Below are positions 1-64,000 of a stretch of DNA of 64,000 bases, in pieces. This DNA comes from Cytobacillus oceanisediminis (lineage in GTDB: Bacteria > Bacillota > Bacilli > Bacillales > Cytobacillaceae), in NCBI RefSeq assembly GCF_004366035.1, contig NZ_SOEE01000004.1, positions 196,007 through 260,006 on the forward strand, in the 5' to 3' direction. The position numbers and the translations under genes were made by a program. How positions within the stretch are numbered: the stretch's first letter is position 1; the number at the start of each line of letters is the position of its first letter. Under the pieces are notes generated by a model. It made no database searches. It was not told the origin of the DNA and saw only the letters and a program-made list of their open reading frames with translations.

Positions 1-2073
<2,073 letters not shown>

Positions 2074-2077
<4 letters not shown>

Positions 2078-3180
2078 AAAAACAACTGATTCTGGAAGAC
2101 GGAACAATTTTTATTGGAAAAGGGTTTGGAAGCGATACGAATTCTATTGGAGAGGTAGTATTCAATACAGGAATGACGGGTTATCAGGAAATTCTCTCTG
2201 ACCCTTCCTACTGCGGTCAAATTGTAACATTGACATACCCTTTAATCGGAAATTATGGAATTAATCGAGATGATTTTGAATCCATCTCCCCAGCAATCTC
2301 CGGGTTCATTGTTAAAGAAGCAAGCGAGTATCCTTCAAACTGGAGAAATGAACAATCAATTGCTGAATATTTTAAGATGAAAAACATCCCCGGAATTGCT
2401 GGGATTGATACTAGAAAATTAACAAGAATTATCAGGCAGCATGGTACGCTGAAAGGTGCTATTTGCAGCATAAGTGAAAACCCGGAATTAATCATTGAAA
2501 AACTGCGGGCAACCAAGCTGCGAAACGATCAGGTTAAGCAAGTTTCAACAAAGACACCTTATCCAAGCCCAGGCCGCGGCAGAAGGGTAGTCCTTGTAGA
2601 TTTCGGCATGAAACACGGTATATTAAGAGAATTAAACAAACGGGATTGTGATGTGATTGTTGTACCATATAATACAACAGCTGAAGAAATACTCAGCATG
2701 AGCCCGGATGGGGTTATGCTTTCAAATGGGCCCGGAGATCCGAAAGATGTTCCGGAAGCAATCACAATGATTAAAGGTCTGTTAGGAAACGTTCCGATTT
2801 TTGGGATATGCCTGGGACATCAGCTTTTTGCCCTTGCATGTGGTGCCAATACAGAAAAAATGAAATTCGGCCATCGCGGTTCAAACCATCCGGTTAAAGA
2901 TTTGCAATCCGGAAAAGTAGCATTAACATCTCAAAACCATGGATATTCAGTGGAAAAAAATTCTGTTACCGGTACTCCTCTGGAAGTAACACATATTGCA
3001 TTAAACGATGGAACGATTGAAGGGTTAAAACATAAAGAAGTTCCGGCGTTCACTGTGCAATATCACCCTGAGGCTTCACCGGGACCAGAGGATGCAAATG
3101 GATTATTTGAACAATTCCTGCAAATGATTGAATCACATAAAGAGGAAGGTGCTGCAGCATGCCAAAGCGTACAGATATAA
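2074..3180 (+). CDS. pyrAA: Carbamoyl-phosphate synthase small (glutaminase) subunit, pyrimidine-specific
   Basis: Hydrolyses glutamine and channels ammonia to the PyrAB subunit for carbamoyl phosphate synthesis. 368 residues. The N-terminal CPSase small-subunit domain begins [11 protein letters not shown] class I glutamine amidotransferase domain follows, with nucleophile Cys246 in GICLGHQ and the catalytic His/Glu in [11 protein letters not shown] near the C-terminus. I chose ATG 2074, which overlaps the pyrC stop as ATGA after a GGGAGTG SD. A longer start at 2050 would lie inside pyrC and lack family support. The operon context makes this the pyrimidine enzyme rather than the arginine one. 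Confidence 0.97.
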
Positions 3181-6100
3181 AAAGCATTTTAGTTATCGGA
3201 TCAGGACCAATTGTCATCGGACAGGCAGCAGAGTTTGATTATGCCGGAACACAGGCCTGCATTGCATTGAAAGAGGAAGGATATCGCGTCATCCTTGTAA
3301 ATTCCAATCCTGCTACCATCATGACAGATACTGAAATTGCCGACGCAGTATATATAGAGCCGCTTACGCTGGAATTCGTCAGCCGCATCATCCGAAAAGA
3401 ACGCCCTGACGCCCTTGTACCTACTCTTGGAGGACAGACAGGGTTAAACCTGGCAGTAGAGCTTGCTGAATCAGGTGTATTGGAAGAATGCGGGGTTGAA
3501 ATCCTCGGTACAAAATTATCTGCTATTCAAAAAGCGGAAGACAGGGATCTTTTCCGAAGTCTGATGAATGAACTTGGTGAGCCGGTGCCTGAAAGTGAAA
3601 TAATCCATAACCTTGAGGAAGCATATAAGTTTGTAAATAGGATTGGCTATCCGGTCATCGTACGACCTGCTTTTACATTAGGGGGAACAGGCGGGGGAAT
3701 CTGCCACGATGAAGAGGAGTTAATCGAAATTGTGACAAGCGGCCTGAAGAACAGTCCTGTAACACAGTGCCTGCTTGAAAAGAGCATTGCGGGCTTCAAA
3801 GAAATTGAATATGAAGTGATGCGAGACTCCAATGACAATGCAATTGTTGTCTGCAATATGGAAAACTTCGATCCTGTAGGTGTCCACACAGGTGATTCCA
3901 TTGTTGTAGCTCCAAGCCAAACTTTGAGTGATCGTGAGTATCAGCTGCTAAGAAACACTTCATTAAAAATTATCCGCGCTCTTGAGATTGAAGGAGGATG
4001 CAATGTTCAGCTGGCACTTGATCCGGATAGCTTCAATTATTACATCATTGAAGTTAACCCGCGTGTGAGCCGTTCATCGGCACTAGCATCCAAGGCAACA
4101 GGATATCCGATTGCCAAACTGGCAGCCAAGATAGCGGTGGGGCTGACACTTGATGAAATGATGAATCCTGTGACAGGAAAAACTTATGCCTGCTTTGAAC
4201 CGGCATTGGATTATATTGTTTCAAAAATTCCACGCTGGCCGTTTGATAAATTTGAATCTGCGAACCGTTCGCTTGGGACCCAAATGAAGGCTACAGGTGA
4301 AGTGATGGCGATAGGGCGCACATTTGAAGAATCTCTTCTGAAAGCAGTCCGTTCACTTGAAGCAAACATTTATCATCTTGAGCTGAAGGACGCTGACCAA
4401 ATTTCGAATGAATTGATCGAAAAGCGGATTCGAAAAGCAGGCGATGAACGTTTGTTTTATATCGGAGAAGCCATCAGAAGGGGAGTTACCATCGAGACGA
4501 TCCATGAATGGAGCAGGATTGATTTATTTTTCCTTCATAAGATTAAGAAAATCATAGATTTTGAGAGTGTATTAACAGAGAAACCATTTGACCCTGAAAC
4601 AGGGAAAGCTGCAAAGGAAATGGGATTTGCCGATCTGGTAATTGCCAGGCTGTGGAATTCAAGTGAAATGGAAGTATACAGCTGGAGAAAAGAACATGCC
4701 ATTGTACCGGTTTATAAAATGGTTGATACATGTGCAGCAGAATTTGAATCTGAAACACCGTATTTCTATGGAACTTACGAAGATGAGAACGAATCGGATG
4801 TAACTAACCGCAAAAGCGTTGTTGTTCTTGGCTCAGGTCCTATCCGGATTGGCCAGGGAGTGGAGTTTGACTATTCAACTGTCCACGCAGTATGGGCAAT
4901 CAAGGAAGCAGGTTATGAAGCAATCATCATAAATAATAATCCGGAAACTGTTTCTACTGACTTTAGCATCTCTGATAAGCTATATTTTGAGCCGCTCACG
5001 ATTGAAGATGTTATGCACATCATTGATCTTGAGAAGCCAGAAGGTGTAGTTGTGCAATTTGGCGGACAGACAGCGATTAACCTTGCAGCAGATCTGGTAA
5101 AGAGAGGCGTGAAAATTCTCGGAACTTCTCTTGAAAACGTAGACCGGGCAGAAGACCGGGATAAATTTGAGCATGCCCTTGCAGAGCTGGACATTCCGAT
5201 GCCAAAAGGAAAGACTGCCTTATCAGTGGAGCAGGCAGTTGCGGTTGCTGGTGAAATCGGTTATCCCGTAGTAGTCCGTCCATCATATGTACTTGGCGGA
5301 AGAGCCATGGAGATAGTATATAAAGAAGCCGAGCTTCTTCATTATATGGAGAACGCTGTTAAAGTAAATCCAGAGCATCCAGTATTGATCGACCGGTATC
5401 TGACTGGGAAGGAGATAGAGGTGGACGCCATTTCGGATGGAGAAAATGTGCTCATTCCAGGCATCATGGAGCATATTGAAAGAGCTGGAGTACACTCGGG
5501 AGATTCCATTGCCGTCTATCCTCCTCAAAATATATCAGAAGCAATCAAAGACAAGCTTGTTGAGTATACCGAGAAGATGGCTAAGGGCCTTGGCATTATA
5601 GGTCTCCTGAATATCCAGTATGTAGTGGCAAAAGGGGAAGTATATGTCCTGGAAGTCAACCCGCGTTCAAGCCGGACGGTTCCTTTCTTGAGCAAGATTA
5701 CAAACGTGCCAATGGCCAAAATCGCCACGAAAGTTATCATGGGCCAAACATTGGCTCAGCAGGGCTGCGGATCCGGCCTCCTGCCGGAGAGAAAAGGCGT
5801 GTTTGTAAAAGTCCCAGTGTTCTCATTTGCGAAATTAAGAAGAGTAGACATCACTTTAGGGCCTGAAATGAAGTCAACTGGAGAAGTTATGGGCAAAGAT
5901 TCAACGCTTGAAAAAGCCCTTTATAAAGGCCTTGTTGCTTCCGGTATGAAAATCCAGCCGTTTGGAACGGTACTAATGACTGTCGCAGATAAGGATAAGG
6001 ATGAGGCGCTGCTGCTGGCAAAGAGATTTGTATCCATCGGCTACAGGCTAATGGCAACGAGCGGAACAGCATTATTCCTTAAATCTGCCGGCATTCCTGT

Positions 6101-6367
6101 AAAAGTGACTGGAAAGATCGGCTCAGAAGGGCCAAACCTTCTGGATGTCATCAGAAATGGCGAAGCACAATTTGTTATAAATACTCTAACAAAAGGAAAG
6201 CAGCCTGCCAGAGATGGCTTCCGCATCCGCCGTGAATCGGTGGAAAATGGCGTGCCATGTCTTACTTCCCTGGATACGGCAGAAGCAATCCTTCAAGTAA
6301 TCGAATCGATGAATTTCTCAGCAGATGCGATGGATAAGCCAGAACAAGTCCGGGAGGCGGTTTTATC

Positions 6368-6371
<4 letters not shown>
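3159..6371 (+). CDS. pyrAB: Carbamoyl-phosphate synthase large subunit, pyrimidine-specific
   Basis: Makes carbamoyl phosphate from bicarbonate, ATP and ammonia delivered by PyrAA. 1070 residues with the expected internal duplication. Two nucleotide-binding/ATP-grasp halves each open with a GSGPI.IGQ motif (near residues 13 and about 560) and contain an EVNPR.SR motif. The C-terminal MGS-like allosteric domain (about 930-1060) includes a TSGTA.FL motif. The ATG at 3159 lies 22 nt inside pyrAA, and the stop TGA overlaps the TTG start of pyrK. No frameshift or missing catalytic motif is seen. Confidence 0.98.
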
Positions 6372-8762
<2,391 letters not shown>

Positions 8763-8773
<11 letters not shown>

Positions 8774-9395
8774 AATAGCAGAAAAACTATTAGATATAAA
8801 AGCAGTTGCATTAAATCCAAACGATCCATTTACATGGTCTTCAGGATTGCGTGCTCCACTCTATTGCGATAACCGTCTTACATTGTCATACCCTGAAGTT
8901 AGAAAAGAAATAGCTTCGGGCCTTCAAGCAATCATTCTGGACAAATTTCCTGAAGCAGAACTAATTGCAGGTACAGCAACAGCAGGCATTCCGCATGCTG
9001 CCTGGGTAAGTGACATTATGGAACTGCCTATGTGCTATGTCCGCTCAAAGGCTAAGGGCCATGGGAAAGGCAAACAAATTGAAGGAAAAGCTGACAAAGG
9101 CCAGAAGGTTGTTGTTGTGGAAGATCTAATTTCAACAGGAGGAAGTGCCATCACTGCTGTCAAGGCTTTAAGAGAAGCGGGCTGTGAAGTGCTGGGTGTT
9201 GCAGCTATCTTTACATACCAGCTGGAAAAAGGAAAGGAAATGCTGGACGAAGAAAAAATCGAAGCATATACCCTGACCGATATTGAAGCTCTGACAGAAG
9301 TAGCCGTTGAAAATGGCTATATCCAAGAAAAGGATATGAAGAAGCTGGTTGAATGGCGAAAAGATCCTGAAGAGTGGGGAAAAGTAACACAATAA
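8763..9395 (+). CDS. pyrE: Orotate phosphoribosyltransferase
   Basis: Transfers the phosphoribosyl group from PRPP to orotate to form OMP. 210 residues. The PRPP-binding signature [13 protein letters not shown] is at about residues 116-128, and the flexible-loop basic residues are in [10 protein letters not shown]. It is the last gene of the pyr operon; its start lies within pyrF after a GGGAGG SD. It is followed by a clear intrinsic terminator. In B. subtilis 168 a cysH-type sulphate assimilation cluster follows pyrE, whereas here the next gene is the convergent rqcH. Confidence 0.97.
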
Positions 9396-9412
9396 AACAG
9401 TTTTTGATAATG

Positions 9413-9442
9413 AAAAAAGCAAGCATCTGAGCTTGCTTTTTT
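9413..9442. terminator. Bidirectional intrinsic terminator between pyrE and rqcH
   Basis: Twelve-base arms AAAAAAGCAAGC and GCTTGCTTTTTT flank a six-base loop (ATCTGA). The A-tract on one side and T-tract on the other mean it can end transcription from pyrE on the plus strand and from convergent rqcH on the minus strand. Confidence 0.92.
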
Positions 9443-9449
9443 CATTTAT

Positions 9450-11165
9450 TTACAGACTTTGCTTTAATGACAGCACAGTTTCTTCATCAGGCGTAACGTA
9501 AACTGTCTGCTGATGGTCATATATGACAAATCCTGGTTTCGCTCCACTTGGTTTTTTCACATGCCGGACTTGGGTAAAGTCAACGGGTACTGAACTGGAA
9601 TTACGGGCTTTGCTGAAGTATGCCGCCAGAGATGCAGCTTCAAGAATGGTATTTTCTGCCGGTTCCTTGCTTCGGATAACCACATGTGAACCAGGGATAT
9701 CCTTTGTATGCAGCCAGATCTCATCCCTTGCAGCCAATTTGTTCGTTAAATAATCATTCTGCTTGTTGTTTTTTCCAACCAATATTTCCGTTCCGTCTGT
9801 GGAGGTATAGCGGTCAAGAACAGGCTTGAGGTTCTGCTGTTTTTTGCTGCCTCGTTTTTGCCTTTCTCTAATATAACCGCCTTCAACAAGCTCCTCTCTA
9901 ATTTCGGCAATGTCTCTTGTTGATGCAGTTTCTACTTGCTGCAGAAGAGAATCGAAGTATGACGCTTCCTCTTCGGCTTTCTTAATTTGCTCTTTTACAG
10001 CAATTACGGCATTTTTTGCTTTTTGGTATCTTGTAAAATATTTTTGTGCATTCTCTGAAGGAGTCTTCTGTGGATCCAACTGAATGGTAACCGCTCCGCC
10101 ATTTTCATCGTAATAATTGATGACTTCCGCTTCCTTCATCCCCTTTTGAATCGCATAAATATTGGCTGTGATCAATTCTCCATACAATTGATGTTTATCG
10201 GCATTTTCTGCTTCATGCAGGGTTCTTTTCAGCTTCTCAATTTTTTTCTCATTCTTTTCTTTCTCATTTACTATAAAACGTTCAAGGTCATTGGATTGCT
10301 GTTTGACCCGGTCTCTTTCCGCTTTTCCAAAATAAAACCGGTCCAGCATTTCGCTCAAGGAATTAAATTCCCTGCTACCCCCTTTTATATGCTGGAGAGG
10401 CAATAAATAAAAGCTTTCCTTTTGTTCACCTGCTGTAATGGCCGGCCTTATGGAATGTTCCTTTAGGGAGTCTATTAAGTGCTGGAAGGCATTTGGAACA
10501 GTTGTCCTGTTTATAAGACCAGCTTGGTGTATTACTTCTTTTGCAAAAAGCGGTGAAATTCCAGCGAAGCTCGCTACAAGCTGTTTATCCACTCTTCCGC
10601 TGTTAAAGTCGATCTTACGAAGTAAATCGTCTTTGTCTGCCTCGAATGGATTCATTTTATCCTGGGACGGAGGGAGAATGTACTCCTGTCCGGGCAAAAT
10701 AGCACGATGGCTATTAACTGCATAAGATACATGTTTGACGCTGTCGAGAATAATATTGCGGGATTTATCCACAAGTGTAATATTGCTGTGTCTGCCCATT
10801 ATCTCAACAATCAGCTGTTTATAGGATGTATCACCAATCTCATTCCTGCCTTTAACTTCAAACACGATTATACGGTCAAGCCCGATTTGATGGACATCTT
10901 CAAGTATGTATCCTTCCAGATGTTTTCTTAAAAGCATGCAGAACATCGGGGGCTCTGATGGGTTTTCGTGTGCTTCATTGGTAAGCTGGACTCTCGCATA
11001 GCTTGGATGGGCTGACAGCAAGAGCCTGTGATTCCGACCATTTGCCCGCACAACTAAAATAATTTCATTCTTATAAGGCTGCTGAATCTTATTGATTCTG
11101 CCGCCCTTTAAAGTATCTATAAGCTCTTTCGTCATTGCTCTTGTAAACAAACCATCAAATGACAT
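9450..11165 (-). CDS. rqcH: Ribosome quality control factor RqcH (NFACT/Rqc2 family)
   Basis: Binds obstructed 50S subunits carrying peptidyl-tRNA and recruits tRNA-Ala to add C-terminal alanine tails that mark stalled chains for degradation. 571 residues, essentially the length of the B. subtilis homologue (YloA). The NFACT-N domain begins [16 protein letters not shown] long charged coiled coil lies at about 280-430. The C-terminal NFACT-R (DUF814) domain contains [19 protein letters not shown]. Older annotations call such proteins fibronectin-binding (FbpA), but the domain set supports the ribosome role. It is monocistronic and convergent with the pyr operon. Confidence 0.94.
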
Positions 11166-11302
11166 ATTGGAACATCCTCTTCTATTAAAAATAACAGCCT
11201 ATCACTTGCTGCAGATATACATTATTCTTTCATTTAAATCATAAAAATCAAGTTTTAAGGCTTGGCTTAATGTCTTCGCGAGGCACTTCGGGTTTTCTAA
11301 TA
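11166..11302. other. Intergenic leader region of rqcH
   Basis: AT-rich non-coding sequence upstream of minus-strand rqcH, expected to carry its promoter and an AGAGGATG-like SD next to the start. I see no convincing pair of promoter boxes that I would place precisely. Confidence 0.4.
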
Positions 11303-11486
11303 CTGTCTAGCTCCAGGCGCCATCGGCACGAGGTCATAAACCAATCCGTCCAAAAGGTTTAAGAACAACCTTTCAGCCGGCTCGTCTTATGCTTGAGGCT
11401 CGCAGGATGCGGGTCATGCAGACGTTGCCACAGGACGTGGCGGTTTTAGTCTGCGTTCCTTTATAAGCCGGCGCCTTCCGCTTTTC
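11303..11486. repeat. Dispersed Bacillus intergenic repeat (CTGTCTAGCTCCAGGCGCC type), single copy here
   Basis: A 184-bp GC-richer block in an AT-rich gap. It opens with CTGTCTAGCTCCAGGCGCC and closes with GGCGCCTTCCGCTTTTC, so both ends carry GGCGCC. Inside is a hairpin AAAGGTT/AACCTTT (about 11354-11374) and a GCCACAGGACGTGGC hairpin (about 11428-11442). I recognise the end sequences as a family found in many copies between genes of Bacillus sensu lato. No transposase is encoded, so it is a non-autonomous or RNA-structured element of unknown function. Confidence 0.75.
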
Positions 11487-11712
11487 TAATAATAATAGCA
11501 TTTTTTTGGACAGGGCTGAATATGCTTTCTTTAGAGTGAGATTGGACAACTCTGCTTCACTTGATTTACCAGAAGAAGCAGGACGGTCTGCCATCTGGCG
11601 GATTCTCTTAAAGTCTGGCTGTGAGTGCTGATGAATTTTATTACTATTGTATCCCTTCTCCATGCAGCTCATGGCTTTTCTCAAACCACAAAGGAGGAAG
11701 TGTGATGTCCGG
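11487..11712. other. Gap upstream of yloB with possible minus-strand short ORF
   Basis: Contains the yloB SD AAGGAGG at 11691-11697. On the minus strand an open frame from ATG 11663 runs through this gap into the 11303-11486 repeat. Its first ~55 codons look protein-like (Lys/Ser-rich, no recognised family), but it has no good SD and its C-terminus is repeat sequence. I do not call it a gene. No firm promoter was placed for yloB. Confidence 0.4.
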
Positions 11713-14391
11713 ATGAAGTTCCATGAAATGAATGAAAGGGAGGTTGAGCAAGCCTTAAATACAGATATTAAGGCGGGCTTAACAGAGGATGATGTAAAAA
11801 AACGGCATAAACAATATGGTTATAATGAGTTGAAAGAGGGAGAAAAGCAGTCGGCTTTACTCTTATTTTTTAGTCAATTTAAAGATTTCATGGTTCTTGT
11901 CCTATTAGCAGCGACCTTAATATCAGGGCTGCTTGGTGAATATATTGATGCAATTGCCATTATTGCAATTGTAGTCATAAATGGCTTCTTGGGCTTCTTT
12001 CAGGAGAGGAAAGCCGAAAAGTCTTTGCATGCACTTAAGGAATTATCAGCACCTCAAGTTATTGCTTTGCGTGAAGGACAATGGAAGAAGATCCCCTCCA
12101 AAGAAGTGGTGGCAGGAGACCTATTGAAATTTGCAACAGGAGACAGAATTGGAGCAGATATTAGAATCGTAGAGTCCAATAGCCTGGAAATTGAGGAATC
12201 CGCTTTGACCGGAGAATCTCTGCCTGTCCAAAAGAGGACCGGTTCCTTGAAAACTGCTAATCTGGCAATTGGGGATATGGAGAACATGGCTTTTATGGGG
12301 ACTATGGTAACCCGTGGCAATGGGCTGGGCGTAGTTGTCGGAACCGGGATGAATACGGCTATGGGACAGATTGCTGATCTTCTGCAGAATGCGGAAACGA
12401 TGACAACTCCGCTTCAGAGAAGATTGGAACAGCTGGGCAAAATCCTCATTACGGCAGCGATTTTACTGACTGTTCTTGTCGTTGTGGCTGGTGTGGTGCA
12501 GGGGCAGGAATTATATACAATGTTCCTTGCCGGTGTTTCCTTGGCAGTAGCAGCCATTCCAGAAGGGCTCCCGGCCATCGTGACGGTAGCTCTGTCTCTT
12601 GGTGTACAAAGAATGATAAGAAAAAAAGCAATCGTGCGGAAGCTTCCAGCGGTTGAAACACTGGGCTGTGCATCTGTGATATGCTCAGATAAAACTGGGA
12701 CTATGACTCAAAACAAAATGACTGTTACACATCTCTGGAGCGGCGGGAAAGAGTGGAGAGTAGATGGTATCGGCTATGAGCCGCAAGGCCATTTTTATAG
12801 AAATGAGAATCAAGTTGAACCGAAAAGTGATAAAGCACTCCAGCAAATGCTGATGTTTGGCATGTTATGCAACCATGCTGAAATACAGCAGAAAAATAAT
12901 GAGTTTGTGATTGATGGAGATCCAACAGAAGGGGCTCTGCTAGTAGCGGCCATGAAGGCGGGCTATAACCGGAGCAGTCTGTTAAACCAATTCCAGATTA
13001 TCAATGAGTTTCCGTTTGACTCTGTCCGAAAAATGATGAGTGTGGTGGTAAAGGATCATAACGGAAGGCAATTTATTGTAACCAAGGGAGCACCCGATGT
13101 ATTAGTCGGGAAGAGTGAATCGGTTCTTTGGGAGGGAAAGCGGCAGATTCTTTCGAGGGAGCTCTCAGGTGAAATTCAGGGAGCGATAGAAGATCTTGCT
13201 TCTCAAGCCTTGAGAACGATAGCGATTGGCTTTAAGGAAATCCCCTCAAAAAATGTCATTCTTGATGAAAAAGAGGCGGAGAAGGGATTAACATTTATCG
13301 GGCTGCAGGGGATGATTGATCCGCCAAGGCCTGAGGTAAGAGAAGCAGTCAAGGAGTGCAAGGAAGCAGGAATTAAAACGATCATGATTACAGGAGATCA
13401 TGTGATTACAGCACAGGCGATTGCCAAGCAGTTAGGCATTTTAACACAAGGCTCAAAAGTCCTTCAGGGCAAGGACCTGGCAGAGATGGCGGTTGAAGAA
13501 CTTGAAGATGTGGTTGAGGATGTCGCAGTATTTGCCAGAGTATCGCCTGAGCATAAATTAAAAATTGTAAAGGCTCTCCAGAACAGGGGCCATATTGTTG
13601 CCATGACAGGGGATGGAGTCAATGATGCCCCGGCCATTAAAGCAGCAGATATCGGAATATCAATGGGCATTACTGGGACCGATGTTGCCAAAGAGGCATC
13701 CGCTCTGGTACTGCTCGATGACAATTTTGCGACCATAAAAGCCGCGATAAAAGAAGGAAGAAATATTTACGAGAATATTCGAAAGTTTGTCAGATATCTG
13801 CTTGCATCCAATGTTGGTGAAATTCTGGTTATGCTGTTTGCTATGCTTCTAGCCCTTCCGCTGCCGTTAGTGCCAATTCAGATTCTTTGGGTGAACCTTG
13901 TAACGGATGGCCTTCCTGCAATGGCTCTGGGCCTTGACCAGCCAGAGGAAAATGTGATGAAGCGGAAGCCGAGGAGTCCCAAGGAAGGTGTATTTTCTAG
14001 AGGGCTTGGCTGGAAAGTAGTGTCCAGAGGGTTTTTAATTGGCCTTGTGACATTACTTGCGTTCATTTTTGCCTATAGGGCAAATCCGGAACATCTTGCG
14101 TATGCACAGACAGTAGCATTTGCCACATTGGTAATGGCACAGCTGATTCATGTATTTGATTGCCGCAGTGAAAAATCTGTGTTCTCAAGAAATCCTTTCG
14201 GCAATAAATATTTAGTCTGGGCAGTCATCTCGTCCCTTGCTTTAGTGCTGGTTGTCATATACTATCCGCCGCTTCAGCCAATTTTTCACACCGTCCCAAT
14301 TGAATTGCGTGACTGGTTTATGATCACAGGACTCTCAGCTGTACCAACATTTTTACTGGCAGGCACATTTTTGGCAAGAAAAACAAAATGA
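11713..14391 (+). CDS. yloB: Calcium-transporting P-type ATPase (SERCA/PMR1-like)
   Basis: P2A-type cation pump expected to move Ca2+ across the cytoplasmic membrane at the expense of ATP. 892 residues, closely resembling B. subtilis YloB along its length. The actuator motif TGES is at about residue 167. The phosphorylated Asp326 is in CSDKTGTMTQNKMT. The nucleotide domain has KGAPDV, and the hinge has MTGDGVNDAPAIK. The ion-site helix motif AAIPEGLPAIV and about ten membrane segments are present. I chose ATG 11713 (MKFHEMNE) by homology. The SD at 11691-11697 is better spaced for an upstream three-codon frame (see findings). It is followed by a strong terminator. Confidence 0.93.
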   Translation: MKFHEMNEREVEQALNTDIKAGLTEDDVKKRHKQYGYNELKEGEKQSALLLFFSQFKDFMVLVLLAATLISGLLGEYIDAIAIIAIVVINGFLGFFQERKAEKSLHALKELSAPQVIALREGQWKKIPSKEVVAGDLLKFATGDRIGADIRIVESNSLEIEESALTGESLPVQKRTGSLKTANLAIGDMENMAFMGTMVTRGNGLGVVVGTGMNTAMGQIADLLQNAETMTTPLQRRLEQLGKILITAAILLTVLVVVAGVVQGQELYTMFLAGVSLAVAAIPEGLPAIVTVALSLGVQRMIRKKAIVRKLPAVETLGCASVICSDKTGTMTQNKMTVTHLWSGGKEWRVDGIGYEPQGHFYRNENQVEPKSDKALQQMLMFGMLCNHAEIQQKNNEFVIDGDPTEGALLVAAMKAGYNRSSLLNQFQIINEFPFDSVRKMMSVVVKDHNGRQFIVTKGAPDVLVGKSESVLWEGKRQILSRELSGEIQGAIEDLASQALRTIAIGFKEIPSKNVILDEKEAEKGLTFIGLQGMIDPPRPEVREAVKECKEAGIKTIMITGDHVITAQAIAKQLGILTQGSKVLQGKDLAEMAVEELEDVVEDVAVFARVSPEHKLKIVKALQNRGHIVAMTGDGVNDAPAIKAADIGISMGITGTDVAKEASALVLLDDNFATIKAAIKEGRNIYENIRKFVRYLLASNVGEILVMLFAMLLALPLPLVPIQILWVNLVTDGLPAMALGLDQPEENVMKRKPRSPKEGVFSRGLGWKVVSRGFLIGLVTLLAFIFAYRANPEHLAYAQTVAFATLVMAQLIHVFDCRSEKSVFSRNPFGNKYLVWAVISSLALVLVVIYYPPLQPIFHTVPIELRDWFMITGLSAVPTFLLAGTFLARKTK

Positions 14392-14409
14392 AATATGTTA
14401 TAATCCTTT

Positions 14410-14445
14410 AGGTAGTAGAGAAGAGCTCTATTACCTTTCTTTTTT
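14410..14445 (+). terminator. Intrinsic terminator of yloB
   Basis: Eleven-base stem AGGTAGTAGAG / CTCTATTACCT (one G-U pair), loop AAGAG, followed by TTCTTTTTT. It lies 18 nt after the yloB stop. Confidence 0.9.
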
Positions 14446-14523
14446 GAGCAAACATATAAATCTCCATTTAATAAATGGCTTTTGTCGAATTGTTGCATAA
14501 TGCGGACTAACCAAGTTGTCCAC

Positions 14524-14717
14524 TGAGTTGATTGGAGCGGAAGGTACGAGTTCCTCGAAAATGCTACTGCATTTTCTTCGTGCGGTGTTTGTTCGAGGAA
14601 GCACATTATGTCCTGCGGGAGTAGCGTACCAGGGGAGACCCCGCAGACACAGCGGTCGAGGAGACTTCCTGCATCCCCGCTGGTTCGCCTTAGTGCCTGC
14701 AGCGGATGTCAACGGGC
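14524..14717 (+). repeat. Dispersed GTTGAT/ATCAAC repeat, copy A (longest, 194 bp)
   Basis: Begins TGAGTTGATTGGAGCGGA and ends GTCAACGGGC, giving imperfect terminal inverted repeats (GTTGA/TCAAC). Internal palindromes include CTGCGGG/CCCCGCAG around the element centre and AATGC/GCATT near the left end. Related sequence recurs at 35178, 39468 and 60245 in the same orientation. It lies in the 454-bp gap between the yloB terminator and yloC; no gene is supported there. The ends match a repeat I know from many Bacillus genomes. Confidence 0.85.
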
Positions 14718-14845
14718 GAGGTTATAAGCTAGAACAACATCTATTAGTAAAAGCCCTATACATAGACTGCACAGGCATCATGGCGCTAACTGAAAGTAAT
14801 AGTGCTTTTTATAAGCTGTGCTTTTCCCAAAAGGAAGTGTGAGAA

Positions 14846-15718
14846 ATGGCAGTAAGCATGACTGGTTATGGCAGGAGCAAGAAAGAATCCGGGCAATGTT
14901 CCATTACGGTTGAAATAAAGACTGTAAACCATCGTTTTTCCGAGTTTCAGATCAGAATGCCCAGACAGCTGATGCATATAGAAGACAAGATAAAGAAAAA
15001 GCTTAACGGGCATATCAAAAGAGGCAGAATCGAGGTTTATATCACCATTGACGGCGATGGGCTGTCCAGCAGGAAAGTTAATGTTGACTGGGACCTATTG
15101 GATGAATATTATCAATACATAACTGCAATTCAAACAAAGTACCAAATCTCAACGGATCTATCCATCGGGAATGTCATACGGGAAGAATTGATTGGTATAG
15201 AAGAAAAGGAGTCCGGCAATGAAGAATTGAGCCAGATGGTCCTTTCTGCTGCTGAAGAGGCATGCCTGCAGTTAACGGAGATGAGGAGGCTTGAGGGGGA
15301 TGAGCTGGAAAAAGATCTCCGAAGCCATCTTACTCTTTTAAGCAGCAGGGTCAGCAAGCTGAGAGAGTTTGCCCCAAAGGTCGTGCAGCTTTACCGGGAG
15401 AGATTGGAAAAGCGTATGAGAGAATTTCTTGATGGCCAGGTGGATGAGCCGAGAATTTTAACAGAGGTAGCGATGTTCGCTGATAAAGCGGATATCAGTG
15501 AAGAACTGACAAGACTTCAAAGTCATATAAGCCAATTTGAAAAGACCCTTCAGCTTTCAGAACCGACTGGAAGAAAACTTGACTTTATTCTGCAGGAAAT
15601 GAACCGGGAGGCCAATACAATCGGGTCCAAGGCAAACAGTGCAGAGATAGCTGCTGAAGTGGTTGAAATAAAGAGTTTATTGGAAAAAATGAAGGAACAA
15701 GTTCAAAATATTGAATAG
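14846..15718 (+). CDS. yloC: YicC/YloC family endoribonuclease-like protein
   Basis: Conserved cytosolic protein of the YicC family. Homologues have been reported to act as endoribonucleases, but the role in Bacillus is not settled. 290 residues, usual length. It starts with the family hallmark MTGYGRS, shortly followed by VEIKTVNHRFSEFQIRMP. The conserved C-terminal DUF1732 stretch contains GRKLDFILQEMNREANTIGSKA. The SD AAGGAAGTG is 8 nt before ATG. It heads a cluster with remA, gmk and rpoZ in the same order as B. subtilis. Confidence 0.93.
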   Translation: MAVSMTGYGRSKKESGQCSITVEIKTVNHRFSEFQIRMPRQLMHIEDKIKKKLNGHIKRGRIEVYITIDGDGLSSRKVNVDWDLLDEYYQYITAIQTKYQISTDLSIGNVIREELIGIEEKESGNEELSQMVLSAAEEACLQLTEMRRLEGDELEKDLRSHLTLLSSRVSKLREFAPKVVQLYRERLEKRMREFLDGQVDEPRILTEVAMFADKADISEELTRLQSHISQFEKTLQLSEPTGRKLDFILQEMNREANTIGSKANSAEIAAEVVEIKSLLEKMKEQVQNIE

Positions 15719-15778
15719 CAGTTGTTTAGATTCCGGCTCTGGGGGTCAAAATAAATAACTGATGATTGGAGGACCCAA

Positions 15779-16042
15779 ATGTCAATTAAACTGATCAATA
15801 TCGGATTTGGCAATATTGTCTCTGCCAACCGGATAATATCAATAGTCAGTCCAGAATCCGCCCCGATTAAACGGATCATTCAGGACGCACGTGACCGGGG
15901 CTCTTTAATAGATGCTACATATGGCAGACGCACCCGGGCTGTTATCGTTATGGACAGTGATCATGTCATTTTGTCTGCGGTCCAGCCGGAAACTGTTGCG
16001 CACCGATTAAATGACCGTGATGAAATTGTTGAGGAAGGGTAG
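15779..16042 (+). CDS. remA: Extracellular matrix regulatory protein RemA
   Basis: Small DNA-binding activator of biofilm matrix operons (eps, tapA) and osmoprotection genes in B. subtilis. It is a DUF370 family protein that forms oligomeric rings. 87 residues, beginning [12 protein letters not shown] and containing the conserved [11 protein letters not shown] and [11 protein letters not shown] segments. Arg residues in the latter are needed for DNA binding in the family. GGAGG precedes the ATG at SD distance. It lies between yloC and gmk as in B. subtilis. Confidence 0.95.
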
Positions 16043-16052
16043 GATTTTATAA

Positions 16053-16667
<615 letters not shown>

Positions 16668-16669
16668 AT

Positions 16670-16891
16670 ATGCTTTATCCTTCTATTGATTCTCTAATGA
16701 CAAAGATTGATTCTAAATATTCACTTGTTTCTGTTGCTGCCAAGCGTGCCCGTAAGCTTCAGCTTAATGCCAGACCGCAGCTTGAGAGCTATAAATCACA
16801 TAAAAATGTGGGAAAAGCACTTGAGGAAATCCATGCAGACCAGCTTCATTACCGACTGGGCGAAAAGACGGCCAATGAATCATACGAGTAA
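16670..16891 (+). CDS. rpoZ: RNA polymerase omega subunit
   Basis: Small subunit that stabilises beta' folding in RNA polymerase. 73 residues, slightly longer than the 67 of B. subtilis. It begins [20 protein letters not shown] and has the conserved AAKRAR.LQ helix and a GKALEEI segment. It begins 2 nt after gmk with a GGAGG SD inside the gmk end. A perfect-palindrome terminator follows 8 nt downstream. Confidence 0.96.
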
Positions 16892-16899
16892 AATCGCTG

Positions 16900-16930
16900 A
16901 ATAACAACCTTTTAAAAGGTTGTTATTTTT
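16900..16930 (+). terminator. Intrinsic terminator of the yloC-remA-gmk-rpoZ unit
   Basis: Perfect 28-bp palindrome (AATAACAACCTT plus its complement around a TTAA loop) followed by TTTTT. The A-rich left flank may give weak bidirectional function. Confidence 0.92.
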
Positions 16931-17089
16931 GTTTGAGGTTTTATTAGATGAAAATTCACTGCTCTTCTTGCATAATAAAACTATCATGAAAACTAATAGC
17001 CATTAATGGCCAGTGCTGATTATAGAAAAATATAGCCAGGCCGTTTTTCATAGAGATGAATTATTTTTTGAGATTGGTGGGGTCATATA

Positions 17090-18298
17090 ATGCTGACTGG
17101 AAAGAAGATATTATTATGTGTAACCGGTGGAATTGCTGTTTATAAAGCTGCAGCATTAACGAGCAAGCTTACGCAGTCCGGAGCGCAGGTGAAAGTTATC
17201 CTAAGTGAATCGGCAGCTAAATTTGTTGCACCATTAACTTTTCAGGCGCTTTCAAGACATGATGTTTACACTGACACTTTCGATGAAAAAGATTCGAAGG
17301 TTATTGCTCATATCGACCTGGCTGATTGGGCTGATTTAATTCTTGTTGCTCCGGCTACTGCAAATGTAATCGGAAAGCTGGCTAATGGAATTGCAGACAA
17401 TATGATCACAACAACCCTCTTGGCGGCATCATCACCGATCTGGATTGCACCTGCAATGAATGTACATATGTACAGCCATCCTGCTGTCCAGAAAAATATT
17501 GAAACCTTATATCGTTTTGGATACAGATTTATAGAGCCTTCAGAAGGGTATCTTGCATGCGGCTATGTTGGAAAAGGCAGGCTGGAAGAACCAGAGAAAA
17601 TTACAGAAACAATTGGAGAATTTTTTAAGCCTTCCAGGTTGGAGCTAACTGGCAGGAAAGTGGTTATAACTGCCGGCCCAACAAGGGAAAAAATTGATCC
17701 TGTCCGTTATATTACCAACCATTCTTCGGGTAAAATGGGCTATGCAATTGCCGAAGCAGCTGTATCTGCAGGCGCTGAAGTTGTATTGATATCCGGTCCG
17801 GTTACAATTAATGCTCCTGCTGGCTTAAAACTGATAAAGGTAGAATCTGCTCAGGAAATGTATCAAGCGGCAATAAGCGAATTTGATCATGCGGATATTG
17901 TCATTAAGACTGCTGCAGTCTCCGATTATCGTCCAAAGGTTACTTCTGCGCAAAAAATGAAAAAACAGCCCGGGGATGAAGTATTGGAGCTTGAAAGAAC
18001 AAAAGATATATTATTCGAACTGGGACAAAAAAAGAAGAAGCAAATCCTTATAGGGTTTGCGGCTGAAACCGAACAGGTTGATGAGTATGCACAGGGCAAG
18101 CTAAAGAGGAAAAATGCCGATCTGATCGTAGCCAATAATGTAACTGCTGAAGGTGCAGGCTTTGGAACAGACACTAATATTGTTACACTTTTTAAAAAAG
18201 ATGGGTCTTCTGAAAAGCTTCCGCTTATGCCAAAAAAGGATGTTGCTGTAAAAATTCTTGAAGAAGCTGTGATCTTGCTAAAGGATGAGCATGAATGA
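17090..18298 (+). CDS. coaBC: Bifunctional phosphopantothenoylcysteine decarboxylase / phosphopantothenate-cysteine ligase
   Basis: Catalyses two steps of coenzyme A synthesis. The N-terminal CoaC flavoprotein domain (about 1-185) shows GGIAVYKAA, the catalytic-loop PAMNVHM and a conserved substrate-clamp cysteine in LACGYVGKGR. The C-terminal CoaB domain (about 190-402) shows AGPTREKIDPVRYITN and HSSGKMG. 402 residues, typical. The ATG follows TTGGTGGGG. The stop overlaps priA (ATGA), so the two are coupled. A palindrome GCCATTAATGGC at 16999-17010 lies in the promoter-region gap, function unknown. Confidence 0.95.
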   Translation: MLTGKKILLCVTGGIAVYKAAALTSKLTQSGAQVKVILSESAAKFVAPLTFQALSRHDVYTDTFDEKDSKVIAHIDLADWADLILVAPATANVIGKLANGIADNMITTTLLAASSPIWIAPAMNVHMYSHPAVQKNIETLYRFGYRFIEPSEGYLACGYVGKGRLEEPEKITETIGEFFKPSRLELTGRKVVITAGPTREKIDPVRYITNHSSGKMGYAIAEAAVSAGAEVVLISGPVTINAPAGLKLIKVESAQEMYQAAISEFDHADIVIKTAAVSDYRPKVTSAQKMKKQPGDEVLELERTKDILFELGQKKKKQILIGFAAETEQVDEYAQGKLKRKNADLIVANNVTAEGAGFGTDTNIVTLFKKDGSSEKLPLMPKKDVAVKILEEAVILLKDEHE

Positions 18299-20709
18299 AT
18301 ATTGCGAGAGTCATTGTCGATGTACCAGCCAAACAGACTGACCGGGCATTTGATTACAAAATCCCCTCTCATCTGAAAGGCGTTATTCTCCCTGGCATGA
18401 GGGTTGTTGTACCATTTGGACCAAGAAAGATCCAGGGGTTTGTATCAGCATTAAGAGCAGAGTCCGATTTTCAGCAGCTAAAATCCATTTCAGAGCCGAT
18501 GGACTTAAATCCAGTGCTTAACCAGGAGCTTTTGACTCTTGGTGAATGGCTGACAGAAAAAACATTATGCTACAAAATCTCTGCCTTTCAGGCAATGCTG
18601 CCTGCAGCATTGAAGGCAAAATACGAAAAGAAGCTTGTATTGGCAAAAACTGCAGATCGTAAACTGCTTGCTGAAAAAGTAGCTGCTCTCTTTCAGAAAA
18701 CTGAAGAAATTTTATGGGATGATGCAGTTAAGAGCGGAGCTTTGCCGCTTCTTCAAAAGGAAGCATCCAATGGAACCATCGAAATTATCTATCAAGTAAA
18801 AGAACGAGTGAAAAAGAAAAAAGTGAAGCAGATATTCGCGGCTGCTGCCTCTAATAAGCTTGCTGATTACCTTCAAAAGCTTCCAGGCAACGCAACCAAA
18901 CAGAAAGAAGTGCTTGAATATTTTCTTCATGAGGAGGGACCGGTCGATCAGAAAGAGTTATTTTCCTTGCTTGGAATAACATCGTCCACCATAAAAGTGC
19001 TTATGCAAAAAGGGCTGCTTGGCCAGAGGGATGTGGAAATTTACCGAAACCCATTTGGAGACCGTGAATTCGAAAGAACTGAACCGCTCTCTTTGACCGA
19101 TGGACAGAAAAAGGCCATAATTCCCATCCTTAATTCTATCGAAAATAACCGGCATGAAACTTTTTTGCTTTATGGGGTAACAGGAAGCGGAAAAACTGAG
19201 GTGTATCTGCAATCCATTCAGCGAGTGCTTGAGGATGGCAAAGAAGCCATTGTCCTTGTTCCTGAGATTTCCTTAACTCCGCAGATGGTCAAACGCTTTA
19301 AGGGCAGGTTTGGCAATCAGGTTGCCGTAATGCACAGCGGCCTTTCAGCTGGAGAAAAGTATGATGAGTGGAGAAAGATTCAGCGGAAGGAAGTCAAGGT
19401 TGTTGTCGGAGCCCGATCGGCTATCTTTGCCCCTTTTGAAAACCTCGGAATCATTATCATTGATGAAGAGCACGAAACCAGCTATAAACAGGAAGAAAAC
19501 CCGAGATACCATGCAAGGGATGTCGCCATCGAAAGAGCAGGAAATCATAAATGTCCTGTGGTGCTTGGCAGTGCAACTCCTTCATTGGAATCTTTTGCGC
19601 GAGCACATAAAGGAGTTTATCATCTTCTCACTCTCGAAAATAGAATGAACAATCAGTCTCTCCCTTCCGTTGATATCATTGATATGCGGGAAGAGCTGCG
19701 TGAAGGAAACCGCTCGATGTTCTCAAGGAAGCTCCTTGAAAAAATTAAAGACCGTCTCGGTAAAAAAGAGCAGATCGTATTATTTTTAAATAAAAGAGGG
19801 CATTCCTCATTTGTTATGTGCAGGGACTGTGGATATGTTATTAATTGTCCTCATTGTGATATATCTTTGACTTATCATCGGTATAACCAGCAGATGAAAT
19901 GCCATTACTGCGGCTATGAGGCACCCGTTCCGAATGCATGCCCGGAATGTGAAAGTGAACATATCCGTTATTTTGGAACCGGCACTCAAAAAGTGGAAGA
20001 GGAATTGGCAAAAATTTTACCGGAAGCGAAGGTAATCCGGATGGATGTCGACACAACCAGCAGGAAGGGAGCACATGAAAAGCTCCTTGATCAATTCCAG
20101 GAAGGTCATGCAGATATTCTTCTTGGGACTCAGATGATTGCTAAAGGCCTTGATTTCCCCAATATTACCTTAGTAGGCGTATTATCGGCAGACACGATGC
20201 TGCACCTGCCTGACTTCCGCTCTTCTGAAAAAACCTTTCAGCTTCTGACTCAGGTAAGCGGGCGTGCTGGGAGGCATGAGTTGGAAGGGGAGGTAATTAT
20301 TCAGACCTACACTCCTGAACATTATAGTATTGAACTGGCAGGGGAGCAGGATTACGATAAATTTTATGAAAGAGAAATGATGGTCCGTAAAATTCATAGA
20401 TATCCCCCTTTCTACTATATATCCCTTGTCACCGTCAGCCACGAGGAATTAATGAAGGCTGTTTCGGTAACTGAGAAGATCACGCAGTACATTCAGTCAA
20501 AATTATCTGCTGAAAGCATAGTCCTTGGTCCTGTTGCATCCCCGATACCGCGGATCAATAATAGATATCGGTATCAATGTCTGATAAAATACAAGCGGGA
20601 GCCGGAACTTGGACAAGCGCTGAAGAAAATCCTGGATAATTATCAGCAGGATATTGCAACTGGGGGTCTATCCGTCTCAATTGATCTGAATCCTTATATT
20701 TTAATGTAG
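18295..20709 (+). CDS. priA: Primosomal protein PriA, replication-restart helicase
   Basis: 3'-to-5' superfamily 2 helicase that loads the primosome at stalled forks. 804 residues. N-terminal DNA-binding and winged-helix regions come first. Walker A GVTGSGKTE is at about 293-301 and a DEEH box lies in IIDEEHETSYKQ. The zinc-binding cysteine pairs CRDCGYVINCPHC, CHYCG and CPECES lie at about 508-560, splitting the second helicase lobe as expected. TQMIAKGLDFPNI and GRAGR mark motifs V and VI. The start overlaps the coaBC stop. A 185-bp gap with a repeat separates it from def. Confidence 0.96.
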   Translation: MNIARVIVDVPAKQTDRAFDYKIPSHLKGVILPGMRVVVPFGPRKIQGFVSALRAESDFQQLKSISEPMDLNPVLNQELLTLGEWLTEKTLCYKISAFQAMLPAALKAKYEKKLVLAKTADRKLLAEKVAALFQKTEEILWDDAVKSGALPLLQKEASNGTIEIIYQVKERVKKKKVKQIFAAAASNKLADYLQKLPGNATKQKEVLEYFLHEEGPVDQKELFSLLGITSSTIKVLMQKGLLGQRDVEIYRNPFGDREFERTEPLSLTDGQKKAIIPILNSIENNRHETFLLYGVTGSGKTEVYLQSIQRVLEDGKEAIVLVPEISLTPQMVKRFKGRFGNQVAVMHSGLSAGEKYDEWRKIQRKEVKVVVGARSAIFAPFENLGIIIIDEEHETSYKQEENPRYHARDVAIERAGNHKCPVVLGSATPSLESFARAHKGVYHLLTLENRMNNQSLPSVDIIDMREELREGNRSMFSRKLLEKIKDRLGKKEQIVLFLNKRGHSSFVMCRDCGYVINCPHCDISLTYHRYNQQMKCHYCGYEAPVPNACPECESEHIRYFGTGTQKVEEELAKILPEAKVIRMDVDTTSRKGAHEKLLDQFQEGHADILLGTQMIAKGLDFPNITLVGVLSADTMLHLPDFRSSEKTFQLLTQVSGRAGRHELEGEVIIQTYTPEHYSIELAGEQDYDKFYEREMMVRKIHRYPPFYYISLVTVSHEELMKAVSVTEKITQYIQSKLSAESIVLGPVASPIPRINNRYRYQCLIKYKREPELGQALKKILDNYQQDIATGGLSVSIDLNPYILM

Positions 20710-20745
20710 TTTCATAAAGCATAAAATTTGTTTGAAATTTGAGAA

Positions 20746-20830
20746 CTGTTGGCCTCACAAGGAACGTTTCGACAGCTTCAAATCACACGACTAAAAGCGT
20801 TAGCTATTTAGTAGGATCTGCTCAGGAGCT
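20746..20830 (+). repeat. Dispersed CTAAAAGCGTTAGC-type repeat, copy 1
   Basis: The priA-def gap contains CACAAGGAAC, then TTCGACAGC, then CGACTAAAAGCGTTAGCT followed by TTTAG and GGAT. The same ordered blocks occur on the opposite strand at 62152-62233. The core is a hairpin CTAAAAGC-GTTA-GC(T)A/TTTTAG that is perfect in the other copy and slightly degraded here. No protein is encoded. It separates def from priA, which are adjacent in B. subtilis. Confidence 0.75.
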
Positions 20831-20894
20831 TCCGTTTTTGTGGTTATGAATAAACTCAAATTGGTTGAAAATAGATAAAAATGGAGGAAACGTT

Positions 20895-21380
20895 TTGGCA
20901 GTAAAAAAAATTGTAACTTATCCGGCTGAGATTCTGGTGGCAGAATGTGAACCCGTTAAGGTGTTTGATAAGAAGCTGGGCAAATTGTTAAATGATATGT
21001 ATGATACGATGATCGAATTCGATGGTGTCGGGCTGGCTGCTCCGCAAATCGGGCTTAGCAGGCAAATTGCCATTGTTGATATAGATGATGATTTTGGAAC
21101 AATTGAAATGATTAATCCGGAAATCCTTGAAACGAATGGGGAACAGACAGGACCTGAAGGGTGCCTGAGCTTTCCTGGGTTATATGGTGAAGTAACAAGG
21201 CCTGAATATGTAAAAATCCAGGCTCAGGATCGAAAAGGGAAATATTTTACCCTCGAGGCTGAGGATTTCCTGGCTAGAGCGATCCTCCATGAAATTGATC
21301 ATTTGCATGGGGTGCTATTTACCTCAAAAGTTACAAGATACTTGAACGAAGAAGAGTTGGAAGGATTGGAAGCTGAATGA
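20895..21380 (+). CDS. def: Peptide deformylase
   Basis: Iron/zinc hydrolase that removes the N-formyl group from nascent proteins. 161 residues, matching B. subtilis DefA (160). All three signature motifs are present: [16 protein letters not shown] (metal Cys) and HEIDHLHG (metal His pair). I chose TTG 20895 because GGAGGAAA lies 7 nt upstream and the product begins [12 protein letters not shown] like the family. An in-frame ATG at 20865 would add ten unrelated residues. It overlaps fmt by 4 nt. Confidence 0.95.
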
Positions 21381-22327
21381 CAAAAATCGTATTTATGGGC
21401 ACACCCGATTTTTCAGTGCCTGTACTGAAGCAAATAATAGAGGACGGATATGAAGTAATCGGAGTGGTTACTCAGCCTGACAGACCCGTTGGAAGGAAAA
21501 AGACCCTTACTCCCCCGCCTGTAAAAGTCGAAGCTGAAAAACAGGGCATCCCTGTGTATCAGCCCGAAAAAATCCGCCAGCCAGAAGAGCTGGAGAAAGT
21601 TCTTGCTCTTAAGCCTGACCTGGTTGTCACGGCTGCGTTTGGGCAAATTTTACCGAAGGAGCTTTTGGATGCACCCAAGTTCGGCTGCATTAATGTACAT
21701 GCATCTTTACTTCCTGAATTGCGCGGCGGTGCACCCATTCACTACTCCATTCTGCAGGGGAAAGAAAAAACAGGAATCACCATTATGTACATGGCTGAGA
21801 AGCTTGATGCCGGCGATATTTTAACCCAAGTGGAAGTGCCGATTACGGAAAGAGATACAGTTGGCACTCTTCACGATAAACTTAGCGCTGCAGGGTCAAA
21901 GCTTTTATCTGAAACACTGCCAAAGCTCCTGAATGGTGAACTCACTCCCATCAGGCAAAATGATGAAGAAGCCACTTTTGCTTATAATATTAAAAGAGAA
22001 CAGGAAAAAATCGACTGGGGCAAAAACGGAGAAGAAATCTATAACCACATTAGAGGGTTAAACCCATGGCCGGTTGCTTATACAACTTTTGACGGCAAAG
22101 TGATTAAAATTTGGAATTCGGAAAAGGTCAAATCTGCTGAAAGCAAAGAACCGGGAACAATTATCAGGCTTGAGGAAGATGGAATCGTTGTGGCAGCAGG
22201 GAATGAGACAGCCATTAAAATTACAGAACTGCAGCCTTCCGGAAAGAAAAAGATGCCAGCAGAACAATTCTTGAGAGGCGCGGGGTCCCATCTAACTGCC
22301 GGCGGCCATTTGGGAGACACCGAATGA
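21377..22327 (+). CDS. fmt: Methionyl-tRNA formyltransferase
   Basis: Formylates initiator Met-tRNA using 10-formyl-tetrahydrofolate. 316 residues. The N-terminal formyltransferase domain has [13 protein letters not shown], catalytic Asn/His in [18 protein letters not shown] and Asp in [12 protein letters not shown]-terminal OB-like tRNA-binding domain follows. It is coupled to def by ATGA overlap and to rsmB by another 4-nt overlap. Thus start-tRNA formylation and product deformylation are produced together. Confidence 0.97.
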
Positions 22328-23679
22328 ATAAGCTAAAAAAGAAAAATGTAAGGGAAACTGCACTGGAACTTCTTGAAGCCATTGAAAAAAATCAGTCCTA
22401 CAGCAATCTTTTGCTGAATAACGCCATAAAAAAGAACGAAATAGACCAGAAGGATATCGGACTTTTAACGGAACTGACTTATGGTACCCTTCAGCGCCGG
22501 ATGACACTCGATTTTTACCTGCAGCCGTTTTTGGCAGGCAACAAAAAAATTGAAAGCTGGGTTAACCAGCTCTTAAGGCTAACACTGTATCAGATGGTTT
22601 TTCTTGATAAAATTCCTGACCGCGCAGCTATTTTCGAGGCAGTAGAAATAGCTAAACGATGGGGGCATAAAGGAATTTCCGGCATGGTCAACGGCGTGCT
22701 CAGGAACGTTCAAAGAAAGGGGCTTCCAGATCTTGAGCAAATTGAAGACAGTGTTGAACGCCTTTCCATTGAGACTAGCCATCCCGCGTGGCTCGTAAAA
22801 AGATGGGCCGATCAGCTTGGGTTTGAAGAAACAAAGAAAATGTGTGAAATTAACTTGACTGCTCCACTTCAGACTGCAAGGGTAAATGAGGTCAAGGCTT
22901 CGAGGGATGAATGCCTGTCACTTCTAAAGGAAGAAGGATTTGAAGTAGAACCAAGTCAGTTTATACCAGTTGCCATTAAATGTTTAAGAGGAAACCTGGC
23001 CAATTCGCGTGTTTTCAAAGACGGCCTGATTACTATTCAGGACGAAAGCTCCATGCTTGCTGCATATGCCCTTGGAGGAAATCCAAATGAAAAGATCCTG
23101 GATGCCTGTGCAGCACCCGGAGGAAAAACCACACATATTGCAGAAAAAATGCAAAATACTGGACAAGTCATTTCACTGGATCTTCATGAGCATAAAGTAA
23201 AGCTGATTAATGATAATGCCGATAGACTGGGACTATCGAATATTAAGACAAATGCCCTTGACAGCAGGAAAGTCCAGGAGCATTATGAAAAAGAATCTTT
23301 TGACCGCATTTTAGTGGATGCCCCATGCTCAGGTCTTGGAGTTATGAGAAGAAAGCCGGACATGAAATACACAAAAGAAGAAGATGATTTATATCATCTT
23401 CATAAGATTCAAAGAAACCTTTTGGATGCCGTTTCACCTTTGCTGAAAAAAGGTGGTATTCTTGTTTATAGTACATGTACAGTGGATAAGGAAGAGAATC
23501 AGCATGTTGTCCAGTCATTTTTAAAGAATAATGCGGAATTTGAGGGAGATATATCAGTTCGTGAGCGAATGCCTAAAGCAATTGCTCCGTTTATAGATAA
23601 TTTTGAACTGCAGATTTTACCGCAGGATATTGGTTCGGACGGGTTTTATATTGCCTGTCTGAGAAAGAAGGTGCAATAA
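22324..23679 (+). CDS. rsmB: 16S rRNA m5C967 methyltransferase
   Basis: Methylates C967 of 16S rRNA with SAM. 451 residues. The N-terminal NusB-like RNA-binding domain (about 1-140) has [13 protein letters not shown]. The C-terminal Rossmann methyltransferase has [15 protein letters not shown]. The two catalytic cysteines lie in [15 protein letters not shown] (about 331-345) and [12 protein letters not shown] (about 384-395). The start overlaps the fmt stop. rlmN begins directly after its stop codon. Confidence 0.96.
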
Positions 23680-24765
23680 ATGGAACAAACAGCAGCAGAG
23701 AAAATAACAGCAGACGAACAAAAACCATCCATTTATACTTTACAGCTGCATGAGCTGAAGGATTGGCTTAAAGAAAATAATGAGAAAGCCTTCAGGGCTG
23801 AGCAAATTTTTGATTGGCTTTACACAAAAAGAGTCACATCATTTGAGGATATGACGAACCTGTCAAAAGGGTTAAGAGATGCACTATCAGCAAATTTTTC
23901 GCTGACAACTCTTAAAACGATCATTCAGCAGGAGTCAGCTGATGGGACAATAAAATTTTTATTTGAACTTCATGATGGCTATTCGATTGAAACTGTACTG
24001 ATGAGGCATGACTATGGTAATTCAGTATGTGTAACTACTCAGGTGGGCTGCCGAATCGGCTGTACATTCTGTGCTTCAACTTTAGGCGGATTAAAACGTA
24101 ATCTTGAAGCAGGAGAAATCGTTGCTCAGGTCGTAAAAGTACAACAGGCACTAGATGAGACAGATGAACGGGTCAGCTCGGTTGTAATTATGGGGATCGG
24201 TGAGCCATTTGATAATTATGACAGTATGCTGTCATTCCTGAAGATAATCAACCATGATAAAGGGCTGAATATCGGTGCACGCCATATCACTGTTTCGACC
24301 AGCGGAATCATCCCAAAAATCTATAAATTTGCAGATGAAAATATGCAGATCAATTTCGCGATCTCATTACATGCTCCAAACACCGAAATCAGAAGCCGCC
24401 TGATGCCAATAAATAGAGCTTATAAGCTGCCGGACCTTATGGATTCAATCAGGTATTATATAAATAAAACAGGCAGACGGGTGAGTTTCGAATATGGCTT
24501 ATTCGGAGGGGTCAATGACCAGGTGGAACATGCCGAAGAGCTGGCAAAGCTAATAAAAAATGTGAAGTGCCATGTTAACCTGATTCCAGTAAACTATGTG
24601 CCCGAACGAGATTATGTGAGGACACCCAAGGATCAAATTTTTGCTTTTGAAAAGACACTGAAGAACCACGGCATTAATGTAACCATTCGCAGGGAGCACG
24701 GTCATGATATAGATGCAGCATGCGGACAACTTCGTGCAAAGGAGCGAAAAGAGGAGACGAGGTGA
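23680..24765 (+). CDS. rlmN: Dual-specificity RNA methyltransferase RlmN (23S rRNA A2503 / tRNA A37)
   Basis: Radical-SAM enzyme forming 2-methyladenosine in 23S rRNA and some tRNAs. 361 residues. The radical-SAM cluster motif [10 protein letters not shown] is at about residues 125-134. GEPFDNYD and LAISLHAP-like segments (here FAISLHAP) follow. The C-terminal catalytic cysteine is in [13 protein letters not shown] 23680 is immediately after the rsmB stop, with the AAGAAGGTG SD inside rsmB. It is highly similar to the B. subtilis protein. Confidence 0.97.
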
Positions 24766-24769
24766 CAGA

Positions 24770-25534
24770 ATGAAAGCTGTTTTTATGACAGATCAAGGCA
24801 AAGTCAGGCAGCATAACGAAGATAATGGCGGCATCTATGTGAACAGCAAGGGGCAGCGCCTTGCCATCGTAGCAGATGGCATGGGCGGCCACCGGGCTGG
24901 CGATGTGGCAAGCGAAATGACGTTAACAAGTTTAAAAGGGTTCTGGGATCAGACAGATGACTTTCAGACTGCCGAAGAGGCGGAAGGATGGCTGCGGAAG
25001 CATATTGCAGAGGTCAACACGATTCTTTATGAACATTCGAAAGAAAATGAACAATGTGAGGGCATGGGTACAACTGTTGTGGCTGTAATATGTACCGATC
25101 GTTTTGCGACAATTGCCAATATCGGCGACAGCAGATGTTATATCTTGAATGAATCGGGTTTTCAGCAGCTGACGGAAGACCATTCCCTAGTGAATGAACT
25201 TGTAAGGTCAGGGCAGATTACCAAGGAAGATGCTGAGCATCATCCAAGAAAAAATGTGCTCCTCCGTGCATTGGGAACTGAAGCAGCGGTTGAGATGGAT
25301 ATCAAAACCATTACGTTTGAAGAGGGCGATTTATTATTATTATGCTCTGACGGTTTGTCCAACAAAGTAGCTGTGGCTGAAATGATTGAAATCCTCAAAA
25401 GCGGACGAACACTGGAGGAAAAAGCCGCAGTGCTGATTGAACAGGCCAATAATAATGGCGGCGAAGACAATATTACGCTCGTGATTGCTGAGTATTTTGA
25501 AAGCAATGAGAGCGGGATGATAAATGATGATTAA
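24770..25534 (+). CDS. prpC: PP2C-type Ser/Thr protein phosphatase
   Basis: Mn2+-dependent phosphatase that reverses PrkC phosphorylation (EF-G, EF-Tu, YkwC and others in B. subtilis). 254 residues, same as B. subtilis. PP2C motifs are DQGKVRQHNEDN, ADGMGGHRAGDVAS, IGDSRCYI, SDGLSN and GGEDNIT, which supply the metal-binding aspartates. ATG 24770 follows GAGGAGACGAGGTG. An in-frame ATG at 24713 would lie inside rlmN and add unrelated residues. The 3' end overlaps prkC by 11 nt, so kinase and phosphatase are coupled. Confidence 0.96.
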   Translation: MKAVFMTDQGKVRQHNEDNGGIYVNSKGQRLAIVADGMGGHRAGDVASEMTLTSLKGFWDQTDDFQTAEEAEGWLRKHIAEVNTILYEHSKENEQCEGMGTTVVAVICTDRFATIANIGDSRCYILNESGFQQLTEDHSLVNELVRSGQITKEDAEHHPRKNVLLRALGTEAAVEMDIKTITFEEGDLLLLCSDGLSNKVAVAEMIEILKSGRTLEEKAAVLIEQANNNGGEDNITLVIAEYFESNESGMINDD

Positions 25535-27512
25535 GGGAAGAAGATTAAGCGGCCGCTATAAGATTCTTGATATGATTGGCGGAGGCGGCATGGCAAATGT
25601 CTACCTGGCCCATGACATGATTCTAGATCGAGATGTAGCCGTGAAAGTGCTTCGGATGGATTTTGCCGAAGATGAAGAATTTATCCGCCGTTTTCATCGT
25701 GAAGCCCAGTCAGCTACCAGCTTAGCCCACCCGAACATTGTCAGTATCTATGATGTTGGCGAAGAGGATTCTATCTATTATATTGTAATGGAATATGTAG
25801 ATGGACAAACGTTAAAGCAATACATACAGCAAAACAGCGCGATTCGCATAGATGATGCGCTGGAAATTATGAAACAGCTGACCTCTGCCATATCTCATGC
25901 ACATCAAAACCATATCATACACCGGGATATTAAACCGCATAATATTTTGATAGATAGGCATGGTAATGTTAAGATTACTGATTTCGGAATTGCCATGGCA
26001 TTAAGCGCCACCAGTATAACCCAGACCAATTCTGTTTTAGGCTCTGTTCATTATCTTTCTCCGGAACAGGCCAGGGGGGGGATGGCCAACAGAAAGTCTG
26101 ATATCTACTCCCTTGGCATTGTTATGTTTGAGCTTTTGACAGGAAGGCTTCCTTTCTCAGGTGAATCCGCAGTATCGATAGCTCTCAAACATCTGCAGTC
26201 AGAGACGCCTTCCCTTAAGAGATGGAATCCTTCCATACCGCAAAGTGTTGAAAATATCGTTTTAAAAGCGACAGCTAAAGATCCTTTTCACAGGTATGAT
26301 TCTGTTGAAGAAATGGAAGAGGATATCAGTACAGCTCTTGAACCCGAAAGGCTTCATGAAGAAAAGTTTATGGTCCCGATTGACGATGATGCTACAAAGG
26401 CAATCCCTGTTATTACAGATGACCGCCCATATCAAAGCATGGACGAAACACTTGTACATGCAAAGGATCCAAAGGGAGACACGCAGCCTGTGGCAAAACC
26501 TCTCCCTGATAAGAAGAAGAAGGAAAAAAAGAAGAAAAAGAAATGGCCAATTATTCTGGTATCAGTCTTTTTGTTTCTGGCTGTATTAGGCATCCTCGCC
26601 ATAACTGTTTTACCTGATCTTATTGAGCCCAAGGATGTCCAGGTTCCTGATGTGTCCGGTAAAGAGGTGGAAGATGCAGTAGCAGAGCTTATTGCCGCAG
26701 GGTTTACGGTTAGGGATACAAAGCCGATAAGTGACCCTGATGTGGAAGAAGGTCTGGTAGTAAAAACAGATCCGAAAGCAGGCAGAACCGTAAAAGAAGG
26801 AACTTCCATTGATATCTATGAAAGCACTGGCAAGGAAAAATTTGAATTAGCCGATTACCAGGGCAGGCAATATGACGATGTAGTCCGCTTGCTTGAAAGC
26901 AAAAATTTTAAAAACATTGAAAAAACAGAAGAAAATAATGAGAGTGAGCCGGCTGGGACAATCCTGGACCAAAACTTCTCAGAAGGCGACCTTGTTGTTC
27001 CCGAGGATACAGAATTGATTTTTACTGTCAGCAAAGGCCCGGCGCCAATTGCCTTAAAAGATCTGCGCGGCTATAACGAAAAGGGGCTGCAGGAGTACGA
27101 AGAATCATCGGGATTAAAAGTAGAATATGGTGAAGAAGAATTTCATGAGGAAGTCCCTGAAGGACTAGTCATCAAACAGGATCCGGCACCAGGCACAAAC
27201 CTGGCAAGGGGACAGAAAGTGACTGTGGTTCTTTCAAAAGGGAAAAAAGAACTTCTTCCTAAAACAGAAAATATTGAGATCAGTGTTCCATATGAGCCTG
27301 CAGCCGAAGGGGAGCCAAATGAAGTTCAGATTATCATCAAGGATATGAATAATCCTGGTTCTGAACCAGTTCATACAGAGCTGATTTATGAAGATACGGT
27401 AATACCAATTGATATAACGATTGCTCCTGGACAGAATGCCACTTATAAGGTTCTGCGGGATGGCCAGGTTTTTGAAGAAAAGGAAATTCCTTATCCGGAA
27501 GAAGAATCATAA
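25524..27512 (+). CDS. prkC: PASTA-domain Ser/Thr protein kinase PrkC
   Basis: Membrane kinase that senses muropeptide or lipid II through extracellular PASTA repeats and acts in germination and wall homeostasis. 662 residues. The cytoplasmic Hanks kinase domain (about 10-270) has GGGGMANVY, the VAVKVL lysine, HRDIKPHNIL and DFG. A very lysine-rich juxtamembrane run is at about 327-339, and a single transmembrane helix at 340-362. Three PASTA repeats start near 372 (VPDVSGKEVEDA), 440 and 510, followed by a C-terminal Ig-like domain. Two tandem ATGs occur at the start (25524/25527); I use the first. Confidence 0.96.
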   Translation: MMIKGRRLSGRYKILDMIGGGGMANVYLAHDMILDRDVAVKVLRMDFAEDEEFIRRFHREAQSATSLAHPNIVSIYDVGEEDSIYYIVMEYVDGQTLKQYIQQNSAIRIDDALEIMKQLTSAISHAHQNHIIHRDIKPHNILIDRHGNVKITDFGIAMALSATSITQTNSVLGSVHYLSPEQARGGMANRKSDIYSLGIVMFELLTGRLPFSGESAVSIALKHLQSETPSLKRWNPSIPQSVENIVLKATAKDPFHRYDSVEEMEEDISTALEPERLHEEKFMVPIDDDATKAIPVITDDRPYQSMDETLVHAKDPKGDTQPVAKPLPDKKKKEKKKKKKWPIILVSVFLFLAVLGILAITVLPDLIEPKDVQVPDVSGKEVEDAVAELIAAGFTVRDTKPISDPDVEEGLVVKTDPKAGRTVKEGTSIDIYESTGKEKFELADYQGRQYDDVVRLLESKNFKNIEKTEENNESEPAGTILDQNFSEGDLVVPEDTELIFTVSKGPAPIALKDLRGYNEKGLQEYEESSGLKVEYGEEEFHEEVPEGLVIKQDPAPGTNLARGQKVTVVLSKGKKELLPKTENIEISVPYEPAAEGEPNEVQIIIKDMNNPGSEPVHTELIYEDTVIPIDITIAPGQNATYKVLRDGQVFEEKEIPYPEEES

Positions 27513-27527
27513 GCAAGGAGTGTTGCT

Positions 27528-28409
27528 ATGCCTGAGGGCAAAATTATTAAAGCCTTAGCCGGGTTTTATTATGTTTTAAGCGGAGATGAAACCATTCAGT
27601 GCCGAGGCCGCGGAGTTTTCCGGAAAAATAAGGTTAACCCGCTGGTCGGTGATGAAGTTGTGTTTCAGGCTGAAAGTATTACAGAAGGATACATCTTAGA
27701 AGTAAAAGAACGGAAAAATGAGCTGATCCGTCCGCCGGTCGCAAATGTTGATCAGGCCATTCTAGTGTTTTCAGCTGTTGAACCAGGCTTCAGCACCTCT
27801 CTATTAGATCGTTTCCTGGTGCTGGTTGAATTCAATCATATCAAGCCAATCATCTGCATTACTAAAATAGATCTGACAGACGAAGATGAATATAGGGAAA
27901 TTCAGCAATATGCATCAGATTACCGCAAAGCCGGCTATGATGTTTTGCTGACTTCCTCCGAAACAGAAGAAGGCGTTAAAGACTTAAAGCCATATCTGGA
28001 AGGCGAGATATCCGTTTTTGCAGGACAGTCGGGTGTGGGGAAATCTTCTTTGTTAAATGTATTAAGACCAGATTTAGAGCTGAAAACTAATGATATTTCT
28101 TCACATTTGGGCAGGGGGAAGCATACAACCAGGCATGTAGAGCTGATAGAGGTTGGAAAAGGGCTTGTTGCTGATACCCCGGGATTCAGCTCCCTTGAAT
28201 TTACAGATATCGAATTGGAGGATCTTAATTATTGCTTTCCGGAAATTCAGGAGAAAAGCGACCAATGCAAATTTAGAGGCTGCCTGCACATGGCAGAACC
28301 TAAATGCGCTGTGAAGACAGCCAGTGAAAACGGTGAAATTCCTTCCTACAGATATGAGCACTACAAAACCTTTCTGCAGGAAATAAAAGATAGAAAGCCG
28401 AGGTATTAA
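27528..28409 (+). CDS. rsgA: Ribosome small-subunit-dependent GTPase RsgA (CpgA)
   Basis: Circularly permuted GTPase checking late 30S assembly. It is also a PrkC substrate (CpgA) in B. subtilis and has been linked to metabolite repair. 293 residues. An OB-fold N-terminus comes first. The permuted G motifs are in order TKIDL (G4), GQSGVGKSSLLN (G1) and DTPGFSSLEF (G3). The zinc motif Cys-x5-Cys-x-His-x5-Cys is in QCKFRGCLHMAEPKCAV. It is 15 nt after prkC with an AAGGAGTG SD and 3 nt before rpe. Confidence 0.96.
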   Translation: MPEGKIIKALAGFYYVLSGDETIQCRGRGVFRKNKVNPLVGDEVVFQAESITEGYILEVKERKNELIRPPVANVDQAILVFSAVEPGFSTSLLDRFLVLVEFNHIKPIICITKIDLTDEDEYREIQQYASDYRKAGYDVLLTSSETEEGVKDLKPYLEGEISVFAGQSGVGKSSLLNVLRPDLELKTNDISSHLGRGKHTTRHVELIEVGKGLVADTPGFSSLEFTDIELEDLNYCFPEIQEKSDQCKFRGCLHMAEPKCAVKTASENGEIPSYRYEHYKTFLQEIKDRKPRY

Positions 28410-28412
28410 TTC

Positions 28413-29063
28413 ATGGTAAAAATCGCACCTTCTATTTTATCGGCAGACTTTTCTAAATTGGGAGAAGAGATTAAAGATGTAGAGCGAGGAGGAGCTGATT
28501 ATATTCATGTCGATGTAATGGACGGCCATTTTGTACCGAATATAACAATTGGTCCATTAATTGTTGATGCAATCCGTCCTGTGACAAAGCTGCCCCTGGA
28601 TGTTCATTTGATGATAGAAAATCCGGATAACTACATTGAGGCATTTGCTAATGCTGGGGCAGATTATATCACTGTACATGCAGAAGCATGCAAGCACCTT
28701 CACAGAACAATTCATTTTATTAAATCTTTTGGCGTCAAGGCAGGAGTGGTTCTTAACCCGGCTACACCAGTTAATATGATTGAGCATGTTATTGATGATA
28801 TAGATATGGTATTGCTTATGTCTGTTAATCCTGGTTTTGGAGGACAAAAGTTCATCCATGGCGTTCTTCCTAAGATTAAGGCCGTTAAGGAAATGGCTGA
28901 CGCAAAAGGTCTAAATATTGAAATTGAAGTGGACGGCGGAGTGAATGAAGAAACAGCACAATTGTGCATTGAAGCTGGAGCCAATGTGCTTGTTGCCGGG
29001 TCGGCAATTTATAATCAGAAAGACAGAGCCGGGGCGATCACTGCTTTAAAAGGTTCGAAATAA
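28413..29063 (+). CDS. rpe: Ribulose-phosphate 3-epimerase
   Basis: Interconverts ribulose-5-phosphate and xylulose-5-phosphate in the pentose phosphate pathway. 216 residues, TIM barrel. Metal/substrate motifs are [37 protein letters not shown] and EVDGGVNEE. It follows rsgA closely without a strong SD of its own, which suggests coupling. An intrinsic terminator directly follows the stop. Confidence 0.97.
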
Positions 29064-29065
29064 AA

Positions 29066-29096
29066 AAGGGCCAGCTGGAATATAGCTGGCTTTTTA
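29066..29096 (+). terminator. Intrinsic terminator after rpe
   Basis: Stem GCCAGCT / AGCTGGC with loop GGAATAT and a TTTTT tail, starting three bases after the rpe stop. thiN follows within 40 nt, so some readthrough or a thiN promoter is implied. Confidence 0.88.
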
Positions 29097-29133
29097 TAAT
29101 TCAAGATATATATCATGATTGGAGCAATATGAA

Positions 29134-29781
29134 ATGATTATAAATATTTTAGCTGGCGGCCCTGAGGATTTGCTGCCTGAACTGTCTTCATTCGGTAATG
29201 CTTCTGACATTTGGATCGGGGTAGATAGAGGAGTGCTCATACTCATTCAAAATGGAATGCAGCCGAAAATGGCATTTGGTGATTTTGATTCTGTGTCAAA
29301 TGAAGAACTATTAATCATTGAAGAAAAAGTAAAAGAGCTGAACAGGTTCAAGCCGGAGAAAGACGAAACCGACATGGAGCTTGCCCTGAATTGGGCACTG
29401 GACCAAAATCCTGAGAAAATTCGTTTGTTTGGCGCCACAGGCGGCCGGCTTGACCACTTATTTGCAAATATTCAGCTGTTAATAAAGCCTGTAATTGAAG
29501 AAATCTTTGTTCCTGTCGAAATTATTGACCAAAAAAATAAGGTTTATATTAAAGGTCCAGGTGAATACACCATAAAGCAAAATCCAAAATTCAAATACAT
29601 TTCTTTTGTCCCGATCACAATGGAAATTAAAGGCCTCACATTAAGAAATTTCAAGTATCCGCTCACAGACCGGACCGTCCCAGCCGGTTCTACTCTTTGT
29701 ATCAGCAATGAACTTATTGATGATTGTGGTACTTTTTCTTTTACTGAAGGCATATTAATGGTTGTAAGAAGCAAGGATTAA
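29134..29781 (+). CDS. thiN: Thiamine pyrophosphokinase
   Basis: Transfers pyrophosphate from ATP to thiamine to form thiamine diphosphate. 215 residues (B. subtilis YloS 214). Family motifs are AGGP near the start, GVDRG, GDFDSV, the catalytic acidic cluster PEKDETDMELAL and GATGGRLDHLFANI. ATG 29134 sits 9 nt after GGAG and fits the family N-terminus (MIINILAGG). ATG 29129 is out of frame (ATGAAATGA) and an in-frame TTG further up is unlikely. Confidence 0.95.
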   Translation: MIINILAGGPEDLLPELSSFGNASDIWIGVDRGVLILIQNGMQPKMAFGDFDSVSNEELLIIEEKVKELNRFKPEKDETDMELALNWALDQNPEKIRLFGATGGRLDHLFANIQLLIKPVIEEIFVPVEIIDQKNKVYIKGPGEYTIKQNPKFKYISFVPITMEIKGLTLRNFKYPLTDRTVPAGSTLCISNELIDDCGTFSFTEGILMVVRSKD

Positions 29782-29958
29782 GTGCCGGGCCTGTGCTGCC
29801 CTGCAAGGTGCTGGGACGCTGGATATAAGTGTTGGCATGAATTGCTTTCTAATCATTTTTTGTAATCATGAGTACTCATCTTTCATTATTTGAATAAGAT
29901 GGTAAAGACGATTTAATGACAGAATGGATGCGTAAGATCGTGAGGAGGGACACGAGTA
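29782..29958. other. thiN-spoVM gap
   Basis: Non-coding. It holds a GC-rich partly self-complementary stretch (29783-29822) and a perfect 12-bp palindrome ATGAGTACTCAT at 29868-29879. spoVM is under sigma-E in B. subtilis. I looked for a sigma-E-type promoter and found only a partial match (TCATCTT at 29876, AATAAGAT at 29893) with too short a spacer, so I do not call it. Confidence 0.35.
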
Positions 29959-30039
29959 ATGAGATTTTATACAATCAAACTTCCTAAATTTTTAGGGGGC
30001 ATTGTGCGTGCCATGTTAGGGACCTTCAAAAAGGGGTAA
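29959..30039 (+). CDS. spoVM: Stage V sporulation protein SpoVM, 26-residue coat-anchoring peptide
   Basis: Amphipathic peptide that inserts in the convex forespore membrane and recruits the SpoIVA coat ATPase. The 26-codon frame from ATG 29959 reads MRFYTIKLPKF, then LGGIVRAMLGTFKKG. It differs from the B. subtilis peptide at only four conservative-to-mild positions (2, 22, 24, 26) and keeps Pro9, important for localisation. GAGGAGG lies about 10 nt upstream. A terminator-like hairpin follows. The location between thiN and rpmB is as in B. subtilis. It directly supports an endospore-forming host. Confidence 0.97.
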   Translation: MRFYTIKLPKFLGGIVRAMLGTFKKG

Positions 30040-30076
30040 ACTCCCATAAATGAAAAAGAAAATAGCATCAAAAACT

Positions 30077-30107
30077 GGGCACCTCTCTGGGGTGCTTTTA
30101 TTTTTTG
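30077..30107 (+). terminator. Intrinsic terminator of spoVM
   Basis: Short stem GCACC / GGTGC around a seven-base loop, followed by TTTTATTTTTT, 40 nt after the spoVM stop. Confidence 0.75.
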
Positions 30108-30155
30108 ATTGAATGGGGGAGAATGGATAGTGGATTATAAAACGGAAAATAAATA

Positions 30156-30176
30156 GGACATCCTAAAAGGATGTCC
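30156..30176 (-). terminator. Intrinsic terminator of rpmB (minus strand)
   Basis: Perfect stem GGACATCC / GGATGTCC with loop TAAAA. Read on the minus strand it is followed by TATTTATTTTCC, ten bases after the rpmB stop. Confidence 0.8.
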
Positions 30177-30185
30177 CTGAGCAGA

Positions 30186-30374
30186 TTAAACGCGCTCAAC
30201 TTTACCTGATTTAAGTGCTCTTGCAGAAACCCAAACACGTTTAGGTTTACCGTCTACAAGAATACGTACCTTTTGAAGGTTAGCACCCCAAGTACGCTTG
30301 TTAGCGTTCATCGCGTGAGAACGTGCGTTACCTGAAGTTGTTTTTTTACCAGTTACAACACATTTGCGTGGCAT
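30186..30374 (-). CDS. rpmB: 50S ribosomal protein bL28
   Basis: Component of the large ribosomal subunit. 62 residues, same length as B. subtilis L28. It starts [20 protein letters not shown] and ends [11 protein letters not shown]. The minus-strand ATG at 30374 follows an excellent AAGGAGGG SD; upstream in-frame codons are not needed. Only one cysteine is present, so this is a non-zinc form. It is the only minus-strand gene among plus-strand neighbours besides rqcH, as in B. subtilis. The leader has two hairpins (see findings). Confidence 0.96.
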
Positions 30375-30816
30375 GTATGTTTCCCTCCTTACTAAAAGCA
30401 TAAGCTGAAACTATTTTTCAATGCTTTCATTTGCAATAGTCAGATTCATCCATCTGAATTAATGAGGAATTCCTCTTCGGATTTCGACATTAAAAGATAC
30501 TTTAATAATTTATCATACAACCCTTCTGATTGCAATAGTTTGCTTTCAAGAAAATTTCCTTGACATAGGGGCATGGAACATGAGCTATAATAGAGATGGG
30601 GAAGTATGACTTTCAATATTACAGCCCATATAGTAAAATATCATAAGGTATGCATAAAGCTTGGAGTTAGAAAGATCGCTGCCCAGCTGAAAAGGATGTA
30701 TTCTCCTTTAACAGCAAGCTTGCCTTTTACAATAAGGGGGAACGCCAGCGTCTCCGTAAAGCGGGAGCGCTTGAAGAAGCTTTTATTAAAAGCAATTTCC
30801 AAAGGGGGAACGAACC
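30375..30816. other. Divergent rpmB / asp23-like promoter region
   Basis: A 442-bp gap. The left part is the rpmB leader, with palindromes at 30440-30457 (TCAGAT/ATCTGA arms) and 30466-30477 (GAGGAATTCCTC). The right part is a leader of about 220 nt for the asp23-like gene, with a GCG(T)CTCC / GGGAGCGC hairpin near 30748-30770. An 82-codon open frame in the right part (30606-30854) is basic, unlike any family I know, and overlaps the next gene out of frame. I do not call it. Confidence 0.5.
30560..30591 (+). promoter_or_regulatory. Candidate sigma-A promoter for the asp23-like gene and fakA
   Basis: TTGACA at 30560-30565 and TATAAT at 30586-30591 are both perfect hexamers, but the spacer is 20 nt rather than 17. 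Either the promoter is suboptimal or another -35 is used. Transcription would start near 30598, leaving a long leader. Confidence 0.45.
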
Positions 30817-31179
30817 ATGTCCATCGAATTAAAAACGAATTTCGGGCAAATTGATATCTCTAATGACGTAATTGCAACAATCGCAGGCGGAGCAGCAGTC
30901 GACTGCTACGGCATCGTAGGGATGGCCTCTAAAAATCAAATTAAAGATGGCCTTACAGATATACTTCGAAAAGAGAATTTTACCCGCGGTGTAATTGTCC
31001 GCCAGGAAGAAGATGAAGTACATATCGATATGTATATTATTGTAAGTTACGGAACGAAAATTTCCGAGGTTGCCCACAATGTGCAATCTAAAGTGAAATA
31101 CACCCTTGATAAAACGGTTGGGCTAAGTACGGACTCGGTTAATATTTACGTTCAGGGAGTTCGTGTAACGAACCCGTAG
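30817..31179 (+). CDS. yloU: Asp23/Gls24 family envelope stress protein
   Basis: Member of the Asp23/YloU family, membrane-associated cell-envelope stress proteins in Gram-positives whose exact function is unresolved. 120 residues. The domain spans GQIDISNDVIATIAGGAA to VNIYVQGVRV, including the YGIVGMA segment. AAGGGGG precedes ATG 30817. It is followed 16 nt later by fakA, an arrangement conserved across Firmicutes. Confidence 0.94.
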   Translation: MSIELKTNFGQIDISNDVIATIAGGAAVDCYGIVGMASKNQIKDGLTDILRKENFTRGVIVRQEEDEVHIDMYIIVSYGTKISEVAHNVQSKVKYTLDKTVGLSTDSVNIYVQGVRVTNP

Positions 31180-31195
31180 TGAGGAGGAAAGACTT

Positions 31196-32872
31196 GTGTC
31201 AAAAAGAGATTTAGATGGGAAGCTTTTTGCCGAAATGGTCATACAAGGAGCGAACCATTTATCTGCTAATGCAAAATTAGTGGATGCGTTAAATGTTTTC
31301 CCTGTTCCTGATGGAGACACAGGAACCAACATGAATTTGTCAATGACTTCCGGTGCAAAGGAAGTAAAAGCTAATATTCAGGAACATATTGGGAAGGTGG
31401 GCTCTGCTCTTTCTAAAGGTTTGCTGATGGGGGCCCGCGGGAACTCTGGAGTAATTCTCTCCCAGCTGTTCCGAGGTTTCTCAAAGCACATAGAACAGAA
31501 ATCATCCATCAATGGCAAAGAGTTTGCTGATGCTTTGAATTCAGGTGTAGAGACTGCTTATAAAGCTGTAATGAAGCCAGTTGAAGGAACAATCTTAACC
31601 GTTGCTAAAGATTCCGCAAAAAAAGCGGTGCAGGCTGCAAAAAATGAGGATGATATCGTAGTAATTATGGAGGAAGTTTTAAAAGAAGCTCGGGCTTCTT
31701 TAAACCGCACTCCGGATCTTCTTCCAGTTTTAAAAGAAGTTGGGGTTGTAGACAGCGGCGGACAGGGTCTTGTTTTTGTATATGAAGGATTCCTTGCTGA
31801 GCTCAAGGGCGAAAAACTTCCGGATACACCAGCAGCCCTTCCAAAGATGGACGACCTGGTTAGCGCAGAACACCATAAAAATGTTCATAGTTTTATGAAC
31901 ACTGAAGATATTGAATTTGGTTATTGCACAGAGTTTATGGTCAAGTTTGAAACTGAAAAGCTATCTTCTAATCCTTTTTCTGAAGATAAGTTCCGTCAGG
32001 ACTTAAGCAAATATGGGGACTCGCTTCTTGTGATTGCGGATGAACAGCTTGTAAAAGTACATATCCACTCTGAACAGCCAGGAGATTGCCTGACATACGG
32101 ACAGCGCTATGGCAGCTTAATCAATATGAAGATTGAAAACATGCGCCAGCAGCATACCAATTTAATTGAAGACGTTCCTACACCATTGGCAGCTGAAGCT
32201 AAGCCAAAGGAAAAGCAGGAGTACGGAATCGTGACAGTATCAATGGGAAGCGGGATTGCGGATCTTTTCCGAAGCATCGGAGCACATGCAGTCATTGAGG
32301 GCGGTCAGACGATGAATCCTAGTACGGAAGATATTGTAAAAGCCATAAAAGAAGTGAACGCCAAGAAAGTAATCATTTTGCCAAACAATAAAAATATCAT
32401 AATGGCTGCACAGCAGGCTGCAGAAGTGACTGAAGAAGCAGCAGTGGTTGTTCCTTCCAAGACCGTTCCTCAGGGAATGGCTGCCCTGCTTGCTTTTAAC
32501 CCAAGTGCCGGACTCGAAGAAAATGAAGAAGGCATGACAGAAGCCCTTCAGCATGTGAAGACAGGCCAAATTACTTTTGCTGTCCGTGATACAAGCATCG
32601 ATGGCCTCGAAATTGAAAAAGATGATTTTATGGGCATCGCAGATGGGAAAATTGTTGTCAAGAACAAGGATAGAGTACAGGCTGCCAAAGATCTTCTCGA
32701 TGGAATGATTGATGAAGATTCTGAGATCCTAACCGTATTAAAAGGTGAAGATGCGGCAGAAGAAGAAGTGGATGCACTTATCAGCTATATTGAAGATAAG
32801 TATGGAGATGTCGAAGTCGAAGTGCATGATGGCAAACAGCCACTATACTCTTTTATATTCTCAATTGAATAA
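31196..32872 (+). CDS. fakA: Fatty acid kinase FakA (DAK1/DegV-partner kinase)
   Basis: Phosphorylates FakB-bound fatty acids to acyl-phosphates for the PlsX/PlsY phospholipid pathway. 558 residues. The N-terminal DhaL-like ATP-binding domain has NVFPVPDGDTGTNM, supplying Mg-binding Asp residues, and GARGNSGVILSQ. A central linker and a C-terminal FakA domain follow. The start is GTG 31196 after GAGGAGGAAAG. The functional partner plsX is downstream at 36 kb. Its FakB partners are not in the window. Older names are yloV and DAK2-domain protein. Confidence 0.93.
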   Translation: MSKRDLDGKLFAEMVIQGANHLSANAKLVDALNVFPVPDGDTGTNMNLSMTSGAKEVKANIQEHIGKVGSALSKGLLMGARGNSGVILSQLFRGFSKHIEQKSSINGKEFADALNSGVETAYKAVMKPVEGTILTVAKDSAKKAVQAAKNEDDIVVIMEEVLKEARASLNRTPDLLPVLKEVGVVDSGGQGLVFVYEGFLAELKGEKLPDTPAALPKMDDLVSAEHHKNVHSFMNTEDIEFGYCTEFMVKFETEKLSSNPFSEDKFRQDLSKYGDSLLVIADEQLVKVHIHSEQPGDCLTYGQRYGSLINMKIENMRQQHTNLIEDVPTPLAAEAKPKEKQEYGIVTVSMGSGIADLFRSIGAHAVIEGGQTMNPSTEDIVKAIKEVNAKKVIILPNNKNIIMAAQQAAEVTEEAAVVVPSKTVPQGMAALLAFNPSAGLEENEEGMTEALQHVKTGQITFAVRDTSIDGLEIEKDDFMGIADGKIVVKNKDRVQAAKDLLDGMIDEDSEILTVLKGEDAAEEEVDALISYIEDKYGDVEVEVHDGKQPLYSFIFSIE

Positions 32873-32877
32873 ACAAA

Positions 32878-32909
32878 AAAAAAGCGAGGGCCCAGCCTTC
32901 GCTTTTGTC
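32878..32909 (+). terminator. Intrinsic terminator of yloU-fakA
   Basis: AAGCGAGG / CCTTCGCTT stem with one bulged base around GCCCAG, followed by TTTG, immediately after the fakA stop. In B. subtilis sdaAB-sdaAA follow fakA; here there is only a 230-bp gap before recG. Confidence 0.75.
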
Positions 32910-33009
32910 CATTTAAAACGAGTATATATTAGTGGGCTTCGGAAATATTAATTTATTTGATTAAAGATTAGTTACTTGCCTATTTAAAATATAGTGTGTT
33001 AGTTATAAA

Positions 33010-33029
33010 GCAGGCGTTACATAGCCTGC
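33010..33029 (+). other. Hairpin in the recG leader
   Basis: GCAGGC and GCCTGC arms around an eight-base loop (GTTACATA), just downstream of a TATAGT hexamer at 32990-32995. It may be a leader structure or a remnant terminator. There is no T-run after it. Confidence 0.35.
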
Positions 33030-33102
33030 AGTTAAAAGTAATTGAGCAGGGAGGGGTGGCGGACTGCCTTGAGAAAATATATTTGGCAGCCGTTCAATAA
33101 AC

Positions 33103-35151
33103 GTGAATCCAAATTATAATCAGTCTGTTACAGCTGTTAAAGGCATCGGAGAGGAAACAGCAGTATCACTTGCTGAAATGAACATAAACACTGTAAAAGA
33201 TTTGCTTGAATATTTTCCGTATAGATATGAGGATTACAGACTCAAGGACCTGGAAGAGATCAAGCATGATGAAAGAGTAACTGTGGAAGGAAAGGTTCAC
33301 AGTGAACCTTCACTCGCCTATTATGGAAGGAAACGTTCCAGGCTGACTCTGAGAGTTCTTGTAGGCAGATATCTGATACAAGTGGTCATGTTTAATCAGC
33401 CATATTTAAAGAACAAAATTACTTTGAACGAAACTGTTACAGTGACAGGCAAATGGGACCAGCACCGCCAGATCATAACAGCCAATGAATTAAAAATAGG
33501 AAGTGCCTCCAATAACAAGGATTTTGAGCCGGTTTACGGTGTCAAAGGAAATATCACTGTCAAGGGAATCAGACGTTTTATAAAACTGGCCTTTTCACAG
33601 TATGGGAATGAGATATCAGAAACTTTGCCTGAAAAATATCTTTTGCAATATAGGCTTTTGAATAGGCGAGATGCTATGAGATCGCTTCATTTTCCTGCCG
33701 ATGATCAGGAACTTAAACAGGGAAGACGGCGCTTTGTTTATGAAGAATTCTTCTATTTTCAATTAAAAATGCAGGCACTAAGAAAGATTGAAAGAGAGCA
33801 GTCTAAAGGAATTGCGCAACCTTATGATCTTTCGAGGCTGATGGAGTTTATAGACTCCCTTCCGTTTGCCTTAACCAGTGCCCAGAAAAGGGTAGTTAAT
33901 GAGATTCTGTCTGATATGAAATCGCCTTATCGGATGAACAGGCTATTACAGGGGGATGTTGGTTCCGGCAAAACGGCTGTTGCGGCAATCGCCCTATATG
34001 CCAGCAGGACAGCAGAATTCCAGGGAGCTTTAATGGTTCCGACCGAAATCCTTGCAGAGCAGCATGCGGAATCTTTAAAGACGATGCTTGAGCCATTTGG
34101 CTTGCGATGTGAACTCCTAACAAGCTCTGTCAAAGGAAAGCGCAGAAGAGAAATTCTTCAGCATTTAAAGGATGGAGAAATTGATGTTCTTATAGGCACA
34201 CATGCACTTATCCAGGAAGAAGTGGAATTTAATAAACTGGGACTTGTTATTACTGATGAACAGCATAGATTTGGTGTCGGACAGCGGCGCGTCCTCAGGG
34301 AAAAAGGCGAGAGTCCGGATGTTCTGTTTATGACTGCCACGCCAATCCCGAGGACATTGGCCATTACTGTTTTTGGGGAAATGGATGTTTCCATCATAGA
34401 TGAAATGCCGGCAGGGCGAAAAGCGATTGAAACTTATTGGGCAAAACCTGAAATGCTTGATAGAGTACTTGGTTTTATGGAAAAGGAGCTTTCAGCAGGC
34501 CAGCAGGTATATGTGATCTGTCCCCTAATTGAGGAGTCTGACAAACTGGATGTTCAAAACGCTATAGATGTCCATGCAACCCTGATGCATCATTTTCATG
34601 GCCGCTATGATGTCGGGCTCATGCATGGGAGGCTTCATCCAGATGAGAAAGAAAATGTAATGAAGACTTTTAGCCGAAATGAAACTCAAGTTCTTGTTTC
34701 TACTACAGTTGTCGAGGTGGGTGTAAATGTCCCAAATGCAACGATGATGGTGATCTATGATGCCGAGCGGTTTGGACTTGCACAGCTGCACCAATTAAGG
34801 GGCAGGGTAGGAAGAGGAGATAAACAATCTTATTGTGTTCTTTTAGCTGACCCCAAATCGGAAGTTGGAAAAGAACGCATGAAAATCATGACGGAAACCA
34901 ATGACGGATTTGCCCTAAGTGAAAAGGACCTTGAGCTGAGGGGCCCTGGGGACTTTTTCGGTAAAAAACAAAGCGGGCTTCCGGAATTTAAAGTCGCCGA
35001 TATGGTCCATGATTACCGCGCTCTCGAAACCGCCAGAAACGATGCAGCTGCTCTTGTTGAATCCCATGAATTCTGGCATTCAGATGAGTACCTGCCTTTG
35101 AGAAATTATTTAAAGGAAACAGGAGTGCTGGAAGGGGAAAAACTGGACTAA
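33103..35151 (+). CDS. recG: ATP-dependent DNA helicase RecG
   Basis: Fork-reversal and branch-migration helicase for recombination and repair. 682 residues, same as B. subtilis. An N-terminal wedge/OB domain contains GKVHSEPSLAYYGRKRSRL. Walker A is GDVGSGKTA (about 284-292), DEQH is in ITDEQHRFGVGQ (near 386), and the C-terminal TRG motif region is in LRGPGDFFGKKQSG. The start is GTG 33103, chosen because the product aligns with B. subtilis RecG from VKGIG onward and no other in-frame start lies upstream. It has no good SD (see findings). Confidence 0.95.
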   Translation: MNPNYNQSVTAVKGIGEETAVSLAEMNINTVKDLLEYFPYRYEDYRLKDLEEIKHDERVTVEGKVHSEPSLAYYGRKRSRLTLRVLVGRYLIQVVMFNQPYLKNKITLNETVTVTGKWDQHRQIITANELKIGSASNNKDFEPVYGVKGNITVKGIRRFIKLAFSQYGNEISETLPEKYLLQYRLLNRRDAMRSLHFPADDQELKQGRRRFVYEEFFYFQLKMQALRKIEREQSKGIAQPYDLSRLMEFIDSLPFALTSAQKRVVNEILSDMKSPYRMNRLLQGDVGSGKTAVAAIALYASRTAEFQGALMVPTEILAEQHAESLKTMLEPFGLRCELLTSSVKGKRRREILQHLKDGEIDVLIGTHALIQEEVEFNKLGLVITDEQHRFGVGQRRVLREKGESPDVLFMTATPIPRTLAITVFGEMDVSIIDEMPAGRKAIETYWAKPEMLDRVLGFMEKELSAGQQVYVICPLIEESDKLDVQNAIDVHATLMHHFHGRYDVGLMHGRLHPDEKENVMKTFSRNETQVLVSTTVVEVGVNVPNATMMVIYDAERFGLAQLHQLRGRVGRGDKQSYCVLLADPKSEVGKERMKIMTETNDGFALSEKDLELRGPGDFFGKKQSGLPEFKVADMVHDYRALETARNDAAALVESHEFWHSDEYLPLRNYLKETGVLEGEKLD

Positions 35152-35177
35152 AGGATCGAAGCATCAATATCCCACGC

Positions 35178-35353
35178 TGAGTTGATTGGAGTGGAGAGAG
35201 CTTGATCCTTGCAAATGCTTTCGCATTTCCTTCGTGCGGTGTTGATTCAAGGGAGATGATTCAATGTTCTGCGTGAGACCCCGCAGGCGGCGCTGAGGAA
35301 CTCTGTTCCTCACAGCGGAGAGAGGAGGGCCTGCAGAGGAAATCAGCGGCCAG
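35178..35353 (+). repeat. Dispersed GTTGAT/ATCAAC repeat, copy B (about 176 bp)
   Basis: Starts TGAGTTGATTGGAG and ends near GAAATCAGCGGCC. It shares the AATGCTTTCGCATT hairpin, CTTCGTGCGGTGTT and GAGACCCCGCAG blocks with copy A at 14524, but the right end has diverged (ATCAGC in place of ATCAAC). It sits between the recG stop and the recG terminator, so it is transcribed as part of the recG 3' UTR. Confidence 0.85.
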
Positions 35354-35387
35354 AGTATGCAGGCTAGACAAATATTCAATCACACTT

Positions 35388-35431
35388 AAAGCAGATTGCA
35401 GAAAAGTTCTTTCTTGCAATCTGCTTTTTTT
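35388..35431 (+). terminator. Intrinsic terminator of recG
   Basis: Thirteen-base stem (AAAGCAGATTGCA with its complement) around a 14-base loop, followed by seven Ts. The 3' arm supplies the likely -35 of the fapR promoter. Confidence 0.92.
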
Positions 35432-35442
35432 GATTATATACT
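35414..35442 (+). promoter_or_regulatory. Candidate sigma-A promoter of the fapR operon
   Basis: TTGCAA (35414-35419) and TATACT (35437-35442) with a 17-nt spacer. The -35 lies in the terminator stem and the FapR operator begins four bases after the -10, as expected for repression at the start site. Confidence 0.65.
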
Positions 35443-35445
35443 ACT

Positions 35446-35465
35446 ATTAGTACCTAGTCTTAATA
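35446..35465 (+). promoter_or_regulatory. FapR operator
   Basis: TTAGTACCTAGTCTTAAT matches the known FapR-binding consensus essentially base for base. It covers the predicted start site of fapR-plsX-fabD-fabG. FapR bound here would repress the operon until malonyl-CoA or malonyl-ACP releases it. Confidence 0.93.
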
Positions 35466-35486
35466 TCTCGGACGGTGGGATTTTTA

Positions 35487-36047
35487 ATGAAAAGAAATAA
35501 AAAAGAACGCCAGCATTTATTAACGGACACAATAAAAGAAAATCCATTTGTTACGGACGAGGAACTTGCAGATAAGTTCTCTGTCAGCGTCCAGACAATA
35601 AGGCTCGACCGCTTGGAATTATCTATTCCGGAATTGCGGGAGCGAATCAAGCATGTTGCTGAAAAAACTTTCGAGGATGAAGTCCGATCTCTACCCATAG
35701 AAGAAATAATCGGAGAAATAATAGATATAGAATTGGATAAAACGGCAATTTCCATTTTCGATGTAAAAAATGAACATGTTTTCAAGCGGAATGGAATAGC
35801 CCGGGGTCATCACTTGTTTGCACAGGCCAACTCACTGGCAGTTGCTGTAATAAACGATGAACTGGCATTGACAGCGAAAGCCAATATTCAATTTACAAGG
35901 CCAGTACGATTAAGTGAACGTGTTATAGCAAAAGCCAAGGTCCTTACAATTGATGTTGACAGCGGCAGGACGATTGTTGAAGTCAATAGCTTTGTGAATA
36001 ACGAACAGGTATTTAAGGGCGAATTCGACATGTTCAGAAAAAAATAA
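35487..36047 (+). CDS. fapR: Transcriptional repressor of fatty acid and phospholipid synthesis FapR
   Basis: DeoR-like repressor that senses malonyl-CoA. 186 residues (B. subtilis 188). The N-terminal helix-turn-helix is [20 protein letters not shown] (about 23-42). A linker helix [19 protein letters not shown] follows, then a C-terminal hot-dog effector domain with [17 protein letters not shown], which holds ligand-contact residues. ATG 35487 gives MKRNKKERQ, matching the family; an upstream in-frame ATG at 35475 is too close to the operator and lacks a SD. It is autoregulated through the operator at 35446. Confidence 0.96.
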
Positions 36048-36067
36048 TCACTAAAGGATGAAGCATC

Positions 36068-37072
36068 ATGAAAATTGCCATAGACGCAATGGGAGGCGAC
36101 AATGCCCCAAAGGAAATTGTCCTTGGCGCAATGAAAGCTGCCGCAGAGTTTAAGGATATACACATTACCCTTGTTGGTGATGAGTCAAAAATAAAGGAAT
36201 ACCTTACCTCAAACGAGCGGATTGAGATTTTACATACAGATGAAGTCATCACGCCGGATGATGAGCCAGTGAGGGCGGTACGCAGAAAGAAAAATGCATC
36301 AATGGTGCTTGCAGCACAGCTTGTCTCAGACGGTAAAGCGGATGCATGCATTTCTGCAGGAAACACGGGTGCTCTTATGGCAGCAGGCCTTTTTGTGGTG
36401 GGAAGGATTGAAGGCATCGAACGCCCGGCATTATCACCTACGCTTCCAACGATAGGCGGTGAAGGGTTCCTTTTGTTGGATGTAGGGGCGAATGTAGATG
36501 CGAAACCTGAGCATCTTCTTCAATATGCGATTATGGGATCCATATATACAGAAAAGGTCCGGGGTGTTTCCAATCCTAGAGTGGGCCTTCTAAATATCGG
36601 AACTGAAGAGAAAAAAGGCAATGAGCTGGCGAAAAATACATTCGACCTGCTGAAGAATGCTGATATCAATTTTATCGGCAATGTGGAAGCGCGCGATTTG
36701 CTTGAGGGAGCTGCAGATGTTGTAGTGACAGATGGCTTTACCGGCAATATGGTCCTAAAGACAATTGAAGGTACTGCTGTTTCTGTATTTAAAATGTTAA
36801 AAACAGCTCTGACCAGCAGCTTTAAAACGAAATTGGCAGCAGCAGCTTTAAAGCCTGATTTATACCAGCTTAAATCCAAGCTGGATTATTCGGAATACGG
36901 CGGTGCTGGATTATTCGGATTAAAGGCGCCGGTTATTAAGGCTCATGGTTCCTCAGATGCTACTGCTTTATTCAGTGCAGTCAGACAGACTAGGGATATG
37001 GTAGAAAATAATGTCGCTCAAACGATTAAGGAAGCTGTTGAAAAAGAAGCAGAAAAAACAGCCATTAAATAA
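36068..37072 (+). CDS. plsX: Phosphate acyltransferase PlsX
   Basis: Converts acyl-ACP to acyl-phosphate for PlsY, linking fatty acid and phospholipid synthesis. It also receives FakA-made acyl-phosphate in reverse. 334 residues beginning with the signature [26 protein letters not shown] and [15 protein letters not shown] motifs are present. AAAGGATGAAG precedes the ATG. It is the second gene of the FapR operon, 20 nt after fapR and 26 nt before fabD. Confidence 0.97.
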
Positions 37073-37098
37073 ACTTATTTTATTTGGGGGGAAGCACG

Positions 37099-38046
37099 AT
37101 GGGTAAAATCGCCTTTTTATTTCCTGGGCAGGGATCGCAGACTGCAGGAATGGGAAAAGCCTTAGCCGAACAGGATGAGAAAGTAAAATCATTTTTCGAG
37201 AGTGCTGATCAAAAACTTGGCTTTTCACTATCAGAACTTATTTTTGAAGGGCCTCAGGAAAAATTGACGCTAACAACAAATGCCCAGCCGGCATTGTTGA
37301 CTACTGGCATTGCCATCCTCGATTACTTTAAAAGGTCGGGTGTAACACCTGATTTTGTGGCTGGCCACAGCCTTGGAGAGTATACTGCACTCGTTGCAGC
37401 GGAAGCACTATCCTTTGAGGACGGAGTTTATGCTGTCCGTAAAAGAGGAGAGTTCATGGAGGAAGCAGTTCCTAACGGTGAGGGAACAATGGCAGCGGTA
37501 CTGGGACTAGACAGGGACAAGCTTTCTGCAGTCACAGAAGAGGTTACGGCAGCCGGCAATCCGGTTCAGCTCGCAAATTTGAACTGTCCTGGACAGATTG
37601 TGATTTCAGGTTCAAGGGCAGGTGTTGAACAAGCTTCTGCAAAGGCTAAAGAAGAAGGTGCCAAGCGTGTGCTTCCGCTGGAAGTAAGCGGTCCTTTCCA
37701 TTCTGAATTAATGAAGCCTGCTGCGGAGAAGTTCAGGCAAGTCCTGGACAATATTGAGATCAAAGATGCAGTTGTTCCTGTCATTGCAAATGTTACGGCT
37801 TCTGAAATGACTTCCGCTTCAGAAATCAACAGCAGATTGATTGAACAGCTGTATTCACCTGTACTCTGGGAGGATTCAATCCGCAAGATGATAGAGCTTG
37901 GAGTAGATACATTTATTGAAATAGGACCTGGAAAAGTACTGTCAGGCTTAGTGAAGAAGGTAGATCGTTCCCTTAAAACGTATGCCGTTTCTGATGCTGA
38001 ATCCTGTCAGGCAGTTACAGAATCCTTGAAGGAGGAATTAAGATGA
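37099..38046 (+). CDS. fabD: Malonyl-CoA:ACP transacylase
   Basis: Loads malonyl groups onto ACP for chain elongation. 315 residues. GQGSQ lies near the N-terminus. The nucleophile Ser is in [10 protein letters not shown] (about 90-99), with a conserved Arg in AVRKRGEFM and His in [12 protein letters not shown] 37099 follows GGGGGGAAG; a TTG at 37084 in the same frame overlaps that SD and is rejected. It overlaps fabG by four bases. Confidence 0.96.
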
Positions 38047-38786
38047 AGCTAGAGGGAAAAGCCGCTTTAGTAACGGGAGCTTCCCGCGGAATCGGAAGAG
38101 AAATTGCTTTGGGTCTTGCTAAGCAAGGTGCAGATATCGCGGTTAACTATTCCGGAAGTGAGGCAAGGGCGAACGAAGTGGTTGATGAAATACAAGCATT
38201 AGGCAGAAATGCTTTTGCTATCCAATGCGATGTGTCAAATAGTGATTCCGTGGCAAGCATGGTTAAAGAAACAGTAGAAAAGTTTGGCAAGCTTGATATT
38301 TTGGTTAATAATGCTGGAATTACGAAGGACAATCTGCTTATGAGAATGAAGGAAGACGAATGGGATGATGTTATTAACATTAACCTGAAAGGTGTATTCC
38401 TTTGTACAAAAGCTGTTACAAGGCAGATGATGAAACAGCGCAGCGGCCGCATTATCAATATTTCATCCATCGTTGGAGTCAGCGGCAATCCTGGCCAGGC
38501 TAACTATGTCGCTGCCAAATCTGGTGTTATAGGCCTGACAAAGACCTCTGCAAAGGAACTTGCAACAAGAGGGATAACGGTCAATGCCATTGCACCAGGC
38601 TTTATCACAACTGATATGACTGACAAGCTGAACGAGGATGTAAAAGAGCAGATGCTTAAGCAAATTCCTTTGGCCCGTTTCGGCGACCCTGCAGATATTG
38701 CGAATGTGGCAGTGTTTCTTGCTTCAGAGGACAGCCGCTATATGACAGGACAAACCCTTCATGTTGATGGCGGTATGGTCATGTAG
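38043..38786 (+). CDS. fabG: 3-oxoacyl-ACP reductase FabG
   Basis: NADPH-dependent SDR enzyme reducing beta-ketoacyl-ACP. 247 residues. The cofactor motif [12 protein letters not shown] is at about 12-23 and NNAG at about 90. The catalytic Ser is in ISSIVG and Tyr/Lys in YVAAKSG. The ATG overlaps the fabD stop (ATGA), with AAGGAGG upstream. Last gene before the acpP promoter gap. Confidence 0.97.
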
Positions 38787-38826
38787 TTTGTAACAGGCTT
38801 GTAATGCAAAATTTTTTATAAAACCT

Positions 38827-38855
38827 TTCAATAAAGGCTAAAAATAATCTATAAT
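38827..38855 (+). promoter_or_regulatory. Candidate extra promoter for acpP
   Basis: A perfect TATAAT at 38850-38855 lies 22 nt upstream of the acpP ATG. A weak -35 (TTCAAT) lies 17 nt before it. An added promoter would suit the very high ACP demand. Confidence 0.45.
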
Positions 38856-38876
38856 ACTTGAGGGGAGGTGACAAGC

Positions 38877-39110
38877 ATGGCAGAAGTATTAGAACGTGTA
38901 ACAAAAATCATCGTGGACCGTCTGGGTGTTGAAGAGTCTGAAGTTAAATTGGAAGCTTCTTTCAAAGATGATCTAGGTGCTGATTCCCTTGACGTAGTAG
39001 AATTAGTAATGGAATTAGAAGACGAGTTCGACATGGAAATTTCTGACGATGATGCTGAAAAGATCGCAACAGTCGGTGACGCTGTAAATTACATAAAAGC
39101 TAGCCAATAA
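38877..39110 (+). CDS. acpP: Acyl carrier protein
   Basis: Carries acyl chains on 4'-phosphopantetheine during fatty acid and phospholipid synthesis. 77 acidic residues. The attachment site is Ser37 in [19 protein letters not shown] 38877 follows a near-perfect AGGGGAGGTG SD; an in-frame upstream ATG (38868) lies inside that SD. It is named acpA in B. subtilis, the last member of the fapR cluster, and ends at a strong terminator. Confidence 0.97.
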
Positions 39111-39127
39111 TCATTAGTTGGACCACT

Positions 39128-39166
39128 CTGCAGTGAGGGTATGCCCCTCGCTGCAGCCATTTTTTA
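39128..39166 (+). terminator. Intrinsic terminator of acpP
   Basis: Twelve-base stem CTGCAGTGAGGG / CCCTCGCTGCAG (one G-U pair) with a short loop, then CCATTTTTT. Confidence 0.9.
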
Positions 39167-39176
39167 TCAGCAGATG

Positions 39177-39297
39177 TTTACTGTCCGGTGTTACCTGTTG
39201 CATAGAAGGAAAGCATGGCTAAAGCTGTCGCCCGGCAGCAGGTGGCTGTGGACAGTAAATATGTTAGGCAAAAGCTCCGTTGAATAACGGGGCTTTC
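39177..39297 (+). other. Structured intergenic segment: long imperfect hairpin plus terminator-like hairpin
   Basis: TTTACTGTCC (39177-39186) pairs with GGACAGTAAA (39250-39259). ACCTGTTGC (39193-39201) pairs with GCAGCAGGT (39235-39243) with one G-U. The two helices are separated by a symmetric 6x6 internal loop. Eleven bases later comes an 11-bp hairpin (39271-39281 with 39286-39296, loop GAAT) followed by a weak CTTCTTCT tail. No coding potential is visible. It could be a small RNA, a decayed repeat or a 3' UTR structure. The remaining 39304-39467 is AT-rich with nothing recognised. Confidence 0.5.
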
Positions 39298-39467
39298 TTC
39301 TGTGAAGATGGCTGTACCCATATGAAACTTAAAATGGCTTTTTAAGTAGAAGTTATTTTGCGTTTTTGATGTTTATTACGTAAACTTAGGGAAGGCCATT
39401 TAAGCTTTTTATGAATGTCAGTTTACTTAAAATTCGTGGCATTTGAGCAGTTAGCTATATTGTTCAT

Positions 39468-39596
39468 TGAGTTGACTGGATCGGAAGGTGCGAGATCCTC
39501 GAAAAGGCTGCCGCATTTTCTTCGTGTGGCGTTGTTTGAGGAAGCTCCCGGCTGCCCCGCAGGATAGCTTTAGTACCTGCAGCGAAAATCAACGGG
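39468..39596 (+). repeat. Dispersed GTTGAT/ATCAAC repeat, copy C (129 bp)
   Basis: Starts TGAGTTGACTGGATCGGA and ends AAAATCAACGGGC. It keeps the left-end hairpin blocks (CTCGAAAAGGCTGCCGCA, then CTTCGTG) and the CCTGCAGCG right end of copy A but lacks the middle third. It sits between acpP and rnc, downstream of the acpP terminator. Confidence 0.85.
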
Positions 39597-39680
39597 CTTG
39601 GTTAAAAAACTAAAACATCAATATTTTTGAAATGTCCCTAATAATAAAAAGAATATTAATATTAGCAAGGTGGATGCATT

Positions 39681-40421
39681 ATGCGCAGCAATAAGGATAA
39701 GGATAGAAAATCATTTCGCGCAATCGAAAAACAATTTAAAGAATTCCAGACGGAAATCGGAATTCAATTTGAAAATGAAAAATTATTAAAGCAAGCTTTT
39801 ACCCATTCATCTTATGTGAATGAGCATCGGAGAAAGCCCTATGAAGACAATGAAAGACTGGAATTTTTGGGTGACGCTGTCCTGGAACTGACTGTTTCAA
39901 AGTTCCTTTACCTAAAATATCCCATGATGAGCGAGGGAGAATTAACTAAGCTGAGGGCTGCGGTTGTCTGCGAACCATCCCTGGTCTCATTTGCCCATGC
40001 ATTGTCCTTCGGCAGCCTGGTGCTTCTTGGAAAAGGGGAGGAAATGACAGGAGGAAGGACCCGTCCGGCCCTGCTTGCAGACGTATTTGAAGCCTTTATA
40101 GGTGCACTATACCTCGATAAAGGATTAGATACGGTTGTCGGTTTTTTGGAGAAAGTTGTTTTTCCGAAGATTGATTCAGGTGCTTTTTCGCATGTGATGG
40201 ATTTCAAGAGCCAGCTGCAGGAACTTGTGCAGCGGGATGGTGCAGGTGCAATTGAATATAAAATCCTTCATGAAAAAGGGCCAGCCCACAATCGAGAATT
40301 TGTTTCCACTGTTTCTCTAAATGGCAGGGAGCTTGGAACAGGCAATGGCCGATCAAAGAAAGAAGCGGAACAGCATGCAGCCCAAATGGCCCTTGAAGTA
40401 TTGAAAAATCATATCAAGTGA
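39681..40421 (+). CDS. rnc: Ribonuclease III
   Basis: Double-strand-specific endoribonuclease processing rRNA, scRNA and antisense duplexes. 246 residues. The catalytic domain signature [14 protein letters not shown] is at about 57-70 and second-site acidic residues are in [15 protein letters not shown]. The C-terminal dsRNA-binding domain (about 172-243) has [13 protein letters not shown] and [23 protein letters not shown] precedes ATG 39681. It is called rncS in B. subtilis and lies upstream of smc as there. Confidence 0.97.
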
Positions 40422-40464
40422 CATCAAAGAATAGAAACTTGGAGGAGACAGAGGGGGAGCAGGG

Positions 40465-43400
40465 TTGTTTTTAAAAAGGCTTGATGTTATTGGATTTAAG
40501 TCATTTGCTGAGCGGATAACGGTTGATTTTGTTCCTGGCGTTACGGCAGTTGTAGGTCCAAATGGAAGCGGAAAAAGCAATATAACAGATGCCATACGCT
40601 GGGTATTGGGTGAACAATCAGCTAAGTCCCTTCGCGGCGCGAAAATGGAGGATGTCATTTTTGCGGGCAGTGATTCCCGGAGAGCGCAGAATTTTGCTGA
40701 GGTGACACTGACCCTTGATAACGGCGATCAGGGTCTGCCGATCGAATACAGTGAAGTCAGTGTTACAAGAAGGGTCTACCGATCTGGAGACAGTGAATAC
40801 CTAATCAATAAGCAAACATGCAGATTAAAAGATATAGTAGATTTATTTATGGATTCAGGCCTTGGCAGAGAAGCTTTTTCAATAATAAGTCAGGGCAGGG
40901 TAGAGGAAATACTAAACAGCAAAGCTGAAGAACGCCGGACGATATTCGAAGAAGCGGCTGGTGTGCTTAAATATAAGACAAGAAAGAAGAAAGCGGAAGG
41001 CAAACTTTCTGAAACCCAGGATAATTTAAACAGGGTGAATGATATTCTACATGAACTCGAAAGCCAGGTAGAGCCTTTAAAAATTCAGGCTTCGATTGCG
41101 AAAGATTATCTGCAGCAGAAGGAAGAGCTTGAGAAAATAGAAGTTGCCCTTACAGTTTATGAGATAGAGGAACTGCATTCAAAATGGGAGCAGCTCTCAC
41201 GTCAGCTTGAACAGCATACAGAAGATGAAATGAAGTTATCGGCAATTATCCAGAACAAAGAAGCCAAAATGGAAGAATTAAAGGATCATATTGCCGCAAT
41301 CGACGAATCAGTAAATGATTTGCAGGACGTCCTCCTTCATGCCAGTGAAGAGCTAGAAAAACTGGAAGGCAGAAAAGAAGTCCTAAAAGAGCGAAAAAAA
41401 AATGCCAGCCAGAATAAAGACCAGCTTCATCGAAACATGGAAGAACTTTCCATGAAAATAACTGAGTTAAAAGAGCAAGAAGAAAAGCAGTCGGCTCTTA
41501 AGGGGAAAGTAAAAACAGAAGCAGTTAAGCTTCAGAAAGCATTAAAGGAAAAGCAGGATCAGCTCAAACTCTTCAGTGAAAATACGGAAGAAAAAATTGA
41601 ATCGCTGAAAAGTGATTATATTGAAGTGCTGAATAGCCAGGCGGCTTCAAGAAACGAACTGCAGAATATTGATCAGCAGCTGAACCAGCAGGGGCAGCGC
41701 AGTTCTAAACTTGAAATGGATAACGAAAAGTATATTGCCGACCGCATGAAAAACGAAGAGAAAAAACAAAAGATACAATCAGACCTTGAAAACCTGCAAA
41801 ATGAATTAGAGAGTCAGGTACATGTGTTCCGCCATGAAGACCGCAAGCTTGAATCATTAAAGAGTAATTATCAAAAGCAGGAAAAAACATTGTATCAGGC
41901 TTATCAGTATTTGCAGCAGGCAAAGTCCAGGCAGGAAATGCTTGAAGAAATGGAAGAAGACTTTTCGGGCTTTTTCCAAGGGGTAAAGGAAGTATTGAAA
42001 GCAAGAGGCAGCAAGCTGCAGGGAATTGAAGGAGCGGTAGCGGAATTAATTCAGGTGCCGAAAGAGTACGAAACGGCGATTGAAACTGCTCTTGGCGGTG
42101 CCATGCAGCATATCATCGTACAGAATGAGCAGGATGGAAGAAGTGCCATCCAATTCCTGAAAAAGAATTCATACGGCAGAGCCACTTTCCTGCCATTGAG
42201 TGTAGTGAAGGGGAAGAAGCTTAACCCTGGACAATTGCACTCGGTTCAAGTTCACCCTGCCTTTATTGGTGAAGCGGCTTCACTGATCCAGTTTGACGGG
42301 AGGTTCCAGCCCGCAATTGAAAACCTGCTTGGCAATGTTGTTATTGCCCGGGATCTTAAAGGAGCTAATGAACTGGCGAAGCTGCTTCAATACCGTGTGA
42401 GACTCGTTACAATTGATGGGGATGTGGTGAATCCCGGAGGATCAATGACAGGAGGAGCTGTAAAACAGAAAAGCACTTCAATTCTTTCACGTAAAGGTGA
42501 ACTTGAAGAGCTGAAATCCCGAATTGTGGATATGGAATCCAAAACAGCTAATCTTGAAAAACAAGTGAAACTGCAAAAAAACGAAATCCAAAAACAGGAA
42601 ACACGAATTGAACAGCTTAGAAAAACGGGTGAAGAGCTTCGTTTGATGGAACAGAAGGTGAAGGGAGACCTTCTGGAAGTAGAGTTTGAGGAGAAAAGCA
42701 TTAATGAGCGCCTATCTCTTTATGATATGGACAAGGCACAGTTTTCGGAAGATAGAGAAAGACTGCTGATCAGAAAGAGTGAGCTGGCAGATCTATTGGA
42801 GCAGCAGCAAAAACAAATAGCTGATCTTGATTATGAAATTAAAGCATTAACAGAAAGAAAAAACACCCAGCAGACGTCAAAGGAAACTGTGGCATCTGAA
42901 ATAAATGAGCTGAAAATCAGCTTCGCTTCCAAGAGTGAGCAGCTGAATCATGCGGAGGACAAGCTAGCCGCAATAAATTCAGAGCTTGCTGTTAACAGGG
43001 AAAAGCTGAAGACAGTAAAAGAAGATTTAGAACTGCTCTCATCCGAAATGACGAATAGCTCTTCAGGTGAGCAGCATCTGGAAGAGGCGGCACAGCAAAA
43101 ATTAAAGGAAAAGAATGAAACGCTTGAATTAATTGTGTCAAGAAGGGATGAGCGATTAAAGCTCCAAACATCTTTAGAGGACCTGGAACTGGAGGCAAAA
43201 GAATTAAAACGCCAGCATAAGGGTCTGGTAGAAGTTTTGAAAGATGAGGAAGTTAAGCAGAACCGGCTGGATGTTGAGCTGGAAAATAGGCTGAATCATT
43301 TAAGGGAAGAATATCTGCTGTCTTTTGAAGGTGCTAAAGAGGAATATCCGCTGCAGATTGAGATTGATGAAGCACGAAAAAAAGTAAAGCTCATAAAGCT

Positions 43401-44031
43401 GGCAATCGAAGAGCTTGGGGCTGTGAACCTCGGAGCAATCGAAGAATATGACAGAGTATCTGAACGATATGAATTCCTGCTTGAACAAAAAACAGACCTT
43501 CAGGAAGCAAAAGATACGTTATTCCAGGTTATCGATGAAATGGATGTTGAAATGAAAAGGCGATTTGAAGAAACGTTCGAAGGGATCCGTTTTCACTTTG
43601 AGTCGGTTTTCCAATCCTTATTCGGCGGCGGCAGAGCCGATTTACGATTGACCCAGCCTGATGATTTATTGAATACAGGTGTGGAAATTGTCGCACAGCC
43701 TCCAGGCAAGAAACTGCAGAACCTCGGATTATTATCTGGTGGAGAAAGGGCACTTACAGCAATTGCATTGCTATTTTCCATTTTGAAAGTCCGTCCTGTT
43801 CCATTCTGTATCCTTGATGAAGTAGAGGCAGCTTTAGATGAAGCAAACGTGCAAAGGTTCAGCCAATACTTAAAGAGATACAGCGACGAAACACAGTTCA
43901 TCGTTATCACCCACAGAAAAGGAACAATGGAAGAAGCGGATGTCTTATACGGTGTAACCATGCAGGAATCCGGTGTTTCCAAACTGGTATCTGTACGTCT
44001 GGAAGAAACCAGGGAATTAATTACTCAATAG
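40465..44031 (+). CDS. smc: Chromosome condensation ATPase SMC
   Basis: Core of the SMC-ScpAB loop extruder for chromosome organisation and segregation. 1188 residues. Walker A GPNGSGKSNITDAIRW is near residue 32. Two long coiled coils follow, with the hinge at about 502-680 (GFFQGVKEVLKARG to DGDVVNPGGSMTGG). The C-terminal ABC signature is LLSGGERALTAIALLFS and Walker B is FCILDEVEAALDEAN. I use TTG 40465 (MFLKRLDVIGFKSF) behind AGAGGGGGAGC. Internally intact despite length. Confidence 0.97.
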   Translation: MFLKRLDVIGFKSFAERITVDFVPGVTAVVGPNGSGKSNITDAIRWVLGEQSAKSLRGAKMEDVIFAGSDSRRAQNFAEVTLTLDNGDQGLPIEYSEVSVTRRVYRSGDSEYLINKQTCRLKDIVDLFMDSGLGREAFSIISQGRVEEILNSKAEERRTIFEEAAGVLKYKTRKKKAEGKLSETQDNLNRVNDILHELESQVEPLKIQASIAKDYLQQKEELEKIEVALTVYEIEELHSKWEQLSRQLEQHTEDEMKLSAIIQNKEAKMEELKDHIAAIDESVNDLQDVLLHASEELEKLEGRKEVLKERKKNASQNKDQLHRNMEELSMKITELKEQEEKQSALKGKVKTEAVKLQKALKEKQDQLKLFSENTEEKIESLKSDYIEVLNSQAASRNELQNIDQQLNQQGQRSSKLEMDNEKYIADRMKNEEKKQKIQSDLENLQNELESQVHVFRHEDRKLESLKSNYQKQEKTLYQAYQYLQQAKSRQEMLEEMEEDFSGFFQGVKEVLKARGSKLQGIEGAVAELIQVPKEYETAIETALGGAMQHIIVQNEQDGRSAIQFLKKNSYGRATFLPLSVVKGKKLNPGQLHSVQVHPAFIGEAASLIQFDGRFQPAIENLLGNVVIARDLKGANELAKLLQYRVRLVTIDGDVVNPGGSMTGGAVKQKSTSILSRKGELEELKSRIVDMESKTANLEKQVKLQKNEIQKQETRIEQLRKTGEELRLMEQKVKGDLLEVEFEEKSINERLSLYDMDKAQFSEDRERLLIRKSELADLLEQQQKQIADLDYEIKALTERKNTQQTSKETVASEINELKISFASKSEQLNHAEDKLAAINSELAVNREKLKTVKEDLELLSSEMTNSSSGEQHLEEAAQQKLKEKNETLELIVSRRDERLKLQTSLEDLELEAKELKRQHKGLVEVLKDEEVKQNRLDVELENRLNHLREEYLLSFEGAKEEYPLQIEIDEARKKVKLIKLAIEELGAVNLGAIEEYDRVSERYEFLLEQKTDLQEAKDTLFQVIDEMDVEMKRRFEETFEGIRFHFESVFQSLFGGGRADLRLTQPDDLLNTGVEIVAQPPGKKLQNLGLLSGGERALTAIALLFSILKVRPVPFCILDEVEAALDEANVQRFSQYLKRYSDETQFIVITHRKGTMEEADVLYGVTMQESGVSKLVSVRLEETRELITQ

Positions 44032-44103
44032 CAGCTTTAATGCGGGACAGCTTACAACACTGTTCCGCACTTATACATATTGCTTTTATAAGGAAGTGAA
44101 AAC

Positions 44104-45108
44104 ATGAGTTTCTTTAAAAAACTAAAAGAAAAAATCACCATGCAGACAGATAGTGTTACTGAAAAGTTTAAAGACGGATTAACCAAAACGCGCGATAATT
44201 TTTCAAATAAGGTAAATGACCTTGTTTCCAGGTACCGTAAAGTGGATGAGGAATTTTTTGAGGAACTGGAAGAAATCTTAATTGGGGCGGATGTTGGATT
44301 TGACACTGTTATGGAATTGGTCGAAGAGCTGAGAAGGGAAGTAAAGCGCAAGAATATTCAGGATCCTCGCGATGTGCAGGCTGTCATCTCAGAGAAGCTT
44401 GTAGAAATTTATGACAGCGCAGGCGAAACCTCCACAGAATTAAATATTCAGACTGAGGGACTAACTGTTATCCTATTTGTTGGTGTAAACGGAGTCGGTA
44501 AAACGACGACGATCGGAAAACTTGCCCATAAGTTCAAAAATGAAGGAAAAAGTGTCCTGCTTGCTGCAGGGGATACCTTCCGTGCAGGAGCTATTGAACA
44601 GCTTGAGGTTTGGGGAGAACGTGTCGGCGTTGATGTCATTAAGCAGGGAGCTGGCTCTGACCCTGCGGCTGTCATGTATGATGCCGTTCAAGCTGCCAAG
44701 TCCCGCAATGCTGATATTTTAATCTGTGACACTGCGGGACGCCTGCAGAATAAAGTCAATCTGATGAAAGAATTGGAGAAAGTAAAGCGTGTAATAGAAA
44801 GGGAAGTACCGGGGGCCCCGCATGAAGTATTGCTAGTACTTGACGCTACCACTGGACAAAATGCCATGATTCAGGCTAAGACCTTCAAGGAAGCCACTGA
44901 TGTTTCTGGTATAGTTCTTACAAAACTGGATGGAACTGCAAAGGGCGGCATCGTTCTTGCAATCAGAAATGAACTTGAAATCCCGGTGAAATTTGTAGGT
45001 TTAGGAGAAAAAATGGATGACCTGCAGGAATTCAATGCAGAACAGTATGTCTATGGACTCTTTGCCGACATAGTCGAAAAAGAAGCAGAAGAAGAAGAGG
45101 AAGAATAA
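44104..45108 (+). CDS. ftsY: Signal recognition particle receptor FtsY
   Basis: Membrane-associated SRP GTPase that docks Ffh-ribosome complexes at SecYEG. 334 residues: a short N-terminal membrane-targeting region, then the N domain and G domain. GTPase motifs are [15 protein letters not shown] (about 127), [22 protein letters not shown] and [10 protein letters not shown]. The C-terminus is strongly acidic (EAEEEEEE). AAGGAAGTG precedes the ATG. It is followed by a strong terminator and the inserted 12-kb operon, not by ylxM as in B. subtilis. Confidence 0.97.
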
Positions 45109-45120
45109 CAATTGATACAC

Positions 45121-45151
45121 AGCCGGAGAGCGAGTTCTCCGGCTGTTTTTT
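45121..45151 (+). terminator. Intrinsic terminator of smc-ftsY
   Basis: Perfect nine-base stem AGCCGGAGA / TCTCCGGCT with loop GCGAGT, then GTTTTTT. Confidence 0.93.
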
Positions 45152-45178
45152 ATGAAATTTAAAATATGTAAAAATAGT

Positions 45179-45212
45179 TTGAAAATTATATTTTTTAGTG
45201 TAAAATTACACT
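45179..45212 (+). promoter_or_regulatory. Candidate promoter with palindromic operator for the MoxR/vWA/ABC operon
   Basis: TTGAAA (45179-45184), 16-nt spacer and TAAAAT (45201-45206). An inverted repeat AGTGTAA-AA-TTACACT at 45197-45212 covers the -10 box, as a repressor site would. The start would be near 45213, giving a leader of about 185 nt that includes a CAGCCGGCTG palindrome (45282-45291). Confidence 0.5.
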
Positions 45213-45399
45213 ATGTTAATAAATGTCTTTCAAATTAGGTCTGGCAAACTAATTAAATAATTATCAGCAGGAACTTTTTGTCAGCCGGCTGCGTCTATAC
45301 TATGGAAGAAGTCATCAGGCTGGCAATAATTTATAGTTATAAAGACTGCCTAAAAAAACATAAGGCTGATACTTAAGATTTTTAATGGGGGAGATTGGG

Positions 45400-47775
45400 T
45401 TGCACGGAAAATTAAAAGTGATCATTATGGCTATATTCTGCTTTGTGTTAATGTTTCATCCATTCCAGACAGCAGAAGCTGCCAGCACAGACATCAAAGT
45501 TTCTCTGGATGAGGGCTTTGGCGGAAAAGTGAAAAGAGGAGAAGGCTTTCCTCTGCGGATTAAGATGGAAAATACAGGAGAGGCATTTAGCGGGGATTTG
45601 CTGATAAGTTACCATCCATCCTACAATACGAGCGGTACGGTTACTGTAAAAGTAGAGCTTCCTGCCGGAACAGCTAAGGAATACCTGGTTTCCATCCCTG
45701 GCATGACAGAGGACCACCCTTCCATGTATCAGAACATTCCATTGCTGACTCTTTATGCAGGAGATTGGAAAGACGGAAAAAAGGTTAGTTTTAAAGGCGA
45801 AAATACTTTAAAGCCGAAATTTATCGATATGGCAACTGAAGTAATTGGTGTTCTCAGTGAAAACTATGACCGTGTAAAAGAATTGAGGACTCTTCCTTCA
45901 AAAACGATGATTGAACTCAGTAAGGAAGATTTGCCGGATGAAGCGACAGGATTGGAAACACTCGATTATTTGCTGATTGATGAATACAAGATGTCCCAGC
46001 TTAGTGACAGACAACAACATGCTATAAGGGACTGGGTTTACAACGGTGGAGCATTGATTGCCGGAGGCGGACCTGATGCAAGCGGTGCCTATGGAGAGCT
46101 ATATTCTTTGCTGCCAATGAAATCTGAAAACGAGGCAGCCGGTGCAGTAAAATTCCTCCAGGCAGCTAAGGGCGAGGAGCCGGATTTTAAAGAACTCAAC
46201 TTCTTTACTGGTCCAATTGATACCGGTGCTGAAGTTATTGCTGAAAGCGGGGATCTTCCAGCAGCAGTGAAAAAGGAGTATGGAAGCGGGACGATCCTGC
46301 AGACAGCTTTTTCACTGGGAGATGAGCCTTTTTCTTCATGGGAGGGATACGACACATGGTTTGCAGACTTTATTAATCAGGCATCAGGTGCCGGCATTGG
46401 AACCAGTACATATTCTCAGGATTACCTGGACCAGCTGTATTGGGAATTTGCAGAAGTGAATGAATTCTTTCCTGCATCCAATTTTTCAATTGGGCAGCTT
46501 ATTGGGCTTTTTGCCGGTTATATTATTCTGATAGTGCCTGTTCTTTATTTTGTATTAAGGAAGCTTGATAAACGGGAGCATTCCTGGTGGATCATTCCTT
46601 CCATCGCCATACTAATGGGTGCAGCGGTCTTTGGAATGGGGGCAAAAGATAGAATTTCTCAGCCGCAGCTGAACCAGATGGGGATATATAAAGTGAATAA
46701 CAATCTGCTTACCGGATATCAGGCTTCAACCCTGCTTTCAAATAAAAGCGGCGGATATACCCTCTCAATCCCCAAAGGTGAATTTAATGCAGTGGTTTAT
46801 TCAAACAATTCCACTTCATCTGATCCCCTTAGAGGAGGAATCATGGCTGAAAAGGTGAAAAACAATGAGATTATTTTTCCTGAGGTAGAATATTGGTCGT
46901 CCAAAACGATTTACGGAAAGGCCCAGACAGAAATCAATGGGAAGTTTAAAGCGGACCTCACCCTTAAGGAAAAAAGATTAACTGGAACAATCAAAAACGA
47001 GAGTGAGTATAATTTTGAAGAATTATATATTTGGTCAGGCAATGAAGCAATCAAATTAGGGCCAATCAATAAAGATGAGACAATTAAAGTGGATAAAACC
47101 ATAAAGCAAACCCTGCTGAGCAGACCATATGGAGGAACTTTAAACGGGGCATACCCTGCCAATGGTCAAAATGATATAAATAGATTAAGAAGAGAAAAGC
47201 TTGAATACGCCTCCACTACATTTCTGCTTGGGGATGTTGCTCAGCCAGTCCTTGCGGGTATAACAAAAGAATCAATTATTGATGTAGCCATGATAGGGAA
47301 GAAGGAAAAACAGAATAACACAAATATGATCCTTCAGCCATTTGAGGCCATAAATGAGTTCTCCGGATCCTTTACACTGAAAGATGGAATGATGGCAGCT
47401 GATTGGAATGTGATTCAGGGCCAGATTTATGAAAAAGGCATGGGCAGCACGAATGCAGAAATGATGCTGGAAGACGGAGAATATGAATATATTCTCAGCC
47501 TTCCAAAGCAGCTAAAAGAGAAAACATATAGATTAGAAGAAATTTCGGTAAGGATCAATAGCCAAAACGTACTGTATTCGATAAAAAACCATAAAACTGG
47601 TGAGTGGCTGCCGATTGAACCGGATCAAAGGAGCATAAAGCTGACAAGTAAAGATGACTTAACCCAGTTTATTTCAAAAGAAGGCCGTTTTATTATAAAG
47701 CTGAATAAATCGGCTCAGGGAGATCCTTTCGTTCAATTGCCGGCTGTTACGATCAAAGGGGAGGTGGCAAAATGA
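45400..47775 (+). CDS. Secreted/membrane protein with glutamine-amidotransferase-like region, ABC-partner type
   Basis: No exact family name is certain. 791 residues from TTG 45400, chosen because GGGGGAG lies 6 nt upstream; an ATG at 45385 overlaps that SD. Signal peptide at 1-27 ending AEAA. An N-terminal beta-rich extracytoplasmic region is followed by an alpha/beta region like class I amidotransferase folds (LDYLLIDEYKMSQLS, WVYNGGALIAGGG) without an evident catalytic Cys. Two membrane helices lie at about 362-386 and 395-413 with a KLDKREH inside loop. A roughly 380-residue extracytoplasmic C-terminal domain follows. It overlaps the ABC ATPase gene by 4 nt, so it is probably an accessory subunit of that transporter. 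Confidence 0.8.
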   Translation: MHGKLKVIIMAIFCFVLMFHPFQTAEAASTDIKVSLDEGFGGKVKRGEGFPLRIKMENTGEAFSGDLLISYHPSYNTSGTVTVKVELPAGTAKEYLVSIPGMTEDHPSMYQNIPLLTLYAGDWKDGKKVSFKGENTLKPKFIDMATEVIGVLSENYDRVKELRTLPSKTMIELSKEDLPDEATGLETLDYLLIDEYKMSQLSDRQQHAIRDWVYNGGALIAGGGPDASGAYGELYSLLPMKSENEAAGAVKFLQAAKGEEPDFKELNFFTGPIDTGAEVIAESGDLPAAVKKEYGSGTILQTAFSLGDEPFSSWEGYDTWFADFINQASGAGIGTSTYSQDYLDQLYWEFAEVNEFFPASNFSIGQLIGLFAGYIILIVPVLYFVLRKLDKREHSWWIIPSIAILMGAAVFGMGAKDRISQPQLNQMGIYKVNNNLLTGYQASTLLSNKSGGYTLSIPKGEFNAVVYSNNSTSSDPLRGGIMAEKVKNNEIIFPEVEYWSSKTIYGKAQTEINGKFKADLTLKEKRLTGTIKNESEYNFEELYIWSGNEAIKLGPINKDETIKVDKTIKQTLLSRPYGGTLNGAYPANGQNDINRLRREKLEYASTTFLLGDVAQPVLAGITKESIIDVAMIGKKEKQNNTNMILQPFEAINEFSGSFTLKDGMMAADWNVIQGQIYEKGMGSTNAEMMLEDGEYEYILSLPKQLKEKTYRLEEISVRINSQNVLYSIKNHKTGEWLPIEPDQRSIKLTSKDDLTQFISKEGRFIIKLNKSAQGDPFVQLPAVTIKGEVAK

Positions 47776-48707
47776 TCGAAATTATGGATTTATCGAAAAG
47801 ATACGGAAAATTTACAGCACTTGATTCTTTAAATTTAAATATAGAAAAAGGCAGTGTATTTGGTTTTGTCGGACAGAATGGTGCAGGAAAATCCACAACA
47901 TTCTCCATTTTGGCAACCCTACTTGCCCCCACTTCGGGCTCTGCTTACGTAAACGGGTATGATGTTCAAAAGGATTCAAAGCTCGTGAGAAAGCAGATAG
48001 GTTATATGCCGGATTTCTTCGGGGTTTATGACCAGCTTAAGGCTGATGAATATCTGCACTTCTACGGTGCGAGTTACGGCATACCATTCGCAGAACGTGA
48101 GAAGCTGATTCCGCAGCTTCTCGACTTAGTCAACTTGTCAAATAAAAGAGAGTCATATGTAGACCTATTATCAAGAGGCATGAAACAGCGTCTCTGTCTG
48201 GCCAGGTGCCTTATCCATGATCCTGAAGTGCTGATTCTGGATGAACCTGCATCAGGACTTGACCCAAGAGCAAGGGTTGAAATGAGGGAAATATTAAAAG
48301 AATTGAAAAGCATGGGCAAAACGATTTTAATATCCTCACATATACTGCCTGAACTTGCAGAAATGTGCGATACCATCGGCATTATTGACCAGGGAAAACT
48401 GGTGGCTCAGGGGTCTGTTGCTGATATTCAGTCACAGCTGAGGGGAGAAAGGCTGATCATTGTAAAAGTTCATGGAAGTTCAGAAAAGGCAGTTTCTTTC
48501 TTTGAGGATGATCCTAATATCTTCAAATTGGCTTTACTGGAAGACGGAGCATCTTTTCAATTTATTTATAAAGGGACCGCTGAAGAACAAACTGAACTGC
48601 TGAAAAGAGCCATTTTAAATAATTTAGCGATCACCAGCTTTGCTGAAGCAGAAACTGATCTGGAAGATGTTTTTATGGAAATTACAAAGGGAGTTGAGCT
48701 GACATGA
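47772..48707 (+). CDS. ABC transporter ATP-binding protein (ABC-2 export type)
   Basis: Powers the adjacent permease. 311 residues. Walker A GQNGAGKST is at 34-42. The Q-loop is near RKQIGYMPDF. The signature is the variant LLSRGMKQRLCLARCL. Walker B is LILDEPASGLDPRA and the H-loop is ILISSHIL. The C-terminal 90 residues form the extension common in ABC-2 exporters of the CcmA/GldA-like class. ATGA overlap with the upstream gene, GGGGAGGTG SD and 4-nt overlap with the permease show one translational unit. Confidence 0.94.
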   Translation: MIEIMDLSKRYGKFTALDSLNLNIEKGSVFGFVGQNGAGKSTTFSILATLLAPTSGSAYVNGYDVQKDSKLVRKQIGYMPDFFGVYDQLKADEYLHFYGASYGIPFAEREKLIPQLLDLVNLSNKRESYVDLLSRGMKQRLCLARCLIHDPEVLILDEPASGLDPRARVEMREILKELKSMGKTILISSHILPELAEMCDTIGIIDQGKLVAQGSVADIQSQLRGERLIIVKVHGSSEKAVSFFEDDPNIFKLALLEDGASFQFIYKGTAEEQTELLKRAILNNLAITSFAEAETDLEDVFMEITKGVELT

Positions 48708-49552
48708 AGAATTTAGTCGTAAATCCTGTTCTGAATAAAGAGTTTAAGCTCCGCTTCCGCAGCTTTAAAAGCTACCTGGGGGTACTCTTTTACCTCTTGG
48801 CATTAGGGCTTATCATTGTTGGTTTTATCTTTATAGAATCATTGTCAAATAACATGCAGGGCTTTTTTAAGCCTGATCAGAGCAGAACAATGTTTATGGT
48901 TTTATCTATATTGCAGCTTGGCTTAATTCTGTTTATTACTCCCGGTTTAACAGCTGGGGTTATCAGCAGTGAAAGAGAAAGGCAGACCTTAAATATCATG
49001 CTCACGACGACCCAAAGCTCTTCAAGCATTATATTAAGCAAGCTGATCTCTTCCATTTCATATTTGATTTTGCTTATTGCGGCAAGTCTGCCTCTTTATA
49101 GCTTTGTGTTTTTATTTGGAGGCATTTCCCCAGGTCAGCTGCTTACAACAATGGGATTTTATTTATTTACCATCCTGGTTTATGGAAGCCTCGGGGTCTT
49201 ATTTTCAACGCTCATTAGAAAAACAATTGTCTCGATGGTTACTACCTATGGGGTTACTTTATTTCTAGCAGGAGGAACGGCATTCCTGACTTTGATCTTT
49301 ATGCAATTAACCAATGCATATGGCTATTCAGGGACTCAGCCAACAAATCCTCTTGCATATTTCCCGGCTATGCTCAACCCGGTCATTATACTGATGAGCA
49401 CCTTTGAGCCGGAAATGACCAATGAAATTACCAGATCAACAGGCATTGAATTTCCTTTATGGATTTCATACTTAATTTCGTACACATTGATTTTCATTGG
49501 AGCTATTCTGCTGAGCATAAAAAAACTCCGTCCCAATATGAAAAAGGGCTAG
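48704..49552 (+). CDS. ABC-2 type permease
   Basis: Membrane subunit for the preceding ATPase; substrate unknown. 282 residues with about six hydrophobic helices (about 23-45, 62-85, 105-130, 140-165, 170-196, 253-273). The cytoplasmic coupling segment VISSERERQTLNIMLTT is typical of ABC-2/GldF-like permeases. The N-terminus NPVLNKEFKLRFRS is amphipathic and basic. Its stop is followed by a stem-loop before the next gene. Confidence 0.92.
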   Translation: MKNLVVNPVLNKEFKLRFRSFKSYLGVLFYLLALGLIIVGFIFIESLSNNMQGFFKPDQSRTMFMVLSILQLGLILFITPGLTAGVISSERERQTLNIMLTTTQSSSSIILSKLISSISYLILLIAASLPLYSFVFLFGGISPGQLLTTMGFYLFTILVYGSLGVLFSTLIRKTIVSMVTTYGVTLFLAGGTAFLTLIFMQLTNAYGYSGTQPTNPLAYFPAMLNPVIILMSTFEPEMTNEITRSTGIEFPLWISYLISYTLIFIGAILLSIKKLRPNMKKG

Positions 49553-49560
49553 TATTTATT

Positions 49561-49591
49561 CGGGCAAATCCCTGAAAACGGGATTGCCCGT
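49561..49591 (+). terminator. Intercistronic stem-loop inside the operon (attenuator or weak terminator)
   Basis: CGGGCAAATCCC pairs with GGGATTGCCCG (one bulged A) around TGAAAAC, followed by TAAATTTTAAT. It begins 9 nt after the permease stop and divides the ABC half of the operon from the MoxR/vWA half. The weak T-tail suggests partial termination or mRNA-end protection. Confidence 0.6.
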
Positions 49592-49616
49592 AAATTTTAA
49601 TAAGGGAATGATATCG

Positions 49617-51194
49617 GTGGAAAACCGCAATCAATATCTTAGACTTTTAAAACCGGTAAAAAGACAGCTCCTATTTCAGCTGATAGTTAAGGAATTCCAG
49701 GTGTTCCTTTTATCAGCTGCTGTCTTGGCCTTTTTTCTTATGATGGCAGCAAGATTTTTGGTTATCCCATTTCTGCAAAACTATCTCTTCTTGATTTTAT
49801 TTCTGTCTGCTCTTTATACAGCTTTTCGAATTTTGAAGAAGCGTCCTGACTTGATCCAGGCTGCCTCACTGTATAACACGTTTGTAGCGGAAGACAGGGT
49901 CATTACAGCCCATTCTTTCCTGCACGATGATGGCATTCTTGCAAGATTGCAGCTGGCAGATGCAGTAAAGCATATGAAAAAGGTGCATCATCTTGTTTTA
50001 GGCAGGAAGAAAACTTTCATTCTTCCCAAACCTTTTCTAATGTTTTTGCCCTTTCTTGGTTTGGCTGTGCTCTTATACATGATTCCCGGCGAAAAAATGG
50101 AATTGGCGCTAAAACAGGAGAAGGAAATCAAGATAGTTGAAGAGGCTAAAGAGAAACTTGAGAAAAAAGCTGAGAAAGAAAAGAATCCTGAAGTGAAAAA
50201 AGCATTAGAAGAAGCACAAGACAAGATTGCAGAAAAAAAGTCAGCTGAGGAAGCTTTGAAGGAATTAGAGAAGCAAACAAAAAGCTTAGAATTAAAAGCA
50301 ATTAAAGAAAAAGAAAAATCAATAGCCCTGGAAAAGGTTAAAAATAATCTTGATAAGAGCGGGTTAGAACAATTAAGCCGAATGCTGAAAGAAAAAGATC
50401 TGGTTTCCTTTAGGGAAGAGTTGTCAAGGCTTGATAAGCAGAGGAAGGAACTTAATAAAGATCAAAGAAATGCCTTGAAGGAGCTTACTGGCAGTGATGC
50501 ACAGTTGTCTAAAGAAGAGCTGTCAAGTCTCCTGGATCAGCTCGAAAAGGCATCGCAATCAGAAGAGCTTTTAAAACAGCTGGCTGCAGCACAAGAAGCT
50601 CTGCAGAGTTCAGGGGTTTCATTACAGCAGCAAATGGCTGCGAATGGAATGCCGCCGGGACAGCTCGCGTTTTCGCCGCCTGGCAAGCCAGGCAGTTCAG
50701 GAAACGCCTCCAATACTCCTCAGCAGGGGCAGCAGAATAATTCAAATCAGCAAAATAATCAAAATCAAGCCGGCAATAGCTCAAACAGCAGCAATGGCAG
50801 CGGATCGGGTTCAGGCAACGGCTCAGGAAATGGAACGGGCTCAGGAAATGGTTCGGGATCTGGTACCGGGGCTGGCTCAGGGAATGGGTCGGGCGGCGGT
50901 CTTGGAGGAGGTGCCGGGCTCGGACAGGGATCCAGGGATCTGCTCACCATTCCATCTGGCATGGAAGGGAAGACGAATATTGAAAATGACAGCGGCAGCC
51001 TTGGACAGGGAAGTCCAGGAGAGCAGCTTGAAGGGGAAGGTCCTGTTTTAAAAGGGAATATCAGACCGTACAGTGAAGTTTTTGGGAATTATGAAAAAGC
51101 ATACAGACAAAGTACCGACCGGTATAAGCTTCCGGCTGATTTAGAGGAAATCGTTAAAAATTATTTTACTAGTATAGATCCTGACAAGGAGTGA
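49617..51194 (+). CDS. Membrane coiled-coil protein with Gly/Ser/Asn-rich linker (MoxR-operon associated)
   Basis: Family not recognised with certainty; resembles DUF4175-like proteins found with MoxR/vWA genes. 525 residues from GTG 49617, nine bases after AAGGGA; an ATG at 49608 abuts that SD. Three membrane helices (about 28-47, 54-70, 143-160). By the positive-inside rule the rest lies outside. A charged coiled coil (about 165-330) is followed by a low-complexity linker of Gln/Asn then Gly-Ser-Asn repeats (about 360-440). A conserved-looking C-terminal tail contains RPYSEVFGNYEKAYRQS. The stop overlaps the SD of the MoxR gene. Confidence 0.75.
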   Translation: MENRNQYLRLLKPVKRQLLFQLIVKEFQVFLLSAAVLAFFLMMAARFLVIPFLQNYLFLILFLSALYTAFRILKKRPDLIQAASLYNTFVAEDRVITAHSFLHDDGILARLQLADAVKHMKKVHHLVLGRKKTFILPKPFLMFLPFLGLAVLLYMIPGEKMELALKQEKEIKIVEEAKEKLEKKAEKEKNPEVKKALEEAQDKIAEKKSAEEALKELEKQTKSLELKAIKEKEKSIALEKVKNNLDKSGLEQLSRMLKEKDLVSFREELSRLDKQRKELNKDQRNALKELTGSDAQLSKEELSSLLDQLEKASQSEELLKQLAAAQEALQSSGVSLQQQMAANGMPPGQLAFSPPGKPGSSGNASNTPQQGQQNNSNQQNNQNQAGNSSNSSNGSGSGSGNGSGNGTGSGNGSGSGTGAGSGNGSGGGLGGGAGLGQGSRDLLTIPSGMEGKTNIENDSGSLGQGSPGEQLEGEGPVLKGNIRPYSEVFGNYEKAYRQSTDRYKLPADLEEIVKNYFTSIDPDKE

Positions 51195-51199
51195 CTGTG

Positions 51200-52204
51200 A
51201 TGTCGGTAATACAGGAAAAAGAACAGCAATTCGCACAAGCAGCAGATATTATAGCAAGAGTAAAAGATGAAATTCAATTATTTATAGTCGGCCAGGAAGA
51301 AGTGGTCGAACATGTACTATGGAGCATATTCTCAGGAGGGCATGTTTTGCTTGAAGGTTTGCCAGGGCTGGGTAAAACTATGCTGATTAAAACCATTGCT
51401 GAAGTACTTGATCTTAAATTTTCACGCATTCAATTCACCCCTGATATTATGCCATCCGATATAACTGGAACCATGCTGCTTCAGCCTGATGAGGCTGGCA
51501 GGCAAACATTCAGTTTTCATAAAGGACCCATTTTTGCCAACATCATCCTTGCAGATGAAATTAACAGGGCAACACCAAAAACACAAAGTGCCCTGCTCGA
51601 GGCAATGGGAGAAAAAACGGTCACTATTATGGGCGAAACCAAAAAGATGGAAAAGCCATTTTTTGTACTCGCAACTCAAAACCCAATTGATATGGAAGGG
51701 ACTTATCCCCTGCCGGAAGCACAAACGGACCGGTTTTTATGCAAGGTGAATGTTGTGTATCCGACGAAAGAAGAATTAAAAGAAATTGCCCGGAGGACTA
51801 CGGGGACGCAAAAAATCCATATAAATAAAGCTGCTGGATTGAAGGATGTCATTGCTCTACAGGAGCTTTCGAGAGAAATTCTCCTATCAGATGAAATCCT
51901 GGATTATGCCGTTTGGATGATCACTGCCACGCACCCGGATTCAGAGGGGGCACCAGAAACAGTGAAAAAGCACGTCCAATATGGCAGCGGTCCACGCGGC
52001 CTTCAGAGTCTGATAAGTATGGCAAAAGCAAGAGCCATGTGCTCCGGTCGATTCCATGTATCAATAGGAGACATTAAAAACGTTGCCTTTCCGGTTTTGC
52101 GGCATCGTCTTATTTTGAACTTTGAGGGAGAGGCAGCGGGTATTTCAGCGGATTCGATTATTGAAGCTATGTTAAACGAAACTTCCTGGGGAGCTAAGAG
52201 CTGA
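51200..52204 (+). CDS. MoxR family AAA+ ATPase
   Basis: Chaperone-like AAA+ ATPase expected to remodel or activate the vWA proteins encoded after it. 334 residues. Walker A GLPGLGKT is at 53-60. Walker B/IILADEINRATPKTQSALLEAM is centred on Asp-Glu at 119-120. Sensor 1 lies in LATQNPIDMEGTYPLPEAQ (MoxR hallmark) with an arginine finger in QTDRF, and the C-terminal lid has GSGPRGLQSL. ATG 51200 is eight bases after AAGGAG; in-frame GTGs at 51191 and 51197 lie over or beside that SD. It ends in a TGATG overlap with the DUF58 gene. Confidence 0.94.
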   Translation: MSVIQEKEQQFAQAADIIARVKDEIQLFIVGQEEVVEHVLWSIFSGGHVLLEGLPGLGKTMLIKTIAEVLDLKFSRIQFTPDIMPSDITGTMLLQPDEAGRQTFSFHKGPIFANIILADEINRATPKTQSALLEAMGEKTVTIMGETKKMEKPFFVLATQNPIDMEGTYPLPEAQTDRFLCKVNVVYPTKEELKEIARRTTGTQKIHINKAAGLKDVIALQELSREILLSDEILDYAVWMITATHPDSEGAPETVKKHVQYGSGPRGLQSLISMAKARAMCSGRFHVSIGDIKNVAFPVLRHRLILNFEGEAAGISADSIIEAMLNETSWGAKS

Positions 52205-53070
52205 TGAACATCCATCATGCTTTTCTTGGAAAGCTTCAAAAACGAAAGATTGCTGCAAAGACAAGGAAAAGAGGATTTCATTCAGGCTCCAGGCAATCCC
52301 ATAAATTCGGATCTTCCATGGAATTCTCTGATTTCAGGGCCTATCAGCCTGGTGACGATATTAGACAAATAGATTGGAATGTCTATGGCAGAACACAAAA
52401 ACATTATATCAAACGCTTCCTGGATGAGCAGGAGCTTTCTATTGCAGTTTACCTGGATGCAACGTCATCAATGACAAAAATCCAGCAGAAATGGGAATAT
52501 GCCAAAGCGCTGGCATCAGCTTTGAGCTTTATGGTGCTTTCAAGTGAAGACCGGCTTTTCTTTTCAGCTGTTTCTTCTGCAGGAGTACAGCCTATCAAGA
52601 GGAAAGGCTCTGTTTACAGCAGGCGAACGTTCATGGAAATCCAAAAAATTGAACCTGCAGCTCTGTCCACAAACTTTCTGGGCTGTCTGAAAGAAACTCT
52701 TTCTAAACATCAGCAGCTTGCGGTATTAATAGCGGATGGCTTTGAGCCTCTCCAGGAATGGGAAAACCTTTTTAGGAAGCTCAGGGGGTTAAAACAGGAG
52801 TTCTGGCTATTTCAGGTGCAGGCAGATGAAGAACTGACTCCTGCATATTCTGGAGATATAAAGTTGATTGATAGTGAGATAGGGACTGCAGTAAATGTCA
52901 GCATGAGCCCTTCCGTATTAGCTGAATATGAAAAGCGCCTAAAAGAACATAATGAACAGCTTGAGACTTTATGCAAACGGTATGGCGGCCAGTATATCTA
53001 TGCCCCGGAAACAAGAGATCTTCAGACCGTTCTTTTCAGGGATCTGTTTGCGAAGGGGCTGGTCAGGTGA
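52204..53070 (+). CDS. DUF58 domain protein (soluble)
   Basis: Conserved partner of MoxR ATPases, with a degenerate vWA-like fold. 288 residues and no membrane helix, so probably cytosolic, unlike the longer membrane-anchored DUF58 proteins such as YeaD. The family motif FGSSMEFSDFRAYQPGDD plus IRQIDWNVYGR is at about 35-63. A MIDAS-like YLDATSSM at 83-90 has Thr in place of the first Ser. The start overlaps the MoxR stop. The next gene follows 7 nt later. Confidence 0.92.
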   Translation: MNIHHAFLGKLQKRKIAAKTRKRGFHSGSRQSHKFGSSMEFSDFRAYQPGDDIRQIDWNVYGRTQKHYIKRFLDEQELSIAVYLDATSSMTKIQQKWEYAKALASALSFMVLSSEDRLFFSAVSSAGVQPIKRKGSVYSRRTFMEIQKIEPAALSTNFLGCLKETLSKHQQLAVLIADGFEPLQEWENLFRKLRGLKQEFWLFQVQADEELTPAYSGDIKLIDSEIGTAVNVSMSPSVLAEYEKRLKEHNEQLETLCKRYGGQYIYAPETRDLQTVLFRDLFAKGLVR

Positions 53071-53077
53071 GGACACA

Positions 53078-54850
53078 ATGCAATTTTTAAATCCTATCTA
53101 TTTTATATTAGCCATTTTCATAGGAGCAGTTATCCTATTTTATTTCTTTCGGAAGCAATACACGGAAAAGACCGTTTCATCCAATCTGCTCTGGGAGCAG
53201 GTGCTGAACGAATGGCAGGCTTCCCCTTGGCTGAAAAAGCTTCAGCAGAATCTATTATTTTGGCTGCAATTATTGGCTCTGATCTTATTGATGCTGGCCC
53301 TTGTGCGCCCATTTTGGCTTGAAGATTCTTTAAAAGGAGAACATTTAATCATCATTATAGACCCATCCGCCTCTATGTCGGCTGAACGCGGAGGAAAGAG
53401 CCGTTTTGAGATGGCAAAAGAGGAAATGCTTGAACTTGCCGGCAAGCTTAATGGTCAGCAGGTAACCTTGATTAAAGCAGGAGAGAAAAATGAGATCCTA
53501 TTAAGCCGTGAAGATGATCCAACTGCCATTCGCAGAACCATTGATGGGCTGAATCTTACTTATGAACATGAAAATATGGATAAAGCCCTCTTATTGGCAG
53601 GTTCCTTATCTTCTGGAAAAGACACAGCTCTTCATATTTTTTCAGATTCGGCTGTGAAGAATGATTTAATGGAGGATCTGGCTGGTTTATACACTGTTGT
53701 ACATAATATTGGAGAGGATGCAAGGAACGTCTCGCTCCAATCGTTTGGGACTGCTGCAGCTGGTGATGGAATCTCAGCCATTGCGGTGATAGAAAACCAG
53801 TCTGCCGGAAATATAGAAACAGGTTTTACCGTCCAATTTGAGAATGAAGTTTTGTTTGAACAAAATTTATCATTGAAAGCAAATGAACAAACAACCGTCC
53901 AAATTAAAAACCTGCCTGAAAAACCATATTATGAGGCATCCATCTCCATTAATGACGGCTACAGTGCAGATAATTTCGCAGCCTCTATTTACACAGACCC
54001 AAAACCAAAAGTTTACACAATGGGGGATGTAAATCCGTTTGCGGTGAAGGGTTTTCAAACCATAGGAGCCGAATTGCTGCAGACAGACCCAGCTGCTCTC
54101 AAAGGTTTTGAAATGAAGGGTGTGGTTGTAGCAGAAGGAAGCACATTATCGGAACTTCCTGAACTGCCAACGATCTTTTTTAACACAGGCAAGGAAAAAA
54201 CAATACTTAAAGAGGCAATTTCAGGGGATAAGGATCCTTTATTTGAATATGCAGACTTTGAGCGTGTGTATATCAGTTCCGCTTCCGCTGCATTGGAAGG
54301 GGAATGGGAGACTGTTTTAAAAAGTGGAGACATTCCCTTAATTCAGAGGGGAATGCAGAATGGTCTGCCAATTATTATTGTCAATTTCGATCTATCCGAC
54401 ACAGATTGGCCACTCCTGCCAGGTTTTCCAATCTTTTTGTATAACTCTTACCATTGGTTATCCCAGCAATCAGATTTCCTCGGATATTTCAGCGCCGGAG
54501 AAGAGAGATGGATAAATATTGGCACAGGAAATGGTGGCTGGGAGATTTTCAATAATAAAGACGAAAATCTTTACTCCCTTGATTTAAACAAAGAAAACTT
54601 TAAAGCTCCTGTGATTCCCGGAACTTACCAGGCGGTATCAGGAAATCAAATTTATTATTTTTCTGTCCTTCTGGATGAAAGGGAGAAAAATGCAGGAATA
54701 GGAGAATCTTTCACATTGAATGAAAAATCTTCTGAAAAAAACAGCATGATACAAAGGCCCAACGAAAGCCTCTGGTTCTGGCTGGCATTAATTGCTTTTA
54801 TACTGATTGCTATCGAATGGGAGGTATTTCGCCGTGGGCATCGAGGTTAA
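53078..54850 (+). CDS. BatA-like membrane vWA protein
   Basis: 590 residues from ATG 53078 (SD GGTGAGGA); an in-frame ATG at 52952 is inside the DUF58 gene. Two N-terminal helices (about 6-24 and 59-78) flank a basic loop, giving the aerotolerance-type BatA N-domain. The vWA domain begins at IIIIDPSASMS with an intact MIDAS D95-x-S97-x-S99. A region of unknown fold follows. A C-terminal helix (about 565-583) ends RRGHRG. The positive-inside rule puts the vWA domain outside the membrane. Likely a MoxR client; ligand unknown. It overlaps the next gene by 17 nt. Confidence 0.88.
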   Translation: MQFLNPIYFILAIFIGAVILFYFFRKQYTEKTVSSNLLWEQVLNEWQASPWLKKLQQNLLFWLQLLALILLMLALVRPFWLEDSLKGEHLIIIIDPSASMSAERGGKSRFEMAKEEMLELAGKLNGQQVTLIKAGEKNEILLSREDDPTAIRRTIDGLNLTYEHENMDKALLLAGSLSSGKDTALHIFSDSAVKNDLMEDLAGLYTVVHNIGEDARNVSLQSFGTAAAGDGISAIAVIENQSAGNIETGFTVQFENEVLFEQNLSLKANEQTTVQIKNLPEKPYYEASISINDGYSADNFAASIYTDPKPKVYTMGDVNPFAVKGFQTIGAELLQTDPAALKGFEMKGVVVAEGSTLSELPELPTIFFNTGKEKTILKEAISGDKDPLFEYADFERVYISSASAALEGEWETVLKSGDIPLIQRGMQNGLPIIIVNFDLSDTDWPLLPGFPIFLYNSYHWLSQQSDFLGYFSAGEERWINIGTGNGGWEIFNNKDENLYSLDLNKENFKAPVIPGTYQAVSGNQIYYFSVLLDEREKNAGIGESFTLNEKSSEKNSMIQRPNESLWFWLALIAFILIAIEWEVFRRGHRG

Positions 54851-57626
54851 ATATCCCTTCCTGTTTCTGCTCCTGATTCCTGCTGTCATTATGGTCTTTT
54901 TGTATATTCGAAATCACAGGGGAAAAGAAAATGGGAAATTTTTGATTGCGAGTCTAAGACTGGTCATTTTCTCATTGTTAATTTTTGCACTGACCGTCCC
55001 ACAGTTCCTCCTTCCGGTTAAGGGGCAGACCGTCGTATATCTGGCAGACCGCTCTGCAAGCATTGGTGCAGATGAGGAAGCACTAGCCTGGATAGAAAAC
55101 AGTTCCAGCCACAGGAAAAGTGAGGATCAATTTGCGGTGGCAGCCTTTGGCAAAAATGTAGTGCTTGAACAGAATTTGGGCAGGAACCGTGAAGCTGTTA
55201 CCGAATTTAACGGGAAAGCAGAGGATTCTCAATCGAATCTGGAAGCAGGCCTGCAATTTGCCGCTTCACTCATTCCGAGGGATTCCTCTGGCAGAATTGT
55301 CTTGATGTCGGACGGAAATGAAACAGCAGGCAAAAGCCTGGAGGCAGCCTCAGTTCTAAAGAATCGAAATATCGAGATTGACCATGTAATATTAAGAACA
55401 GCAGCAGGTGACGATGTATCAATTTCAGACTTAAAGATGCCCCCATCACTTTATTTAGGAGAAGAGGCTCCGATTACAATTGAAGTTACCAGTAATACTG
55501 CCAAAGAAGCTGATATCAGATTATCTGTAAATCATAAAGAGGTTTTAAAGAAAACCGTTCAAGTGAATGAAGGGAAAAATGTATATACCTTTACTCACAA
55601 AGCAGATACTGCAGGGTTAACGGTATATAAAGCAGAGATAGCTGCTGACCAGGATGCCTTCTCTGAAAACAATACACTCCACTCGGTTGTTAATGTTAAG
55701 GGAACCCCTAAGGTCCTGATCGTACAAGGGGAGGACGCGGGTGATATTGCGAATTTGTTAATAGGTTCAGGCCTCGAGACAGACACGGTTCTTCCAGAGA
55801 AGCTTCCAACCGTTCTCTCAGGGTATTTGCAATATCAGTCGATTATTTTTAATAATGTTCCTGCAACAGTTATCTCAGAGCACCAAATGACATTGATGGA
55901 GAAGGCAGTTAAGGAATTCGGCACCGGTTTTATTATGTTCGGCGGTGAAGAAAGCTTCGGGCTGGGGGGCTATTTTAAAACTCCGATTGAGAAATTGCTT
56001 CCGGTAGATATGGATATCAAGGGCAAAAAAGAAATGCCTTCCTTAGGCCTGGTATTAGTTATGGACCGCTCTGGAAGCATGGCCGGGAATAAAATTGAAT
56101 TGGCGAAAGAGGCGGCTGCCCGTTCAGTGGAACTGCTGCGTGAAGAAGATACACTCGGATTCATAGCATTTGATGACCGGCCATGGGAAATCCTTGAAAC
56201 CAAGCCTCTCAAGGATAAAAAGAAGGCAATTGAAAAAATCAGATCTATTACACCAGGCGGAGGGACAGAAATCTTTACTTCTCTGGAACAAGCCTACAGT
56301 GAGCTTGAAGAATTGCAGCTTCAGAGGAAGCATATTATTTTGCTGACAGATGGCCAATCTGCCACAAATGGGGACTATGAGCTTTTAATCGAAAGCGGGA
56401 AAGAAAAGAATATCACTCTATCAACTGTTGCACTTGGTCAGGATGCTGACAGGGGGCTGCTTGAAGATCTTGCGGGAATGGGGTCAGGGCGTTTTTATGA
56501 TGTTACTGACTCTTCCGTCATTCCAAGCATATTATCACGCGAAACCGTAATGGCTACGAGAACCTATATAGAAGACAATCCATTCTATCCTAGTGTTCAG
56601 CCCTACCCTGACTGGTCCTCACTCTTTGAAAAAGGTGTTCCAGAAATGAATGCCTATATAGCTGCTACGGCCAAGCCGCGAGCACAGGTACCGCTGTTAA
56701 GTGAAAAAGAAGATCCTGTACTTTCTGAATGGCAATACGGAATGGGGCGGGCAGCTGCCTTTACATCTGACTCCTCAGGCAAATGGTCAGGAGATTGGGC
56801 CCGCTGGGAAAAGTGGCCATCATTTATTAATCAGCTTGTCACTAAAACCCTGCCGCAATATGAAAGTGAACCATACAGGGTTGCTGTTGAGAATAAGGAT
56901 GGCAATACAGTGCTCAGCCTGGAGTCTGCAGCAAGCAAGTCTTTGCCGATTGAGGCATCCATTGTGTCGGAAACGGGCGAACAGATAGAAACCAATATTA
57001 GACTCACTGCTCCAGGTAAATATGAGGCGGCAATGCCGGAAAGTGCAGGAATGTATTTTTTAAATATTAAACAGACAGATCAAAATGGGAATATACAGGT
57101 TCATCAGACTGGTTTTACTATTCCCTATTCAGAAGAGTATTTGCAAAAGGGAACAAATAAAGAGCATTTGGAGTCACTCTCAAAAATGACTGGAGGCAAG
57201 GAGCTGGAAACTGGAGAAGAAGCTTTCCGGCCACTGAAAAAACCAGCCAGCACCAAACAGCCAATCAGCGAATGGCTGCTTCTCGCCGCATTCCTGATCT
57301 TTTTTTCAGAAATCGCTGTAAGGCGCTTTGGCTTAGCTGCTCTCACTGCGAGAATTTTGAAGAAAAACAGAAATAAAAAGGAAAAGCCTGAGGCGCCTAT
57401 GAAAATTCAAAACCTTAAAGCTTACAGGGAAAAACAATCTTCTTCCGTGCAGATGCCTGGTAAACTTCAAGCGGGAACTTCTGTAAAAGAAACAACGGAA
57501 AAAACAAAAGAAAAGAAAAAACCAAACCGGCCGAAGCCTGCAGCAGAATCCCCGCTGAAAGAAAGAGAAGAACGCATGAAAAGGCTGCTGGATGCGAAAA
57601 ATAGGAAAAATAGGAAAAATCAGTAA
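54834..57626 (+). CDS. Large membrane protein with two vWA domains and amidotransferase-like region
   Basis: 930 residues from GTG 54834, nine bases after GGGAGG; an upstream in-frame ATG at 54807 would lie further inside the previous gene. Helices at about 8-25 and 39-60 are followed by vWA 1 with MIDAS D72-R-S-A-S. Next come an Ig-like/beta region and an amidotransferase-like stretch (MFGGEESFGLGGY near 365-377). vWA 2 has MIDAS D411-R-S-G-S. A C-terminal beta region precedes a helix at about 812-830 and a Lys/Glu-rich cytoplasmic tail of about 100 residues. Both MIDAS sites face outward by prediction. The last codons are part of a 9-bp tandem repeat. Confidence 0.87.
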   Translation: MGIEVKYPFLFLLLIPAVIMVFLYIRNHRGKENGKFLIASLRLVIFSLLIFALTVPQFLLPVKGQTVVYLADRSASIGADEEALAWIENSSSHRKSEDQFAVAAFGKNVVLEQNLGRNREAVTEFNGKAEDSQSNLEAGLQFAASLIPRDSSGRIVLMSDGNETAGKSLEAASVLKNRNIEIDHVILRTAAGDDVSISDLKMPPSLYLGEEAPITIEVTSNTAKEADIRLSVNHKEVLKKTVQVNEGKNVYTFTHKADTAGLTVYKAEIAADQDAFSENNTLHSVVNVKGTPKVLIVQGEDAGDIANLLIGSGLETDTVLPEKLPTVLSGYLQYQSIIFNNVPATVISEHQMTLMEKAVKEFGTGFIMFGGEESFGLGGYFKTPIEKLLPVDMDIKGKKEMPSLGLVLVMDRSGSMAGNKIELAKEAAARSVELLREEDTLGFIAFDDRPWEILETKPLKDKKKAIEKIRSITPGGGTEIFTSLEQAYSELEELQLQRKHIILLTDGQSATNGDYELLIESGKEKNITLSTVALGQDADRGLLEDLAGMGSGRFYDVTDSSVIPSILSRETVMATRTYIEDNPFYPSVQPYPDWSSLFEKGVPEMNAYIAATAKPRAQVPLLSEKEDPVLSEWQYGMGRAAAFTSDSSGKWSGDWARWEKWPSFINQLVTKTLPQYESEPYRVAVENKDGNTVLSLESAASKSLPIEASIVSETGEQIETNIRLTAPGKYEAAMPESAGMYFLNIKQTDQNGNIQVHQTGFTIPYSEEYLQKGTNKEHLESLSKMTGGKELETGEEAFRPLKKPASTKQPISEWLLLAAFLIFFSEIAVRRFGLAALTARILKKNRNKKEKPEAPMKIQNLKAYREKQSSSVQMPGKLQAGTSVKETTEKTKEKKKPNRPKPAAESPLKEREERMKRLLDAKNRKNRKNQ

Positions 57627-57659
57627 AATCAGCAAAATCAGTAAAATCAGTAAAATCAG
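57595..57659 (+). repeat. Nine-bp tandem repeat across the stop codon of the last operon gene
   Basis: About seven units of period nine: first GGAAAAATA-type, then AGTAAAATC-type with one AGCAAAATC unit. The reading frame Lys-Asn-Arg/Gln repeats run into TAA at 57624-57626. Two more units downstream also place TAA in frame, and one has CAA. The array is prone to slippage or point changes that would alter the tail length. Confidence 0.9.
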
Positions 57660-57734
57660 ATTGGGTGCCAGCTTAATTTTTTCCTGAAGCTTTCATCCGG
57701 AAATAAGAATTGCCAATGCTGTAAAGGTATTTTC

Positions 57735-57763
57735 TTGACATGCTAAGAACTTCTATGTAAACT
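57735..57763 (+). promoter_or_regulatory. Candidate sigma-A promoter of ylxM-ffh
   Basis: Perfect TTGACA (57735-57740), 17-nt spacer and TAAACT (57758-57763). It lies between two TGTAAAGG octamers (57720 and 57769) that recur near the rpsP promoter. Confidence 0.65.
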
Positions 57764-57803
57764 TACTTTGTAAAGGCTTTTCACTTAACAAGGAGGGATA
57801 GGG

Positions 57804-58136
57804 ATGCTCGAAAAAACAACGAGGATGAACTACCTATATGATTTCTATCAATCGTTGTTAACTCCTAAGCAGAGAAGCTATATGTCCCTGTACTACCTGG
57901 ATGATTTTTCTCTTGGAGAGATTGCCGAGGAATATGATGTTAGCCGGCAAGCGGTATATGACAACATTAAAAGAACAGAAGCAATGCTTGAAGAGTATGA
58001 AGAAAAGCTATTATTATTTCATAAATTTCAAGAGCGCAGCAAGCTGATTGCAGAAATAAAAGTGATGCTTCAGGAAGGCTCACCTTCCCGAGAAGCATTG
58101 GAAGAAGCAGTGGCAGAGCTTGAGAAATTAGATTAG
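57804..58136 (+). CDS. ylxM: SRP-associated helix-turn-helix protein YlxM
   Basis: Small DNA-binding-like protein of the YlxM/p13 family. The Streptococcus homologue stimulates SRP GTPase activity. 110 residues. A sigma-4-like HTH lies in [20 protein letters not shown] and [16 protein letters not shown] (about 25-60), followed by a C-terminal helix. AAGGAGGGA precedes the ATG. It is 12 nt before ffh and cotranscribed. Confidence 0.94.
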
Positions 58137-58148
58137 GAGGCGGCATAT

Positions 58149-59501
58149 ATGGCATTTGAAGGATTGGCCGACCGACTGCAAAATACAATTCAGAAAATCC
58201 GCGGAAAAGGCAAAATCAATGAAGCGGATGTAAAAGAAATGATGCGCGAAGTCCGTCTCGCCCTTTTGGAAGCGGACGTAAACTTCAAAGTGGTCAAAGA
58301 GTTTGTCAAAAAAGTCAGCGAACGTGCTGTCGGACAGGAAGTATTAAAGAGCCTGACCCCAGGACAGCAGGTCATTAAGGTTGTTAAAGAAGAATTAACG
58401 GAACTTATGGGCGGAGAGCAAAGCAAAATTGCTGTTTCCAATCGCCCCCCGACAGTCATTATGATGGTCGGTCTTCAGGGTGCCGGTAAAACGACTACAA
58501 CCGGAAAGCTTGCAAACCTGCTCCGCAAAAAGTATAACCGCAATCCGATGCTGGTTGCTGCAGATATTTACCGCCCTGCTGCGATTAAACAGCTCGAAAC
58601 ACTTGGCAAACAACTTAATATGCCCGTCTTCTCCCTTGGTGATCAAGTCAGCCCTGTTGAAATTGCAAAACAGGCAATCGCAAAGGCAAAAGAGGATCAT
58701 CATGATTATGTTCTGATCGATACAGCAGGAAGGCTGCATGTAGATGAAGCCTTAATGGATGAGCTAAAGCAAATCAAAGAGCTTTCCAATCCAGATGAAA
58801 TTTTCCTTGTTGTAGACGCCATGACTGGTCAAGATGCGGTGAATGTAGCGCAAAGCTTCAATGATCTGCTGGGTCTTACTGGAGTTGTCCTGACGAAGCT
58901 GGATGGCGATACTCGAGGCGGTGCGGCTCTATCCATTAGATCCGTAACAAACACGCCGATTAAATTCGTCGGTCTTGGCGAAAAACTGGATGCGCTTGAA
59001 GCGTTCCATCCAGAACGGATGGCGTCCCGTATATTAGGTATGGGAGATGTCCTATCCCTAATTGAAAAAGCACAGGCCAATGTGGATGAAGAAAAGGCAA
59101 AAGAGCTTGAGCAGAAGATGCGCACGGCTTCTTTCACATTCGATGATTTTTTGGATCAGCTTGGTCAGGTCCGCAGCATGGGACCGCTTGATGAACTGCT
59201 GAAAATGATGCCTGGTGCAAACAAAATCAAAGGCTTGAATAATATTCAAATCGACGAGAAGCAAATCACTCATGTTGAAGCGATTATTAAATCGATGACG
59301 AAGGAAGAGAAAATTCATCCTGAAATCATCAATGCAAGCCGCCGCAAACGGATTGCCAAGGGAAGCGGAAGAACCGTGCCTGAAGTTAACCGTCTGCTGA
59401 AGCAATTTGAAGACATGAAAAAGATGATGAAGCAAATGGCTGGCATGCAGCAAAAAGGCAAGAAAAAAGGCGGATTTAAGCTTCCTTTTAACCCTTTTTA
59501 A
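58149..59501 (+). CDS. ffh: Signal recognition particle protein Ffh
   Basis: SRP54 GTPase that binds signal sequences and scRNA and docks with FtsY. 450 residues. The N domain comes first, then the G domain with GLQGAGKTTTTGKLA (about 108), DTAGRLHVDEAL and TKLDGDTRGGAALS. The C-terminal methionine-rich M domain (about 300-450) contains SGRTVPEVNRLLKQFEDMK and MMKQMAGMQQKGKKKGG. TTAGGAGGCGG precedes the ATG. A hairpin TGTAAAG/CTTTACA follows before the rpsP promoter. Confidence 0.98.
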   Translation: MAFEGLADRLQNTIQKIRGKGKINEADVKEMMREVRLALLEADVNFKVVKEFVKKVSERAVGQEVLKSLTPGQQVIKVVKEELTELMGGEQSKIAVSNRPPTVIMMVGLQGAGKTTTTGKLANLLRKKYNRNPMLVAADIYRPAAIKQLETLGKQLNMPVFSLGDQVSPVEIAKQAIAKAKEDHHDYVLIDTAGRLHVDEALMDELKQIKELSNPDEIFLVVDAMTGQDAVNVAQSFNDLLGLTGVVLTKLDGDTRGGAALSIRSVTNTPIKFVGLGEKLDALEAFHPERMASRILGMGDVLSLIEKAQANVDEEKAKELEQKMRTASFTFDDFLDQLGQVRSMGPLDELLKMMPGANKIKGLNNIQIDEKQITHVEAIIKSMTKEEKIHPEIINASRRKRIAKGSGRTVPEVNRLLKQFEDMKKMMKQMAGMQQKGKKKGGFKLPFNPF

Positions 59502-59542
59502 GCTGTCAGCAAAGCTTTTCATAAGATGTAAAGAAAAAAACC

Positions 59543-59884
<342 letters not shown>

Positions 59885-59895
59885 TTCATTATAAG

Positions 59896-60126
59896 ATGAA
59901 AGAGCTTATCGAAACGATTGTTAAGCCCCTTGTTGATTTTCCGGAAGATGTTCAAGTGAATGTCCAAGAAGAGGATCAGCGCGTAACCTATCAGCTTTCC
60001 GTCAACAAGAATGACATGGGGAAAGTAATTGGGAAGCAAGGGCGCGTTGCGAAAGCAATACGGACCGTTGTCTATGCAGCAGGTTCATCAGAACAAAAGA
60101 AGATCTTTTTAGAGATCATCGAATAA
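59896..60126 (+). CDS. khpA: KH-domain RNA-binding protein KhpA
   Basis: Small RNA-binding protein (YlqC) that partners KhpB/EloR in Gram-positives and affects cell elongation in streptococci. 76 residues, a single KH fold with the GxxG loop in VIGKQGRVAKAIR. It is 11 nt after rpsP. SD is weak, so translation probably couples to rpsP. Unlike B. subtilis, a strong terminator follows. Confidence 0.94.
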   Translation: MKELIETIVKPLVDFPEDVQVNVQEEDQRVTYQLSVNKNDMGKVIGKQGRVAKAIRTVVYAAGSSEQKKIFLEIIE

Positions 60127-60153
60127 TTATCCTGCACTGAGCAGGGTATTACC

Positions 60154-60183
60154 AAAAAAGGAGGGGCTTCCCCTCCTTTTTTT
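60154..60183 (+). terminator. Intrinsic terminator of rpsP-khpA
   Basis: Perfect AAAAAAGGAGGGG / CCCCTCCTTTTTTT hairpin with CTT loop. A second small hairpin CCTGC-ACTGA-GCAGG (60131-60145) precedes it. It separates khpA from ylqD-rimM-trmD, which share an operon in B. subtilis. Confidence 0.94.
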
Positions 60184-60244
60184 ACAATCTAAAAAATCCT
60201 GCTGTTTGAACTTTATTGTCCTCTGTTAAAACTGTTTCATCTGC

Positions 60245-60343
60245 TGAGTTGATTGGAGCGGAGGGCATTTGATCCTCGATAATGCTGCCGCATTACCCTC
60301 ACTTCCCGCGAATAGCAAGTGATCCGTGCTGAAATCAACGGGC
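60245..60343 (+). repeat. Dispersed GTTGAT/ATCAAC repeat, copy D (shortest, 99 bp)
   Basis: Starts TGAGTTGATTGGAGCGGA, contains GATCCTCGATAATGCTGCCG and ends GAAATCAACGGGC. It keeps both termini of copy A but has lost most of the interior. It lies in the 339-bp khpA-ylqD gap after the terminator; no gene is seen there. Confidence 0.87.
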
Positions 60344-60408
60344 AGAATATATAAGTAACACAGCATTTCACGAGAAAAGTTAAAATATAGACATCGCCAA
60401 CTAAGAAT

Positions 60409-60439
60409 TTGACAGCAGTCAGTAAAGCAGTTTTTTAAT
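60409..60439 (+). promoter_or_regulatory. Weak candidate promoter for ylqD-rimM-trmD
   Basis: Perfect TTGACA (60409-60414) with TTTAAT at 60434-60439, spacer 19 nt. A promoter is needed here because khpA ends at a terminator, but the -10 is weak. Confidence 0.35.
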
Positions 60440-60465
60440 CGGATCAAATTTGGGAGGCGCTGTAC

Positions 60466-60852
60466 ATGCACATCATTCAATCGGTTACAGTTAAGCAGGT
60501 GCTTACAGAGAACAGCAAGAAAGAACTGCTGGAAGGCTATATGGCCAAAAAAAAACAGCTGCAGAAAGAAAGTGATCAGCTGAAGTTTGAACTGAAAAAA
60601 CAGGAAAAAACCAAAAAACTGCATCCGGCCAGTCTTAAAAAGCATTTTGAAAAGGAAATTCAAATGAGGCAGGAAAAAGTCCAGCTGCTCGATTTTCAAA
60701 TAGAACAATTACATATGCTACCATTAGGAAGCGAATTAAAAGAAAAAGAAGTCCAGGCGATTATTGAGGTTCAAAAGGGTACCCGATGGGAAGACATAGA
60801 AAAAGGGAAAACCATCATCATAAGAGATGGAATTGTTGATGAAATACGCTAG
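60466..60852 (+). CDS. ylqD: YlqD family protein of unknown function
   Basis: Conserved Bacillus protein without assigned function. 128 residues. The middle is a long charged helical/coiled-coil segment (about 15-85, very Lys/Glu/Gln rich). The C-terminal small beta domain has GTRWEDIEKGKTIIIRDGIVDEI, resembling a ribosome-associated RimM/OB-like end. GGGAGGCG precedes ATG. It is 12 nt before rimM, the same order as B. subtilis, which suggests a role near ribosome maturation (inference). Confidence 0.9.
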   Translation: MHIIQSVTVKQVLTENSKKELLEGYMAKKKQLQKESDQLKFELKKQEKTKKLHPASLKKHFEKEIQMRQEKVQLLDFQIEQLHMLPLGSELKEKEVQAIIEVQKGTRWEDIEKGKTIIIRDGIVDEIR

Positions 60853-60864
60853 AGGTGATAATAC

Positions 60865-61386
60865 ATGCAGAAATGGTTCAACGTAGGAAAAATCGTGAAC
60901 ACCCATGGCATAAAAGGGGAAGCAAGAGTCATTTCCAAAACAGACTTTGCAGAAGAAAGGTATAAGCCGGGAAATAAACTTTATTTGTTCATGCCTGACA
61001 CAAAAGGTGATCCAATTGAGCTGACAGTGAAAACTCACCGTACCCATAAATCATTCGATTTGCTTACCTTTGAAGGATACGAAAATATTAATGAGATTGA
61101 AAAAATGAAGGGCGGCATCCTTAAAATTTCAGAAGATCAGTTAGGCGATCTTGAAGAAGATGAATTTTACTACCATGAAATCATAGGGTGTACTGTTGAA
61201 ACGCTTGATGGAGCGGAAGTAGGTAAAATCAAGGAAATTCTATCTCCTGGAGCAAATGATGTATGGGTAATTAAAGCAAAAGGCGGGAAGGAAATACTGA
61301 TCCCGTATATTGAAGATGTTGTTAAGGAAGTTAATGTGGAAGACAAACTTGTGAAAATTAATGCGATAGAAGGATTGCTTTCATGA
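60865..61386 (+). CDS. rimM: 16S rRNA-processing protein RimM
   Basis: Assembly factor for the 30S head that binds S19. 173 residues. The N-terminal RimM domain has [18 protein letters not shown] and the C-terminal PRC-barrel contains [12 protein letters not shown] and [20 protein letters not shown] precedes the ATG. It overlaps trmD by four bases (ATGA). Confidence 0.97.
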
Positions 61387-62123
61387 TGAATATTGATGTG
61401 CTCACTCTGTTTCCTGAAATGTTTGAAGGCGTTTTTGGGCATTCCATCCTAAAAAAAGCGGCTGAAAATGAAGCAGTGAAATACAACGTGGTCAACTTTA
61501 GGGAATATGCCGACAATAAGCACAAAACAGTAGATGATTATCCATATGGCGGAGGGGCGGGAATGGTTTTAAAACCGCAGCCCATATTTGATGCTGTAGA
61601 TGATCTTCAAAGTAAAAGCGGGGCGTCTCCGAGGGTTATTCTCCTGTGTCCTCAAGGAGAACGCTTTACGCAGAAGAAAGCTGAAGAGCTTGCTGAAATG
61701 GATCACCTGATTTTTGTTTGCGGACATTACGAGGGGTATGATGAAAGAATACGGGAACATGTGGTAACCGATGAAATTTCGATTGGTGATTTTGTGCTGA
61801 CTGGAGGAGAGCTTGGAGCCATGGTGGTAATCGATAGTGTTGTCCGTTTGCTGCCAGGTGTATTGGGCAACGAAGAATCGCACATGAAGGACTCTTTCAG
61901 CACAGGTTTTCTTGAACACCCTCATTACACCCGTCCAGCGGATTTCAGGGGTATTAAAGTGCCGGATGTCCTCATCTCGGGGAATCATCGCCTTGTCGAC
62001 GAGTGGCGAGCCAAAGAATCCTTGAGAAGGACGTATTTAAGGCGTCCTGATCTTCTTGAGGATGCAGAGTTAACAAAAGAACAGCAAAAATGGCTAGAAG
62101 AAATAAAAGCGGAATCGCGTTAA
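61383..62123 (+). CDS. trmD: tRNA (guanine37-N1)-methyltransferase
   Basis: SPOUT methyltransferase making m1G37 in tRNAs, preventing +1 frameshifting. 246 residues. [12 protein letters not shown] lies at the start. SAM knot motifs are [11 protein letters not shown] and [17 protein letters not shown], with [16 protein letters not shown]. Two adjacent ATGs (61383, 61386) are possible starts; the first overlaps the rimM stop. Downstream gap contains a repeat and the rplS promoter. Confidence 0.97.
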
Positions 62124-62151
62124 TCACCCCCGACATCTCGAGGGAATAGGC

Positions 62152-62233
62152 GCTCCATCCTAAAAGCTAACGCTTTTAGTCGTTCGATGATGATGCTGTC
62201 GAAGAGTTCCTTGTGGAGCTGGGCAGTTATCGA
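62152..62233 (-). repeat. Dispersed CTAAAAGCGTTAGC-type repeat, copy 2
   Basis: On the minus strand it reads AGCTCCACAAGGAAC, then TTCGACAGC, then CGACTAAAAGCGTTAGCTTT plus TAGGAT, the same order as the plus-strand copy at 20746. The core CTAAAAGC-GTTA-GCTTTTAG is a perfect hairpin here. It lies between trmD and the rplS promoter. Confidence 0.77.
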
Positions 62234-62278
62234 AGTTCAAAGATCTACTCTGATCTTAAAAAAAGAAGATAAATAACA

Positions 62279-62307
62279 TTGAAGTTGCCGTCCAAGTATG
62301 GTATGAT
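62279..62307 (+). promoter_or_regulatory. Promoter of rplS
   Basis: TTGAAG (62279-62284), 17-nt spacer and TATGAT (62302-62307) with extended -10 TG at 62299. Start expected near 62314. Confidence 0.7.
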
Positions 62308-62313
62308 ACTTTT

Positions 62314-62413
62314 TGTGACTTAGGCTGAACTTGTTCAGTTTGCGTCTGATAAAGATGTTCCGCTGCAAACATATAGGTTGTGCAAGAGCGTCTGCTGAGA
62401 GGAGTTGAAAACG
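62314..62413 (+). promoter_or_regulatory. Likely L19 ribosomal-protein leader
   Basis: About 100 nt of structured leader between the promoter and the rplS ATG, with CTGAACTTGTTCAG hairpin near 62332-62345 and ending GAGAGGAG. Firmicute rplS genes are known to carry an autoregulatory L19 leader at this position. Assignment rests on position and hairpins, not on a covariance search. Confidence 0.6.
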
Positions 62414-62758
62414 ATGCAAAAACTAATTGAAGAAATCACAAAAGAACAGCTTCGTACAGACCTTCCGTCTTTCCGTCCTGGTGATACTGTACGTGTACAC
62501 GTAAGTATTGTTGAGGGAACTCGTGAGCGTGTTCAGGTATACGAAGGTGTTGTGATTAAGCGTCGTGGTGGTGGAATCAGCGAAACTTTCACAGTTCGTA
62601 AGATTTCTTACGGTGTAGGCGTTGAGCGTACATTCCCTGTACACACACCTAAGATTGCGAAGCTTGAAGTTATCCGCCGCGGTAAAGTCCGCCGTGCGAA
62701 ACTTTACTACCTGCGTAACCTTCGCGGTAAAAAAGCTCGTATCAAAGAAATTCGATAA
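62414..62758 (+). CDS. rplS: 50S ribosomal protein bL19
   Basis: Large-subunit protein at the 30S-50S bridge. 114 residues. It begins [20 protein letters not shown] and has the signature [29 protein letters not shown] 62414 follows GAGAGGAG at SD distance; a TTG at 62405 in frame overlaps it and is rejected. Strong codon bias for high expression. Confidence 0.98.
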
Positions 62759-62770
62759 TAAAGAAAAGAA

Positions 62771-62798
62771 GGAGCTTGTTAAATCAAGCTCCTTTTTC
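62771..62798 (+). terminator. Intrinsic terminator of rplS
   Basis: Eight-base stem GGAGCTTG / CAAGCTCC, loop TTAAAT, then TTTTTC; longer pairing of flanking A/T runs is possible. Confidence 0.92.
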
Positions 62799-62957
62799 TT
62801 TCATGAGACAGCCGAATGCAAATAATATTACATAAATGTTAAATAATATATAAATAAGGTTCCCATCGTGTTTATTGAGAAGAATTTTTGTAAAATAAAA
62901 AAGACAACACTTTCCATGCAGATTAATTAATGGGGTAGAAGAATGGTGGGGGATTTA

Positions 62958-63509
62958 ATGGCAAAAAATAAAAATGAATTGTGGGAATGGACAAAGGCTC
63001 TTGTAATCGCAGTCCTGTTAGCGGCAGTCATCAGATATTTTTTATTTGCTCCGATTGTGGTTGACGGCTTGTCCATGATGCCAACATTGCATGATCAGGA
63101 TCGAATGATTGTTAATAAGTTCAGTTATAAGATTGGCGAGCCGGAGCGCTTCGATATCATTGTTTTCCATGCACCGGAAAACAAAGATTACATCAAAAGG
63201 GTAATAGGTCTTCCTGGAGATAAGATTGAATACAAAGATGATACTCTTTATGTAAATGGGAAAGCTTATGAAGAGCCTTACCTGGATGAATATAAAAAGC
63301 AGGTAATCGATGGGCCGCTGACGGAGCCGTTTACTTTAAAAGAAAAGATAGGACAGGAAACAGTGCCTGAAGGCCACTTATTTGTAATGGGTGACAACCG
63401 CCGCTTCAGCAAGGACAGCCGTCACATTGGCCCTGTTGCAATGGAAGAAGTACTGGGTGATGCTGGAGTAATATACTGGCCTATAGAGGACATTCGAATT
63501 GTTGATTGA
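62958..63509 (+). CDS. lepB: Signal peptidase I (prokaryotic P-type)
   Basis: Membrane serine-lysine protease that cleaves secretory signal peptides at the outer face. 183 residues from ATG 62958 (SD GGGGGA, 5 nt); an ATG at 62943 would add five residues and is also possible. One N-terminal helix is at about 13-31. The catalytic Ser39 is in VDGLSMMPTLH and Lys80 in YIKRVIGLPGD. The box E-like VMGDNRRFSKDSR follows. It matches B. subtilis SipS/SipT types. It sits between rplS and rbgA, an arrangement absent from B. subtilis 168 but seen in other bacilli. Confidence 0.95.
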   Translation: MAKNKNELWEWTKALVIAVLLAAVIRYFLFAPIVVDGLSMMPTLHDQDRMIVNKFSYKIGEPERFDIIVFHAPENKDYIKRVIGLPGDKIEYKDDTLYVNGKAYEEPYLDEYKKQVIDGPLTEPFTLKEKIGQETVPEGHLFVMGDNRRFSKDSRHIGPVAMEEVLGDAGVIYWPIEDIRIVD

Positions 63510-63551
63510 TTCTTTGCTTTGTAAATACATATTGGATGGAGGTGACCAGCT

Positions 63552-64000
63552 GTGACGATCCAGTGGTTTCCCGGCCATATGGCGAAAGCCCGCAGGCAGG
63601 TTACAGAAAAATTAAAACTGGTTGATATCATCTTTGAGCTCGTTGATGCAAGGATTCCATATTCATCACGAAATCCGATGATCGATGAAATTATTCAGCA
63701 CAAACCCCGCCTTGTTTTATTGAATAAAGCTGACATGGCTGATAAAGAAGTGACAAAAAAGTGGATCAAACATTTTGAAGATAAGGGTATAAGAGCTCTT
63801 GCGATAAACTCACAGGCCGGACAAGGCATGAAGGAAATCGTTTCCGCATCTCAGGGTATTCTTCAGGAAAAGTTCGATCGCATGAAGGCAAAGGGTGTCA
63901 AGCCGAGAGCAATCCGGGCAATGATTGTAGGTATTCCAAACGCTGGAAAGTCCACCCTTATCAATCGCCTGGCCAAAAAGAATATAGCCAGGACAGGAAA
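63552..64000 (+). CDS. rbgA: Ribosome biogenesis GTPase RbgA, 3' end cut by window
   Basis: Circularly permuted GTPase required for late 50S maturation (L16, L27 incorporation). The 149 visible residues begin [16 protein letters not shown], with permuted G4 LLNKADM and G1 [14 protein letters not shown] in the family order. GTG 63552 is six bases after a perfect GGAGGTGA SD. The C-terminal ANTAR-like RNA-binding part lies beyond the window. In B. subtilis ylqF/rbgA also follows rplS. Confidence 0.96.

Follow-up and report, generated by a model that had tools for sequence, protein, structure and literature searches.

The window, a 64,000-nt stretch of Cytobacillus oceanisediminis DNA, carries four copies of one repeat family in the gaps between genes, and the question they raise is whether such sequences are mobile elements, folded RNAs or something of both. 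A preliminary description, made from the letters of the window, had offered either a MITE-like element or a folded RNA family, with four copies in one orientation; their positions were confirmed in the window, all on the plus strand. That their resemblance is not due to chance was borne out by searching the bacterium's own genome (5.84 Mb, 61 contigs) with copy A: at least 42 segments matched (40 of 52 first-look candidates scored), the best of the others with an E value of 1.9e-43. The number of segments exceeds that of copies, at least two pairs of segments being halves of single copies. On contig C1, all 18 of the 18 segments matching copy A lie on the minus strand.

Extent of the window copies and empty sites

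The sequence TGAGTTGA...CAACGGGC, initially taken for the end of the element, is internal. Similarity continues for about 45 bp beyond it at both sides, as far as inverted repeats, and the flanking sequences are also similar between copies. The following features were placed in the window:

14477..14755, plus strand: whole element A, inverted repeat to inverted repeat (about 280 bp), ends set by comparison with young copies
14477..14495, plus strand: left terminal inverted repeat of copy A, GGCTTTTGTCGAATTGTTG, decayed
14738..14755, minus strand: right terminal inverted repeat of copy A, reading outward as GGCTTTTACTAATAGATG, decayed
14524..14717, plus strand: core of copy A, long form, containing a module of about 62 nt
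35151..35389, plus strand: insertion containing copy B, outer ends unrecognisable
35178..35351, plus strand: core of copy B, middle partly missing
39468..39597, plus strand: core of copy C, at a site also filled in genome G003 (L058)
60197..60381, plus strand: insertion containing copy D
60245..60343, plus strand: core of copy D, middle mostly missing

Comparison with G003, a complete relative whose flanking stretches at the compared sites are 87-95% identical to the window, revealed the empty sites expected of a mobile element for copies A, B and D. The window has 289 bp (14468-14756) at site A where G003 has 14 bp, 239 bp at site B where it has 16 bp, and 185 bp at site D where it has none. 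Neither of the two outcomes named beforehand as counting against the preliminary reading, a lack of further copies in the genome or of empty sites in relatives, was obtained.

The stepwise, progressive shortening of interiors read from the four copies is too simple a picture. The module of about 62 nt lies between GAGA and TCCTGCGGG; in L017 and L019 it is absent while the middle is kept, whereas copy C shows the opposite. Copy C is common to the window and G003, yet its interior is the module without the middle in the former and the short canonical form in the latter, and the copies are therefore block mosaics rather than a loss series. It would appear that an interior can be remodelled in place, through deletion and perhaps gene conversion. 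L012 and L048 form an apparent second shared site, judged from their flanks.

Transposon ends and target duplications

The inverted-repeat ends of the whole unit begin GGCT(G/C)TTTTCG. In young copies of G003 the true ends can be seen as GGCTGTTTTCGCAAAGTTTGTTG and CAACAATTTATACGAAAAGAGCC, some 45 bp from the core on its left and right respectively, with direct 8-mers outside them such as TAAACAAA (L091), TAAATAAA (L087) and TTTTCTAA (L094). At the best end pair, 59 of 226 copies have an AT-rich target duplication matching at 8/8 bases, as against 7 of 226 in a null that paired the flanks of different copies; the duplications are T-rich at their start and A-rich at their end. Together with the inverted repeats and the empty sites for A, B and D, these duplications bear out the term MITE-like, and the repeats are almost certainly copies of a MITE, that is, of a gene-less non-autonomous element.

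The same core is found with two or more kinds of transposon end. Outside the genus it is often found between GGCTCTGTTAAAG and GTTTAACAGAGCC, which lie closer to it (-36/+19) and are likewise bounded by 8-bp duplications (e.g. L109, L131 and L112). The end sequences of the family's elements are GGCT(G/C)TTTTCG and GGCTCTGTTAAA; both ends of one type, with at least 7/8 duplication bases, occur in 30 (type I) and 23 (type II) of the 226 copies; in roughly half of them ends of neither type can be recognised. Type-I ends are swapped left for right in L176 and L152. Long and short cores each occur with either kind of end in genome G019, the former in 12 of 13 elements with type-II ends (one partial) and the latter in eight of nine with type-I ends (one long).

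Several other arrangements of ends were seen. Facing type-II ends separated by about 90-100 bp, which leaves no room for a core, occur at G059:C6:60935-61026 and G039:C9:79688-79791 and are possible core-less mini-MITEs. A lone end, GGCTGTTTTCGTAAACATTGTTG, lies at G000:C9:22652, G006:C4:4149567 and G011:C1:3188542 with no listed core match adjoining, perhaps as one shared old remnant. In Bacillus sp. CH30_1T (L238:3931-4480), a 526-bp composite consists, by eye, of type-I ends around a normal core plus an apparent inverted type-II-like unit.

Search for a partner transposase

Scans for pairs of these ends found no autonomous partner sharing them. Two candidates were rejected by eye: the 526-bp composite of L238 has no transposase-like frame, and in G039 (L261) a 3.3-kb interval between two ends contains apparent host genes. 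The ISL3 domain (PF01610) was sought in three sets of genomes (six, then 36 from the genus and 199 from the order), and none of the loci scanned for ends carried those of the MITE. GGnTCT-type ends with perfect 8-bp AT-rich duplications were found in 5 of 30 ISL3 loci of the order, and likewise in L102. GGnTCT-like ends with an 8-bp duplication, a loose criterion for ISL3 elements, are also present in the MITE, and ISL3-like ends fit best, although beyond the first bases the ends of the examined ISL3 loci differ from its own. Membership of ISL3 is not claimed, because 10 of 12 genomes surveyed with the short core have no ISL3 match; copy-rich genomes mostly have no PF01610 match either. The IS6/IS240 family makes 8-bp duplications and has GG-starting ends as the MITE does, but its domain (PF13610) matched in 9 of 34 genomes, mostly not the copy-rich ones, and gave no fitting partner. 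In G003, an ISL3 transposase remnant lies beside a recombinase-like frame (L100, G003:C1:232749-236183), and near it a sequence weakly resembles the right end of the MITE (five differences).

A folded core

Covariation was analysed in an alignment, by sequence only, of 48 short cores from many genera: L017 and 47 of a pool of 69 cores (118-136 nt, pairwise similarity no higher than 0.93), hand-picked for spread before any structure was drawn. RNAalifold gave a nested hairpin of 25 pairs (-35.8 kcal/mol), and with a terminal stem added there are 32 pairs, in which 96.2% of 1530 cells are paired; slid controls pair 38-52% of cells. Changes on both sides occur in 18 pairs, compared with 8.4 in shuffles, and doubly changed cells number 113, compared with 28.3, none of 500 shuffles matching any observed measure. 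The check by RNA folding with covariance that had been proposed for this repeat thus gave a positive answer, and it is very likely that the long imperfect hairpin of the core has been kept by selection. The long-form alignment from the bacterium's own genome alone is weak (16 pairs, -0.29 kcal/mol), the clear signal being confined to the cross-genus alignment of short forms.

The folded RNA family of the preliminary description is accordingly upheld as to a conserved fold, but covariation does not show that the core acts as RNA. There are 32 G-U cells and 7 A-C cells (one pair, U-G in 46 of 48 sequences, omitted; the p-value of 7e-5 is nominal because cells are not independent of ancestry), and this wobble excess identifies the plus strand as the pairing strand. 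RNA folds of the plus strand have z-scores of -3.1 to -5.7 and DNA folding energies are similar on both strands; by folding energy neither RNA nor DNA is favoured as the acting form. Rfam gave no match overlapping the four window copies at the gathering threshold, or the cores of five loci at E values up to 1. Elsewhere in the window, a Bacillaceae-1 RNA (RF01690) was matched at 11399-11465 on the minus strand (80.7 bits) and a Ribosomal protein L19 leader (RF00556) at 62352-62394 on the plus strand, barely over its gathering score.

MITE interiors are usually regarded as filler. This one probably does something, because about 128 nt of it keep their structure across many genera and with different ends. 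We consider it quite probable that the repeats are MITEs moved in trans whose selected core serves the persistence of the element. A transposase acting in trans would recognise the GGCT(G/C)TTTTCG ends and duplicate 8 bp of AT-rich target; it would most likely be a DDE transposase with ISL3-like ends that has been lost from many hosts. The core would be a module helping such elements to persist, either by aiding fork-linked transposition through folding of its single-stranded DNA in the lagging-strand template, or by folding in read-through RNA and lessening the harm of insertions. Between single-stranded DNA and RNA as the acting form, the chances seem about even. It is conceivable, if doubtful, that the hairpin core is itself the selected gene-free module, with compensatory changes across Bacillales, and has been captured by different ends for fork-linked movement or host tolerance.

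Orientation of the copies and possible roles of the core

Replichores of genomes G001 and G003 were set by GC skew, which places the G003 origin at about 180 kb. Counted from an origin at base 1, 58 of 66 G003 copies were co-oriented with replication, and the skew origin moved two copies from against to with. G001 contributes 60 copies from 72 pattern matches (two sites left out, others below the profile cut); four G003 copies near the terminus and two G001 copies were set aside. In the two genomes together, 109 of 120 copies point with replication, compared with 861 of the 1069 genes lying in the stretches examined (one-sided p 0.0016). By context (119 copies), co-oriented and opposed copies number 79:2 between leading tandem genes, 3:3 between lagging tandem genes, 13:4 in convergent gaps and 13:2 in divergent gaps. 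At G001:C1, about 1.22-1.27 Mb, GC skew is near zero within a replichore that is clearly leading, and an opposed copy lies there (1226280), perhaps in a local inversion or recent import.

The shared orientation at the ends of transcription units, described for the window copies, holds more widely in that the upstream gene is co-directional for 99 of 119 copies, which lie a median of 85 nt past its stop, but in the genus replication is followed as well. This position, the wobble excess of the plus strand and the z-scores of its RNA folds would all suit a core acting as RNA, in hairpins near 3' ends, in leaders or as a small RNA, that is spread by transposition and kept where the plus strand is transcribed. 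Against such a role, replication is followed in 26 of 32 convergent and divergent gaps taken together (p 0.00027), where transcription has no net direction, and no Rfam match overlaps the core; we hold it only tentatively.

A second account, which we regard as rather doubtful, has the core as a single-stranded-DNA device, its exposed plus strand folding on the lagging template and joining the ends for fork-linked transposition. Deduced from geometry, the plus strand of a co-oriented copy is the lagging-strand template, so that the pairing strand is exposed at the fork. This exposure fits a fork-linked step, and a co-directional transcript fits the plus strand equally. Orientation follows replication in other, fork-linked transposons (Tn7 by TnsE, IS200/IS605 and others), according to PMC5371812; the present elements resemble these in that respect and differ in being gene-less and in a bias that varies between genomes. 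The likeness of DNA folding energies on the two strands counts against such a device, as does the lack of bias in some genomes. Type-II copies of G040 show none, with 19 of 40 pointing with replication and 14 of 28 for matches of at least 80 bp (tallied by hand from lists, then recounted), which speaks against the core as sole determinant of orientation. In G019, the recent type-I burst is divided 4:5, a sample of type-II copies 11:2 and both together 15:7, the last being a sample because 11 copies were taken as top matches. In G035 (origin by skew at 3.7-4.2 Mb), 13 of 14 assignable copies among the matches listed point with replication, one having been set aside (hand tally), and in the bacterium's own genome the strand of 29 among the 30 best matches is that expected from local GC skew, a measure in which gene strand is reflected too. 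The replication bias belongs to some genomes and is not general.

The young copies of G001 and G003, those whose ends and duplications are intact, are divided 34:5, not above the gene bias (p 0.20), and the others 75:6. Near-identical copies are divided 29:9 and the rest 95:9 (p 0.024), whereas another cut gave p 0.44 and division by duplication state p 0.33; an age trend in orientation, nominally significant at one cut of several, is suggestive only. Alignment in the genus would arise by insertion bias, by loss of wrongly oriented copies or by both.

It is improbable that the repeats are plain MITEs with an inert filler, whose covariation would come from shared ancestry and a palindromic origin. 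Copies do decay freely, their interiors vary, and kinship among sequences alone can beat shuffles. Double changes nevertheless recur at many pairs and in several pair types (columns 12/130, 20/122, 55/97 and 56/96) and are absent from slid controls, and the same core is intact with different ends. An IS200/IS605-, REP- or group-IIC-intron-like element with a strand or terminator preference would suit the alignment with replication and the frequent T-runs immediately on the upstream side (65 of 126 copies have T5 in the 70 nt preceding the left end, and 37 of 126 have it downstream) but is very unlikely in view of the inverted-repeat ends and 8-bp duplications, since IS200/IS605, REP/RAYT and group-IIC introns are not known to make target duplications, nor the first two to have inverted-repeat ends.

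Relation to known elements and distribution

The preferred reading, a MITE with a selected core, agrees with other bacterial MITEs in short, gene-less units with inverted repeats, target duplications and many intergenic copies, and differs from them in a structure-conserved core that spans families and different ends, with no partner found. ISL3 elements share the GGnTCT-type ends and 8-bp duplications but not the end sequence past the first bases. ERIC sequences of enterobacteria are also intergenic imperfect palindromes of similar length, although from another phylum and of other sequence. Dispersed stem-loop repeats are known in bacilli as bcr1 of the Bacillus cereus group and Bhal-1 and Bhal-2 of B. 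halodurans; set against their descriptions only, these differ from the core in their printed sizes (167, 74 and 76 nt; PMC2267715). No name for the repeat family was found in open-licence PubMed Central, where the one listed paper containing words from the core sequence was unrelated. As far as that literature shows, a structure-conserved core common to different ends and a genome-dependent alignment with replication are new.

The family occupies many intergenic regions and has no Rfam model. Copies of very different age exist, and the young and old ones form a natural series for distinguishing insertion from selection as the origin of replication-aligned orientation, while the function of the core is approachable in tractable bacilli.

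Among the matches listed, the long core is present in 50 of 61 genomes, the bacterium's own included (34 of the 36 genomes in the genus, and 16 of 25 from elsewhere), 13 candidates per genome having been scored in most. Of 12 genomes from other genera, picked for an earlier long-core match, 11 were matched by the short core. No match to the repeat was found in phages, and of the plasmid records that matched (15 and 16) none covered 80% of the query. A pattern scan of named genomes found at least 120 matching stretches, those listed belonging to Neobacillus, Cytobacillus, Mesobacillus, Metabacillus, Rossellomorea, Lysinibacillus, Sporosarcina, Fictibacillus, Ureibacillus, Alkalihalophilus and other genera. 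Records titled Pseudomonas sp. ISL-84 (L168, L248 and L257) also carry this bacillus repeat family, and their title or assembly may be wrong.
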